From Comamonadaceae bacterium (GTDB lineage Bacteria > Pseudomonadota > Gammaproteobacteria > Burkholderiales > Burkholderiaceae_C), in assembly GCA_947373105.1 (NCBI GenBank), contig CANBWK010000001.1, positions 1 to 64,000 on the forward strand: DNA of 64,000 nucleotides. Direction: 5' to 3'. The translations under genes were made by a program, and so were the position numbers. The notes beneath the pieces were generated by a model. That model did no database searches. It saw nothing but the letters and a program-made list of their open reading frames with translations, and was not told where the DNA came from. Every line of letters starts with the position of its first letter. Positions within the stretch are counted from its first letter, which is position 1. This document shows, in pieces, positions 1-64,000 of the stretch.

Positions 1-144
1 TGTTCTTAAAAGATCGCCCTGCGATTTACCTGACCTCTGGTTGGCATCCACTGTCCTCAAATGGTTACAAAGAATGCCAGTTAAAGTCACCGATGACGTC
101 AGCCGGTGCTAGGATGAAGTTCATTCAGACACTCGAACATTGCT

Positions 145-618
145 ATGTATCTATTCAATGCAGCCTCAAGCTCTCTAAATTTCAAACTTTGCAGCACGTT
201 CACTCTTGTGTCCGCGCTGGCAGGTTGCGCAGGGATGGCAACAAACCCTGGTCTGCCCGTTCTCTACCCTAATGCCGCCTTCAAATCAATGGGTGAGTCG
301 GTTGCAAAACAGCACTTGGATCAATGCATCGCAACTGCACAGTCAAGCGGCCTAAGCCCCTTAGAAGATCGCAATGGCGTCGCTTCTGGAGCCGCAATGG
401 GCGCCACCGTGGCAGGAGTGACTGGCGCAGTGACTGGGTTGGTTTTCGGTCATGGCAATTTAAATGATGCCTTAAAATATGGCGCCCAAAGCGCCGTGAT
501 TGGCGCTGCAGCTGGTGGCACTCGAGGTGCAATGAGTCAGCGCCCGAGCAGTACTTACCGTCAGTTTGTGCAGCGGTGCGCCAGCGAACGTGGCTTGGAC
601 ATCATTGGCTGGCAATAA
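145..618 (+). CDS. Glycine-zipper-containing putative lipoprotein
   Basis: 157-aa ORF; N-terminal hydrophobic segment ending in a lipobox-like LAGC; Gly/Ala-rich zipper (GAAMGATVAGVTGAVTGLVFG...GAAAGGTRGA). Confidence 0.7.
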   Translation: MYLFNAASSSLNFKLCSTFTLVSALAGCAGMATNPGLPVLYPNAAFKSMGESVAKQHLDQCIATAQSSGLSPLEDRNGVASGAAMGATVAGVTGAVTGLVFGHGNLNDALKYGAQSAVIGAAAGGTRGAMSQRPSSTYRQFVQRCASERGLDIIGWQ

Positions 619-632
619 CTGCCATTGGCTCC

Positions 633-1007
633 TCAGTCATTCGTCCAATTCCATTGGGTTAACGTGTATTGGTTCTGTAGATTTCGCCATACAACGACCA
701 TGGCGTATCTTGATAAGTCCCGCTCTATCACCCACACTTTCATCTGAAAATTCTGCCCCGCTACGATTTGTGTTTGGGCTGACAGAACATCTTTGTAAAT
801 CAGTCGGGACTGTGTGGATACGGCATGTTTTTGCACAGCAAAACGCGCAGCCTCCTGGACATCTTCGTTAAAAGTATCTGCTTGAGTCCATCCACCCGCG
901 TGGTTCTTTAACCTGTCGTTTATTTGAATTGAGGATGGTGCTGGGGGTGAGCAGGCCGCCAGCAACTGCAGGGTAAAGCCGACCCAGAAAGCTCGGCGCA
1001 AAACCAT
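633..1007 (-). CDS. Cystatin-like lipoprotein
   Basis: Start set at [19 protein letters not shown] (lipobox LAAC) inside the longer 633..1082 ORF. Mature part has an N-terminal GG, VQEAARFAV and QIVAGQNF (cystatin QxVxG) in the canonical order, with a Trp near the C-terminus. Confidence 0.7.
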   Translation of the reverse strand: MVLRRAFWVGFTLQLLAACSPPAPSSIQINDRLKNHAGGWTQADTFNEDVQEAARFAVQKHAVSTQSRLIYKDVLSAQTQIVAGQNFQMKVWVIERDLSRYAMVVVWRNLQNQYTLTQWNWTND

Positions 1008-4000
1008 CAACCCACCCACTTGCGAGCGTTTTGCCAGATGCGCAGCCATGGACTGTTGGTATTTAAGTCCCCACTTGTCCAACTCATCTGAATGTTGCGA
1101 AAGACGCGTTCAGGGTGCGGCATCATTGCCGTGAAACGACCGTCCGCGGTTGTGACGGCCGTGAGTCCCCCTTTGCTGCCGTTAGGGTTGAAGGGGTACT
1201 GATCAGATGCCTGGCCATGGTTGTCTACGAAACGCATAGCACCAATGACATTCGCTGAATTGCCACGGTGTTTGAAGTTGGCAAAGCCCTCTCCATGCGC
1301 CACGGCAATAGGCAGACGGCTTCCCGCCATTCCTTGCAGGAAAAGGCTGGGGGATTCAAGGACCTCAACCAAGGACAGGCGGGCTTCAAAGCGCTCACTC
1401 TGATTGGTGGTGAAGCGAGGCCAATCTTGCGCGCCGGGAATGATATCGGCCAATTCAGCAAACATCTGGCAACCATTGCACACACCAAGTCCAAAGGTAT
1501 CTGTTCGGCCAAAGAAACCTTTGAACTGTTCAGCCAGCAAGGGGTTGAACGTGATGCTGCGTGCCCAACCAATGCCCGCACCCAGTGTGTCCCCGTAACT
1601 AAAGCCACCGCAAGCCACTAGTCCTTGGAAGTCTTTCAGTTGAGCACGACCTGATTGCAAATCGGTCATGTGCACGTCGTGCGCTTCAAAACCTGCGGCA
1701 TTAAAGGCATAGGCCATTTCCACATGAGAGTTCACACCCTGTTCACGAAGGATGGCTACTTTGGGATGCGATAAATTGAGAAACGGCGTGGCTACGTTTT
1801 CTGTTGCATCAAATCGCAAGTCCACGTGCATCCCCGGATCGGTCGCCGCACCGGCGGCTGCGTGTTCGGCATCCGCGCAAGCCGGGTTGTCACGTTGTCT
1901 GGCAATTTTCCAACTCACGCTGTCCCACACTTGGTGCAAGTCTTCGAGGGGCGCAGAGAATACCTCCTTGGCATCTCGCCAAACACTCAGAGCGCCCTGC
2001 CCCGCACTCATGCTTGCGTTTCTAGGGCGGGTTTTGCCAATGACATGGCTGTGTTTTGACAAACCGTGCTCGCGCAAAATTTGCATCACGGTGCTGCGGT
2101 CGGCAGTGCGAACTTGCACAACCACCCCCAACTCTTCGTTGAACAGTGCTTTCAGTGTCAACTCTTCTCGTCGACCGCTGACTTGGTTTGCCCAGTTTTT
2201 AGCGTCCCCATGGTCTGCGCGGCTGTCGGTAATGCCATCGCCCTCTGTCATCAACATGTCCACGTTCAGCGCCACACCCACATGACCTGCAAAGGCCATT
2301 TCAGCCACAGCAGCAAATAAACCACCGTCACTGCGGTCATGGAAGGCCAGCAGCAAACCTTGTGAACGCAAAGCATTGATAGCGTTGACTAAATTCACCA
2401 AGTCTTGCGCTGCGTCTAGATCAGGCACACGATCACCAAATTGGCTGATTAACTGCCCCAAAATAGAGCCGCCCATGCGATTTTGTCCGTGACCTAAATC
2501 GATCAACAATAAACTGGTGTCATCGTTGTCGCACAATTGCGGGGTCAGGGTGCCACGCACATCCTTTAGGGTTACGAAGGCGCTGACAATCAAGCTCACT
2601 GGCGAGGTCACTTTGCGCGTCTCGTTGTCTGCCTGCCATTGCGTGCGCATGGACAAGCTGTCTTTGCCAACCGGTATGGACACGCCCAAAGCGGGGCAAA
2701 GTTCCATGCCAATGGCTTTGACCGTTTCATACAGTGCGGCATCTTCACCTGGCTCACCACAGGCAGCCATCCAGTTGGCGCTGAGCTTGACTCGCGTCAA
2801 CTCCATGGGCGCCGCCAACAAGTTGGTAATGGCTTCGGCGACGGCCATGCGACCGGAGGCCGGCGCATCCAACGAGGCCAACGGCGTTCTTTCCCCCATG
2901 CTCATGGCTTCCCCGGCAAAGCCTTGGTAGTCTGCCAAAGTCACCGCCACGTCGGCCACCGGCACTTGCCACGGACCGACCATTTGGTCGCGGTGGGTCA
3001 TGCCTCCAACAGTGCGGTCGCCAATGGTGATCAAAAAGCGTTTGGAGGCCACGCTAGGGTGACTCAAAACACCCACCACGGCATCCTGCAAAGTCACACC
3101 CGTCAAATCCATGGGAGGCGACAAGCGGGCTACGGTCGTGACATCGCGGTGCATTTTGGGTGGTTTGCCCAGCAGCACATCCATCGGCATGTCGACGGGT
3201 CTATTGTCTGGGGCTTGCAAATCATCCAACACCAATTGGCGCTCTTGAGTTGCGACGCCCACCACAGCAAAAGGACAACGCTCGCGTTCACAAAAGGCTT
3301 GGAACTGAGGCAGGGATTCTGGCGCAATGGCCAATACGTAACGCTCTTGGCTTTCGTTGGACCAAATCTCTTTAGGAGCTAAGCCGGACTCTTCTAAGGG
3401 CACTGCGCGAAGCTCGAAACGAGCACCACGACCGGCATCGTTGGTCAGCTCGGGAAACGCATTGGACAAGCCACCTGCCCCCACGTCATGAATGGCCAGA
3501 ATGGGGTTGGCCTTGCCTTGCGCACAGCAATGGTTGATGACCTCTTGCGCACGGCGCTCGATCTCGGGGTTGCCCCGTTGGACAGAATCAAAGTCCAGGT
3601 TGGCCGCGTTCGTGCCTGTAGCCATTGAACTTGCAGCACTGCCGCCCATGCCAATGCGCATCCCTGGCCCCCCAAGTTGGATCAGCAAACTGCCTGCAGG
3701 AAACTCAATCTTGTGCGTCAAGCCCGCGTCGATCACGCCCAAACCGCCAGCAATCATGATCGGCTTGTGGTAGCCACGCACCACGCCATCGACTGTTTGC
3801 TCGTATTCGCGGAAATAGCCCAACAAGTTGGGCCGGCCAAACTCGTTGTTGAAGGCCGCCCCACCCAAGGGTCCTTCGGTCATGATCTGCAAAGGGCTGG
3901 CAATGTGCTCGGGCTTGCCACCTGCCACTTCAGACATCCCGCCCCAGAGTTTGGAAACCGTGAAGCCAGTCATACCTGCTTTGGGTTTGGAGCCACGTCC

Positions 4001-5008
4001 GGTGGCGCCTTCGTCGCGAATTTCTCCACCAGCGCCAGTTGACGCACCAGGAAAAGGTGAAATGGCGGTGGGGTGATTATGGGTTTCCACCTTCATCAGG
4101 ACATGGTGCAAGGCGTTTTCTGCTTCATAGGCGGCGCCTGATGCACTGCTTCGAGCAACAAAGCGCTGCACTGTATGGCCTTCCATTACGGACGCATTGT
4201 CTGAATAGGCCACCACCGTATGCTGAGGATTGACCTGGTGCGTATTCCGAATCATGCCGAACAGGCTCATGTCCTGCTGAACACCATCAATGGTGAACTG
4301 CGCGTTGAAAATTTTGTGTCTGCAATGCTCGCTGTTGGCTTGAGCAAACATCATCAACTCCACATCAGTAGGGTTGCGTTTGAGGCCTTGAAAGGCGTTG
4401 ACCAGGTACTCAATCTCATCCTCCGCCAGGGCCAGACCGAACTGAAGGTTGGCGGACTCCAAAGCTTTTTTGCCCATTTCAGGGCCACCTGCCAGCACAT
4501 CCACATGCACCATGGGTGCAGGGTTGAGTACCGTAAATAAAGCTGCCGCCTCGTTTCGGCTGGCCATAGCGGACTCGGTCATCCGATCGTGTAATGCCGC
4601 AGAGGCAAGTCTCAATTGCTCGGCACTCAGTTTGGCCGTTCCCAGCAAACCCGACTTAAGAATCAAACGGTATTCCGTCAGACGTTCCACGCGGCGAACG
4701 TCAAAACCGCAGTTGTGGGCGATGTCGGTGGCTTTGGATGCCCAAGGCGAGACGGTGCCTATGCGTGGGCTGACCACAATCACTGGCCCCTCATGGGGGC
4801 CAACATAAGGTTCACCATAAGTCAAAAGGGCTGAAAGGGTTTGCCTTTGATCCTCGGCCAAAGCCTCTGTGGTGGCGACCAAATGCACAAATCGGGCTGA
4901 AATCCCCTGAATGTGAGGCGAAATCTGGACTAGTCGAGGTAAAAGTTGAGCAATGCGAAAGTCGCTGAGGGCGCTAGCGCCTTCGAAAGTCGTAATGTGA
5001 AGGGACAC
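1007..5008 (-). CDS. purL: Phosphoribosylformylglycinamidine synthase (large, PurL/PurM/GATase fused form)
   Basis: ~1330 aa; FGAMS motifs ([44 protein letters not shown]) and C-terminal glutamine amidotransferase ([17 protein letters not shown]). GTG start ([18 protein letters not shown]) judged more likely than the ORF-track start. Confidence 0.97.
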
Positions 5009-5139
5009 GAGGTGGCCTTGTGAAGAGACAAGAAAAACAGATCTGGGGCCGCTGACTGGGGCTGACCGGAAAACTGCTATTTTAACTGGGGAAAACCTGA
5101 CATTTCTCTTGGTAAAAGACCAATGGGATAATCCTACCC

Positions 5140-5952
5140 ATGACAATCACCATCAAAACCGCCGAAGATATTGAGGGCATGCGTGTGGCTTGCCGACTGG
5201 CCGCTGAAGTTCTGGACTTCATCGAACCCTTCATCAAGCCCGGAATCACGACAAACGAAATCGACAAACTTTGCCATGACTACATGGTGGATGTACAAAA
5301 GTGCATCCCTGCTCCGCTGAACTATGCGCCGGGAGGCTACAAGCCTTACCCCAAGTCGATCTGCACCTCGATCAACCACCAGGTCTGTCACGGTATCCCG
5401 AACGACAAGCCGCTCAAAAAAGGCGACTCGCTCAATATCGACATCACCACCATCAAGGAGGGTTGGCATGGTGACACCAGCCGAATGTTCATGGTCGGCG
5501 AGGCATCTATTGCGGCCAAGCGATTGGCCAAGTTGACCTATGAGGCCATGTGGAAAGGGATTGAGCAGGTCAAACCTGGCGCCCACTTGGGTGATATAGG
5601 TCACGCAATCCAGAAGTTTGCCGAAGGTAACGGCTTCTCGGTGGTGCGCGAATTTTGTGGTCACGGCATTGGTCGTGGCTTTCACGAAGAACCCCAAGTT
5701 TTGCACTACGGCAAGCCCGGCACTTTGGTGGAGCTTGTGCCTGGCATGATCTTCACCATTGAGCCGATGATCAACGCTGGCAAACGCGAGATCAAAGAAA
5801 TGGGCGATGGCTGGACCATCGTGACCAAAGACCATTCGTTATCAGCCCAATGGGAGCATACCGTGGTCGTAACCGAGACTGGCTACGAAGTACTGACCCT
5901 TTCTGCTGGAAGCCCGGCCATTCCGGATTTCATGACCCCACAAGCCACCTGA
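5140..5952 (+). CDS. map: Type I methionine aminopeptidase
   Basis: [28 protein letters not shown]...[13 protein letters not shown]...TIEPMIN; classic MetAP-I. Confidence 0.96.
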
Positions 5953-5953
5953 T

Positions 5954-8590
5954 ATGACTGCATTGGCCTCGTTGCGCGAAGCGTACAAACGCGACAAAGC
6001 AGTGTTGCTGCAAAATTTAGCTGACTGCAAGGCGAACACGCGCAGTCTGCCATCTACATTGCACAAGTTGGCCTCGCTGGTCGACAAAGTGTTGGTTGAT
6101 CTGTGGCGACAATCAGGCCTTGCTTCAGATGTTTGTTTGGTAGCTGTTGGCGGTTTTGGACGGGGTGAGCTGTTTCCGCATTCCGATGTAGATGTTCTGG
6201 TGCTTCTTCCTGAAGACCAATCGCCAGAGCATTCCCCCGCGTTGCAAGCCCAATTGGAACGCTTTATTGGCAGTTGCTGGGACGTGGGCCTTGAAATTGG
6301 CTCCAGCGTGAGGACTGTGACTGAGTGCCTTGCCGAATCTGTCAAAGACATCACGGTACAAACTTCTCTGCTTGAGGCGCGCAGAATAACGGGTCCTCAA
6401 AATTTGTTCGCTTACTTTGAAAAACAGTACCAAGCAGCCATGGACCCGCAGGCCTTTTATGTGGCCAAAACATTGGAATTGAGTCAGCGGCATACCAAAT
6501 TTGAAGATACACCTTATTCATTGGAGCCCAACTGCAAAGAGTCACCCGGCGGGTTGCGTGATTTGCAAATCATTTTATGGGTGGCCCGCGCAGCGGGCTT
6601 AGGACAAAGCTGGGATGAGTTAGCGCGCAAAGGACTGGCGACTCCCCTGGAAGCCCGGCAAATTAAACGGAATGAATCTCTGCTCGGATTAATTCGGGCA
6701 AGGCTTCATTTGATTTCGAAACGTCGCGAAGACCGCTTGGTATTTGATTTGCAAACGGCGGTAGCCGAATCATTTGGCTTTAGCGCAGAACAAACACCTG
6801 ACGGCCGATTAGCCCAGCGTGCCAGCGAAAAGTTAATGCGCGAATACTATTGGGCGGCCAAAGCGGTCACTCAACTGAACCAAATCTTACTGCTTAACAT
6901 TGAAGATCGTCTTAAATCCGAACTTGGAGATAACGCATCGGATCTGCAACCGTTGAATGATCGGTTTTTTGAAAAATCGGGACTGATTGAAGTTGCCAGC
7001 GACGATTTGTACCAACGACATCCCCACGCGATTCTCGAGACTTTCGAGTTGTACCAAACCACAATAGGTATCAAGGGATTGTCTGCAAGAACACTGCGCG
7101 CACTCTACAACGTGCGCCCGATCATGAATGGTCAATTTCGGAGCGATCCCGTGAATAGGCAAACGTTCTTGCGGATTTTGCAGCAGCCACAAGGTCTCAC
7201 TCACGCCATTCGTCTGATGAACCAGACCTCGGTATTGGGCCGCTATTTGTGGGTTTTTCGCCGCATTGTGGGTCAGATGCAGCATGATTTGTTTCATGCT
7301 TATACGGTCGATCAGCACATCTTGATGGTGTTGCGCAATGCCCGCCGTTTTTTCATGGCAGAGCATGCACATGAATACCCGTTTTGCTCGCAACTGGCCG
7401 CAGGCTGGGACAAGCCGTGGATTTTGTACATTGCTGCACTGTTTCACGACATTGCCAAAGGCCGTGGGGGGGACCACTCGAAACTGGGCATTACTGAAGC
7501 ACTCACCTTTTGTAAACAACATCAAATTGACAAGCAAGACAGCCAGTTGATCGCATTTTTGGTGGGCGAGCACCTCACCATGAGCCATGTTGCCCAAAAA
7601 GAAGATTTGAGTGATCCCGATGTCATTTATGCCTTTGCCAAACGGGTGGGCACTGAGCGGCAATTGACGGCCCTTTACTTGCTGACCGTGGCCGACATTC
7701 GAGGCACTAGCCCCAAAGTTTGGAACGCATGGAAAGGCAAACTACTCGAAGACTTGTACAAACTGACCTTGCGTGTGCTCGGCGGTCGCGCGCCAGATGC
7801 CAATGCCGAAATCGAATCACGTAAACGTGAAGCCTTGGTTGAGTTGGCCTTGCATGCGGAACCGCACCAGGGACATAGGGCCTTGTGGGATACGCTGGAT
7901 GTCGGCTACTTTATGCGCCACGACGCCAGTGATATTGCTTGGCATGCCCGCCAATTGTCGCGTCATGTGGCTTTGGCCACGGTGACTGGTGAGCTCGAAA
8001 GCCCGCGGAAAACGATTGTGCGTGCGCGTATTTCACCTTTGGGTGAAGGCATGCAGGTGGTGGTCTACACACCTGACCAGCCTGATCTTTTTGCAAGAAT
8101 TTGCGGCTTCTTTGATCAATCCGGTCTGAGTATTTTGGATGCCAAAATCCACACGGCACGCAATGGTTATGCCTTGGACACGTTTCAGGTCATTACGCCT
8201 CTTATGGCGGAACAATACCGTGAATTGATTTCGATGGTGGAGTCAGAATTAGCCAAAACCGTTTCTAACCAAGCCCCCTTACCCACGCCGGTCAAAGGCC
8301 GCGTATCACGACGGGTCAAAAGTTTCCCCATCAAGCCACGTGTCACTTTAGAGCCTGACGATAAAGCACAAAGTTGGTTACTCAGCATTTCCGCAAGCGA
8401 CCGCTTGGGTTTACTTTACAGCGTCGCCAATGTATTGGCACAACACGGCATCAACCTTCAACTGGCCAAAATCAGCACTCTGGGCGAGCGCGTGGAAGAC
8501 ACCTTTTTGATCAGTGGACCCGCATTGCAGCAGAACAAAGCTCAGATCGAGATCGAAACGGAATTGCTACAAGTTTTGCAGTCCAACTGA
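5954..8590 (+). CDS. glnD: [Protein-PII] uridylyltransferase / UMP-removing enzyme
   Basis: 878 aa; [19 protein letters not shown] nucleotidyltransferase motif, HD motif [14 protein letters not shown], two C-terminal ACT domains; immediately follows map. Confidence 0.96.
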
Positions 8591-8596
8591 AGGGCG

Positions 8597-11011
8597 TCAA
8601 TTTTTAAGCCGTGGCGGCAAGCCGGTATGCTGCGTTAACGTTTGACCTTTGCGCGGTTGCGCTGGTTTGGCGTAAGACGTCGTCTTTGCATTTGCAGGAG
8701 CCAAAGCATTGGGCGTACTGTTCTTGCGACGTGCACTTTGATACCCCCCTTCGGCCAGCGGCTGCCAGCTCGGAATCAAATGGTGCTTGCCATTTCCAAT
8801 CAAGTCCGAGCGGCCCATGCTCTTGAGGGCTTCACGCAATAAGGGCCAATTGTTGGCATCGTGGTAGCGCAAAAACGCCTTGTGCAGGCGGCGGCGTCTC
8901 TCACCCTTGACAACATCCACCTTTTCGCTTTCGCGGGTAATTTTGCGCAAAGGATTGCGGGTGGTGTGGTACATCGCCGTGGCCGTGGCCATGGGGCTGG
9001 GGTAAAAAGTCTGAACTTGGTCAGCCCGAAAACCATTTTTCTTAAGCCACACCGCCAGGTGCATCATGTCTTCATCGCTTGTGCCCGGATGTGCGGCGAT
9101 GAAATAAGGCACCAAGAACTGCTTCTTACCCGCCTCTGCACTGAACTTGTCAAACATGCTTTTGAACCGGTCGTAAGAGCCAATCCCTGGCTTCATCATC
9201 TTGTCCAGAGGACCCGATTCGGTGTGTTCAGGGGCAATCTTCAAGTAGCCCCCCACATGGTGCGTGACCAGCTCTTTCACGTAAGCAGGTGACTGAATCG
9301 CCAGGTCATACCTCAAGCCAGAACCGATCAAGATTTTTTTCACACCCTTCAAAGCCCTTGCTCGTCGGTACATCTTGATGAGCGGGTCATGGTCAGTTGT
9401 CAGGTTCTGGCAAATACCGGGGAACACACAACTCGGTTTACGGCACGCGGCTTCAATGGCCGGTGTCTTACAGCCCAAACGGTACATGTTGGCTGTCGGA
9501 CCGCCCAAGTCAGAGATGACGCCGGTAAAGCCTTTGACCTTGTCGCGGATGTCCTCAATCTCTTTGATGACCGATTCTTCGCTGCGGCTTTGGATGATCC
9601 GGCCTTCGTGTTCGGTGATCGAACAAAACGTGCATCCACCAAAGCAGCCTCTCATGATGTTGACGCTAAAGCGAATCATCTCCCAGGCAGGGATTTTGGT
9701 AGCGTGATCGTGACTGCCATTTTCGTCTGCATAGCGGGGGTGCGGGCTGCGGGCGTAAGGCAGGTCAAAAACGTGGTCCATCTCGGCGGTAGTGAGAGGA
9801 ATGGGCGGCGGCGTGATCCACACGTCGCGGGCGGTGGTGCCTTCGCCATGCGCTTGCACCAGGCAGCGGGCGTTGCCGGGGTTGGTCTCCAGATGCAGCA
9901 CGCGGTTGGCGTGGGCATAAAGCACGGCGTCTTGCTTGACTTGCTCGTAGCTGGGCAGGCGGATGACGCTTTTGTCGCGGGGGGGCACTTTGTGGGTGCC
10001 TTTGCCGCGCAGGAGTGATGCGCCAGAGTTGATCGCCAGCAGGCTGGCTGCTTCATCCGCTGGCTTTTCTGTGGGAACTGGCCTGCCAGCGATGGCAGCC
10101 GTGCTGTTGTTGGCGGCGTTGGGCACAAACTTCAAGGTCTGTACCTTCTGGTTTTCGCCATCCGCCACTTCCTTGGCTTCTTCCTCGCGCGCACAGGTAG
10201 CCCCCTGCTCCCGTGCCTGGTCCGAAATCATCAGATACGGGTTGATGTGCGCTTCCACATGGCCGGGCGAGTCCACGCTGGTGGAGTCGATCTCGAACCA
10301 ACCTTCAGGTGTTTCGCGGCGCACGAAAGCGGTACCGCGCACATCCGTGATTTTCTGAATCGATTCACGTGCAGCCAGGCGGTGGGCGATCTCTACAATC
10401 GCCCGCTCGGCGTTCCCGTACAAGAGCAAGTCACACTTGCTGTCCACCACCACAGAGCGGCGAACCTTGTCTGACCAGTAATCGTAATGGGCAATGCGTC
10501 GCAAAGAGCCTTCAATACCGCCCAGCACAATCGGCACATCCGGGAACGCCTCGCGACAACGCTGGCTATAGACAATGGCGGCACGGTCAGGCCGCTTGCC
10601 CCCCACATCGCCCGGTGTGTAGGCATCATCGGTGCGGATTTTTCGATCGGCCGTATAGCGGTTGATCATCGAATCCATGTTGCCTGCGGTCACACCCCAA
10701 AACAAATTGGGTTTGCCCAGCGCCTTAAAGGGATCGGCACTTTGCCAATCAGGCTGGGCAATAATGCCCACCCGAAAACCTTGACCTTCCAGCATACGGC
10801 CGATCACAGACATGCCGAAACTGGGGTGGTCAACATAGGCGTCCCCGGTCACGATGATGATGTCGCAACTGTCCCAACCGAGTTTGTCCATTTCCGCACG
10901 CGTCATAGGGAAAAACGGTGCCGTACCAAAGCGGGCTGCCCAGTATTGACGGTAACTGGTCAGTGGTTTGGCGTCGCGCGGAAAAAAAGAGACGTCGGTG
11001 AAGGCGTTCAT
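8597..11011 (-). CDS. ygiQ: YgiQ family radical SAM protein
   Basis: 804 aa; [25 protein letters not shown] (CxxxCxxC) and [13 protein letters not shown] typical of YgiQ. Confidence 0.93.
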
Positions 11012-11129
11012 GACTTGGGTTTAGGGGATAACCCTCTAGTGTAGGGCGTCAGAGGATGACTTGCACTCAACGAGGGTATTGAGCACTTCAAAATTCAAAA
11101 ACTAGGATCGACTTGGTTATCCTACGCTG

Positions 11130-11732
11130 ATGCCATTTTCTCTTGCATCACCCGCTCAGTTCGAACTGATTGTCAAAAAGAGCCGCTTCATTGCCTGCGT
11201 AGAGCCCATACCTGGTCGAGAACAGGCGCTAGCCCGGATCGCGCAACTCAAGGACGAGCACCCTGATGCAGCCCATGTGTGTTGGGCCTTGCTGGCGGGT
11301 GGGCAATCGGCCGCCAATGACGATGGTGAACCCGGCGGTACGGCGGGTCGGCCCATGTTGGAGGTGTTGCGGCACCAAGATTTGCAAGGGGTTATGGCTT
11401 CAGTTGTCCGTTATTTTGGCGGCATCAAGTTGGGAACCGGTGGACTGGTGCGCGCTTATACCGATGCGGTCGCCCAGGCGCTTCTGAGCGCAGAAAAAAT
11501 TCTCTTGACCAAAAAGATTCAGATGACTTGTAGCGTGCCCTATGCGCTTGAAGGCATGGTGCGCCGTGAATTGGAGTTGGCGCAGGCCGCATTGCTTGTG
11601 GTCAGCCACGGTTCGGTGGTCACGCTGACCCTGGAACTGCCGGAAAACGCAGTCCCCAAGCTAACGAAAAGATTGAACGAGGCGGGCATGGGTCGCTTGG
11701 CCTGGATCAATAGCCACGCCATGGATAATTGA
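11130..11732 (+). CDS. YigZ/IMPACT family protein
   Basis: KKSRFIACVEPIPGREQALARI...NDDGEPGGTAGRPMLEVL...VVRYFGGIKLGTGGLVRAY. Confidence 0.92.
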   Translation: MPFSLASPAQFELIVKKSRFIACVEPIPGREQALARIAQLKDEHPDAAHVCWALLAGGQSAANDDGEPGGTAGRPMLEVLRHQDLQGVMASVVRYFGGIKLGTGGLVRAYTDAVAQALLSAEKILLTKKIQMTCSVPYALEGMVRRELELAQAALLVVSHGSVVTLTLELPENAVPKLTKRLNEAGMGRLAWINSHAMDN

Positions 11733-11735
11733 GAC

Positions 11736-12359
11736 ATGGCAGAAACCCCGAATTCCACAATGGCCGCCCCTGAGTTGGCCAAACCTCATTCCAAGACCGA
11801 GTTATTCACCACATTCTCGCAAATGGCCTTGAAAGGCTTTGGCGGCGTCTTGGCCGTGGTGCAGTCTGACCTTGTAGACCGCAAGCGCTGGATGACGCAG
11901 ACGCAATTCGTTGAAGAATGGTCAGTGGCGCAAATTATGCCGGGCCCCAATGTTGTCAACCTGTGTTTGATGATCGGCGGGCGCTACTTTGGGGTTCAGG
12001 GAGCCATGGCGGCTTTGGCAGGTTTGATTTGTTTTCCGCTGTTGCTGGTACTTGGATTGGCCATATTGTTTGGCGGCGTATCGGACAGCCCCTATGCACA
12101 AGGCGCCTTGCGTGGCATGGGTGCTGTAGCCGCTGGCTTAATCACCGCCACTGGTTTGAAGTTGACCAACGCCTTGCCCCTCAACGCCATGGGTTTAGGC
12201 GCTTGCATTTTGTTTGCCTTAATGACCTTCATTGGTGTCGGCTTGCTGCGTTTGCCGCTGGTGTGGGTACTGCTGGGATTTGGTTTGTTAGCCTGTGGAT
12301 TTGCTTATTACAAACTGAACCAAGTGGCTTTGACCAACACCAAAGGACCGCAGTCATGA
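11736..12359 (+). CDS. Chromate transporter, N-terminal half-type subunit
   Basis: FGGVLAVVQSDLVDRKRWMTQTQFVEEWSVAQIMPGPNVVNLCLMIGGRYFG, CHR family motif (PGPN). Confidence 0.88.
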   Translation: MAETPNSTMAAPELAKPHSKTELFTTFSQMALKGFGGVLAVVQSDLVDRKRWMTQTQFVEEWSVAQIMPGPNVVNLCLMIGGRYFGVQGAMAALAGLICFPLLLVLGLAILFGGVSDSPYAQGALRGMGAVAAGLITATGLKLTNALPLNAMGLGACILFALMTFIGVGLLRLPLVWVLLGFGLLACGFAYYKLNQVALTNTKGPQS

Positions 12360-12952
12360 TGGTCCAGATGACCGCCCAGGATTTTTGGAATCTGTTTCAG
12401 CAATTTGCATCTTTGTCTTTGCTTGGTGTGGGTGGCGCCATTACCAGCGCACCTGACATGCACCGCTTTTTGGTAGAAGAAACGCATTGGCTAAGTGACA
12501 TGCAATTCACCTCTTCGATTGCGATTGCACAAGCATCCCCTGGCCCCAATATTTTGTTTGTGGCTTTGATGGGGTGGAATGTTGGCTTGAATGCCGGCGG
12601 AGGATTGGTCGGTGGACCAACGGCATGGGCTTTGGGCATGCTCGGAATTCTGGCAACCATGGTGGGCATCATGCTGCCTTCATCTGTGCTGACTTACTGT
12701 GCTACACGCTGGGCTCATCGCAACAGAGATTTGCAAGCGGTCAAAGCCTTCAAAGCGGGGATGGCACCCATTGTGATAGCGCTTTTGATCTGCACAGGCT
12801 GGTTACTGACTGCTGCGCACAATCAACCCGGCCGGGACTGGCCATTGTGGTTATTGACGGCTGGTGCCGCATTGTTGGTTTGGCGCACCAAGTTGCACAT
12901 GCTTTGGATGCTTGGCGCTGGAGCCCTTTTGGGGGGGCTCGGGATCATTTGA
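12356..12952 (+). CDS. Chromate transporter, second half-type subunit
   Basis: Start at MMVQMTAQDFWNLFQQF, in frame inside the 11918..12952 track ORF; PGPNILFVALMGW motif; ATGA overlap with the upstream CHR gene. Confidence 0.86.
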   Translation: MMVQMTAQDFWNLFQQFASLSLLGVGGAITSAPDMHRFLVEETHWLSDMQFTSSIAIAQASPGPNILFVALMGWNVGLNAGGGLVGGPTAWALGMLGILATMVGIMLPSSVLTYCATRWAHRNRDLQAVKAFKAGMAPIVIALLICTGWLLTAAHNQPGRDWPLWLLTAGAALLVWRTKLHMLWMLGAGALLGGLGII

Positions 12953-12964
12953 TGCCAAAAAGGA

Positions 12965-13312
12965 TCAGTGTGGATTCTCGAAGAAAACAATGTTCGAGTA
13001 ATCACTGAATTCGAAATAAACTTTCTTTTCAGTTGGGTCTACTTGCATATTGAGGTTTTCATCGAGCACACCGTAGCCATAACGGTAATTGCGGGGTTTA
13101 CCGTCATCAGTGCCCAAGGCCGTACTGAGTTTGTCGACTTTCAAAAATCGGCGAACCACCTTGTCACCCGCATAGATCTCCAGCACACCGTTGGTGCCAG
13201 TCCAGTTCTGAATATCGCGGCTGATTTTATTTTGCTGCTCTTGGGTACAGCCTACCAACAATAAAGCAGGTACAGCCAAAGCTGCGGTGGCAAATTTCAA
13301 AGCTATTTTCAT
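12965..13312 (-). CDS. Putative lipoprotein, function unknown
   Basis: 115 aa, lipobox LLLVGC; family not recognised. Confidence 0.7.
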   Translation of the reverse strand: MKIALKFATAALAVPALLLVGCTQEQQNKISRDIQNWTGTNGVLEIYAGDKVVRRFLKVDKLSTALGTDDGKPRNYRYGYGVLDENLNMQVDPTEKKVYFEFSDYSNIVFFENPH

Positions 13313-13330
13313 TTTTCACTCCTTTAAAAA

Positions 13331-14068
13331 TCACAAGCCCCGTTGTCGGAGCGCTTCGTACAAACATACCCCACTGGCCACCGAGACGTTCAGGCTTTCT
13401 ACAGCCCCATGCATCGGAATACTCACCAACTCATCGCAGGTTTTACGGGTTAATTGACGCATCCCTGCGCCTTCGGCGCCCAGTACGATTGCCGTCGGAC
13501 CCGTGAATTCCACTTGGTACAAAGTTTTCGCTGCATCGTCACTGGTACCTGTGATCCAGATGCTGCGTTCTTTCAGTTCACCCAAAGTACGTGCCAAATT
13601 GGTGACCATGAAATACGGCATGGTTTCAGCCGCGCCGCTCGCCACTTTTGCCACCGTGGCATTGATGCCTGCAGCATGGTCCTTGGGGGCAATCACTGCA
13701 TGCGCCCCTGCCCCGTCAGCTACCCGCAAACAGGCACCCAAGTTGTGGGGGTCAGTAATGCCGTCCAGCACCAACAACAAGGGGGGGCCAGTGACTGCGT
13801 CCAGTAAATCGTCTAAAGAATGGATTTGCGCTACAGGTTCGACGCGGGCTGCAACCCCTTGATGGCCATGGCTGCCGCAGAGCTTGGCCAAACGCAGATT
13901 GTCGGCCTCAATCAACCGTGCACCAGCCTCATTGGCGCGCTCCAGAAACTGGCGCATTCTGGCGTCACGTCGCGTGGATTCGTAATAAATTTCAATGATC
14001 GACTGCGGCGCGGTTTTCAATCGAACGCCGACGGCATGAAAGCCGAATAAAACTTTGGGTGATGACAT
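13331..14068 (-). CDS. rlmB: 23S rRNA (guanosine-2'-O-)-methyltransferase RlmB (SpoU family)
   Basis: MSSPKVLFGFHAVGVRL...LVLDGITDPHNLGACLRVADGAGAHAVIAPKDHAA...VLGAEGAGMRQLTR...LNVSVASGVCLYEALRQR. Confidence 0.94.
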   Translation of the reverse strand: MSSPKVLFGFHAVGVRLKTAPQSIIEIYYESTRRDARMRQFLERANEAGARLIEADNLRLAKLCGSHGHQGVAARVEPVAQIHSLDDLLDAVTGPPLLLVLDGITDPHNLGACLRVADGAGAHAVIAPKDHAAGINATVAKVASGAAETMPYFMVTNLARTLGELKERSIWITGTSDDAAKTLYQVEFTGPTAIVLGAEGAGMRQLTRKTCDELVSIPMHGAVESLNVSVASGVCLYEALRQRGL

Positions 14069-14075
14069 TCCCTGA

Positions 14076-14744
14076 TTATCGTTGTTGTCCGGCCTCAATC
14101 ACCAAACGCTGCTGGCATCGCTCAGCCACCCGGGGATCGTGCGTGACCAGAACCAAGGTCGTTCCTTGTTCTTGGTTAAGCTCGAACATCAGGTTCAGGA
14201 TAGTTTCCCCCGTGGCATGGTCCAGACTGCCCGTTGGCTCGTCGGCCAGCAATATCTGGGGACGCATCACGAAGGCTCGGGCCAATGCGACACGTTGCTG
14301 CTCTCCACCGCTCAGAACTTTAGGGTAATGTTTGAGTCGTTGGCCAAGCCCAACCCGATCAAGCATGGCAGTCGCTGTATGAACGCTATTTTTGCGACCC
14401 GCTAATTCCAATGGAAGCATCACGTTTTCAAGTGCCGTTAAATTGGCCATCAACTGAAAACTTTGAAAAACAAAGCCCATGTACTGCGCTCGCACGTGAG
14501 CACGCTCGTCCTCACTCAAAGTGAACAAATCATGACCTGCCAGCAAGACCGAGCCTTGCGAGGGTGTATCCAAACCCGCCATGATGGATAACAAGGTGCT
14601 TTTGCCAGATCCGGAGGCGCCCACAATGGCCATAGTTTCCCCTCTTGCCAAAGTGAAATCAATATCACGCAAAATAGTCAAGGTTCCCGTCGAGTCGGTG
14701 ACCGACTTGAATACATGGGCGACAGAAATGATGGAATCCGGCAT
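14076..14744 (-). CDS. ABC transporter ATP-binding protein (YbbA/LolD type)
   Basis: Walker A GASGSGKST, signature LSGGEQQRVALARA, Walker B ILLADEPTGSLD; divergent from a tesA-like gene, as in ybbA-tesA. Confidence 0.92.
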   Translation of the reverse strand: MPDSIISVAHVFKSVTDSTGTLTILRDIDFTLARGETMAIVGASGSGKSTLLSIMAGLDTPSQGSVLLAGHDLFTLSEDERAHVRAQYMGFVFQSFQLMANLTALENVMLPLELAGRKNSVHTATAMLDRVGLGQRLKHYPKVLSGGEQQRVALARAFVMRPQILLADEPTGSLDHATGETILNLMFELNQEQGTTLVLVTHDPRVAERCQQRLVIEAGQQR

Positions 14745-15393
14745 GAACAAAACCTTATGGCAACGACGACACTTTAACGCGATAACCCTTTCCGTTTTGG
14801 CTACAGGCTTTTATGTGGCCATTCAGGCAAAATCAGTTCACTCCATTTTGGTCTTGGGTGACTCTATCAGTGCCGAATACGGCTTGCAGCGCGGTCAAGG
14901 CTGGGTTGCCTTACTGGTGCAGAAACTGACAACGGAAAAAATAACTGTCCAAGTTGTGAATGCCAGCATCAGCGGAGAGACGACTTCCGGCGGTCGCTCG
15001 AGGATGTCTACCCTGCTCAAGCAGCACCAGCCTGATCTTGTGGTCATCGAGTTGGGTGCAAATGACGCCTTGCGAGGCTTGGCCTTGACACAAACACAAG
15101 ACAATCTGATTGCAATGGCCCATTCGGCCAAATCGAATGGCGCGAAAGTCCTGCTGTTGGGCATGCAGATGCCTCCTAATTATGGACTTGACTATGCAAA
15201 GCAATTTGAAAATGTCTACCGACAAAGCGCTCAAAAAACACAAGCCCATTTGATCCCCTTTTTCCTCAAAGGCGTTGGTGACGATCCTGATCCGCTTAAA
15301 TGGTTTCAGTCAGACCGTATCCATCCCAATGCTGCCGCCCACCCACAGTTGCTTGCAAACGTTTGGCCAGAAATTAAAAAAATGATTCAATAA
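14743..15393 (+). CDS. tesA: Arylesterase / multifunctional acyl-CoA thioesterase I (SGNH hydrolase)
   Basis: MNKTLWQRRHF... signal peptide; ILVLGDSISAEYGL (GDS), ELGANDALRG, DRIHPNAAAH; divergent from the ABC ATPase. Confidence 0.9.
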   Translation: MNKTLWQRRHFNAITLSVLATGFYVAIQAKSVHSILVLGDSISAEYGLQRGQGWVALLVQKLTTEKITVQVVNASISGETTSGGRSRMSTLLKQHQPDLVVIELGANDALRGLALTQTQDNLIAMAHSAKSNGAKVLLLGMQMPPNYGLDYAKQFENVYRQSAQKTQAHLIPFFLKGVGDDPDPLKWFQSDRIHPNAAAHPQLLANVWPEIKKMIQ

Positions 15394-15450
15394 CACGCCA
15401 CTCGGCACAAGGAAGGCCGCATTCAAATTCCAAGGTTTTTGGAGATAATG

Positions 15451-15476
15451 AAAAAACCGGCCTCAGCCGGTTTGTC
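15451..15476. terminator. Intrinsic terminator-like hairpin, probably bidirectional
   Basis: AAACCGGC-CTCA-GCCGGTTT perfect 8-bp stem flanked by A/T runs, between convergent tesA and a 65-aa ORF. Confidence 0.85.
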
Positions 15477-15497
15477 TAGATTGTGTTTGTCGCTGTA

Positions 15498-15695
15498 TCA
15501 AGTTGCCGCTGGCGGTAAATTCTCGGGAATTGCAGCCGCATCAGATTCGGGCTCTTCGGCAACCCCGTCTATTTCTGGGTCATAGCCAGGGTCACCCAGC
15601 TTACGCTCGGCCTTGGCTTTGAGTTTGTCTTCTTTTTTACGCTTTTTAGCCAGTTCTTTCTGACGCTTTTCGTATCCGTAGTTGGGTGTTGCCAA
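15498..15695 (-). CDS. Small highly charged (Lys/Glu-rich) protein, function unknown
   Basis: 65 aa, MATPNYGYEKRQKELAKKRKKEDKLKAKAERKLGDPGYDPE...; followed by a strong terminator. Confidence 0.6.
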   Translation of the reverse strand: MATPNYGYEKRQKELAKKRKKEDKLKAKAERKLGDPGYDPEIDGVAEEPESDAAAIPENLPPAAT

Positions 15696-15884
15696 GGTTA
15701 TTCTCTCTTTAGATGTAGCTCGACTGTATCAGCTTGCGTTAGGGTCCGGTCATTTCACGCAATCCCTGTCAGCACAACAGCTTGGTTAGCCCAGCCAAGG
15801 CGTCAAAATAAATATGCCCAAGGCCCATTGTGACAAGCCCAACAAGACGCTTATGCCCGCAATGGTGGGTATCGCAAAAATGAA

Positions 15885-17120
15885 TTACAACGGCAACGTT
15901 GCTAGGAGTGAATGTTGTAGATCCTCAATCAGATCTGCAGCCGCTTCTAAGCCCGTGGAAAAACGTACCAATGTACCTGACTTTAAATGGGAGGGCCACG
16001 CTTGTCGCATGGCGCGAATGTCGTAAGGCACGACCAGTGAAACAGGACCGCCCCAACTGTAGCCAATTTTGAACAATTTCAAATGATCGCAAAATGCATC
16101 CACTTGTGACAGGCTGAACTGAGGTGACATCATCACGCTGAACAATCCTGCCGCCAAACCTGTCTTGCCTGAAATTTCACAAAGCGATTTCCAATGTCCA
16201 TGCCCAGGCGACTCAGGAAAAGCGGGGTGAAGTACTTGAGCGCATTGGGGCTGCAATTGAAACCAAGCGGCCAATGCACGGGCTGTTTCGTCTTGAGCTT
16301 TATAGCGAATGCCAATGCTAGGCAATGAGCGTATGACGGATTCCACATCATTTGCAGCAACCCCCAAACCTAAACGCATATGACAAAGTTTTATTTTCAG
16401 ATGGAGTTCGGGGTCGCGCGTTATGACACTGCCCATCAAGACATCACCGCCCCCGCTGGGGTACTTTGTCAAAGCATGCGCACTGATGTCAACCCCTAAA
16501 GTCCCATCTCCCAACAAATCAAACGGTTTAAAAGCCAATCCTGCTCCCCACGTATTGTCCAGAGCGCAGAGCACATTTTTATCCCGGCAAATGCGGGTCA
16601 ATGCCAACAAATCGGGGAACTCCATGCTCACAGAACCAGGCGCTTCAAGCCAAACCAATCGGGTACGGAGATTGATACGGTCGGCCAATTCAGCAGCGTT
16701 CAGTGGATCATAAAACTGGTGAGTGATGCCAAAGGACTTCAGCTCGCCCTCGGCCAATGCCTTGTTAGGGCCGTAAGCGTTGTCAGGCAACAAAATTTCA
16801 TCGCCAACCTTCAAAAGTGCGAGGGCTACCGTAGAGAGTGCCGCAAGCCCACTGGGTGCCAGTACACACTGCAGACCGCCCTCAAGGGCACACAAACGTT
16901 CCTCTAGCAGGTAAGACGTTGGTGTGCCATGCAAGCCATAGGTGTAACCAGATTTGTTTTTCCATTCGCGCTGGCGCATGGCCGCAACATTGGGAAAATA
17001 AACCGTAGACGCTTTGAAAACACCTGGCTGCGGAGAATCAAATTCACCGGGAGGCTGATAAGGGTGGTGAATAAGGTGCGTGACGGAATGGGCGGGGATA
17101 TTTTTTTTCATGTCCGCCAT
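15885..17120 (-). CDS. metC: Cystathionine beta-lyase (PLP-dependent trans-sulfuration family)
   Basis: SVTHLIHHPYQPPGEFDSPQPGVFKASTVYFPN...GYTYGLHGTPTSYLLEERLCALEGG...TKYPSGGGDVLMG (PLP lysine context). Confidence 0.88.
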   Translation of the reverse strand: MADMKKNIPAHSVTHLIHHPYQPPGEFDSPQPGVFKASTVYFPNVAAMRQREWKNKSGYTYGLHGTPTSYLLEERLCALEGGLQCVLAPSGLAALSTVALALLKVGDEILLPDNAYGPNKALAEGELKSFGITHQFYDPLNAAELADRINLRTRLVWLEAPGSVSMEFPDLLALTRICRDKNVLCALDNTWGAGLAFKPFDLLGDGTLGVDISAHALTKYPSGGGDVLMGSVITRDPELHLKIKLCHMRLGLGVAANDVESVIRSLPSIGIRYKAQDETARALAAWFQLQPQCAQVLHPAFPESPGHGHWKSLCEISGKTGLAAGLFSVMMSPQFSLSQVDAFCDHLKLFKIGYSWGGPVSLVVPYDIRAMRQAWPSHLKSGTLVRFSTGLEAAADLIEDLQHSLLATLPL

Positions 17121-17127
17121 GTTAGCG

Positions 17128-17652
17128 TCAGACCTTCCACTTCTCCAGCAATTTTTCCGGACGTGTCGAGTCATACCCTTCAAAAGGTTGATGAATCCAA
17201 GGGTTGGTTGCTAAAAATTCTACCGAGTAATCAGCCTTGAAATCTGAAACACCTTTGGTCCAAAGCACAGCCGTGCGCAATTCGGTAATGGGCGTGTAAT
17301 TGGTTTTGAGCATGTTCACAACAGCTTTAAGCGTATGCCCCGTATCTGCCAAGTCGTCAACCAGCAAAACTCGACCAGCGATTTCACCTTTGGGTGTGGT
17401 GATGAAACGTGCAATGTCTAAATGCCCTTGAACTGTGCCAGAGTCTGCACGGTAGGAACTGGTCGACATGATGGCCAAAGGTTTGTCAAAAACACGGGAC
17501 AAAATGTCACCAGGTCGCATACCGCCGCGGGCTAAACACAAAATAGTGTCAAACTCCCAGCCGGACTGATGAATCTTAATGGCCAGCTTTTCTACCAAAT
17601 TATGGTATTCGTCATAGCTCACATACAGGTGTTTGCCGTCTTCAGTTAACAT
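17128..17652 (-). CDS. Phosphoribosyltransferase (hypoxanthine/xanthine-guanine type)
   Basis: PRPP motif VLLVDDLADTGHTL; DTILCLARGGMRPGDILSR; adjacent to purA. Confidence 0.85.
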   Translation of the reverse strand: MLTEDGKHLYVSYDEYHNLVEKLAIKIHQSGWEFDTILCLARGGMRPGDILSRVFDKPLAIMSTSSYRADSGTVQGHLDIARFITTPKGEIAGRVLLVDDLADTGHTLKAVVNMLKTNYTPITELRTAVLWTKGVSDFKADYSVEFLATNPWIHQPFEGYDSTRPEKLLEKWKV

Positions 17653-17721
17653 CAAAATCTCCAAGAGAATGAGTGCAGGTGGCCCAATTTGGGACACCAC
17701 AGGAAGCCATTGACTGTAAAT

Positions 17722-20275
<2,554 letters not shown>

Positions 20276-20325
20276 AAGATTATTGCAGCTGTAAAAACCG
20301 TGATTTTACCTTTTGAAAAGGCTAT

Positions 20326-20511
20326 TCACGAGACACACAGCAAGAGAATGAGTCCGACGAGTGCACTGCACAGGCCAAAAAATCGAATTTGACCATCCTC
20401 AAGTCGCAAAAGTTGCTCAAACATTTTTCGCCATCGCATGGGAGATGCCATAGGCAGAATACCCTCAATAATCAGCATGAGGGCCAAGGCGATAAGCAGT
20501 TGCTCAAGCAC
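20326..20511 (-). CDS. DUF2065-like small membrane protein
   Basis: 61 aa, two hydrophobic segments, LLIALALMLIIEGILPMASPMRWR; downstream of hflC. Confidence 0.8.
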   Translation of the reverse strand: MLEQLLIALALMLIIEGILPMASPMRWRKMFEQLLRLEDGQIRFFGLCSALVGLILLLCVS

Positions 20512-20514
20512 AGA

Positions 20515-21414
20515 CTACTTTTTGGCGGGCACTGGATTCATATTGCCCTTCATTGACTTGAAAAAATCAGAAGAACTGGGATCCAAAACCATCACATCAG
20601 ATTTTTTAGCAAATGTCGCTTTGTAAGCATCCAAGCTGCGGTAAAACTGTGCGAATTGCGGGTCTTTACCAAAAGCCTCTGAATAAATGCGAGCGGCTTG
20701 CGCATCACCGGCGCCTTTAATTTTTTGTGCTTCTCGGTATGCATTGGCAATAGTGACTTCGCGTTGACGGTCGGCATCGGCACGAATTTTTTCGCCCTCA
20801 GCACCACCGGTCGATCGCAATTCGTTGGCTACACGTTTTCGCTCAGCTTCCATTCGGCGGTAAACGGACTCGGTAATGGCATCTACATAGTCAGCACGAG
20901 TGATCCGCACATCCACAACATCCACACCCCAGGGCTTTTCACCCCGAACTTTTTCAAGAACCTCTCGCTTCACATCGGCCATCAAGGTTTCACGTTGCAA
21001 TGAAAGTAATTCTTTGACAGTTCGTTTATTGATCTCTTCTTGGAAGGCATTGCGGACAACGCGATTGAGTTGGTTGGCACCAGACTTTTCATCCAGCCCC
21101 ACATTTCGAATGTAAGCCATCGGGTCAGTAATACGCCAGCGTACAAACCAATCAATCACCACACGTTGCTTTTCTGCGGTCAACATGGGTTCTGTATCAG
21201 GGCTGTCCAAAGTCAGCAATCGCTTGTCGATGTAGGTCACATTTTGAAGCGGAGGCGGCAGCTTGATATTCAATCCAGGCTCGGTAATCACTTCTTTGAT
21301 TTGACCCAGTGCATAGACCACACCAAACTGACGCTGGTCGACCACAAAAACCATGGAGCTGAGCATGCCCAGCACGATGATCAACGATGTTATCCAAAAA
21401 CCAATACGGTTCAT
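20515..21414 (-). CDS. hflC: Protease modulator HflC (SPFH/band 7)
   Basis: FVVDQRQFGVVYALGQIKEVITEPGLNIKLPPPLQNVTYIDKR. Confidence 0.95.
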   Translation of the reverse strand: MNRIGFWITSLIIVLGMLSSMVFVVDQRQFGVVYALGQIKEVITEPGLNIKLPPPLQNVTYIDKRLLTLDSPDTEPMLTAEKQRVVIDWFVRWRITDPMAYIRNVGLDEKSGANQLNRVVRNAFQEEINKRTVKELLSLQRETLMADVKREVLEKVRGEKPWGVDVVDVRITRADYVDAITESVYRRMEAERKRVANELRSTGGAEGEKIRADADRQREVTIANAYREAQKIKGAGDAQAARIYSEAFGKDPQFAQFYRSLDAYKATFAKKSDVMVLDPSSSDFFKSMKGNMNPVPAKK

Positions 21415-21429
21415 TTATGACTCCTTCGC

Positions 21430-22770
21430 TCAGCGAACATCACGGTCACGCGAGCGTGAACTGTCCCGCGAACGCGCATCAGCGGGCACAGGCGGCGAAA
21501 TAACGGGTTGCACATTTGACGCAGGCGCATTCGAAGATGATGCGTCTGCTACAGGGGCAGGATTGGTAACGCCTGCATTCAATTGCATGATTTTGTCGAG
21601 CGGCAAATAAAGCAGGTTAGAACCTTGTTTACTGTCCACCACAACCTTGGTGACATTGCTGTAAATTTGCTGCATGGCGTCAATGTACATGCGATCTCGA
21701 GTCACCTGAGGTGCCTTTTGATACTCAGGCAAGATGGACTTGAACCGTTGAGCATCACCTTCTGCTTGGGCCACGATTCTTTCACGATATGCTGAAGACT
21801 CCTCTTTCAGACGTGATGCTGCACCCACGGCACGGGGCACTACATCATTGGCATATGCTTGGGCTTCATTTTTAGACCGTTCACGCTCCTGTCCGGCTTT
21901 CAAGACATCGTCAAATGCAGTTTGCACCTGCTCAGGAGGACGAACCCCGCCTTGTTGCAAGTTGATACCGACAACTTCAATGCCAACTTTGTATCTGTCC
22001 AAAATATGCTGCATCAAAGCACGTACACGAGGCGCAATTTGATCGCGCTCATCAGACAGCGCTGCGTCCATCTTCATTTTCCCGACGACTTCACGAACGG
22101 CAGTTTCAGCAGCTTGCACAACGGCTTCAGTGGGGTTTTTACTCTCAAATAAATAAGCTCGCGCATCGTTCAAACGGTACTGCACAGCGAATTTGATTTC
22201 AACGATATTTTCGTCTTCAGTCAGCATGGCGGATTCACGCAAGCCCGTGGCTTTGATCACGTTGTCACGGCCAATATCTACGGATCGAATTTGGGTCACA
22301 AACACCAACTCATGCCGTTGAATTGGATAAGGCATTCTCCAGTTAAAACCGGCACCCACTGTGACCTTGTAGCGACCAAATTGGGTGATGACGGCTTGCT
22401 GCCCTTCTTGAACAATGAAAAATCCTGTTCCCATCCAAATAAGCAATGCGACTAAGGCAATCGCACCTAATCCAATGCCTGTTAAAAATGGCGGCAGACT
22501 GGGCAATCCATTTCCACCACCACCACCGGAGCCCCCGACAGGAGAGCCTCCTTTGCCGCCCAACAAACGACCAATTTTTTTATTGAAGTCACGCCACAGT
22601 TCATCCAAATCCGGAGGACCTTGGGTCGGACCCTGTCGATTTGGTCGATCAGCAGGTCGCTCTCCCTCTGCACCGGGCGACACAGGGGGGGTCTCTGGTT
22701 CTTTAGGTGATGCGTTGTCCTGAGGCTTGTCATCGCCTCTTCCCCAACGGGGGTCATTGAGATTGAACAT
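21430..22770 (-). CDS. hflK: FtsH protease activity modulator HflK
   Basis: MFNLNDPRWGRGDDKP...Gly/Pro-rich N-terminus...GFFIVQEGQQAVITQFGRY; start placed at MFNLND. Confidence 0.95.
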   Translation of the reverse strand: MFNLNDPRWGRGDDKPQDNASPKEPETPPVSPGAEGERPADRPNRQGPTQGPPDLDELWRDFNKKIGRLLGGKGGSPVGGSGGGGGNGLPSLPPFLTGIGLGAIALVALLIWMGTGFFIVQEGQQAVITQFGRYKVTVGAGFNWRMPYPIQRHELVFVTQIRSVDIGRDNVIKATGLRESAMLTEDENIVEIKFAVQYRLNDARAYLFESKNPTEAVVQAAETAVREVVGKMKMDAALSDERDQIAPRVRALMQHILDRYKVGIEVVGINLQQGGVRPPEQVQTAFDDVLKAGQERERSKNEAQAYANDVVPRAVGAASRLKEESSAYRERIVAQAEGDAQRFKSILPEYQKAPQVTRDRMYIDAMQQIYSNVTKVVVDSKQGSNLLYLPLDKIMQLNAGVTNPAPVADASSSNAPASNVQPVISPPVPADARSRDSSRSRDRDVR

Positions 22771-22869
22771 GCCGCGCACACGGGGCAGCAGTTCATTCCA
22801 TCGAAATGCGCGTAGATGAATGGTCATTCGCAGGGGTCTTTAGAAAACAGAGGAGGTTATTGCGCAGAC

Positions 22870-24057
22870 TCAGTCTGCACCATTGGGTAATTGTGCTGTA
22901 AATTCGCCTGACATTAAATCATCCTGCTCATTCAAGGGATTAGCGGTCGTCGCTCTTGCCGACAGCAACTGCCGCAACTGAGCCAAACCCTCTCCAGTTT
23001 GAGCACTTACAAAAAGGCGATCCATAATGACTCCGTCCTCATCATACTGATCCTTCAGGGTGACAGGTCGTCTTTCAGGGGGTACAGCATCTAGCTTGTT
23101 GAATATCAAGATTTGTGGCACATCGCTAGCACCGATTTCACTCAAAACACGCTGTACTTCAGCCATCTGTTCGGGGAAATCGATATTCGAGGCATCCACG
23201 ACGTGCAGGAGCAAGTCGGCATCCGCGGCCTCTTGCAAGGTTGCCTCAAAGGCGTCGATCAAACCATGTGGCAAATCGCGAATGAACCCCACAGTGTCGG
23301 ACAATGACACGGATCGAGCGGAGTCCCCCAAATACAGTTGCCTTGTGGTCGTATCCAATGTGGCAAATAATTGGTCGGCCACATAGGTCCTCGCTTTGAC
23401 CAAAGCATTGAACAGAGTAGACTTTCCCGCGTTGGTGTAACCTACCAACGAGATGGTGAAAGCATTCCGTCTGTGGCGCTGTTTGCGTTGAGTTTGGCGT
23501 TGTTTTTTGAGTTTTTGCAAGCGATCTTTGGTTCGTTTGATCGAATCACTGATCATGCGTCGGTCTAGCTCAATCTGCGTTTCTCCAGGACCTCCACGGG
23601 TACCAATACCGCCACGTTGCCGCTCCAAATGGGACCATCGTCTGACCAATCGGGTACTCACATATTGCAGCCGAGCCAGTTCAACCTGCAATTTACCCTC
23701 GTGACTGCGTGCACGCTGACCAAATATTTCCAGAATAATCAAGGTGCGGTCATTGACTGGAAGCCCAATATGACGCTCCAAATTTCTCTGCTGCGCGGGG
23801 CTGAGAGATTGGTCAAACAAGACTTCAGTGGCACCGTATTGTTGCGCCATGAATTTAATTTCATCCGCTTTTCCACTGCCTACGAACAAAGCAGCATCAG
23901 GGGCACGTCGCTTACAGGTCAATCGGGCAACGGGAAGCAGGCCCGCCGTTTCGGCAAGAAGGCCTAGTTCTTGGAGTTCGCCATCAAAATGAGGATCACC
24001 AAAATCAACGCCGACCAACAGGGCCGGCGCTGTATCTCTCAACGCGGAATCAGACAA
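22870..24057 (-). CDS. hflX: GTPase HflX
   Basis: RRWSHLERQRGGIGTRGGPGETQIELDRR; VGYTNAGKSTLFNAL; DTVGFIRDLPH. Confidence 0.96.
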   Translation of the reverse strand: MSDSALRDTAPALLVGVDFGDPHFDGELQELGLLAETAGLLPVARLTCKRRAPDAALFVGSGKADEIKFMAQQYGATEVLFDQSLSPAQQRNLERHIGLPVNDRTLIILEIFGQRARSHEGKLQVELARLQYVSTRLVRRWSHLERQRGGIGTRGGPGETQIELDRRMISDSIKRTKDRLQKLKKQRQTQRKQRHRRNAFTISLVGYTNAGKSTLFNALVKARTYVADQLFATLDTTTRQLYLGDSARSVSLSDTVGFIRDLPHGLIDAFEATLQEAADADLLLHVVDASNIDFPEQMAEVQRVLSEIGASDVPQILIFNKLDAVPPERRPVTLKDQYDEDGVIMDRLFVSAQTGEGLAQLRQLLSARATTANPLNEQDDLMSGEFTAQLPNGAD

Positions 24058-24063
24058 ATGGAA

Positions 24064-24315
24064 TCAGGTCGCCTGAGCGTCTTCGGTAGCGTCAGTTGCA
24101 TTCAAATTCACGGCACGGCCAGGCACAATGGTTGAAATAGCATGCTTATAAACCATTTGCGTAACCGTATTACGCAAAAGCACTACGTATTGATCAAAGG
24201 ATTCGATTTGACCTTGCAATTTAATGCCATTGACCAGGTAAATAGACACAGGGACATGCTCTCTGCGCAAAGCATTGAGAAAGGGATCTTGCAAAAGTTG
24301 ACCTTTGTTGCTCAC
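24064..24315 (-). CDS. hfq: RNA chaperone Hfq
   Basis: (V)[67 protein letters not shown] start preceded by GGAG preferred over the track's TTG. Confidence 0.97.
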
Positions 24316-24335
24316 GATATGCTCCGTGTTCAAAA

Positions 24336-24358
24336 ATTGTTATAAGGGTGTTAACAAT
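24336..24358 (-). promoter_or_regulatory. Inverted repeat upstream of the hfq Shine-Dalgarno
   Basis: ATTGTTA-N9-TAACAAT, perfect 7-bp arms. Confidence 0.45.
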
Positions 24359-24378
24359 AACACAGGCTTAACCTATTG

Positions 24379-24406
24379 ATTACGGGCATTATGAAAATCC
24401 CGTAAT
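24379..24406 (-). terminator. Stem-loop between der and hfq
   Basis: ATTACGGG-N12-CCCGTAAT perfect 8-bp stem just after the der stop; no strong U-tract. Confidence 0.45.
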
Positions 24407-24418
24407 TATTCAAGCCCA

Positions 24419-25756
24419 TCAAGCGTCTCTGTCGGCGAATGGATTGGTGGACGTTTTCATCTCGATACGTAAAGGCGTACCCGCTAAATTAAAAGCCTTG
24501 CGAAAACGTCCTTCCAAAAACCGCTTGTACGTGTCCGTCACATGTTCAAGAGAGTTACCGTGGATGATGATGACAGGGGGATTCATACCGCCTTGGTGAG
24601 CATAACGCAGCTTAGGTCTGAACATACCACCGCGCTGAGGGCTCTGAAACTGCACAGCCTCAAGGAGCAAACGAGTCAAAACAGGCGTGGTCATTTTGCA
24701 CATTGCTGCACGATGGGCCTGTGCTATCGATGACCATACAGGCCCCAAGCCTTGGCGTTTTTTGGCTGAAATGTAATGCAAATTGGCAAATTTCAGAAAA
24801 GGCAACCGAGTCTCAATCGAGCGTGTCACCAGTTGCCGCTGGTATTCGTCGACTGCATCCCATTTATTAATTGCCACGACTACAGCGCGACCACTTTCAA
24901 GGATAAAGCCAGCAATATGCGCGTCTTGGTCTGTCACACCCTGCTCAGCGTCAAGCAGCAACAGTACGACGTTTGCCGATTCAATGGCTTGGAGCGTTTT
25001 GACCACTGAAAACTTCTCAATGGCTTCAAATACTTTGCCTTTGCGGCGCAGCCCGGCAGTGTCAATTAATTCGAACTTTTGCCCGTCTCTTTCAAATGGT
25101 ACAGTGATGGCATCCCGGGTCGTGCCGGGCATGTCAAATGCGACCAATCTTTCTTCCCCAAGCCATGTATTGATCAACGTGGATTTGCCGACATTGGGCC
25201 GCCCAGCAACTGCCAGCTTGATAATGCTGGCATCCGTTTCAACTTCTTCTTCATCTTCGGGCAGATTCAAAGGTTCAAGCGCCAACTCTGTCAAGCTGTG
25301 AATGCCTTGTCCGTGAGCCGCTGACACTGCCAAGACCTCACCTAACCCGAGCTCATAAAATTCACTCAGCTGCATTCCTTCTCGCATGCCCTCAGCCTTA
25401 TTAGCGACCAGCAAGCAGGGCTTTCCAAGTCGGCGAAGGTAATTGGCAATGTCGTGATCCTGTGATGACAAACCTGCGCGTGCATCGACAACAAATAGCA
25501 CGACGTCAGCTTCGGCAACAGCCTGCTGAGTTTGCTTGGCCATTTCTTTGTAAATACCTGAATTGGCATCGGGCTCAAAGCCCCCCGTGTCGATCACAAT
25601 GTATTCATGCTTACCTAAGCGACCCTGCCCATAGTGTCGGTCACGGGTCAGTCCAGCAAAGTCGGCAACGATAGCATCCCGGCTTTTGGTCAGCCGGTTA
25701 AAAAGAGTGGACTTGCCCACATTGGGGCGGCCAACCAAGGCCAAAACAGGTATCAC
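24419..25756 (-). CDS. der: Ribosome biogenesis GTPase Der (EngA)
   Basis: Two tandem G domains ([28 protein letters not shown]), KH-like C-terminus; GTG start at [12 protein letters not shown]. Confidence 0.96.
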
Positions 25757-25772
25757 TGAATATTCCGTTCGA

Positions 25773-26912
25773 TCAATCCAAGCGGTAACCGTACACGCCA
25801 CCGTTGCGTGTTAACGCGATCACCAAACCCGCAGCTGTGACGGGTCGAGTCGCAATGGCGGAGCCATCCGTGCCTATGCGATTTTGGACTTTGCCATCCG
25901 CGACTGAAAGTCTGTGCAACACACCAGCATCATCCCCAAAGACAATCGATTTTGAGATAACCAAGGGTCCTGTCAATCCACGAAAACGCAACACATCGCT
26001 TTCCCATGACGTTTGGCCGTTGAGGCGATTCCAAGCCATGATTTTGCTGTCTGAATCCACCCCGACGAGAAACTCCTCGTCACCTGAAAGCCCTTGGTGT
26101 CCGTTAGAAGGACGACTCCACAAGGCGCTGCCTTTGGCTGCATCCACGCAGGAGACAGAAGTCTGGAAAGACCTTGCACAAACGACACTGCCTTGGCGAC
26201 TCACGCCAGACACGATATCCACCAAGCGCTCCACCTCGTTAGTGCCCCGAGAAGCACCCACAATAGACTCCCAACGCACGCTGCCATTATTGGGATTTAA
26301 TCCGACCAAACGACCTGACAAGCCAGCCACCAAGGTGTCTTCCACGGCCATCAATAACCCGGACTGACGCAAAACCAATGGATCGCCGGAACGTTGTTGA
26401 GACCACAAGCGTTGGCCTGTAGCCCCATCCAAAGCGAGTACTGTTCGGTCCGCGGTCATAACGAAAACGCGGCCGCCAGCAACCAGTGGCGAGGTGTAAG
26501 TCGATGCATTCAAACGAAAACGCCAAATCACTTGACCAGCCTCGATGGCCATCACTTCATTTGATTCTGACACCACCGCAAATCGATTACCGTCAGTTCC
26601 CACTCCCGCCTGCAAGGGCGTATTCAAAGCTACCCGCCATACATCGCGACCCGTTGAGGCATTGATTAATGCCAAGTTACCGTCACTGGATGCAACTGCA
26701 ACTTGGTCAGCATGTACTGCGATACTCAGGGGGGTACTGACAACGCCTACACGGTTAGACCATACTGGGTTAAGCGTATAGGCGGATCCTGAACTCAAAG
26801 AGGGCAACTCTTTTGCTTTAGGCTTATCAGGTGAACTCGAACAAGCGATCAACGCCAAAATGCCAACTGTTGCAATTGCGCCGGCCCTGAGTGAGCGAAA
26901 CAATCGAATCAC
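25773..26912 (-). CDS. bamB: Outer membrane assembly lipoprotein BamB (PQQ-like beta-propeller)
   Basis: Lipobox LIAC; repeated WSNRVG.., [24 protein letters not shown] motifs; between der and yfgM. Confidence 0.93.
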
Positions 26913-27574
26913 TTTGCCACTCCTGCGCTGGATTTGGGATCTACACCCAATGCATTCAACTTGGCCTCGATCAAGCGGCGATATTCATTGACCTCATCCA
27001 TTTTTTGCCATGACTCACTGTAAGCAGTCACAGCTTCTTGCGTCTTGCCTTGACTCAGCAAGACATCTCCACGCAAATCAGACGCTAAAGGCGTTAATGG
27101 CAAAGCCACTGGTTTTGCAAGTTGTTTCAGTGCTTCATCATACGATTTGGCTTGCAACAAAAGCGCCACCAATCGCAGCCTTGCAATTTGCGAATAGGAC
27201 TCATCGGAAGCATTTTCAGACACCCAAGTCAAAGCAGCTTTGGCTTGGTCGATTTTGTCTTTGTCCTGAAACGACTTGGCCGCCAACAATGCGGCTTGCT
27301 GAGCATACAAAGTCGAGCCAAACTTGTCTTTCATGTCGCTCAAAGAGCGTTCGAGTCGACTCATGTCGCCCGTCATCGCTGCGCGTTCGACTTCATCGAA
27401 CAAAGCAGAGGCCTTAGCCGATTGCGTCCTCTGCCAGTAACCATAACCGTTCCAAGCGGCAAAGCCACCCATCACGACGATCAATGCCCATGAAATAAAG
27501 TTGCCGTAGGTTTTCCAAAAGTGCTTGAGTTGGTCAAGTTGCTCTTGTTCTTCGAGGTCGAGGTGTGTTGCCAT
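26909..27574 (-). CDS. YfgM-like tetratricopeptide/ancillary SecYEG protein
   Basis: MATHLDLEEQEQLDQLKHFWKTYGNFISWALIVVMGGFAAWNGYGYWQ; position between bamB and hisS. Confidence 0.88.
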   Translation of the reverse strand: MATHLDLEEQEQLDQLKHFWKTYGNFISWALIVVMGGFAAWNGYGYWQRTQSAKASALFDEVERAAMTGDMSRLERSLSDMKDKFGSTLYAQQAALLAAKSFQDKDKIDQAKAALTWVSENASDESYSQIARLRLVALLLQAKSYDEALKQLAKPVALPLTPLASDLRGDVLLSQGKTQEAVTAYSESWQKMDEVNEYRRLIEAKLNALGVDPKSSAGVAK

Positions 27575-27588
27575 GTTGTTTTCAAATA

Positions 27589-28914
27589 TCAATGTGTCGA
27601 TTGTAGGGTGTGTGCCCACTGGGCAACACATGTCAAGTCTTCTAGTCGCTGAGCGCCAACACCGTCACGCAGAGATTTCACAATGACTTGGCCAAGAGCC
27701 AACTCATCACCGCCAAAAATCAGGCCATATGCAGCGCCGCTGCTGTCTGCTTTCTTGAATTGCGATTTCATGCTGCCCATCCCCTCGCCTACACCCGCAT
27801 GCATTTGCACAGAAACACCTGCTTGACGCAAAGCCTCAATAACACGGATGGCTGCAGACAAACTGGCCACATCAGGAATGATGGCATATACATCCGGAGA
27901 CAGAGCAGCCATCGGTTCACATTGTTCCTGAATGAGTTCGAGCAAACGCTCTATGCCCAAGCCCCATCCAACGGCTGGGGCAGGTTTGCCGCCGACCTGT
28001 TCGATGAGATAGTCATAGCGCCCTCCTCCACAAAGGGTTCCTTGTGACCCCAAACTCTCAGTAATGAACTCGAAAACAGTCAGGTTGTAATAATCCATGC
28101 CACGAACCAGTCGTGGGTTGATGGTGTAGGACAAGCCATTGGCGTCCAAAATAGTGCGCAAGGCGTTGAAGTGCGCCATCGACGCTTCACCCAAAAAGCT
28201 CAATAATTGGGGGGCAGATGCCACAACCGTCTTCATGGCCGGATTTTTGGTGTCCAAAATCCGCAAAGGATTGGTGTGCAAACGGCGTTTTGCTTCTTCG
28301 TCCAGCACATCCAGATGCTGTTCAAAGTGAACAATCAATGCGGCCCGATGGGCCAAGCGCTCGACCGGCTGCCCCAGACTGTTGAGCTCGAGACGGATGT
28401 CACGCAAACCCAGCTCTTTGAACAAGGCCGATGCCAACAAAATCAACTCAGCGTCGACCTCGGGCCCACCAAAACCCAATACTTCCGCCCCAACCTGGTG
28501 AAACTGCCTATATCGTCCTCGCTGCGGACGTTCATGACGGAACATAGGCCCTATGTAATACAAGCGTTTGCCGCCTTCGTACAACAAGTTGTGCTCGACC
28601 ACAGCGCGAACCACGCCGGCGGTGCACTCCGGACGCAAGGTGAGTGCCTCTCCATTGAGACGATCCTCAAAAGAGTACATTTCTTTTTCAACAATATCAG
28701 TCACTTCACCTAAGCCACGCACGAACAATGCCGTCGGCTCCACGATAGGGGTACGAATATTTCGATAGGCGTAACGTGCCATTAAATGACGCACTTTGTC
28801 CTCAAACCACTCCCATCGGGCTGAGTCTGGTGGCAAGATGTCATTCATTCCTTTGACACCAACCATTTTGGTAGGCTTCGGTGATGCAGCGTGAATTTTC
28901 TCGGACATGTTCAA
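27589..28914 (-). CDS. hisS: Histidyl-tRNA synthetase
   Basis: [23 protein letters not shown]...[13 protein letters not shown]...[12 protein letters not shown]. Confidence 0.97.
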
Positions 28915-30183
28915 TCAGTCGACTTTGGCAGTACCAAATCGGTTCTCAATGTAATTTTCAACCAGCGTTTGAAATTCTTGCGCAATGGCATCTCCGCGTA
29001 AGGTCAATTTTTTCTCGCCATCAATAAATACCGGCGCAGCAGGCGCTTCACCGGTGCCCGGCAAGCTGATGCCAATATCGGCATGTTTGCTTTCCCCGGG
29101 ACCATTGACAATACAACCCATCACCGCAACCTTAAGATGTTCTACACCAAGATAGCGACTGCGCCAGACGGGCATCTGGGCGCGAAGAAAGTCATCGATC
29201 TGTTTGGCGAGCTCTTGAAAAGTGCTGCTGGTTGTTCGGCCGCAACCCGGACAGGCAGTGACACTGGGCACAAAAACACGCAAACCCAGCGCTTGCAATA
29301 TTTCATTGGCTATCACCACTTCTTGGGTACGCGACTCACCAGGCTGGGGTGTCAATGAAACACGAATCGTGTCACCAATACCTTCTTGAAGCAAAACAGA
29401 CAACGCCGTTGTTGAGGCCACCGTTCCCTTGGTGCCCATACCCGCTTCGGTTAAACCTAAATGAAGAGAGTAATCACAACGCTTGGCCAATTCGCGATAA
29501 ACCGCTATCAAGTCCTGTACACCAGACACTTTGCATGACAACAAAATTTGGGAATCTTTCATGCCCATTTCTTGCGCCATTTGTGCTGAACTGATCGCTG
29601 AAGTGATCAACGCTTCGTACATGACTTGACGTGACTCCCAAGGCGTTGAGCGGCGGCTGTTCTCATCCATTAAATGGGCCAGTAATTCTTGGTCCAAACT
29701 GCCCCAGTTAACACCAATGCGGACGGGCTTATCCCACCTCATGGCCGCCTCTATCATTTGGCCAAATTGACGATCCCTTTTCTCGCCCTTACCCACATTA
29801 CCGGGGTTAATCCGGTACTTAGAGAGTGCCTGCGCACAATCTGGAAAATCCGTTAAAAGTCGGTGGCCGTTGTAGTGAAAGTCACCAATCAAAGGGACAA
29901 CAATGCCCATTCGATCCAGTTGCTCCCGAATATGCACTACGGCAGCAGCAGCTTCAGGTGTATTGACTGTGATGCGAACCATCTCGGAACCCGCAAGCGC
30001 TAGCTCTTTGATTTGGATTGCAGTACCTATGACATCAACCGTATCGGTATTGGTCATAGACTGAACACGAACAGGCGCGTTACCTCCCACTGTCAGAACA
30101 TGAGAGCCCCATTTCACTTGCGCTTGTAGGCTTCTACGGGGTAGCGGGGATGCCGCTGGAATTGGCATAAAAATACTCATCAT
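28915..30183 (-). CDS. ispG: 4-hydroxy-3-methylbut-2-en-1-yl diphosphate synthase
   Basis: [14 protein letters not shown]...[10 protein letters not shown]...[20 protein letters not shown]. Confidence 0.97.
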
Positions 30184-31055
30184 TTCACCTCAAAACGAGC
30201 CACTGAGCCGCGATTGAATGGCGTCAAATCAAAGGCTTTCCCTCGGACCTGTATCTCCACTCCTTCGGCGTAACCGACAACAACGTTCAACACCAGATCG
30301 CTCTTGATGTGGTGTGTTTCACCCGTCTTAACCAATTGATTGAAAACGAGTGCGCCTGTGCTGTTTTTAATTTCAACCCAAGCATTTGACTTGCCTTTGA
30401 TCATCAAGTCAATTTCTTGATTGCCCTGCTTAATTGGCAAGGCAGTTACGGAAGCAGATACCTTGGGCGGCATAGGCAAATCGAGCGTTGTTGCAGGTAA
30501 AGCCGCAGGTTCAACAGGCACTAAAGCGACGGAAGGAGGAGCCGGATCAAGGGCGGGCGTCACGACAGTCACCGGCAAGACTGCTTGCACTGAAGTGCTG
30601 GGCAAAGTGGGCAACCAAGAGACCAAGGAAATCAAAATAATCATGGCCAAAGCCAAAATCAAAAATTTTCGGTTCATTGAAATATGTCGGCGCCACAAAG
30701 CAAGAAAAGATTCTGTTTGGCTGGACTCCAAACCCGGATTCATTGGCTCCAGTCGGTTCGATGCGGGTGGTAATAAGGCGAGAATAGCGCTGGAATCGAT
30801 CTTGAGATGCCGACAAACACTGTTTGCCAATGCGCGAACAAATACGGGCCCAGACAGTAAAGCATAATGATCAGCTTCCAAAGCAATTAGATTGCGAACT
30901 GGCACTTTGAGTGCTACAGATAACATGCCAAGATGCATTCCAGCATTTTCCCGAGCTTGTCTTAACAGACCGCCAGCTGTTGGTGTTGAACTCGCTGAAG
31001 AAGCAACCCCCTTCAAGGCACTGGAAGTTTGAATGTCATTGAATTCAGTCATCAA
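30180..31055 (-). CDS. rodZ: RodZ-like HTH-domain membrane protein
   Basis: N-terminal Xre-like HTH ([33 protein letters not shown]), one TM, C-terminal DUF4115-like domain ([22 protein letters not shown]). Confidence 0.85.
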
Positions 31056-31842
31056 AGGCCTCTCGCTGGAAAGCGTCCCACTGAGACGAATTAGGAAAGC
31101 GTTGGCGAAGTAACGTGGCGTAACGCTTTAGAGCAACAAAATCGGAAGACTGACGCGCCCATTGAGCTCCCAACCAAAGTGTTTCTGCCGATGCAACATC
31201 CAGTCGATTGAATTGACTCAACACCTCCGCGGCTCGATAGTCATTATGGTGTTTATAACTCAAGGCCAGCGCGAGCGCGGTCTCAGCGTTCGGTTTTTTA
31301 CTCAAGGATTGCGCCCAAAGGGTCTGCGCTGAAAGAAAGTCCCCTGATTTATTGGAGCAAACGCCCCAAACCCACATGGTTTTGGCTTTTTCACTGTAAA
31401 GAGGTAGGTTCAGAGCGGATTCAAAACGGCCAAACGCATCTTTGTATTTTCCTTGTTCACACAAAAAAACAGCATGGTTGTGGGCAATGTCGGGATCCAA
31501 GGGCGCAGCCATTTCTGCAAGTGAAAAGCTCTTTTGAGCCAAGGCAGGCTCGTCCAATCTCATGTAAATCAGGCCTTGCAGACCTAGAGCTTGTGGATCG
31601 TTAGCAGACGCTTCTAATACCTTTCGACTCTCCTCGAGAGCGATGTGTAATTGTCCATTTTGATAATACGCCGCAGCAAGAGCTAAACGGGGATTTGTGT
31701 TTTGTGAGGACGTAATAGATGAAGGCGAAGAACACCCGAACAAGCACATTGAAATCAATGCGACTAACCAGCACTTTGATGCACGTACAGCTTGAATATT
31801 TAAACACAGGGATGGCATTGAGAGCGCTCCTTCAATGTTCAT
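31045..31842 (-). CDS. pilF: Type IV pilus biogenesis/stability protein PilF/PilW-like TPR lipoprotein
   Basis: Lipobox CLFGC; TPRs ([28 protein letters not shown]); between rlmN and rodZ. Confidence 0.85.
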
Positions 31843-32959
31843 TCACCGCACGAAGCATGATCATTCTTTGTTGAGCGATGCGCGCTTTAACTTGGGTCCG
31901 GTCTTTCACATCGCCGGCCAATTGACCACAAGCAGCGTCAATATCATCACCACGTGTTTTACGCACCGTGGTTACCAAACCAGCATTCTGCAGTTGTTTG
32001 GCAAAGGCTTGAACGCGCTCTTGTGGCGAACGCAACAAACCAGACGCAGGAAAAGGATTGAAAGGTATCAAATTGAACTTGCAACGAAGACCCTGTCGAG
32101 CATGAAATTGAACCAAACCAATCAATAACTCAGCATGTTCGGGTTGATCATTTACACCATCGAGCATGCAATATTCAAACGTTATGAAGTCCCGAGGCGC
32201 ATGCGCCAAATAACGAATGCAGGTCTGCAACAACTCGTCAATTGGATACTTTTTATTTAATGGCACTAAACTATCGCGAAGTGCATCAGTCGGCGCGTGC
32301 AAGGAAACCGCTAAAGCGACAGGGCAATCAATCGAGAGACGATCCATCATGGGAACCACACCCGAAGTTGACACTGTGACTCTGCGCCGGGACAAGCCAT
32401 AACCGTGATCGTCCAGCATCGCTTTCAAAGCAGGGACTAAAGCGCTGTAATTTTGCAGCGGCTCACCCATTCCCATCATGACCACATTGGAAATGACACG
32501 CTCTGAGACTTTCAGGTGCTTTCGCAGAAAATGTTCTGCAAACCACAATTGACTCAGGATTTCTGCCGTCGTCAGGTTTCGACTGAAACCTTGATGGCCG
32601 GTTGAGCAAAAACGACAACCTACTGCACAACCCGCTTGAGAAGAAATACACAGGGTGCCACGATCATCCTCAGGGATAAAGACAGCTTCAACTGCATTGC
32701 CAGCACCCACATCAAACAACCATTTGATGGTGCCATCTGCAGACAAATGCTGGGAAACGACAGGTAAGGACTGAATGTGCGCATGGGCTTTGAGCTTTTC
32801 CCTCAAAGACTTTGCCAAATCGCTCATGTCATCAAATTCACTGGCACCTTTTTGATGAATCCAACGGAACAGTTGAGTGGCACGAAAACGCTTCTCACCC
32901 AAGCGCTCGCAAAAAACGGCCAGGCCTTCCAAGTCAAAATCAAGAAGGTTGGCCGTCAT
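31832..32959 (-). CDS. rlmN: 23S rRNA/tRNA (adenine-C2)-methyltransferase, radical SAM
   Basis: [48 protein letters not shown]. Confidence 0.96.
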
Positions 32960-32968
32960 AGCTTAATG

Positions 32969-32987
32969 GTCGCGAAAAAGTCGCGAC
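32969..32987 (-). terminator. Short stem-loop between ndk and rlmN
   Basis: GTCGCGA-AAAAG-TCGCGAC; intergenic; lacks a clear U-tract. Confidence 0.3.
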
Positions 32988-32991
32988 TGAA

Positions 32992-33417
32992 TTAATGCGC
33001 GTAAACGTTCATGCCTGCGAAGAAAAAGCCGATTTCAACAGCGGCAGTCTCAGCAGCATCAGATCCGTGTACAGCATTGGCATCAATACTGTCCGCAAAG
33101 TCCGCGCGGATAGTGCCAGGGGCTGCTTTCTTCGGGTCTGTAGCACCCATCAAATCACGATTTTTCAAAATTGCCCCCTCGCCTTCCAAGGCCTGAATCA
33201 TGACAGGACCGGAAATCATGAAATCCACCAAGTCCTTAAAAAAAGGGCGCTCTTTGTGAACTGCGTAAAAAGCTTCGGCTTCTCCGCGGGACAAATGGGC
33301 CATGCGAGCTGCAATCACCTTCAAGCCAGCAGCTTCAAAGCGTGCGTAAATTTGACCAATCACGTTTTTAGCGACTGCGTCAGGTTTGATGATAGAAAGA
33401 GTGCGTTCGATAGCCAT
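32992..33417 (-). CDS. ndk: Nucleoside diphosphate kinase
   Basis: [25 protein letters not shown]...[16 protein letters not shown] (active-site NAVHGSD). Confidence 0.97.
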
Positions 33418-33545
33418 GAAATTTTCCTGATATGAAGAGATATTGAATCTTTATTGCCCTACGGCAAAGCCCCCTATTCTAACCTGAGACGCAGTCGATT
33501 CATAGCAATGCCATTGCTCTAGCCCCTCTGTGGCATAAGGGTTCA

Positions 33546-34778
33546 TCAACGGGATCTGCCGCCTCCGTTACCACTTCGTCGCGGCCCACCCGAACGACCA
33601 CCGGGGGCCTTGGTTTGGCGTTGCTTGCTGAAACTTTCTGCTCCGATGTAGCCTTGAGATGTTTTCAAAGGGTCAGGTTGAGCAGCGTTTTCTTGCCGTG
33701 TTTTTCTATTTCCAGCACTGGCTGCTGGCAAGGCCGTGCCTGGAATTCCCCGACCCATTGGACGAGGGCGTCGGTCGCCACGACCTTGACCCGGGCCACG
33801 ACCACGCGCTGGAGGCGCTCGGTCCAGGCGCTCGGCACCACCTGCAGCCTTCATAAGTGCCCGAATGTCGTTCTCATCGAGTTCCATCCAACCGCTTCTG
33901 CGCAATCCGTGAGGCAAAACCATGGCGCCGTATCGGATTCTGATCAAACGGCTGACAGCATGCCCCACCGCTTCCATCATGCGACGAACTTCACGGTTAC
34001 GACCTTCGGAGATGGTGACACGGTACCAGCAGTTCGAGCCTTCACCGCCACCATCTTCGATGGAACCAAACAATGCGGGCCCATCGTCCAGCATGACACC
34101 GTCCAACAACTTTTGTTTTTCTTCTTTGCTCAAAGCGCCCAGTACACGGACCGCGTACTCGCGTTCAAGTCCAAAACGAGGGTGCATCAATTGATTGGCC
34201 AACTCACCCGAACTGGTAAAGAGCAAAAGGCCTTCTGTATTCAAGTCAAGGCGGCCGACAGATTGCCATTTCCCGTGTTGCAGACGGGGAAGTTTACGGA
34301 ACACGGTTGGCCGGTTCTGGGGGTCGTCGTGTGTGACGATTTCACCGGCAGGCTTGTGATAAGCAATGACGCGGGGAGGTGGTGGAGAAATGCGTACATG
34401 AATGAGTCTGCCATTGACCTTGACCTGATCGCCATATTGAATACGCTGGCCAATGTGCGCAGGCTCGTTATTGACAGATATGCGCCCTTCCAGAATAAGC
34501 TGCTCCATCTCCAAGCGAGATCCCATACCCGCTTGTGCCAGTACTTTATGCAGCTTGGGCGATTCGGCCTGAGGGGGTAAGACCCGTTTATTCAAATCGA
34601 GGTGACTGGTCGTTTCGATTTCCGCATCGAAGTCCCCAGAAACCACATCTTCAATTCCAATCGCACGCAATCCTTTTGAGTTGGCCGTCTCTGGCAGATC
34701 TACATGCGACGCATTTGGCTCGACAGCTGAAGAAGCAGGCTCCCCTGAAGGTTCGATATTTTTGGGGGACTCAGTCAT
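33546..34778 (-). CDS. rluB: Pseudouridine synthase RluB-like with disordered RG-rich C-terminus
   Basis: S4 domain ([28 protein letters not shown]), [28 protein letters not shown]; start at MTESPKN overlapping scpB. Confidence 0.92.
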
Positions 34779-35487
34779 GGCTAGGGCGTTTTTCTTCTGG
34801 GGGTGATTTGACGGCTTGCGTATCGGCATTGCCGTCAATGGGTAAAAAAGAATTGGAAAGTTCAACTTCTTCTCTGGCGCTCAAATCGAGCTCACTGAAC
34901 AACACTTCATCAAGAGAGAGTGAAGGCTGTGCGTTTTCATCTTCGATGACGCTTGATAGCAAAGAGGCCTGGGCATCAACAGATTGCAATAAGGGCAACT
35001 GGTCAAGAGAGACCAGGCTCAAGTCGTCCAGAAACTGTTTGGTTGTGGCATACAAACCTGGGCGGCCAACCGTTTCGCGGTGTCCAATTACTTCTACCCA
35101 ACCGCGATCCTCAAGCTGCTTCAGAATCTGGGTGTTGATTGTGACGCCCCTGATATCTTCCATATCGCCTCGGGTCACAGGCTGTCGGTAGGCAATGATA
35201 GCCAGTGTTTCCAAGACAGCACGGGTGTATTTGGGTGGCTTTTCAGGATGCAACCTATCGAGGAACTCGCGCAACTCGGGCCGACTTTGAAAGCGCCATC
35301 CCGTGGCTACATGGACGAGCTCCAGCCCGCGGGTCGCCCATTCCAGCTGGAGCTCTTCTAAAATTTGCTTGACCGTGTCTGCGCCTAACGCATCGCCAAA
35401 AAGAACCCTTAAATCTCTCACAGAGATTGGTTGCGATGCACAAAGTAAGGCGGTTTCAAGGACACGCTTGGCTTGCGCCGTATTCAT
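34771..35487 (-). CDS. scpB: Segregation and condensation protein B
   Basis: [24 protein letters not shown]...[61 protein letters not shown]. Confidence 0.93.
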
Positions 35488-35634
35488 GGTGTCGTTCTTC
35501 CGTGAAAAATACGCCTGAGGCGTGACCAACGGATGTGAAAATTCAATCGTGGCAATAACGCGCAGGTTGAACCCTTAGCGAATCAACAATCCTGCAAAAA
35601 CGATGACCATAAGTCAATCGATCAAGGTTTGCAA

Positions 35635-36651
35635 TCAGATTCCATTGTAACTGAGTGCCCAAATAGTTGCGGCATTTTGCATATCTTCAGGCAATGGGGC
35701 TCGAAATTCCATAGGCTCACCCGTCAAGGGATGCGCAAATGCCAAATGAAAGGCATGCAAGGCTTGCCTCGTCATGCCCGCGCCTGCACGCCCGCCATAA
35801 ACTGCATCGGCTAGCAACGGGTAGCCCAGATGGGCCATATGCACGCGAATTTGATGGGTGCGCCCCGTATGCAGCGTGCACTGGACCCAACAACCCAGAT
35901 CGGCCTGGACCACAAGGTCGAATGTTGTGGATGCAGTTTTACCCGATTGACGAGAAAGATCGACCGCAGCCATTCTGAGACGATTGGCAGGGTCTCTTCC
36001 CACGGCCTGCTCCAAAGTGTAGCCAGCATTGAAACGCCAATGACCGGATGCGAACGCCCAATATTGCCGCTTAACCTCACGTGCAGCGATTTTTTGAACC
36101 AAAGCATCCATGCCTTGGCGTGTTCTCGCTACGACCATCAGTCCGCTCGTATCTTTGTCCAATCTGTGAACAATCCCGGCCCTAGGTAATAAGGCAGATT
36201 GCTTGTCCAACGCCAAAATGCCGTTTAACAGCGTTCCACTCCAGTTACCCGGTGCGGGGTGCACGACAAGTCCCGCAGGTTTATTGACTATGAAAAGATG
36301 CTCGTCTTGGAAAACCACATCGAGTGCCATCGCTTCAGGTTTGAAGGCTTGCGACTGCGGAGTCGCCCTCAGTTCAACTGACAATGCACCACCAGCCTTG
36401 ACTTTGGCTGAGGACTTGGTCACAGGCGAACCGGCCAGTAATACAGCGCCTTGCTCAATCAGTTGCTGTAAGTAACTGCGCGAAAACTCCGGAACGCATT
36501 GCGCCAGTACACGGTCCAATCGATCACCATGACGCTCTGTAGGAACCGTTAAATGACGCCATTCAGCTGGCGGAGATGGGTCACCGTCACCGGCACCCTC
36601 ATCCAAAAGGCCTTGCGGATCATCTATTTCTATGGGGGTCGATATAATCAA
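35635..36651 (-). CDS. rluD: 23S rRNA pseudouridine synthase RluD-like
   Basis: RLDRVLAQCVPEFSRSYLQQLIEQGAV; GIVHRLDKDTSGLMVVARTRQG; VHMAHLGYPLLADAVYGG. Exact start uncertain (track start is TTG). Confidence 0.93.
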   Translation of the reverse strand: MIISTPIEIDDPQGLLDEGAGDGDPSPPAEWRHLTVPTERHGDRLDRVLAQCVPEFSRSYLQQLIEQGAVLLAGSPVTKSSAKVKAGGALSVELRATPQSQAFKPEAMALDVVFQDEHLFIVNKPAGLVVHPAPGNWSGTLLNGILALDKQSALLPRAGIVHRLDKDTSGLMVVARTRQGMDALVQKIAAREVKRQYWAFASGHWRFNAGYTLEQAVGRDPANRLRMAAVDLSRQSGKTASTTFDLVVQADLGCWVQCTLHTGRTHQIRVHMAHLGYPLLADAVYGGRAGAGMTRQALHAFHLAFAHPLTGEPMEFRAPLPEDMQNAATIWALSYNGI

Positions 36652-36679
36652 TTGGCTTGAGTTTCTACAAGGTTAAGTG

Positions 36680-37483
36680 ATGCGTGGTTTCAGATTATCG
36701 GTGGTCCCTACAGGCTTGACATTTTTGGTCGCACTAGTGTTGACGGCATGTTCTTCCACGCCAACAGACAACACGGCCAGTTGGTCAACAGATAAGCTTT
36801 ATAACGAAGCCAAAGATGAAACCAAAGCAGGAGCTTGGGACAAGGCCATTGGCTTATTTGACAAGTTAGAAGGCCGAGCTGCAGGTACCACACTGTCACA
36901 ACAAGCCCAACTTGAAAAAGCGTTTGCCCAGTACAAGACCGGTGACAAAATTCAGGCGATCGCCACTTTGGATCGCTTCCTGAAGCTGCACCCTGCAAGT
37001 CCTGCCATCGATTACGCCCTGTACTTGAAAGGCCTGGTCAACTTCAATGACAACTTAGGCCTGTTCTCATTCATCACACGACAGGACCTTTCTGAGCGAG
37101 ACCAAAAAGCGGCCAAGGACTCCTATGAAGCCTTTCGTGAATTGGTGAGCCGATTCCCAGAATCCAAATACACCCCCGATGGCCGTCAGCGCATGACCTA
37201 TATTGTCAATTCGCTGGCATCATACGAAGTTCATGTGGCCCGGTATTACTTCAGCCGAGGTGCTTATGTGGCCGCAATCAACCGTGCTCAGTTGGCCATT
37301 TCTGACTTTCAGGGTGTACCCGCTGTTGAAGAGGCATTGGGCATTTTGATTCAATCCTACGATGCATTGGGCTTGATCGAATTACGAAATGACAGCCGAC
37401 GCGTACTTGAGCAAAGTTTTCCACAGTCAGCGTTGCAAGGCAAAGGCCGTAACGATGTCAAAGCTTGGTGGAAGTTTTGGTAA
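36680..37483 (+). CDS. bamD: Outer membrane assembly lipoprotein BamD
   Basis: Lipobox LVLTAC; LYNEAKDETKAGAWDKAIGLFDKLE TPRs; divergent from rluD. Confidence 0.93.
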   Translation: MRGFRLSVVPTGLTFLVALVLTACSSTPTDNTASWSTDKLYNEAKDETKAGAWDKAIGLFDKLEGRAAGTTLSQQAQLEKAFAQYKTGDKIQAIATLDRFLKLHPASPAIDYALYLKGLVNFNDNLGLFSFITRQDLSERDQKAAKDSYEAFRELVSRFPESKYTPDGRQRMTYIVNSLASYEVHVARYYFSRGAYVAAINRAQLAISDFQGVPAVEEALGILIQSYDALGLIELRNDSRRVLEQSFPQSALQGKGRNDVKAWWKFW

Positions 37484-39512
37484 GGCGCTCTAAGGCTATT
37501 TCGAATTCTTCTGAGGTTTGTAAAACCCGCATGGCTGGCAAACTGGACAGTAATCTTTTGCCGTAACCCATGGTGGCCAAGCGAGGATCGCACACGACCA
37601 AGATGCCTTGATCTGACTCGCTACGAATCAATCTGCCAGCGCCTTGCTTCAGCGCGACAGCCGCTTCTGGCAAGGAGTACTCAGCAAAGGCGCTACGCCC
37701 TCCCCGCTCAAGACGAGCGGAACGCGCCTCGACCAAGGGATCATTGGGAGGCGGAAACGGGAGCTTGTCTATGACGACCAACTGAAGTGCTTCCCCCGGG
37801 ACATCAAAACCTTCCCAAAAAGAAGCCGAGGCCACCAAAATACAACCGAGTTGCCCGTCCTGATCACCTTGCCTGAATCGCTCCATCAAGCGTCTTTTGG
37901 GGCCCTGACCTTGAACCAACACCTCAACTTGTCCTGAAAGACTGGCGTTTTCAGACAAGAGTTGCCCTATGTTGCGCATTGCCGCTAACGTGGTGGTTAA
38001 GACGAGGGTACGCCCTCTCAGTTTAAGCGCTGCAGGGCCAACCAATTCAGACACACAACGGCTGTGCGAGGCGTCGTTCGGCCTTGGCATTTGGCGAGGC
38101 ACGTAAACCCCCGCTTGACCAGCATAGTCAAACGGGCTAGAAACCTGTAGCAGACGCGCTTGCATCAATCCGCATGGCTCAGTGAACCATTTCATTTGGG
38201 GGTCATCACCCAATGTGGCGGAAGTAAACACGAATGCTTTGCGATAGGCCCCCGGAGAAGAAGGCTCATCTTCAAATGCTTGTTCAATGCTATCTGCATC
38301 CTCAACGGGTTGTTTCCCTAACAACTGAGTTTGTACGGCCTCTGCGATGTCCAAAGGTGACTCTACCAAGCGCAATTGCATACCGACTTCAAGCCAACGA
38401 ACCGACTCTTCTGGGCACGGTTTTTCAAAGCGTCGAATAATTTGAAGTACTGATGAAAATCTCTCATAAAGCCTGACAAAATCAGGTGCCAATTCAGCCA
38501 CCGTTTCAAGTGACTGCATACATGCATTGCAAGCGGATTGAACGTCCGCTAATCCTTGTTCCCAGTGTTGAGAGTTGAGACCTGACGGCTCAACATCCGT
38601 CCACCGCAAACGGCTTCCAGCTCTGAACTCGGAGGCAGTCAATCTCAAATCGCGTGCAGTCTTTTCAAGGCCACCGACCAATGCAGACCAATCCGCAAGA
38701 CCTCTGGCTAGTTGCAAACCTTGACCCAGGAGATCTCTTCCCAGATCGATCAATTGGCCTGTGCTCAATTGTTGCCCGAGAAAATTAACCCCAATTTCAT
38801 TGAGTTGATGCGCTTCATCAAACACTGTCACGCGCACTGTTGGCAACAATTCGGCCATGCCTGACTCACGAACGTTCAAGTCAGCAAAGAACAAATGGTG
38901 ATTAATGACGACCACATCGGCTGCCAAGGCTTCTTTGCGGGCCATATTCACATGACATGCGCGAAATTTAGGACACTGAGAGCCCAAACAATTGTCGCGG
39001 GTTGAGGTCACCAATGGGATGACCGGCGAACGATCATCTAGCCCCGTTAATTCGGACAAATCCCCAGTCAATGTTGCATGAGACCACGTTTCTATTTTGG
39101 CCAAAGCATGTGCATAAACACGGTCAGCCGATTCATGGCCTTGCCTAGATTGCTCTAACCTTTGAAGGCATAGATAATTGCCTCGTCCCTTGAGTAAAGC
39201 CACCTTGACAGGCAAGCCCAGTGCTTGCGCCAACTTGGGAATATCTCGTGAAAAAAGTTGATCTTGCAAGGCTTTGGTCGCAGTGGACACCAAAGCTCGC
39301 TCTCCACTCAATAAAACAGGCACCAAATAGGCATATGTTTTCCCGACACCAGTGCCTGCCTCTACAACCAATTCTCCACCAAGTTGAACAACTTCAGCTA
39401 TCGCCATCGCCATGGCCGTTTGTCCTTCGCGCGGTTGAAAAACGGCAGAACTAGCGGCCAGCGCACCCTGCGCACTAAAGGTATGCGCCACTGCTGCGCT
39501 CAAGGCGCTCAA
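37458..39512 (-). CDS. DinG-like ATP-dependent DNA helicase
   Basis: RPxQ-type FQPREGQTAMAMAIAEVV; EAGTGVGKTYAYLVP; DEAH; Fe-S cysteines (DNCLGSQCPKFRACHVNMAR); GAGRLIRSESDQG. Confidence 0.9.
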   Translation of the reverse strand: MSALSAAVAHTFSAQGALAASSAVFQPREGQTAMAMAIAEVVQLGGELVVEAGTGVGKTYAYLVPVLLSGERALVSTATKALQDQLFSRDIPKLAQALGLPVKVALLKGRGNYLCLQRLEQSRQGHESADRVYAHALAKIETWSHATLTGDLSELTGLDDRSPVIPLVTSTRDNCLGSQCPKFRACHVNMARKEALAADVVVINHHLFFADLNVRESGMAELLPTVRVTVFDEAHQLNEIGVNFLGQQLSTGQLIDLGRDLLGQGLQLARGLADWSALVGGLEKTARDLRLTASEFRAGSRLRWTDVEPSGLNSQHWEQGLADVQSACNACMQSLETVAELAPDFVRLYERFSSVLQIIRRFEKPCPEESVRWLEVGMQLRLVESPLDIAEAVQTQLLGKQPVEDADSIEQAFEDEPSSPGAYRKAFVFTSATLGDDPQMKWFTEPCGLMQARLLQVSSPFDYAGQAGVYVPRQMPRPNDASHSRCVSELVGPAALKLRGRTLVLTTTLAAMRNIGQLLSENASLSGQVEVLVQGQGPKRRLMERFRQGDQDGQLGCILVASASFWEGFDVPGEALQLVVIDKLPFPPPNDPLVEARSARLERGGRSAFAEYSLPEAAVALKQGAGRLIRSESDQGILVVCDPRLATMGYGKRLLSSLPAMRVLQTSEEFEIALERLTKTSTKL

Positions 39513-39718
39513 GCAGGTTCCTTCGGCAAGAGAATTTGCTGCAATTGCGCAATACGATCACGTAGGATTAATTTTTGTTTTTTCAAACGCCGAATCTGTA
39601 AATCGTCAGTCGTCGGGTGAACGCTGAGTTGATCAATCAATGCATTCAGCTCAGCATGATCTATTTGCAGTGCAATGCACAGTCTCTGTGGAGATTGCAA
39701 ATCAAGGTTGACTGTCAT
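39509..39718 (-). CDS. YdcH-like (DUF465) small protein
   Basis: LQIDHAELNALIDQLSVHPTTDDLQIRRLKKQKLILRDRIAQLQQ; start at MTVNLDLQ. Confidence 0.8.
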   Translation of the reverse strand: MTVNLDLQSPQRLCIALQIDHAELNALIDQLSVHPTTDDLQIRRLKKQKLILRDRIAQLQQILLPKEPA

Positions 39719-40061
39719 TGGTAATTTCCAGCGGTGACTTTTTTGCATCCAGTCGATCAAGTCTATCGGACACAGCTTGCGCCCTTTTTGTAGCCCGTAA
39801 AGCATGCTCCTGCTGCTCAATTGGCACCAGTGCGCGGCGACGTTCTAGACGGGCTTCCTGGAGGCAGTCATTCACCATAAAAAGCTGCCAGCATTGTCTG
39901 GCCGTATGGTCATAACGTTGGAAAATAGATTCTCGCTTTTCTTGCAATAATTGCTGCTGTTGAACAGGCTCTAACGTATTTGCAGCTACCGACGCTTGTC
40001 CAGAAATTACAAACATAAGGATTTGAATCAAAAGCGTAAAACGAGATTTTCCACAAGTCAT
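39702..40061 (-). CDS. Putative exported protein, function unknown
   Basis: 119 aa with signal peptide (LLIQILMFVISGQASVA); ATGA overlap with zapE. Confidence 0.65.
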   Translation of the reverse strand: MTCGKSRFTLLIQILMFVISGQASVAANTLEPVQQQQLLQEKRESIFQRYDHTARQCWQLFMVNDCLQEARLERRRALVPIEQQEHALRATKRAQAVSDRLDRLDAKKSPLEITNDSQP

Positions 40062-41155
40062 GTGAGATCCGTTTCCACTGTTCTGTGCTCTAAGGCCAAA
40101 AATTGAGCGGATTGCATTTCATTCAACCGCGAAACAGTTCGAGGAAATTCATGAGCCAAGGGCCCGGCAACGTAAAGTAACTCGGGTGTCACTTGGGCAG
40201 ACATGATCAATTTCACATGCCGGTCGTATAGAACATCAATTAACCAGGTAAAACGACGAGCCTCAGAGGCCAAACGCGCAGGCATACTGGGAACATGACT
40301 TAAGAAAAGAGTATGGAACTGAGATGCAATTTCCAAATAATCATTTTGCGATCTCGCCCCTCCGCACAAAGTCTTGAAATCGAACCAGACCACGCCCCCT
40401 GAACGGCGCTTTGCATGAATCTCGCGCGCCTCGATGTGCAAAATAGGTTCTTCATCTTGGCCACTGGCAAGTCGATCAAAAGCTTGCGTCATTTCCAAGT
40501 CCGCAGCGGCACTCAAAGGGGTATGGTAAAGCCGAAGCATTTCCAATGTGCGCTGCCGATAGTCGACACCATTGTCAACATTGACCACAGCCATGCGATC
40601 ATTTAACAAGGCAATTGCTGGCATGATACGGTCTCGGTGCATACCGCCAGGATACAAACCATCAGGCATGAAGTTGGATGTCGTTACGAAACCCACACCG
40701 TTATCAAAAAGCGAAACCAGCAAGCGATGCAAAATCATGGCATCGGTGATATCCGCCACGTGAAACTCATCAAAACATATCAATCTATACCGCTTGGCCA
40801 TGCGTTTTCCAAGCAAATCCAAAGGATTGACAGTCCCTTGCATCAAGGCGAGCTCCCGGTGAACTTCGCGCATGAACTCATGGAAATGAAGCCGTGTTTT
40901 TTTGGCAATAGGCACTGAATTGAAAAAGCAGTCCATCAAAAAACTTTTGCCACGCCCCACACCTCCGTACATATAAACACCCTTGGGAATGACCGGGCGA
41001 TTAATTAATTTTTTTAAAGGATTGGAGCGCTTGGACTTGTAGGTAGCCCACTCATCAGCACAGAGTTGAAGGGCCTCAATAGCCTTCAATTGCGCGGGGT
41101 CACTTTGGTAACCTCGAACTTCAAGCTCGTTTTGATAATTTTTAAGGACTGACAT
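40058..41155 (-). CDS. zapE: Cell division protein ZapE (AFG1-like ATPase)
   Basis: GVYMYGGVGRGKSFLMDCFF...RLHFHEFMREVHREL...CFDEFHVADITDAMIL. Confidence 0.94.
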   Translation of the reverse strand: MSVLKNYQNELEVRGYQSDPAQLKAIEALQLCADEWATYKSKRSNPLKKLINRPVIPKGVYMYGGVGRGKSFLMDCFFNSVPIAKKTRLHFHEFMREVHRELALMQGTVNPLDLLGKRMAKRYRLICFDEFHVADITDAMILHRLLVSLFDNGVGFVTTSNFMPDGLYPGGMHRDRIMPAIALLNDRMAVVNVDNGVDYRQRTLEMLRLYHTPLSAAADLEMTQAFDRLASGQDEEPILHIEAREIHAKRRSGGVVWFDFKTLCGGARSQNDYLEIASQFHTLFLSHVPSMPARLASEARRFTWLIDVLYDRHVKLIMSAQVTPELLYVAGPLAHEFPRTVSRLNEMQSAQFLALEHRTVETDLT

Positions 41156-41187
41156 ACAGTACGCATTGTCTCTGATATTTCAAATGG

Positions 41188-41214
41188 AAAAGCCCACTGA
41201 TCAGAGCGGGCTTT
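41188..41214 (-). terminator. Intrinsic terminator downstream of lpdA
   Basis: Minus strand AAAGCCCGCT-CTGATC-AGTGGGCTTTT, 10-bp stem with one G-U pair and a following T run. Confidence 0.8.
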
Positions 41215-41237
41215 CGATGCACAAGGGCATGTTGCAC

Positions 41238-42665
41238 TTAAAAATTCAGAGTCCGCTTGTCAACTGCCAATGCGGCTTCTTTCATGGCTTCAGACAATGA
41301 AGGATGTGCGTGACAGATCCGCGCAATGTCTTCAGACGAGGCTTTGAATTCCATCGCAACCACAGCCTCTGAGATCAACTCAGAAGCCATTGGGCCCACA
41401 ATATGCACGCCCAAAATTTCGTCGGTCGTGGCATCGGCCAAGAACTTCACCATGCCGGTGGTGTCGCCCAAAGCGCGAGCACGGCCGTTCGCGAGGAACG
41501 GGAATGTGCCCGCTTTGTAGGCCACGCCATCGGCTTTGAGCTGCTGCTCGGTGCGGCCCACCCAAGCGATTTCGGGGCTGGTGTAGATGACCCAAGGAAT
41601 GGTGTTGAAGTTCACATGTCCGTGTTGGCCCGCAATACGCTCTGCCACAGCAACGCCTTCTTCTTCGGCTTTGTGCGCGAGCATGGGGCCACGTACCACA
41701 TCGCCCACCGCCCACACGCCGGCCACGTTGGTTTTGCAATCGCCGTCCACCACAATTGCGCCGCGCTCGTCGAGCTGCAGGCCAATAGCTTCTGGGTTCA
41801 AACCAATCGTATTGGCAACGCGACCAATCGAGATGATGAGCTTGTCAGCATCCAAGACAATCGCTTCGCCTTTGGCATTGGTGTAATTGACGGTGACGTC
41901 CTTTTTGCCGTTGACGATGTCGCCGACTTTCACGCCGAGTTCGATCTTCAAGCCTTGCTTGTCAAAAGCCTTTTTGGCTTCTTTGGCAATTTGCTCGTCC
42001 ACAGCACCGAGGAAGGTGGGCAGACCTTCGAGGATGGTCACGTCAGCACCCAGACGACGCCAGACAGAACCCATCTCCAAACCGATCACACCCGAACCAA
42101 TCAGGACCAGCTTCTTAGGCACAGCACCAACACGCAACGCACCGTCGTTGGACAACACGTTGACTTCGTCAAATGGCGTGCCTGGCAACGCACGGGCGTT
42201 CGATCCAGTGGCGATGATGATGTGCTTACCCGTGATGACTTCTTCCGCTTTGCCTGCCACGTTGATGTCGTGGCCGGCTTCGGTCGTTTTAACAAAAGAG
42301 CCGCGGCCGTGAAAGAAGGTGACCTTGTTTTTCTTCAACAAGTACAAGATGCCGTCGTTGTTTTGTTTCACCACGGTGTCCTTGCGCGCCAGCATTTTGG
42401 CAACGTCCATCTTCACATCCTTGGCGCTGATGCCATGGTCTGCAAAATGGTGGTTGGCATGGTCAAAGTGTTCGCTGGACTGCAGCAAAGCCTTGGACGG
42501 GATGCAACCCACGTTGGTGCAGGTGCCGCCGGGTGCGGGGCCACCGGCTGCATTTTTCCATTCATCGATACAAGCGACTTGGAAACCAAGTTGTGCAGCG
42601 CGGATGGCTGCGATGTAGCCACCAGGGCCCCCGCCGATGACGACGACGTCAAATTGTTTGCTCAT
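41238..42665 (-). CDS. lpdA: Dihydrolipoyl dehydrogenase (E3) of the 2-oxoglutarate dehydrogenase complex
   Basis: VVVIGGGPGGYIAAIRAAQLG; GGTCTNVGCIPSKALL; HAHPSLSEAMKEAAL. Confidence 0.97.
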   Translation of the reverse strand: MSKQFDVVVIGGGPGGYIAAIRAAQLGFQVACIDEWKNAAGGPAPGGTCTNVGCIPSKALLQSSEHFDHANHHFADHGISAKDVKMDVAKMLARKDTVVKQNNDGILYLLKKNKVTFFHGRGSFVKTTEAGHDINVAGKAEEVITGKHIIIATGSNARALPGTPFDEVNVLSNDGALRVGAVPKKLVLIGSGVIGLEMGSVWRRLGADVTILEGLPTFLGAVDEQIAKEAKKAFDKQGLKIELGVKVGDIVNGKKDVTVNYTNAKGEAIVLDADKLIISIGRVANTIGLNPEAIGLQLDERGAIVVDGDCKTNVAGVWAVGDVVRGPMLAHKAEEEGVAVAERIAGQHGHVNFNTIPWVIYTSPEIAWVGRTEQQLKADGVAYKAGTFPFLANGRARALGDTTGMVKFLADATTDEILGVHIVGPMASELISEAVVAMEFKASSEDIARICHAHPSLSEAMKEAALAVDKRTLNF

Positions 42666-42682
42666 GTTTTTTACGATCCGTT

Positions 42683-43921
42683 TTAAATGTCGAACAGCAG
42701 TCGGGCGGGGTCTTCCAGAGCTTCTTTCATGGCAACCAGTCCCAGCACAGCTTCGCGGCCGTCAATGATGCGGTGGTCATACGACATCGCGAAGTAGTTC
42801 ATCGGACGAACCACGACCTGGCCGTTTTCCACCATGGCGCGGTCTTTGGTCGCGTGCACGCCCAAAATCGCCGATTGTGGTGGGTTGATGATCGGTGTGG
42901 ACATCATGGAGCCGAAGGTGCCACCGTTGGAGATGGAGAACGTACCGCCGGTCATCTCCTCCATGCCGAGCTTGCCATCTTTGGCTTTTTGGCCAAATTC
43001 AGCGATCTTCTTTTCAATGTCAGCAAAGCTCATCTGGTCGGCGTTGCGCAAGATGGGCACCACCAGACCACGGGGAGAGCCGACGGCGATGCCGATGTCA
43101 AAGTACCCGTGGTACACGATGTCGTTGCCATCGACCGAGGCATTTAAAACGGGGAATTTTTTCAAGGCGTGCACAGCAGCCTTGACGAAGAAACTCATGA
43201 AGCCCAACTTGCAGCCGTGTTCCTTCTCAAAACGCTCTTGCATGCGCTTGCGCATGTCCATGACGGGTGCCATGTTGATTTCATTGAAGGTGGTCAGAAT
43301 GGCGTTGGTCGATTGCGATTGAAGCAACCGCTCGGCCACACGGGCGCGTAGGCGCGTCATGGGAACGCGCTGCTCTGGACGTTCACCCAAAACCACGGCA
43401 GGCGCAGCGACTTGGGGCAACGACTGGGTCGGCGCGCCAGTGGGGATCACAGCGGCAGTAGATTGAACACCACCCGCCACAGCGGACAGCACATCACCTT
43501 TGGTGACACGGCCGTCTTTGCCGGTTCCAGACACAGCGCCTACAGCCAGGTGGTTGTCAGCCATTATCTTGGCAGCTGCAGGCATAGCCACACCGGCTTT
43601 GCTGCTGGAGGCCGCTGCGGAAGCAACAGGGGTAGCAGCGGCTTGGGCTGTAGGTGTCGCAGCAACAGCAGATGATTTGCCATCTGTATCAATGCGGGCA
43701 ATGAGCTGTTCGGCCGCCACCGTGCCACCATCGGCAATCAGAATTTCGCACAACACGCCCGCCGCAGGTGCTGGCACTTCAAGCACGACTTTATCGGTCT
43801 CGATGTCGATCAAAATTTCGTCAGCAGCGACAGACTCACCGACCTTCTTTTTCCACACCAGCATGGTGGCTTCAGCCACGGATTCAGACAGCTGCGGGAC
43901 TTTAACTTCTACGATAGCCAT
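42683..43921 (-). CDS. odhB: Dihydrolipoyllysine-residue succinyltransferase (E2)
   Basis: Lipoyl motif [22 protein letters not shown]; catalytic [13 protein letters not shown]. Confidence 0.97.
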
Positions 43922-43930
43922 AACAATTCT

Positions 43931-43962
43931 TTCTGTATTTCTGTATTTCTGTATTTCTGTGT
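43931..43962. repeat. Octamer tandem repeat (TTCTGTAT x3 + TTCTGTGT)
   Basis: Four consecutive 8-bp units directly upstream of the odhB start, in the odhA-odhB gap. Confidence 0.95.
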
Positions 43963-43975
43963 TCGATTCAACGAC

Positions 43976-46843
43976 TTATTTGGTCAGCACGAAGCCCTTG
44001 ATCTTGACGAAAGCACCTTCTACCAGCGATTTTTGCTGTTCTTGGTGCAGGTGCGAGTAACCCACGGCCGGCGAAGCAGATGCGGCGCGACCGGAGTAAC
44101 CGAGCTTTTGGTTAGGCAGCATGTTTTCGTGGATATAGTGCTGCACGAAGAACCATGCGCCCTGGTTTTGTGGTTCGTCTTGCGTCCACACCAATTCAGT
44201 GGCATTCGGGTATTTTTTAAGTTCAGCCGCGAATGCTTTGTGCGGGAAGGGGTAGAGTTGTTCGGCGCGCAAGATAGCGACATCATCGGCACCCAACTCT
44301 TCACGCTTTTTGACCAAGTCGTAGTACACCTTGCCTGAGCAAACCAATACACGTTTGACCTTGTCGGCTTTCAGCGCTTTGTTCTCAGGAATGATGGTTT
44401 GGAATGAACCCTTGGTGAATTCAGACACTGGCGACGTGGCGTCCTTGTTACGCAACAGTGACTTGGGTGTAAAGATGATCAAAGGCTTACGCAAGTCGCG
44501 AACCATTTGACGGCGCAAAACGTGGAAGATCTGGCTGGCTGTGGTGGGCTGGACGATCTGCATGTTGGTGTCAGCCGCCAATTGCATGAACCGCTCGAGA
44601 CGTGCAGAGCTGTGCTCTGGGCCTTGACCTTCGTAGCCATGGGGCAACATCAAGGTCAAGCCGTTGACGCGGCCCCACTTGACTTCACCCGAGGCGATGA
44701 ACTGATCGATCACCACTTGGGCGCCGTTGGCGAAGTCGCCGAACTGAGCTTCCCAAATGACCATCGTGTTGGGATCGTTGGAGGCATAGCCATATTCAAA
44801 ACCGAGCACCGCTTCTTCAGACAAGATCGAATCGATCACGGTGAAGGGCGCTTGGTTCTCCGCCACGTTTTGCAAAGCGACGTAGGTGCCGATATCCCAC
44901 TTTTCACGTTTTTGGTCATGAATCACAGCGTGACGGTGTGTGAACGTGCCACGGCCGCAATCTTCGCCAGACAATCTGACGGGGTAGCCACTGGCGACCA
45001 GCGAAGCAAACGCCATGTGTTCACCCATGCCCCAGTCGACAGGAATATCGCCACGACCCATGGCAGCGCGGTCGTCGTAAACTTTTTTGACCAACTGGTG
45101 TGGCGTCACAGAATCGGGAATGGTCGTGATTTTGGTTGCTAACCGCTTCCACTCCGCCATAGGAATAGCGGTATCACCAGCATCTGTCCACTTTTTGCCC
45201 ATAAAGGGAGACCAGTCCACAGTGAACTTGGTCTTGAAGTTGGTCAATATAGGATCATCAGTATGCTTACCAGCCTCCAAGGCCGCGCGGTAGGTTTTAA
45301 CCATGTCGTCGCCCAAAGTCTCACCTAACCCTTGTGCGGTCAACTTGTCTGCGAACAACTTGCGTGTGCCGGGGTGCGCTGCGATCTTTTTGTACATCAG
45401 AGGCTGGGTCAGAGCAGGGGTGTCTTGCTCGTTGTGGCCCAGTTTGCGGAAACACACGATGTCGAGCACGACATCTTTGCGGAACGTCATGCGGTATTCG
45501 AGAGACAGTTGAGTGGCCAAAACCACAGCTTCCGGATCGTCACCGTTGACGTGCAACACAGGGGCCTCGACCATCTTGACGATATCCGTGCAGAAAACGC
45601 TCGAGCGCATATCACGGGGGTCAGAGGTAGTGAAACCAATTTGGTTGTTCACAATGATATGCACCGTGCCGCCAGTGGCATACCCACGCGTTTGGGCCAA
45701 CGCCAGGGTTTCCTGATTCACACCTTGGCCGCCAAAAGCAGCATCACCATGGACCAATACAGGCAATACTTGACTGCCAGTCGGGTCTGCGCGGCGGTCC
45801 ATACGTGCACGAACAGAGCCCTCCACCACGGGGTTGACGATCTCCAAGTGCGAAGGGTTGAATGCCAAAGACAAATGCACCGGGCCACCCGCTGTAGACA
45901 CGTCCGAACTGAAACCTTGGTGGTATTTCACGTCGCCAGCCGTTAACTCTTCAGGCGCGGTATGGTCGAATTCCGCAAACAGATCAGCAGGCAACTTGCG
46001 CATAGTGTTGACCAACACATTCAAGCGACCACGGTGGGCCATACCGATCACAACCTCTTGAATTCCTGTGAGGCCTGCAGAATGAATAAGCTCATCCATG
46101 GCCGCAATGAAACTCTCACCACCCTCAAGCGAGAATCGCTTTTGACCTACATATTTGGTGTGAAGATAGCGCTCCAGACCTTCTGCAGCAGTTAAACGCT
46201 CAAGAATAGTCTTCTTCTTATCGGCATTGAAATTGGGTTTACTGCGAATGCTTTCCAACTTCTCTTGCCACCAACGCTTTTCACCTTGGTCAGTTGCATA
46301 CATGTACTCAGCACCCAAAGTTCCACAATAAGTTTCACGCAGGGCATTGAGCAGTTCGCGCAACGACATGTTCTTCTTGCCGAAAAATGTGTTGCTTGTG
46401 TCAAAAACAGTTTCTTGATCTGCATCAGTAAAGCCATAGAAAGAAGGCTCTAAGTCAGGAATACTGGGGCGTTCGGTGCGTTTCAACGGATCCAAGTCAG
46501 CCCAGCGCTGACCAACATTCCTGTAAGCTGCGATCAACTGCTGAACCGCTGTGCGCTTGCGACCCATTTCGACATTTTCGCTGGCCATAACAACTTTGGT
46601 GCCACCGGATTTGGCACGCTCAGCGAAGGCATTGATCACGGGTAAATGGGGTACATCTTTGGCATTGGAGCCATCGACAGCGGGCACATGCTGCAAGGCG
46701 TCAAAATATTCGCGCCAAGAATCGGGAACACTGCCAGGATTGGCCAGGTAGTTTTCGTACATCTCTTCGACATACGGGGCATTGCCGCCGAACAAATACG
46801 TGTTGCCTTGGTAGGCAGCATAGACGGAATTAGTCTCGCTCAT
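43976..46843 (-). CDS. odhA: 2-oxoglutarate dehydrogenase E1 component
   Basis: 955 aa; GMAHRGRLNVLVN; LSLAFNPSHLEIVNPVVEGS; HGDAAFGGQGV; LMLPHGYEGQGPEHSSAR. Confidence 0.97.
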   Translation of the reverse strand: MSETNSVYAAYQGNTYLFGGNAPYVEEMYENYLANPGSVPDSWREYFDALQHVPAVDGSNAKDVPHLPVINAFAERAKSGGTKVVMASENVEMGRKRTAVQQLIAAYRNVGQRWADLDPLKRTERPSIPDLEPSFYGFTDADQETVFDTSNTFFGKKNMSLRELLNALRETYCGTLGAEYMYATDQGEKRWWQEKLESIRSKPNFNADKKKTILERLTAAEGLERYLHTKYVGQKRFSLEGGESFIAAMDELIHSAGLTGIQEVVIGMAHRGRLNVLVNTMRKLPADLFAEFDHTAPEELTAGDVKYHQGFSSDVSTAGGPVHLSLAFNPSHLEIVNPVVEGSVRARMDRRADPTGSQVLPVLVHGDAAFGGQGVNQETLALAQTRGYATGGTVHIIVNNQIGFTTSDPRDMRSSVFCTDIVKMVEAPVLHVNGDDPEAVVLATQLSLEYRMTFRKDVVLDIVCFRKLGHNEQDTPALTQPLMYKKIAAHPGTRKLFADKLTAQGLGETLGDDMVKTYRAALEAGKHTDDPILTNFKTKFTVDWSPFMGKKWTDAGDTAIPMAEWKRLATKITTIPDSVTPHQLVKKVYDDRAAMGRGDIPVDWGMGEHMAFASLVASGYPVRLSGEDCGRGTFTHRHAVIHDQKREKWDIGTYVALQNVAENQAPFTVIDSILSEEAVLGFEYGYASNDPNTMVIWEAQFGDFANGAQVVIDQFIASGEVKWGRVNGLTLMLPHGYEGQGPEHSSARLERFMQLAADTNMQIVQPTTASQIFHVLRRQMVRDLRKPLIIFTPKSLLRNKDATSPVSEFTKGSFQTIIPENKALKADKVKRVLVCSGKVYYDLVKKREELGADDVAILRAEQLYPFPHKAFAAELKKYPNATELVWTQDEPQNQGAWFFVQHYIHENMLPNQKLGYSGRAASASPAVGYSHLHQEQQKSLVEGAFVKIKGFVLTK

Positions 46844-46932
46844 TTTTCGCTGACCTTCGTTTCCCTGGAGGAAACATTAGTTGGTTGATATGTACCTTCC
46901 GCGACACGGCTGAACCGATTGGCGGATGCGAC

Positions 46933-46979
46933 TGTGGCATGGGAAGGGCCGGAGTTACCCTGTCATTGTGCCATGGGAA
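46933..46979 (-). promoter_or_regulatory. Phased direct repeat at the predicted odhA promoter start site
   Basis: TGTGGCATGGGAA (46933-46945) and TGTGCCATGGGAA (46967-46979), 12/13 identical, 34 bp start to start. Confidence 0.4.
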
Positions 46980-46985
46980 CACCAA

Positions 46986-47013
46986 TATATAACTTACAGA
47001 TTAATAAAATCAA
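46986..47013 (-). promoter_or_regulatory. Sigma70-like promoter for the odh operon
   Basis: Minus strand TTGATT (47013-47008), N16, TATATA (46991-46986), upstream of odhA. Confidence 0.5.
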
Positions 47014-47054
47014 ATCACATTAGCGGAGAAACATTGAACTCGCGAGTCCTTAAG

Positions 47055-48953
47055 TTAACCTTTGATCAGCTCAAGAATCTGCTGCAATGCGGTCGGATCA
47101 TCCATGGTCGTCAAATCACCTGGATCACGACCTTCAGCAACGGCTTGTATGGCACGCCTCAGCAATTTGCCGCTGCGTGTCTTGGGCAATGCCGTGACAA
47201 AAAACACACGTGACGGACGGGCAACAGCACCCAACTGCGAGTCCACCACCTTCATGACCTCTCCCTCCAGCTTTAAGCGTGCCGCCAATTCGGTCAGGCC
47301 TGAAGTGTCTTTGGCAATGGCAAAAGCCATGGCAACCTGCCCTTTGAGCTGATCAGCGACGCCAACGACTGCGACTTCCGCAATGTTGGGATGACTGGAA
47401 ATACTTTCTTCTATTTCGCGTGTACCCAAACGGTGCCCCGCTACATTGATCACGTCGTCGGTTCGACCCAGAATAAAGTAATAACCGTCTTCGTCACGGA
47501 CTGCCCAGTCAAATGTGCTGTAAACCAATTTTCCAGGAACCGTCTTCCAATAGGTTGTGACAAATCGATCGTCATCGCCCCATATAGTTTGGAGATTGCC
47601 AGGAGGAAGTGGACCTTCAATGGTCAACACTCCCTTCTGGTTCGCTCCCAGCAGTTCCTCTCCAGTCTGATCATCGACCAGTTTTACGTTGTAGCCATAA
47701 ATCGCTTTGCCTGGCGAGCCAAACTTACTGGGTGCTTTTTCCACGCCATTGCAAATGCTCAAAATGGGCCAACCCGTTTCAGTCTGCCAGTAGTTATCAA
47801 TGATGGCCTTGCCATTGAGCCCTTCAGAAATCCATTTGGCAGTGGGCTCGTCCAACGGCTCCCCTGCCAGAAACAAGGCTTGCAAGCTGGACAGGTCGTA
47901 CTTTGTAAGAAGCGCAGGATCTTGTTTTTTCAACACACGGATGGCTGTGGGGGCACTGAACATGACATTGACCTTGTACTTTTCGACCAGGCTCCACCAG
48001 ATTCCGCCGTCAGGTCTGATAGGTAAGCCCTCATAGAGAATGGTGGCCATGCCGCCAATCAAGGGGCCATAAATGATGTAACTGTGCCCTACCACCCAGC
48101 CAATGTCGCTTGTGCAAAAGAAAGTGCCTCCAGGTTTACCCTCAAAAATGTGCGGGATGCTAGAAGCCAAAGCTACGGTGTATCCACCCGTATCGCGCTG
48201 AACACCTTTGGGCTTACCGGTCGTACCTGATGTATAGAGTGTGTAGCTGGGATGAGTGGATTCGACCCATTCGCAAGGCACCACAGCATCTATATGCTTG
48301 GCCCGTTGGGTCGCGTAATCCACATCGCGACCTTGCACAGGAATGAATTCAGCCAGTTTTCGGTCCACCATGATTACGTTTGTCGGCTTATGGGCCGAGA
48401 GCTTGATCGCCTCATCCAGCAAGGGCTTGTAGGGTACGCATTTGCCTCCCCGAGAACCGGCGTCTGCACTGATGATGACTTTAGGGGTTGCATCTTCTAT
48501 GCGCGTCGCCAAGGAGTGAGAAGCAAAACCTCCGAATACAACCGAATGGATGGCACCTAAACGGGCGCAAGCCAACATGGCGAAAGCTGCCTCAGCAACC
48601 ATAGGCATGTAAATCAATACGCGATCACCTTTGACCACGCCCAGATCCCGCAATATGGCAGCCATGCGCTGGACTTCAGAATGCAGATCGCGGTAGGTGT
48701 AGATTTTTTCTTGGTCGGTTTCAGTCGACACGAATATCAAAGCAGCTTGATCGGCACGGTCTGTGAGGTGCCTATCGACCGCGTTGTGGCACAAATTGGT
48801 CTCACCACCCACAAACCATTTGGCAAATGGGGGGGTGCTGTAATCGCAGATCTGCTTAGGGGCCACCTTCCAGTCCACCAACTTGGATTGCTCTGCCCAA
48901 AAGGCTTCACGGTCATTGATCGAACGCGCGTGAAAGTCAGCAAATCTGGCCAT
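47055..48953 (-). CDS. prpE: Acetyl/propionyl-CoA synthetase (AMP-forming, PrpE-like)
   Basis: YTSGTTGKPKGVQRDTGGYTVAL; WQTETGWPI; GHRLGTREIEE; PKTRSGKLLRR. Confidence 0.85.
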   Translation of the reverse strand: MARFADFHARSINDREAFWAEQSKLVDWKVAPKQICDYSTPPFAKWFVGGETNLCHNAVDRHLTDRADQAALIFVSTETDQEKIYTYRDLHSEVQRMAAILRDLGVVKGDRVLIYMPMVAEAAFAMLACARLGAIHSVVFGGFASHSLATRIEDATPKVIISADAGSRGGKCVPYKPLLDEAIKLSAHKPTNVIMVDRKLAEFIPVQGRDVDYATQRAKHIDAVVPCEWVESTHPSYTLYTSGTTGKPKGVQRDTGGYTVALASSIPHIFEGKPGGTFFCTSDIGWVVGHSYIIYGPLIGGMATILYEGLPIRPDGGIWWSLVEKYKVNVMFSAPTAIRVLKKQDPALLTKYDLSSLQALFLAGEPLDEPTAKWISEGLNGKAIIDNYWQTETGWPILSICNGVEKAPSKFGSPGKAIYGYNVKLVDDQTGEELLGANQKGVLTIEGPLPPGNLQTIWGDDDRFVTTYWKTVPGKLVYSTFDWAVRDEDGYYFILGRTDDVINVAGHRLGTREIEESISSHPNIAEVAVVGVADQLKGQVAMAFAIAKDTSGLTELAARLKLEGEVMKVVDSQLGAVARPSRVFFVTALPKTRSGKLLRRAIQAVAEGRDPGDLTTMDDPTALQQILELIKG

Positions 48954-49132
48954 GAATGTCTCCTCAAAATATGAATCATTTCGGGACTCCATGGCCCTAC
49001 CGGCATGCAACCCTTCTGAATTCATAATTATTCATGAGGGACTTGCTAGAAACTGACTTTTTAAAAGTAAAACCCAGTCCACATTCAACAACGACCAAAC
49101 GCATAAAAACTGGAAATGAGAGGATCAGAAAC

Positions 49133-49735
49133 TTATTTGATCAGGCTTTGCCAATATCTAAACTCCGGATGCTCTGCGCTGCGTAGCCATTCAAAACCCA
49201 CCATTTCTGTGGTCACCAATTCGGCACCGGCACCTGCCAAGCGGTCAAACGCCGCGTCACGGTTGCGTTCGTTTCGTGACGTGCAGGCATCGGTCACCAC
49301 CCAGACATCAAATTCATCTTCTAGCAAGTCCAAGGCGGTTTGCAGTAAACACACATGGGCCTCGCAACCGGCAATCACGATCGTGTTGCGCTCGGGACTG
49401 GCGTTTTGATTCTTTTGCAAGTGGCGCGGCAAACTGCGCGCGTTGCCCTTGGGGGCCTCGGGCTCGGGCTTAAGCCATTCGCCCAAACCCTCTTCCATGG
49501 CACTGAACTGCATTTTGGCCAACACTTTTCGGCAAAATGCACTGATCTCTGGGCACATCTCACCCAATCCAGAAGGGTTTTGCGTGGTTCCCCACACCGG
49601 AACCGCCAATCGGTCGGCCAGTTGCGCAATTAAAGTGGCGTTGGCCCAGGTTTTTGGCCCATCGAACATCGCAGGCAACAAACGGTCTTGGTAATCCACC
49701 AACACCAGCTGTGATTCAGACAATTCCAAAAGCAT
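49133..49735 (-). CDS. Isochorismatase-like cysteine hydrolase
   Basis: LVDYQDRLLPAM (Asp), VIAGCEAHVCLLQTALDLL (Cys). Confidence 0.87.
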   Translation of the reverse strand: MLLELSESQLVLVDYQDRLLPAMFDGPKTWANATLIAQLADRLAVPVWGTTQNPSGLGEMCPEISAFCRKVLAKMQFSAMEEGLGEWLKPEPEAPKGNARSLPRHLQKNQNASPERNTIVIAGCEAHVCLLQTALDLLEDEFDVWVVTDACTSRNERNRDAAFDRLAGAGAELVTTEMVGFEWLRSAEHPEFRYWQSLIK

Positions 49736-49854
49736 TTAACAATCCAATAAGTGCATGAGGCATCATTGTCGCAGGCTTAAAGGCATAACATCAGCATTAA
49801 ATTTTAAACAAAAAATTCCAATTAAATCAATACGATACAAGAACATCTTTAGCT

Positions 49855-49898
49855 TAATCTTTAAGATTATTGACGCGAGCAGCAGATCAGGTTATGAT
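49855..49898 (+). promoter_or_regulatory. Sigma70 promoter with abutting palindrome
   Basis: TAATCTTTAAGATTA (49855-49869), TTGACG (49870-49875), 17-bp spacer, TATGAT (49893-49898). Confidence 0.65.
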
Positions 49899-49906
49899 CA
49901 AAAACT

Positions 49907-50452
49907 ATGCGTTTTTTATTCCTAATGATGATTTGGACCTGCGTGACCGCGTGGGCCGCGCCCACCGACGACGAGTTGGACCGGCAGGCCTTGGAGAAAG
50001 GCTTGGTCGCTCAACTTGGCGACCACTTCTCGCAAGCGCGCCAGTCCATGAGCGGCAAAGCCTCCGATTTGGTGGTGCAGGCCATGGGCCTGTTAGGCGT
50101 GCCTTACCGTCGTGGCGGCGCCAATGAGAACACCGGCTTCGATTGCAGTGGCTTTGTCCGTCACTTGTACGAGCAATCGATTGGTTTGGTGCTGCCTCGT
50201 CGCGCAGATGAGCAGGCCAAAGCGACCCAGTCCATCGACCGCAACGAACTCAAACCCGGGGACTTGGTATTTTTCAATACCATGCGCCGAACCTTTAGCC
50301 ACGTGGGCATTTACTTGGGAGACGGTAAATTCATCCATTCGCCACACACCGGATCCTCAGTGAGGGTGGACGATATGCGTGAAGCCTATTGGAACAAGCG
50401 GTTCACGGGTGCGAGGCGTGTTGAAAGCGTCGAAGCCGAAAAACAACGCTGA
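49907..50452 (+). CDS. C40-family NlpC/P60 peptidase
   Basis: Signal peptide; LLGVPYRRGGANENTGFDCSGFVRHLYEQS (Cys), FSHVGIYLGDGKFIHSP (His). Confidence 0.93.
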   Translation: MRFLFLMMIWTCVTAWAAPTDDELDRQALEKGLVAQLGDHFSQARQSMSGKASDLVVQAMGLLGVPYRRGGANENTGFDCSGFVRHLYEQSIGLVLPRRADEQAKATQSIDRNELKPGDLVFFNTMRRTFSHVGIYLGDGKFIHSPHTGSSVRVDDMREAYWNKRFTGARRVESVEAEKQR

Positions 50453-50455
50453 AGA

Positions 50456-50478
50456 CAACAGCCTCAAGTCCTCTGTTG
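50456..50478. terminator. Weak hairpin between convergent genes
   Basis: CAACAG-N11-CTGTTG in the NlpC/P60-SDR convergent gap. Confidence 0.25.
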
Positions 50479-50503
50479 AGTGAATGGACGACATAGCCGT
50501 CGG

Positions 50504-51268
50504 TTAAATGGTCACACCGCCATCCACAACCAAGCTCTGACCAGTCATGAAGGACCCGGCCGCTGCGGCCAAAAACACCGCAGCCCCTGCGATCTCGTCG
50601 GGTTCACCTATCCGACGCAAAGGGGTGGTGGCCGTGCGTTTATTCAGCATGGCTTCGTCTTCCCACAACGCGCGGGCAAAATCAGTTTTGATTAAGCCCG
50701 GCGCAATACAGTTGACTCGGATGTTGTTTGGTCCGTACTCAACAGCTAAATTTCGAGCCATTTGCATATCGGCTGCCTTGCTGATGCAGTAAGCGCCAAT
50801 GACCGCTGAACCGCGCAAGCCCCCAATCGAAGAAACAATGATGATTGAGCCCTCTCGGCGCTCCACCATCTGCGGCGCAGCCATGCTGATCAACCAGTGA
50901 TTGGCAATGATGTTATTGTCCAAAATTTTGCGAAATTGGGCATCGGCAATTCCGGCTTGAGGCCCGTAATAGGGGTTGCTCGCGGCATTACATACCAACA
51001 CATCCACGCGACCCCAATGCGACAGGGTCTGATCCACCAAGTTTTGCAACTCATCTTTCGACGAGATATTGGCGGGCACCGCAATCGCGCTGTCTTTACC
51101 ATATTGCGCTTGGATGGCCCGAACCACCTCTTCACACGCTTCTTTTTTGCGCGAAGAAATAACCACCTTGGCGCCGTGTTGGGCCATGCGCTCTGCAATC
51201 GAGCGGCCAATACCCCGAGATGAGCCGGTGATGATGGCCACTTTACCGCTGAGATCAAACAAATTCAT
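50504..51268 (-). CDS. Short-chain dehydrogenase/reductase
   Basis: AIITGSSRGIGRSIAERMA; NAASNPYYG; YCISKAADMQMARNLAVEYGPNNIRVNCIAPG. Confidence 0.93.
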   Translation of the reverse strand: MNLFDLSGKVAIITGSSRGIGRSIAERMAQHGAKVVISSRKKEACEEVVRAIQAQYGKDSAIAVPANISSKDELQNLVDQTLSHWGRVDVLVCNAASNPYYGPQAGIADAQFRKILDNNIIANHWLISMAAPQMVERREGSIIIVSSIGGLRGSAVIGAYCISKAADMQMARNLAVEYGPNNIRVNCIAPGLIKTDFARALWEDEAMLNKRTATTPLRRIGEPDEIAGAAVFLAAAAGSFMTGQSLVVDGGVTI

Positions 51269-51436
51269 GAGGAGTCTCCTTCATACAATAACTTGAACAA
51301 CAACGTTCAAGACTTACGGGTAATTTCACTCGAAAATAATGCAATGAGCTGTCACCCCGGGCATAGGGTTTAGCACGAATAGACGCCCTTCATCGGTCAG
51401 ACTACGCACAAGCTTGTCAGTGGTAAGGTCGGGGCC

Positions 51437-52144
51437 ATGAAAACAGAAATTGATCATTTGGTGGTGATGGCGGCCAATTTGGAAGCCGGGGTTCAATGGT
51501 GTGAAGCCACACTCGGCATCACGCCTGGACCTGGCGGCGAACACGAGTTGTACGGCACCCACAACCGTTTATTCAAAATTGCCACACCCGAGAACCCGTT
51601 GGCATATTTAGAAATCATTGCCATCAACACGCATGCGGTACGCCCAAAAAAGAAGCAGCCCACGCGCTGGTTTGACATGGACGATGAAACCCTTCGCGCA
51701 GACGTGGCCCAAGAACCCCGCTTAATGCACTTTGTTGCCAGCACGCCGGATTTGTTGGCAGCACGCATGGCGTTGCGTATGGTCGGGATCGACCGGGGGC
51801 CGGCCATTCACGCCAGCCGCCGCACGTCCAAGGGTGTTTTGAATTGGCAAATTTCTGTGCGCGCCGACGGGCAACGCCTGTTCAACGGCGCCCTACCCAG
51901 CCTGATCCAGTGGGGCAAACCCGTGGCCGCCGATCCGCTGCGCCTGCATCCTCGCAATAGCCTGCCCCGCTCGGGGGTCACGCTGCACAGTTTATCGGTG
52001 CAGCACCCGAGTATCGACATGCTACAAGCCGCTTTTGTGGCTATCGGCCTGAGCCAAGTTGAAGTGACAGAAGGCGCTGCCAATATCACCGCCACTTTGA
52101 ATACACCCAAGGGCTTGGTGAATTTGCAAAGCCACGGGATATGA
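51437..52144 (+). CDS. VOC/glyoxalase-like domain protein
   Basis: EIDHLVVMAANLEAGVQWCEATLGITPGPGGEHELYGTHNRL. Confidence 0.82.
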   Translation: MKTEIDHLVVMAANLEAGVQWCEATLGITPGPGGEHELYGTHNRLFKIATPENPLAYLEIIAINTHAVRPKKKQPTRWFDMDDETLRADVAQEPRLMHFVASTPDLLAARMALRMVGIDRGPAIHASRRTSKGVLNWQISVRADGQRLFNGALPSLIQWGKPVAADPLRLHPRNSLPRSGVTLHSLSVQHPSIDMLQAAFVAIGLSQVEVTEGAANITATLNTPKGLVNLQSHGI

Positions 52145-52163
52145 ACGTTTTCAGAGTTGCGCG

Positions 52164-53897
52164 TCAGGCCACTTTGCGAGCCTGCACCTTGGCGTAAGCG
52201 GCCCACAGTTTGTGGTGCATCTCGCAGCCCTCCATTTGCAAACCCGGCGCTGAAATGCCCATGAACCGATCAGTTTGTGCAATCAGGGCACGCGCCTGGG
52301 CCACGACACCAGCACCGTAAAGCTGCCGAAGCGACGCCAAGTAAGGCGCGGTGTCACCTAAATCGGTGAGTTGAATCAGGCTTTCAACACAGGCATAGAC
52401 CGCGCGGCGTTGCGGCTTGAGTTGGTCAAAATGGCGCAACCATTCGCAGCCCTCGATGGTGGCGGCTTCATCGCCGCAGGCCAATGCCAACAGCGTTTTC
52501 AATTCGCCAACACGCAAGTCGGACCAAAAAGAGCCTGCATCGGCCACCATGCCGATCACGGTCGAGATGGGACGTTGATCAGCCAGGCTGGATTCGTTGA
52601 GTGTGGCCAACAAATCCGCGCACTCTTCGTTGTCCAGATCGGGTAAGTTCAGCACGGCTTCCCGCCAAGGATTAGCGATGCTGTTGTTCTCAAAGTCAAG
52701 GTCGTCGACTGGGTAAATTTCCGACATACCGGGCACCAACACACGGCAAGCGTACACACCTAAGTGCTCAAAATCTGCGATGTAGACCTCAAAACCGTCT
52801 TGATGAATGCGGTTCAGCGACCACGCGTAGTCTTGCGCAGTGGTGCTGGCGAAATTCCAATCTACAAACACATAGTCGGGGCTTTCACTCAAAAAGCGCC
52901 AATGAATCACGCCGCTGGAATCGACAAAATGGATCTCGATATTAGGCGCGCTGGATGCCTCTTCCAAATCGAAAGTAGGCGGCGGGAAACCCGCCAACGT
53001 ATCCAGCGCCCTGCCCTGTAGCAACTCAGTCAAAGCACGCTCTAGGGCCACTTCAAAGCGCGGATGGGCCCCAAAACTGGCAAAGCAACCTTGATCTTCG
53101 GGGTGCAGCAAGGTCACGTTCATGACCGGATACTGGCCGCCCAACGATGCGTCCTTGATCAAAATACCGAATCCTGCAGCACGTAAAGCGGTAATGCCTG
53201 CCGCAATGCGTGGGTAACGCTGCAGCACCGATTCAGGCACATCGGGAAGGCAAAGGCCTTCGCTGATGATCTTGCCTTTGATGTAACGCTCAAATATTTC
53301 TGACAGCGCTTGGGTTCTTGCCTCTACCGCTGTGTTGCCGGCGGACATACCGTTGCTGACATACAAGTTGCCAATGATATTGACCGGTATGTAGGCCGTG
53401 GCCCCGTCACTCTGGCGGGTATAGGGGATTGCGCAAATGCCACGCTCTTCATTGCCCGAGTTGAACTCGACCAAATTTCGAGCGTCGATGTTGCTCTCAG
53501 GGTTGTAAAACGCATGCAGTTCAGGGTTCAAAACGCCCTCTGGCCAAGAGCCATTTTCAGGAATATCAAACCAGCGTTCTTGGGGGTAATGCACAAAAGT
53601 TTGATTCGCGACATCAGGGCCGAGGTAAAAATGGGTCCAGAAATAATTGGTCGCCAAGCGCTCAAAAAACTCACCGAGCGCACTGGCCAAACAGGCCAAA
53701 CGTGTTGCGCCTTTGCCATTGGTGAACAAGATGGGGCAGTCGCGATCCCGAATGTGCACCGACCAAATGCCCTCAACCGGATTGAGCCAGCTTTTTTCTT
53801 CAATGTGAAACCCCAGGGCCTGCAGGCGGGTTTGCATGGTGTTGATCGTAGCTTCCAGCGAAGCGTCTTTGCCAGGGATGAAACTTTGTGAACTCAC
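52164..53897 (-). CDS. ycaO: YcaO-type protein (E. coli-like, RimO-associated clade)
   Basis: (V)SSQSFIPGKDASLEATINTMQTRLQALGFHIEEKSWLNPVEGIWSVHIRDRDCPILFTNGKGATRLACLASALGEFFERLATNYFW matches the E. coli YcaO N-terminus closely; GTG start. Confidence 0.9.
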   Translation of the reverse strand: MSSQSFIPGKDASLEATINTMQTRLQALGFHIEEKSWLNPVEGIWSVHIRDRDCPILFTNGKGATRLACLASALGEFFERLATNYFWTHFYLGPDVANQTFVHYPQERWFDIPENGSWPEGVLNPELHAFYNPESNIDARNLVEFNSGNEERGICAIPYTRQSDGATAYIPVNIIGNLYVSNGMSAGNTAVEARTQALSEIFERYIKGKIISEGLCLPDVPESVLQRYPRIAAGITALRAAGFGILIKDASLGGQYPVMNVTLLHPEDQGCFASFGAHPRFEVALERALTELLQGRALDTLAGFPPPTFDLEEASSAPNIEIHFVDSSGVIHWRFLSESPDYVFVDWNFASTTAQDYAWSLNRIHQDGFEVYIADFEHLGVYACRVLVPGMSEIYPVDDLDFENNSIANPWREAVLNLPDLDNEECADLLATLNESSLADQRPISTVIGMVADAGSFWSDLRVGELKTLLALACGDEAATIEGCEWLRHFDQLKPQRRAVYACVESLIQLTDLGDTAPYLASLRQLYGAGVVAQARALIAQTDRFMGISAPGLQMEGCEMHHKLWAAYAKVQARKVA

Positions 53898-54031
53898 AGC
53901 ACGCTGCCTTGAAAAAACAAAAAATAAGGCAGAAAACAACTCTACCGAGAATCACCAGCAATAGGCTAAGCCTTTTGCGGTGCTTGTATTGTCAGGGAAG
54001 ATAGGCCAACTCACTGAAGCGTGCTTTTTTT

Positions 54032-55195
54032 TCAAACTTCTTTAGGCAAGCTTGCCAGCAATGCCATGCCTATGGCCATGACACCCGCAGTCACCCATAA
54101 AGCCCCGTGAAACGTACCGGTCACTTGAGCCATGGCACCGGCTACCACTGGGGCAATGATCTGCGCTGCGCCGTAACTCAGCGTGAGACGCGCCATGGCC
54201 TTGCCGGGATTGTTCGGTGAGCGGCGTCCTACCAAAGCCAGCGTCAAGCTGACAATGCCAATGAAGGTGGCGCCATAGCCCACAGCGCCTGCTAATGCGG
54301 CAGCCAATGAACCCGACAGTGCAGGCAACAAGATGGAGCAGGTTTGCAAGCAAAACGCCAACAGCAAAGCACGCGTGTCACCAATTCGGCGGGCCACACG
54401 GTCCCACACAAAAACTGCAGGCATTGCCGCCAGCCCCACCAAAGCCCATGCCCAGGCACCATGCCCGGCCAATGTGGGTTCACGCTCGACCATAGCCACA
54501 ATGAAGGTAGCACTGATCACAAAGCCCCAGCCCGCCGCAAAATAGCTGCCGCCCATGGTCAGCAACCAACGGCGAGACACAACCGGTGTGGCCAAAGACT
54601 GAACGGCAACTTGCGCTGGCACGGGAGGCCGCCAGTGCCAGGCGGGTATAAAAAAGACCCCTCCCAAAGCTGCCAAGGCCAGCCACTGGTTGGACCATAA
54701 GGGCCACAACTGCGCGAAGCCCCAAGACCCTAAGGCGGTGACGATAATGCTCAGGCCAATGCCCATGAAAAACGTCCCGAGTTCTGGACGCCGGCCCTGC
54801 CGCATCAACCATCCCAATACCAATCCGGAGCCCAATAACATGCCGCCAGCGCCACACAAACCGCCCAGGTAGCGCCATATCGCCCAGGCTGGCATCCAGT
54901 CGGTCAAAGCCATCGCGGCGGTGGTCACAATCGCCAGCCACAAGCCCGTGCTGTAAAGGCGGTGCCGCCAGCGCACATCATCGATCCAGGCAGTGGCCAG
55001 CGCCCCGGTGATGTACCCGGCGTAATTGATGGCGGCCAATCCGCCAGCAGCGGCATCCGTCAAACCAGTTTGGGCTTGCAAACTGGGCAGCAAGGGGGTG
55101 TAGGCAAAACGTGCCAAGCCAATGGTTAACACCAAACCGCAAATGCCGCCCGTCAGAACTTGCCAGGGTTGAAGCGAGTCGCGTGGTTCAGCCAT
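54032..55195 (-). CDS. YbfB/YjiJ-like MFS transporter
   Basis: ~12 hydrophobic segments; GLARFAYTPLLPSLQAQTGLTDAAAGGLAAINYAGYITGALA. Confidence 0.85.
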   Translation of the reverse strand: MAEPRDSLQPWQVLTGGICGLVLTIGLARFAYTPLLPSLQAQTGLTDAAAGGLAAINYAGYITGALATAWIDDVRWRHRLYSTGLWLAIVTTAAMALTDWMPAWAIWRYLGGLCGAGGMLLGSGLVLGWLMRQGRRPELGTFFMGIGLSIIVTALGSWGFAQLWPLWSNQWLALAALGGVFFIPAWHWRPPVPAQVAVQSLATPVVSRRWLLTMGGSYFAAGWGFVISATFIVAMVEREPTLAGHGAWAWALVGLAAMPAVFVWDRVARRIGDTRALLLAFCLQTCSILLPALSGSLAAALAGAVGYGATFIGIVSLTLALVGRRSPNNPGKAMARLTLSYGAAQIIAPVVAGAMAQVTGTFHGALWVTAGVMAIGMALLASLPKEV

Positions 55196-55202
55196 AGAGT
55201 GC

Positions 55203-55727
55203 TTAAAACTGCCCCGCACGCGCAGGTTGTTTCATGCCTGCGTCCACCCAGGCTTTCACAATATGACGGTTGAACTTGAAAGACGGGTCAACCTTCCACT
55301 GCGCCAGCAACTCGCCACCTTCGTCTTGCGCACGCAAGGAAGCGGACGGGTTGTCTTCGTCCGGCTCAATGTCCAGCATGACCGTCACCCGTCCTGCAGG
55401 CCCCTCCACCGAAAGGCTCTGGTGGAGGCTGGCATGCAATTGCTGCTCAGAGCGGCGTACAAATTCGCCGGCTGTTTTCACCAGGGTGATGAAAGCATTA
55501 CCGTCCAGCGGCTTCGGATTTTTTTTGTCGCGCCCCATGGTCCACGGGCCGACCAAGGCGGGCTCCGTCTGCCCAGTTTTGAACATCGCCACCGCCCAGC
55601 CATCGTCGTCTTCATTTTTGACGACGCGGGCCGTCCAGAGCTCGTCTTGCCAAACGCGGGGTTCTTGAATCAGCGGGTTGTCTTCGGTCAAAGCTTGCTT
55701 TTCTGTGAAAGTGAAGGGATGGGCCAT
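55203..55727 (-). CDS. Conserved-looking hypothetical protein
   Basis: MAHPFTFTEKQALTEDNPLIQEPRVWQDELWTARVVKNEDDDGWAVAMFK...; family not recognised. Confidence 0.7.
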   Translation of the reverse strand: MAHPFTFTEKQALTEDNPLIQEPRVWQDELWTARVVKNEDDDGWAVAMFKTGQTEPALVGPWTMGRDKKNPKPLDGNAFITLVKTAGEFVRRSEQQLHASLHQSLSVEGPAGRVTVMLDIEPDEDNPSASLRAQDEGGELLAQWKVDPSFKFNRHIVKAWVDAGMKQPARAGQF

Positions 55728-55809
55728 TTTGACCCATCTTGACCTGATGCTTTTGAACAATCAACCCACATGGGCTCCTGTAAAGTTCAGCCAGACCACA
55801 GGAATCAGC

Positions 55810-57354
55810 ATGCACAAATCAAAAACTACCGCAACCCCCAATAGCGGACCCGGCTTTGACAGCCTCGATTCAGACCTGCTGATTGTGGGCGCAGGCCTGT
55901 CGGGCATCGGCGCGGCGCGCCATCTTCAAGCCCACAGCCCCCATACCCGCTGGGCCATGGTAGAAGCACGAGCAAGCTTGGGCGGCACATGGGACTTGTT
56001 CCGCTACCCCGGCGTACGCTCAGACTCTGATATGCACACGTTGGGTTATGACTTCAAACCTTGGACAGATCGCAAAGCCATAGCCGATGGGCCGTCCATC
56101 CTGCGCTACATCCAAAGCACCGCTGACGAATCAGGCATCACAGGGCAAATTCAATTTGGCCGAAAAGTGATGCGCGCAGATTGGTCAACTGCCCGCTCCT
56201 GTTGGTGCGTCACTTTGTCACAAGCAAACGGCTCTCAGGAGTTAGTGACAACCCGATTTTTGTACCTTTGCAGCGGATATTACAGCTATACCCAGGCGCA
56301 CCAACCCGCATTTGAAGGCCAAGCCACATTTCAGGGAAAGTGGGTGCACCCGCAGTTTTGGCCACAAGACCTGGACTACAGCGGCAAAAGGGTGGTGGTG
56401 ATTGGCAGTGGCGCCACAGCCGCCACGCTGGTGCCGGCCATGGCCGCCAAGGCAGCACATGTGACTATGCTGCAGCGCTCTCCGACGTATATGGTTTCGC
56501 GCCCAACTGAAGACGCCATGGCCTTGAATCTCCAGCGATTCTTGCCCGAGCGCTTGGCGCACAACCTGACGCGCTGGAAAAACATTTTGCTGGGTATGTA
56601 TTTCTTTCGTCTGTCACGCCGTTACCCAGACAAGGTTAAAAACCATTTGATTGGCCTGACACAACAGCAACTGGGTACTGACTTTGATACGGCCAAGCAC
56701 TTCACACCACGCTACAGCCCTTGGGACCAACGCATTTGCTTAGTGCCGGATGGCGATCTTTTTCGCGAAGTTCGCGCTGGGCATGCATCGGTCGTCACAG
56801 ACACCATTGTGCGCATCACACCGAACGGCATTGAATTGGCCAGCGGCGAGCACCTAGCGGCCGATATCATCATCAGCGCTACAGGTTTGCAACTTAACGC
56901 TTTGGGCGATATTGCCTTCAGCGTGGATGGGCAAACCTACAACCCCGCACAGGCCATGGCCTACAAAGGAATGATGTTGTCTGACCTGCCCAATGTGTTC
57001 ATGGCCATGGGGTATACCAACGCATCATGGACGCTCAAAGCCGATTTGACTGCGAGCTATGTCTGCCGACTTTTGAAACACATGGAACACCATAGCTATT
57101 CACAGGCCGTGCCGCGCAAAGACCCTCTTGTGAAGGCGCAGCCTTATTTTGATTTTTCATCAAGCTATGTGCAGCGCGCAACGTCTGTTCTGCCCATGCA
57201 GGGAGACCGCGCGCCTTGGCGAGTGCATCAAAACTACCTGGCCGATATGCTCAGCCTGCGCTGGGGCCGCTTGGACGATGGCGTCATGCAATTTAAAGGT
57301 CATGCCAAGACCGAACATGCTGACCTGAGCGTGACAAGGTCCGAACCCGACTAA
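55810..57354 (+). CDS. Flavin-containing/Baeyer-Villiger-type monooxygenase
   Basis: LLIVGAGLSGIGAARHLQ; GTWDLFRYPGVRSDSDMHTLGYDFKPW; VVVIGSGATAATLVPAMA; start at MHKSKTTATPN. Confidence 0.9.
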   Translation: MHKSKTTATPNSGPGFDSLDSDLLIVGAGLSGIGAARHLQAHSPHTRWAMVEARASLGGTWDLFRYPGVRSDSDMHTLGYDFKPWTDRKAIADGPSILRYIQSTADESGITGQIQFGRKVMRADWSTARSCWCVTLSQANGSQELVTTRFLYLCSGYYSYTQAHQPAFEGQATFQGKWVHPQFWPQDLDYSGKRVVVIGSGATAATLVPAMAAKAAHVTMLQRSPTYMVSRPTEDAMALNLQRFLPERLAHNLTRWKNILLGMYFFRLSRRYPDKVKNHLIGLTQQQLGTDFDTAKHFTPRYSPWDQRICLVPDGDLFREVRAGHASVVTDTIVRITPNGIELASGEHLAADIIISATGLQLNALGDIAFSVDGQTYNPAQAMAYKGMMLSDLPNVFMAMGYTNASWTLKADLTASYVCRLLKHMEHHSYSQAVPRKDPLVKAQPYFDFSSSYVQRATSVLPMQGDRAPWRVHQNYLADMLSLRWGRLDDGVMQFKGHAKTEHADLSVTRSEPD

Positions 57355-57379
57355 AATAGATGGGATTGAAAGACCGTGA

Positions 57380-57691
57380 ATGACAGAGCACAAGACTGAA
57401 CACTACGCAGCACTCGGGCTCAAGAGCGATGCAAGCCTTGCTGATATTAAAAAAGCGTTTCGCCAAAAAGCATCGCAATTTCACCCTGACCGCAACACAG
57501 CCGATGAAGCACCTGCGCGATTTCGCGAAGTTCAAGAGGCCTATGACGTGCTTTCGGATGATGCCAAGCGGCAAGCCTACGACGACAACCGTCGGCGTAA
57601 TTTATTGGATGACCCAGCTCTCACAGCGCTTGAGATCTGGCAAACATACTTCGCCCCTCTGCGGTCAAAAACCAACCCGCCAAAGATTTGA
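57380..57691 (+). CDS. Minimal J-domain protein
   Basis: 103 aa: YAALGLKSDASLADIKKAFRQKASQFHPDRN...FREVQEAYDVLSDDAKRQAYD; HPD present; no G/F-rich or zinc-finger region. Confidence 0.93.
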   Translation: MTEHKTEHYAALGLKSDASLADIKKAFRQKASQFHPDRNTADEAPARFREVQEAYDVLSDDAKRQAYDDNRRRNLLDDPALTALEIWQTYFAPLRSKTNPPKI

Positions 57692-57695
57692 ACCG

Positions 57696-58286
57696 ATGCA
57701 TATTTCTTCTTTTTTTCTTGAACTTCGCAGTGCTTATCAAGCCGAACTGGACGACCTGACTTTCGACTCCGAGGGCCGCAATGTTTTGCGTAAACGATTG
57801 ACTGAAAAACGGCAGGAGCTGGGTTTCTTATTTCAGTTAATGGATTTGCACCCTGAAATGGTGGCTGTCGTCCTGCACCAGGCTTTCACGTTCACAGTGC
57901 CCACCGTGATGGACCATTTTTTAACCCATCACGATGATGAGTTATTGGCTTGGGGCAAATTGAAGCATGCCTTGAAAATAGAAGTATGGGCTCAGCCCAT
58001 TGTGGACCAAATTTTGCTCGAGCCTATGGGCGAATGGTTTATGAGTGTGGCTGCAGCACTTGAATACATGCACAGCAAACCCCTTAGCGCAGACAACCGA
58101 CCTGTTGTCAGCCAAGAAGATGCTGATAAAGATGGGCATGAAGAAACCTCATCGCGACACGAAGGCAGTGATGATCACCGCGAAGCCACCGCTGAAGACG
58201 GAGAAGAAGCTGATGAGCGTGCCCGTGAAGAGGCTGGAAATGACTGGCTGGCTGGACAAGGCTTTGACCGCAAGGATAGATCATGA
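57696..58286 (+). CDS. Unknown protein with helical N-terminus and highly charged C-terminus
   Basis: Start at MHISSFFLELRSAYQ, 4 nt after the J-protein stop (in frame with track ORF 57429..58286). Confidence 0.8.
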   Translation: MHISSFFLELRSAYQAELDDLTFDSEGRNVLRKRLTEKRQELGFLFQLMDLHPEMVAVVLHQAFTFTVPTVMDHFLTHHDDELLAWGKLKHALKIEVWAQPIVDQILLEPMGEWFMSVAAALEYMHSKPLSADNRPVVSQEDADKDGHEETSSRHEGSDDHREATAEDGEEADERAREEAGNDWLAGQGFDRKDRS

Positions 58287-59047
58287 AAAGTGATTCGAAT
58301 TCCAGCGCGGTCGCATTGATCGCTAAAACGCAAAGCTTGATCGCATCTGGCGACATTGTGGCCGCTGAAGCGGCCCTGGTCGAACTGGCTGACGAGCAAG
58401 GTGACAACGCTTTGATGGTCGTCCTTGAACAACTTCCCGCCAAGGACATGCTGGCCGTTATTCGGGAATATGACAACTCTAAAGAGTCTGTCATTAATTT
58501 GTTGGTGACCCCCGCTCAATTCGCACGGGCAGTTGTTATCGAGAAGCAATACAAAGACCTGTCCCGAACGCATTTGCGCGGCATGATGAATGCGATCATT
58601 TTCAGAGATGATGCTGACCCTGTAGAGTTCTTGACGCACATTGGTGACCTCGAAGGGGGCGCCGAAGCTTTGGCAGACTACTTTTCTGAAAAATGGAGCC
58701 GTATCGAAGCTTTTGCATGTACAGGCCTCTTCGACGCGGTGGAAGATGATGGCCGCATGCTTTCTGAAAATGCACTCTTCTCTTCGGCTCACGTCAGACC
58801 TAAATTGGATGAAGATGAGGTCGCTGACCAAGACTGGATGCAAATGGCATGGACACTGCGCTACAAATGTCCTGATTTATTTGTAGAAATGCTTTTGGTC
58901 TTACGCGCTAAAGCCAGGGCACACGACCTTGGACTTTTGAATGAAGAAGATCCATCCGAAGACGATGGAAAAATAGAAACCAGCGCCACAGATCGAGGCA
59001 AGATCACACAGGCCGCGATAGATCCAGACGAAGAGTCGGCCATTTAA
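58283..59047 (+). CDS. Unknown acidic helical protein
   Basis: 254 aa; ATGA overlap with the preceding ORF; no recognisable family. Confidence 0.82.
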   Translation: MKSDSNSSAVALIAKTQSLIASGDIVAAEAALVELADEQGDNALMVVLEQLPAKDMLAVIREYDNSKESVINLLVTPAQFARAVVIEKQYKDLSRTHLRGMMNAIIFRDDADPVEFLTHIGDLEGGAEALADYFSEKWSRIEAFACTGLFDAVEDDGRMLSENALFSSAHVRPKLDEDEVADQDWMQMAWTLRYKCPDLFVEMLLVLRAKARAHDLGLLNEEDPSEDDGKIETSATDRGKITQAAIDPDEESAI

Positions 59048-59052
59048 AACTT

Positions 59053-60288
59053 ATGAGCGTTCAATCAGAAACCTCAAGAGCGGAGCCTTCCACTTCGGTG
59101 GCGCTTTTTGATGCCAGTCCTTTTTTTGAAAAAGTATTTTTCTTCGGAGTTCAACACGGCATCCTGGATCAAGCCAAACTGGACAGCATCCAAAACGACG
59201 CTCCCAAAGGCATGGTTCAGATTGCAAGGTATTTTGGAAGTGAATTTCTGCGCCCTGAATTGGAAAAAGCCCGGGACCGCATTATCAATTTGGTGAGTAT
59301 GAATTTGGAGCATGAAAGTGGTGGCGATTTGGCTGTCGCTGCAAAAATTCTCCGCGAGAACAGTTTCATGTCCCGCTCCAAAGCCGCTTCAGACATGCTC
59401 AAGGCCTTGATTGCCATGCCGCAAAACAGCCATTTTGGAATGAATGAACACGGCAGTTTCAGCGACAAGCACATTCCGCAATTGGCAAAATGGACCTTGT
59501 CTAATTTAGCCGAATACCAATCCGAGCTGGTCAAACGACAGGCTGTTGCACAACTCATCGATGCTGCTCAGTGGTTGGCTGACAGTTTAGGAATGGACGC
59601 GGACGATCTGGAGGATGCAGGGCCTGATGCCGAAGCCGTTATTCGTACTGCGTTATTGGTGCAGCATTGCCCGCAAAAAACGATTCCAGATTGGCTGAAT
59701 TTTCAACAATTGATATTGTCTTTGCGGAAAAAAAACGGCACAAAACCAATTCATTTGATTCTGCCAAAGGGTTTGCCTTCTGATTACAAACTCATTGTTG
59801 AACAGGTGCTTGAAACCATGAAAATGGATTTACCCAAAATTCTTGATGCCACACTCACACCACAAAAGTTATTCAATCAAACCCCAGCTTTTGTGGGCCG
59901 GTATTTCTGGATCGAAGACAGCCTTGCTCAGATCGATCATTTTGACCGTGAGGCAAGTGTCATTTGGAACAAGGTTACCAAAGGACACAGTGACGACAGC
60001 TCATTGCTGACAATGTTTCTTTGCATTGGAGCCGGTGTTTCGGGCAAAACCCTGTTGACCGAAAAATCCGCTTCAGCTTTGATCCGCAAAATCCGCAAAT
60101 CAGGTTTGCATTCGCCTTTGGTCACTCAATTTATTCTGGAACAAGCCCCAGTTCAATATCAATCTGATTACATCCATTTATGGGAGCGCTTTTTTGAGGA
60201 TGCGCAAGCCACACTTCAAAGTGACCGCGATTACAAGTTGCATGATGCGTTGGTCTTGTTGCGGAACGATTGCAACATCAGCGATTAA
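59053..60288 (+). CDS. Unknown 411-aa helical protein
   Basis: 5-nt gap after the preceding ORF; no signal peptide or TM segment; no recognisable family. Confidence 0.82.
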   Translation: MSVQSETSRAEPSTSVALFDASPFFEKVFFFGVQHGILDQAKLDSIQNDAPKGMVQIARYFGSEFLRPELEKARDRIINLVSMNLEHESGGDLAVAAKILRENSFMSRSKAASDMLKALIAMPQNSHFGMNEHGSFSDKHIPQLAKWTLSNLAEYQSELVKRQAVAQLIDAAQWLADSLGMDADDLEDAGPDAEAVIRTALLVQHCPQKTIPDWLNFQQLILSLRKKNGTKPIHLILPKGLPSDYKLIVEQVLETMKMDLPKILDATLTPQKLFNQTPAFVGRYFWIEDSLAQIDHFDREASVIWNKVTKGHSDDSSLLTMFLCIGAGVSGKTLLTEKSASALIRKIRKSGLHSPLVTQFILEQAPVQYQSDYIHLWERFFEDAQATLQSDRDYKLHDALVLLRNDCNISD

Positions 60289-60294
60289 TAAGTA

Positions 60295-60315
60295 ACAAAT
60301 TTACGCACCATTTGT
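60295..60315 (+). terminator. Weak hairpin after the four-gene cluster
   Basis: ACAAAT-N9-ATTTGT. Confidence 0.3.
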
Positions 60316-60371
60316 AACACTTTAAAACTCTATCAATAAAATCCAATGCCAGAGCACGATATGCTTTGCGA

Positions 60372-61556
60372 ATGAACTCGACAACACGCTCTATTAGCTC
60401 CTTCGCCTCGGTTTTGCTTTCTTGCGCACTGTTGGCCTCTTGTGGCGGCGGAGGGAGCTTGGAACTCGCCGAGCCCAAAATCCCGGAGGTTACGGGACAA
60501 GGTGCTTTGGTGGGTGTGGAGGCTTTGCCTATTTTTTCCGCACAATTTTTTCGCGATGGCCTGGCGGCTCAAAATGCCATTGTTCCAAGTGCCAAGCCCA
60601 TTTATGACGTTAAAGCATGGCGAGTTCGCTACATGACATTGAATGGCCAAGGACTGGCTGTGGAGGCTTCCGGCTTGATTGGAATTCCTGTTAAATCCCA
60701 AGGATCACTCAGCCCCGTTGTCAGCTATCAGCACGGCACCATTTTCAAAGATGCACAGGCGCCTAGTAACAATCTAATTGCAACTGAACCCACCTTATTA
60801 ATGGCATCCATGGGCTACATTGCCGTGGCACCTGACTATGTCGGTTATGGCGCAAGCAAAGGCAAAGAACACCCCTATTTAATGGCCACACCCACAGCCA
60901 ATGCGGTGATTGATTTACTCACTGCAACAAGAATCTGGCGTCAACGCGAAGGTTATGGAAGCAACGGGCAGTTGTTCTTGATGGGCTATTCTGAAGGTGG
61001 CTACGCCACGGTCGCAGCACATCGAAAAATGCAATCTGACAACAGTGTTCACCTACCCCAGCTAGCAGGTGTTATTCCTGGCGCTGGCCCCTACCATGTC
61101 GGCGAAACTTTGAATGTACTGTTGCTTCGTGTTCGTGACCAAAACCCTTTGATTGGTGGTTTGCTCAGCCCAGGACTGCTTAAAAATTTGGGTGCGACTG
61201 TGCGAAATGAAGTTCGCCGTCAACTTGTCAAAGCCTTGATTCCCTCGGATGCAGATGTCACATTGAACACCACCTTCATTGACTATTTTTTAGCCGACGA
61301 TACCGCAGCCTTGGACAGGGATTGCAACGTACACGATTGGGCCCCTTTAAAGCGGGTCGATCTCTTTCACGGCAAAGACGATCAAACGGTCCCCTACTCG
61401 TCCTCAACCCGCACCTTGCAAGCCATGCTAAGTCGCGGTGCAACATCGGTGTCATTAACGAATTGTTCAGCAACACCTTCTGGCCACTTGGAATGCGTAC
61501 CGTCCTATTTTGACTTTGCCCTCATGAATCTGAAAGCGGTTGCGAAAGGTCTCTGA
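60372..61556 (+). CDS. Secreted alpha/beta-hydrolase (secretory lipase-like) lipoprotein
   Basis: Lipobox LLASC followed by GGGG; GYSEGGYATVAAH (GxSxG); YVGYGASKGKEHPYL; C-terminal HGKDDQTVPY. Confidence 0.85.
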   Translation: MNSTTRSISSFASVLLSCALLASCGGGGSLELAEPKIPEVTGQGALVGVEALPIFSAQFFRDGLAAQNAIVPSAKPIYDVKAWRVRYMTLNGQGLAVEASGLIGIPVKSQGSLSPVVSYQHGTIFKDAQAPSNNLIATEPTLLMASMGYIAVAPDYVGYGASKGKEHPYLMATPTANAVIDLLTATRIWRQREGYGSNGQLFLMGYSEGGYATVAAHRKMQSDNSVHLPQLAGVIPGAGPYHVGETLNVLLLRVRDQNPLIGGLLSPGLLKNLGATVRNEVRRQLVKALIPSDADVTLNTTFIDYFLADDTAALDRDCNVHDWAPLKRVDLFHGKDDQTVPYSSSTRTLQAMLSRGATSVSLTNCSATPSGHLECVPSYFDFALMNLKAVAKGL

Positions 61557-61654
61557 TTTGATTAGGGTAAACCCGACGGCCGGCACCCTCTTTCCATAAA
61601 TCCATCGGGAATCGCCTAATATGCGTGTCATCGCGCCAACTACTATCGATTACG

Positions 61655-62503
61655 ATGACAAATCCTTCCGTTACGCAAGCTGCCATGGGCAGTTTTGCAT
61701 CCGCATCAGACCCACGCCTTGCACAGGTCATGGCTCTTTTGGTTAAGCATCTTCACGCATTTGTCACTGAATCCAAACTCACCAAAGAAGAATGGATGAA
61801 AGGCTTAGAGTTTCTGACGCAAAGTGCCGCTATCACCGACTCAGAGCGTAATGAATTCAGTCTGCTGTCTGACATTTTGGGGATTTCATCTATTGTGGAT
61901 GTTGTTTCTCAGCCAGTGGGGGGAACCTCCAGCAGCGTCTTGGGGCCTTTTCACAGCCATGACTCACGTCTGCAACCCAATGGGGTCGACCTCACAGGCG
62001 ACCAACCCGGCGATAGAACCTGGCTTCATGGGTATGTCTTAGATCAAGAAGGACATGCCATTGAAAATGCCGAAATCGACTTTTGGCAAAACGCCGACAA
62101 CGGTTTGTACCCTGCCCAAGACTCAGCCCAGGATCCACACAACTTGAGGTGCAAAATCAAATGTGCAGCGGATGGCAGTTTCAATTTACTGACCATTCGC
62201 CCTCATCCTTACACCGTTCCGACCGATGGCCCTGTGGGTGCCTTATTGGCCGCAAGCAATCGCAGCATCTGGCGACCGGCTCACTACCATGTCATCGTCA
62301 GTGCCCCCGGCTATATTGGCTTGGTAACGGAACTGTTTCCGCAAGAATCTGATTACATCGACAATGACACTGTGTTTGGCGTACGTGAAGGTTTGATCGT
62401 GCCTTTTGTCAAATCCAGTAATGTAGAAATCGCAAACCGTTATGACCTTGATGCCCCGTTTTACGAAGTGAAATTCGACTTCAAATTGGTCAAGCAGACC
62501 TGA
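61655..62503 (+). CDS. Intradiol ring-cleavage dioxygenase (catechol/hydroxyquinol 1,2-dioxygenase-like)
   Basis: LGPFHSHDSRL; LHGYVLDQEGHAIENAEIDFWQNADNGLYPAQD; RPAHYHVIVSAPGY (Fe-binding Tyr/His). Confidence 0.9.
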   Translation: MTNPSVTQAAMGSFASASDPRLAQVMALLVKHLHAFVTESKLTKEEWMKGLEFLTQSAAITDSERNEFSLLSDILGISSIVDVVSQPVGGTSSSVLGPFHSHDSRLQPNGVDLTGDQPGDRTWLHGYVLDQEGHAIENAEIDFWQNADNGLYPAQDSAQDPHNLRCKIKCAADGSFNLLTIRPHPYTVPTDGPVGALLAASNRSIWRPAHYHVIVSAPGYIGLVTELFPQESDYIDNDTVFGVREGLIVPFVKSSNVEIANRYDLDAPFYEVKFDFKLVKQT

Positions 62504-62539
62504 TTAAATTAGACAGACTCCATCACAAGAGACAAAATC

Positions 62540-63514
62540 ATGAAGAAATTTAATGGGATCAAAGCACTAGGGCTCGCCGCGATGGTGACGGCATTTATCG
62601 GATTGGATGCCCGCGCCCAAACCGACTGGCCTAAGGTCAAACCCGTGACTTTGCTGGTTGCATTTGCGCCTGGCGCCTCTACGGATATTGTTGCCCGGTC
62701 ATTGACACAAAAACTATCCGAATTAACCGGTGGTAACTTCATTGTAGAAAACAAGGGCGGTGCAGGCGGCAATATTGCATCAACCCAGGTCAAACGGTCC
62801 GCACCCGATGGCTACACTATATTGGTTCACAGTGTGGCATTTGCCGTGAACCCCTCTCTTTATGCAGATGCCGGCTACGATGCCGTGAAAGATTTCTCAC
62901 CGGTTGCGCTGGGTCCAAAGACGCCCAATATTTTCACAGTCAACCCCAGCGTGCCCGTTAAATCTTTGCCTGAATTGGTCGAAGCCGCCAAAAAAGCCCC
63001 TTTTAATTACGCATCTTCTGGCATCGGCACCACGACCCATTTATCGATGGAGCGACTCAAGTCGGCAGCTAAAATTGACATTGTGCATGTGCCTTACCAA
63101 CCTGCGGCAGCGATTAATGCGGTTGTGGCCGGACACACTCAAATTGCATCGACCTCGATGCCCCCTGCGGTTCCGATGATCAAAGCGGGCAGACTCAAAG
63201 CACTCGCCGTCACCAGTGCCACCCGCTCCCCCTTGCTTCCTGATGTTCCTTCCATCACCGAGTTCGGCTACAAAGAGTTTGATGACTACACTTGGTTCGG
63301 ATTCTTTGCGCCTGCAGGAACCCCTGCCGCGGTGATAGAAAAGCTGAATGCGGCATTGAACCGCGCAATGGAGTCGCCCGATATCGTTGAGAAATTTGCC
63401 CAACTGGGCATGTCCAGTACGCACAACAATGCCACCGAATTTGGTAACTTTTTAAAATCAGAAGTTCCTAAATGGGCAGCTGTCGTCAAGAGCTCAGGCG
63501 CCAAAGCAGACTGA
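62540..63514 (+). CDS. Tripartite tricarboxylate transporter substrate-binding protein (TctC/Bug family)
   Basis: WPKVKPVTLLVAFAPGASTDIVARSLTQKLSELTGGNFIVENKGGAGGNIAS. Confidence 0.93.
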   Translation: MKKFNGIKALGLAAMVTAFIGLDARAQTDWPKVKPVTLLVAFAPGASTDIVARSLTQKLSELTGGNFIVENKGGAGGNIASTQVKRSAPDGYTILVHSVAFAVNPSLYADAGYDAVKDFSPVALGPKTPNIFTVNPSVPVKSLPELVEAAKKAPFNYASSGIGTTTHLSMERLKSAAKIDIVHVPYQPAAAINAVVAGHTQIASTSMPPAVPMIKAGRLKALAVTSATRSPLLPDVPSITEFGYKEFDDYTWFGFFAPAGTPAAVIEKLNAALNRAMESPDIVEKFAQLGMSSTHNNATEFGNFLKSEVPKWAAVVKSSGAKAD

Positions 63515-63541
63515 GTGCCACCTGCCTTGCAGCTTTGGCGC
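63498..63541. terminator. 10-bp inverted repeat enclosing the TctC stop codon
   Basis: GCGCCAAAGC-N24-GCTTTGGCGC between convergent genes. Confidence 0.45.
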
Positions 63542-63549
63542 TGAAAGGC

Positions 63550-64000
63550 TTAGGGTCTTGTCATTTCCAAAGCGCGTTGGTAGTAGCTCAAATCCAGGTA
63601 TTTGTCTGGCGCTGGCGCTTGGCCACCCCACATGCCCAGTATCTCTGCGCGTATGGACAGTAAATTCTTGAAACCCTGCATATTGAAAGCGCAATCTCGA
63701 CTCAAGCCACTTCCCGGCACAAGCAACTCGTCATACGTTGTTGTAGCCATGCGGTTGTCCACATTGAGCTCACGTTGCAACACTTTGATGGTTAATTCCT
63801 TTTGAGCCGGGTCAAAAACTGCCCTGCAAGCTTCAACGTAGGCTGTGATGTAACGCTGAACCAAGACTGAGTTTTGTTGCGCCCAAGCACGCATAGTCCA
63901 CATGCCTGTTCCTTGATAAGGTCCATACAAATCAATGGTGCGTCCCAGACTTTTGGCACCCCGGTCTTTCGCAATCACGGCCCAAGGGGCGAAGTTCATA
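63550..64000 (-). CDS. ABC transporter substrate-binding protein (NMT1/THI5-like), truncated by the window edge
   Basis: Partial ORF: DRGAKSLGRTIDLYGPYQGTGMWTMRAWAQQNSVLVQRYITAYVEACRAVFDPAQ...; C-terminal part only. Confidence 0.65.
   Translation of the reverse strand, partial: MNFAPWAVIAKDRGAKSLGRTIDLYGPYQGTGMWTMRAWAQQNSVLVQRYITAYVEACRAVFDPAQKELTIKVLQRELNVDNRMATTTYDELLVPGSGLSRDCAFNMQGFKNLLSIRAEILGMWGGQAPAPDKYLDLSYYQRALEMTRP

Follow-up and report, generated by a model that had tools for sequence, protein, structure and literature searches.

A distant copy of the atcJABC operon with a probable DnaK-recruiting role in a Comamonadaceae bacterium

The four-gene cluster and its conservation

The window analyzed here, a 64,000-nucleotide stretch of the genome of a Comamonadaceae bacterium, contains a cluster of four open reading frames, all on the forward strand: the first two are 4 nt apart, the second and third overlap by the 4 nt ATGA, and 5 nt lie between the third and the fourth (Table 1). 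Both the coordinates and the spacing confirm those given in an earlier sequence-only reading of the same DNA, which described a J protein followed by three unassignable proteins. The genes are named here after the operon to which they are assigned below. The frame of atcA is open upstream into atcJ, from position 57429; since the AtcA proteins of relatives have 172-199 amino acids, the start given in Table 1 fits.

Table 1. Features of the atcJABC-like cluster (positions in the window)
Feature	Position	Strand	Description	Basis or remark
atcJ	57380..57691	+	103-aa J-domain protein AtcJ	PF00226, E = 2.5e-22; NF050028 alignment below cut-off
HPD motif of AtcJ, residues 35-37	57482..57490	+	DnaK-activating tripeptide	invariant in alignment A2
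AtcJ C-terminal extension, residues 69-103	57584..57688	+	RRxxLhDDPxxxAxEIWxxY conserved in relatives	putative AtcC-binding tail
P-x7-W motif PALTALEIW, residues 79-87 of AtcJ tail	57614..57640	+	sequence motif	
atcA	57696..58286	+	196-aa AtcA homolog	hhalign profile match to bona fide AtcA
atcB	58283..59047	+	254-aa AtcB homolog	hhalign profile match; BLASTP 2e-4 to AtcB of locus L151
AtcB acidic C-terminal peptide DEESAI	59027..59044	+	conserved peptide	follows variable low-confidence linker
atcC	59053..60288	+	411-aa AtcC homolog	NF047890 below cut-off; hhalign profile match
Long-form AtcC C-terminal extension, about residues 285-411	59905..60285	+	absent from AtcC of about 300 aa	boundary approximate

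These reading frames are real genes, because a congeneric genome (G015) holds a homolog of each in conserved order, with amino acid identities of 79% (J), 72% (A), 89% (B, the most conserved of the four proteins), and 68% (C), and because in all four genes the two genomes differ at 53-55% of the third codon positions and at 4-17% of the second. Codon-position differences were used here, as the dN/dS calculation was saturated at synonymous sites. The cluster is under purifying selection, and the same four-gene order is also found in other families of the window's taxonomic order.

A flavin monooxygenase gene on the same strand (region 55678-57380) ends 25 nt before atcJ. Read-through from this gene into atcJ is possible because of this distance, because no sigma-70-like site was found between the two genes, and because G015 (locus L025) has the two genes side by side as well; the adjacency is absent in another genus (L028). 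In a search for an empty site within the genus, the upstream block was shared by one genome only (L165), whose sequence stops at the monooxygenase.

The J domain of AtcJ (residues 7-68) is intact, as is its HPD motif, in agreement with the sequence-only reading. The same reading saw a J domain and nothing else, which has to be corrected: AtcJ is a short J protein in which the HPD-containing J domain is followed by a short conserved C-terminal extension. By analogy with the Shewanella protein described below, this tail of about 34 residues is the putative AtcC-binding part. Two more J-domain hits were detected in the genome, one in a DnaJ-sized open frame of 377 amino acids and a weak one in a frame of 194 amino acids; AtcJ is therefore probably not the general co-chaperone of this organism.

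Relationship to the atcJABC operon

A Pfam search of the cluster recognized the J domain only and gave nothing useful for the other three proteins. The NCBIfam collection contains models with equivalog cut-offs for AtcJ (NF050028), AtcA (NF047888), AtcB (NF047889), and AtcC (NF047890). The informative matches in the window were those of AtcJ and AtcC, both under the curated cut-offs: residues 7-91 of AtcJ align with positions 3-93 of the 93 in NF050028 (5.3e-16; 58.9 bits, cut-off 150 bits), and residues 20-107 of AtcC match the first third of the AtcC family of NF047890 (3.5e-4; 20.2 bits, cut-off 370 bits). AtcA and AtcB of the window had no NCBIfam hit. The equivalog cut-offs are thus missed by every window protein, which makes strict functional equivalence less claimable and leaves the claim of homology unaffected.

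Bona fide operons are present in an Enterobacterales-like order, entered through a genome picked for the similarity of its DnaJ to that of E. coli. Of 248 genomes of this order, 31 have an AtcC that exceeds the curated cut-off, and at locus L151 all four proteins pass their respective NCBIfam cut-offs. Homology of the window's AtcA, AtcB, and AtcC to these Shewanella-type proteins is observed at the profile level. In hhalign comparisons with the bona fide profiles, the window-type profiles gave probabilities of 96.6% for AtcA (14 sequences; 6.9e-10), 95.7% for AtcB (9e-9; profile columns 9-136), and 95.5% for AtcC (1.4e-8; columns 15-210). Each matches only its positional counterpart, the cross-comparisons giving 0.22 at best and probabilities of 1% or less throughout, and an hmmsearch against 389 ORFs agrees with these gene-by-gene matches. 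At the level of single sequences, AtcJ is 31% identical over 91 aligned positions to that of L151 (BLASTP 8e-17) and AtcB retains the similarity given in Table 1; BLASTP detected no similarity of AtcA to the one bona fide AtcA compared, nor of AtcC to the single bona fide AtcC compared. Given this absence of pairwise similarity for A and C together with the scores of B and J, the relationship to the bona fide operons is remote but specific.

The order J-A-B-C on one strand, with atcA overlapping atcB, and the P-x7-W motif in the AtcJ tail are both characters by which we recognize an atcJABC operon, and both are found in the window. The motif is present in 11 of 14 window-form AtcJ proteins (10 of 13 when the window is set aside), in all 19 AtcJ tails from the 20 fetched Enterobacterales-like loci, and in 47 of 84 short-form AtcJ proteins, a further 32 of which have A-x7-W. 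Since P-x7-W also occurs in 5.6% of ORF tails (AtcJ included) and in 8% of shuffled window tails, a single occurrence means little, and it is the conservation of the motif that constitutes the evidence. Weber et al. reportedly described, in 2023, both this motif and the presence of atc operons among beta- and gammaproteobacteria; if so, Burkholderiales operons like that of the window already fall within the described range.

Proposed role and divergence of the operon

The atcJABC operon of Shewanella oneidensis MR-1 (SO_1850, SO_1849, SO_1848, and SO_1846) encodes an AtcJ of 94 amino acids, and its atcA (540 bp) and atcB (759 bp) overlap. AtcJ stimulates DnaK and binds AtcC with a Kd of 7 nM via its last 21 residues, AtcC binds AtcB, and growth at 7 °C needs J, B, and C (PMC6715715); AtcA is dispensable for cold growth. 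According to a meeting report, AtcB contacts RNA polymerase (PMC7871303).

The cluster in the window is a distant but recognizable copy of atcJABC, and hence an already explained rather than an unknown system; that it is an atcJABC operon and also has the DnaK-recruiting role is, taken jointly, very probable. The sequence-only reading proposed a dedicated chaperone module in which the J protein is locked to its neighbors and recruits DnaK, and in this it agrees with the published work. The other half of that reading, that the three partner proteins are unassignable, does not stand: they are AtcA, AtcB, and AtcC, each with a named NCBIfam family and with a Shewanella operon that has been studied experimentally. 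Hits to a characterized family, which were to count against the proposal, were therefore obtained in the form of the Atc families.

By analogy with S. oneidensis, AtcJ would act as a short class C J-domain co-chaperone, whose HPD-containing J domain engages DnaK and whose P-x7-W tail docks on AtcC. AtcC would in turn hold AtcB, so that the chain DnaK-AtcJ-AtcC-AtcB could place DnaK on a particular target, with AtcA as an accessory part. The leading candidate for this target would be RNA polymerase, or else a transcription assembly, with AtcB making the contact; for RNA polymerase itself, the assignment is tentative and falls somewhat short of an even chance. Support of growth at low temperature by this chain is a reasonably likely role in the window organism, again judging from Shewanella.

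Two parts of the proteins vary between clades. The C-terminus of AtcB consists of a disordered-looking linker followed by a short conserved acidic peptide, which could be a docking peptide. The window form has EESA(L/I) at this place, the short form DIFS, and the gammaproteobacterial forms DDMFSFLD or DDMFAPL. AtcC has 405-416 amino acids in most intact window-type loci and 286-306 in the short form, with some ORFs of the survey starting too far upstream or truncated where a contig ends. The additional C-terminal portion of about 110-127 residues is conserved and predicted to be helical, and matches no Pfam family. Either this extension or the AtcB tail peptide could mark a clade-specific target.

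Such variation could also speak for an alternative in which the cluster is an Atc-type DnaK-recruiting module by descent that in this Burkholderiales clade serves a non-cold client or stress via its longer AtcC. This possibility draws further on S. oneidensis, where temperature has little effect on atc expression and the authors leave room for an additional role (PMC6715715). However, the AtcJ tail motif, the gene order, and the core of B and C are all conserved, and we regard this alternative as unlikely, if worth retaining. Somewhat less likely again is its more specific version, in which the long-AtcC Burkholderiales form is a divergent Atc module whose extension and AtcB tail redirect DnaK to a target other than that in Shewanella.

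The AlphaFold models of AtcB (pLDDT 80.2) and AtcC (pLDDT 84.9) are essentially all-helical, and a Foldseek search with both found no PDB match at E<=0.001. Sigma-factor entries in the fold list of AtcC (E 0.4-8, TM about 0.1) were treated as noise. A sequence search of the PDB gave only a weak match (E = 0.053) of the AtcB profile, in the N-terminal part of the protein (58283-58550), to the helical N-domain of the magnesium transporter MgtE; it was not supported by Foldseek, and a relation to MgtE was rejected.

Distribution and comparison with known systems

Among 300 genomes of the window's order searched with the 254-aa protein, 20 matched, including that of the window. The other 19, together with G015 from a search of near relatives, provide 20 further loci, 14 of the window form and six of a form with shorter AtcC. 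In total 120 loci were examined: these 20, 80 genome contigs, and 20 Enterobacterales-like loci, one Gallionella contig being represented twice (L044 and L046). A J gene lies within the cluster at 116 of them. Of the J-less loci, three (L034, L049, and L160) lie at the end of a contig or on a short one, and for L049 the same genome has a matching AtcC on a different contig, right at its end. At L050, in a Gallionella MAG (2990-4757), atcA-atcB has neither J nor C adjoining, and AtcC was not found in that genome; the gene pair is followed by an ORF of 146 aa for which Pfam gave no match. At four Gallionellaceae loci (three distinct; L044, L046, L047, and L048), the J gene is downstream and convergent, on the strand opposite to atcABC. 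As AtcB or AtcC served to find the loci, these counts show that B and C are seldom present without J, and do not extend to the frequency of lone J-like proteins. The routine occurrence of the partner genes apart from the J gene, the other finding that would have spoken against a linked module, was thus not observed.

The operon was found in two of 36 genomes of the genus and in 20 of the 300 in the order sample, and is therefore an accessory trait. No AtcC beyond that of the window was detected in a sample of 369 genomes of the class, and no AtcB in the plasmid collection. Named carriers of the short form include Janthinobacterium, Massilia, Duganella, Rugamonas, Gallionella, and Sideroxydans, among them M. 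polaris, M. psychrophila, and J. psychrotolerans, names that fit a role in the cold and do not prove it. A third, more divergent form occurs in some gammaproteobacteria (L157-L160), with AtcA of 153, AtcB of 215-217, and AtcC of 306 amino acids; its J protein has P-x7-W wherever the contig covers it.

An ordinary J protein beside unrelated genes, forming no functional module, might be suggested by the patchy distribution and by the fact that J domains are common and short, but the company of A, B, and C at nearly all loci and the conserved tail outside the J domain make it highly improbable. Just as improbable is a phage-defense, toxin-antitoxin, or phage-derived cluster with a J protein, for which the patchiness within the genus could speak: a PHROGs search of A, B, and C gave no match, PADLOC reported none of the three and only a chance-level hit of 13.8 bits for J, and the flanking genes are metabolic.

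With the assignment to atcJABC, a cluster that seemed unknown joins a chaperone-recruitment system that has already been studied. Atc members as remote as this one score under the annotation cut-offs and would be missed. Their divergent sequences separate the parts that are kept (the HPD motif, the P-x7-W tail, the N-terminal helices of AtcB, and the AtcC core) from the variable ones (the AtcC extension and the AtcB tail), and they facilitate tests, in bacteria other than Shewanella, of how Atc proteins use DnaK in the cold.

The cluster shares with the S. oneidensis operon the gene order, with J in front, the atcA/atcB overlap, and similar sizes of J, A, and B; in both, the J protein is short, has HPD, and ends in a brief C-terminal tail. 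Further, A, B, and the core of AtcC are homologous at the profile level to proteins passing the NCBIfam models named after the operon. It differs in that A and C are too distant for pairwise search, AtcC is about 110 residues longer than the Shewanella protein (about 300 aa, 34 kDa), AtcB ends in EESAI rather than in the Shewanella-type DDMFSFLD or DDMFTFLD, and the gap after atcJ is 4 nt instead of 120 bp. The short-AtcC operons of Oxalobacteraceae and Gallionellaceae (L039-L125) likewise contain J, A, B, and C. Their AtcC (hhalign 98.5%, 3.9e-15, window-form columns 15-284) and AtcB (98%, 1.5e-13) are homologous to those of the window form, whereas AtcA is only marginally similar (0.0024); they differ in the length of AtcC and in an AtcJ tail that often has A-x7-W. 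In its proposed manner of working, the system is comparable to HscB-IscU/HscA, where Hsp70 is brought to an operon-encoded partner by a class C J protein dedicated to it, although the two are unrelated outside the J domain and the window cluster contains no Fe-S genes.
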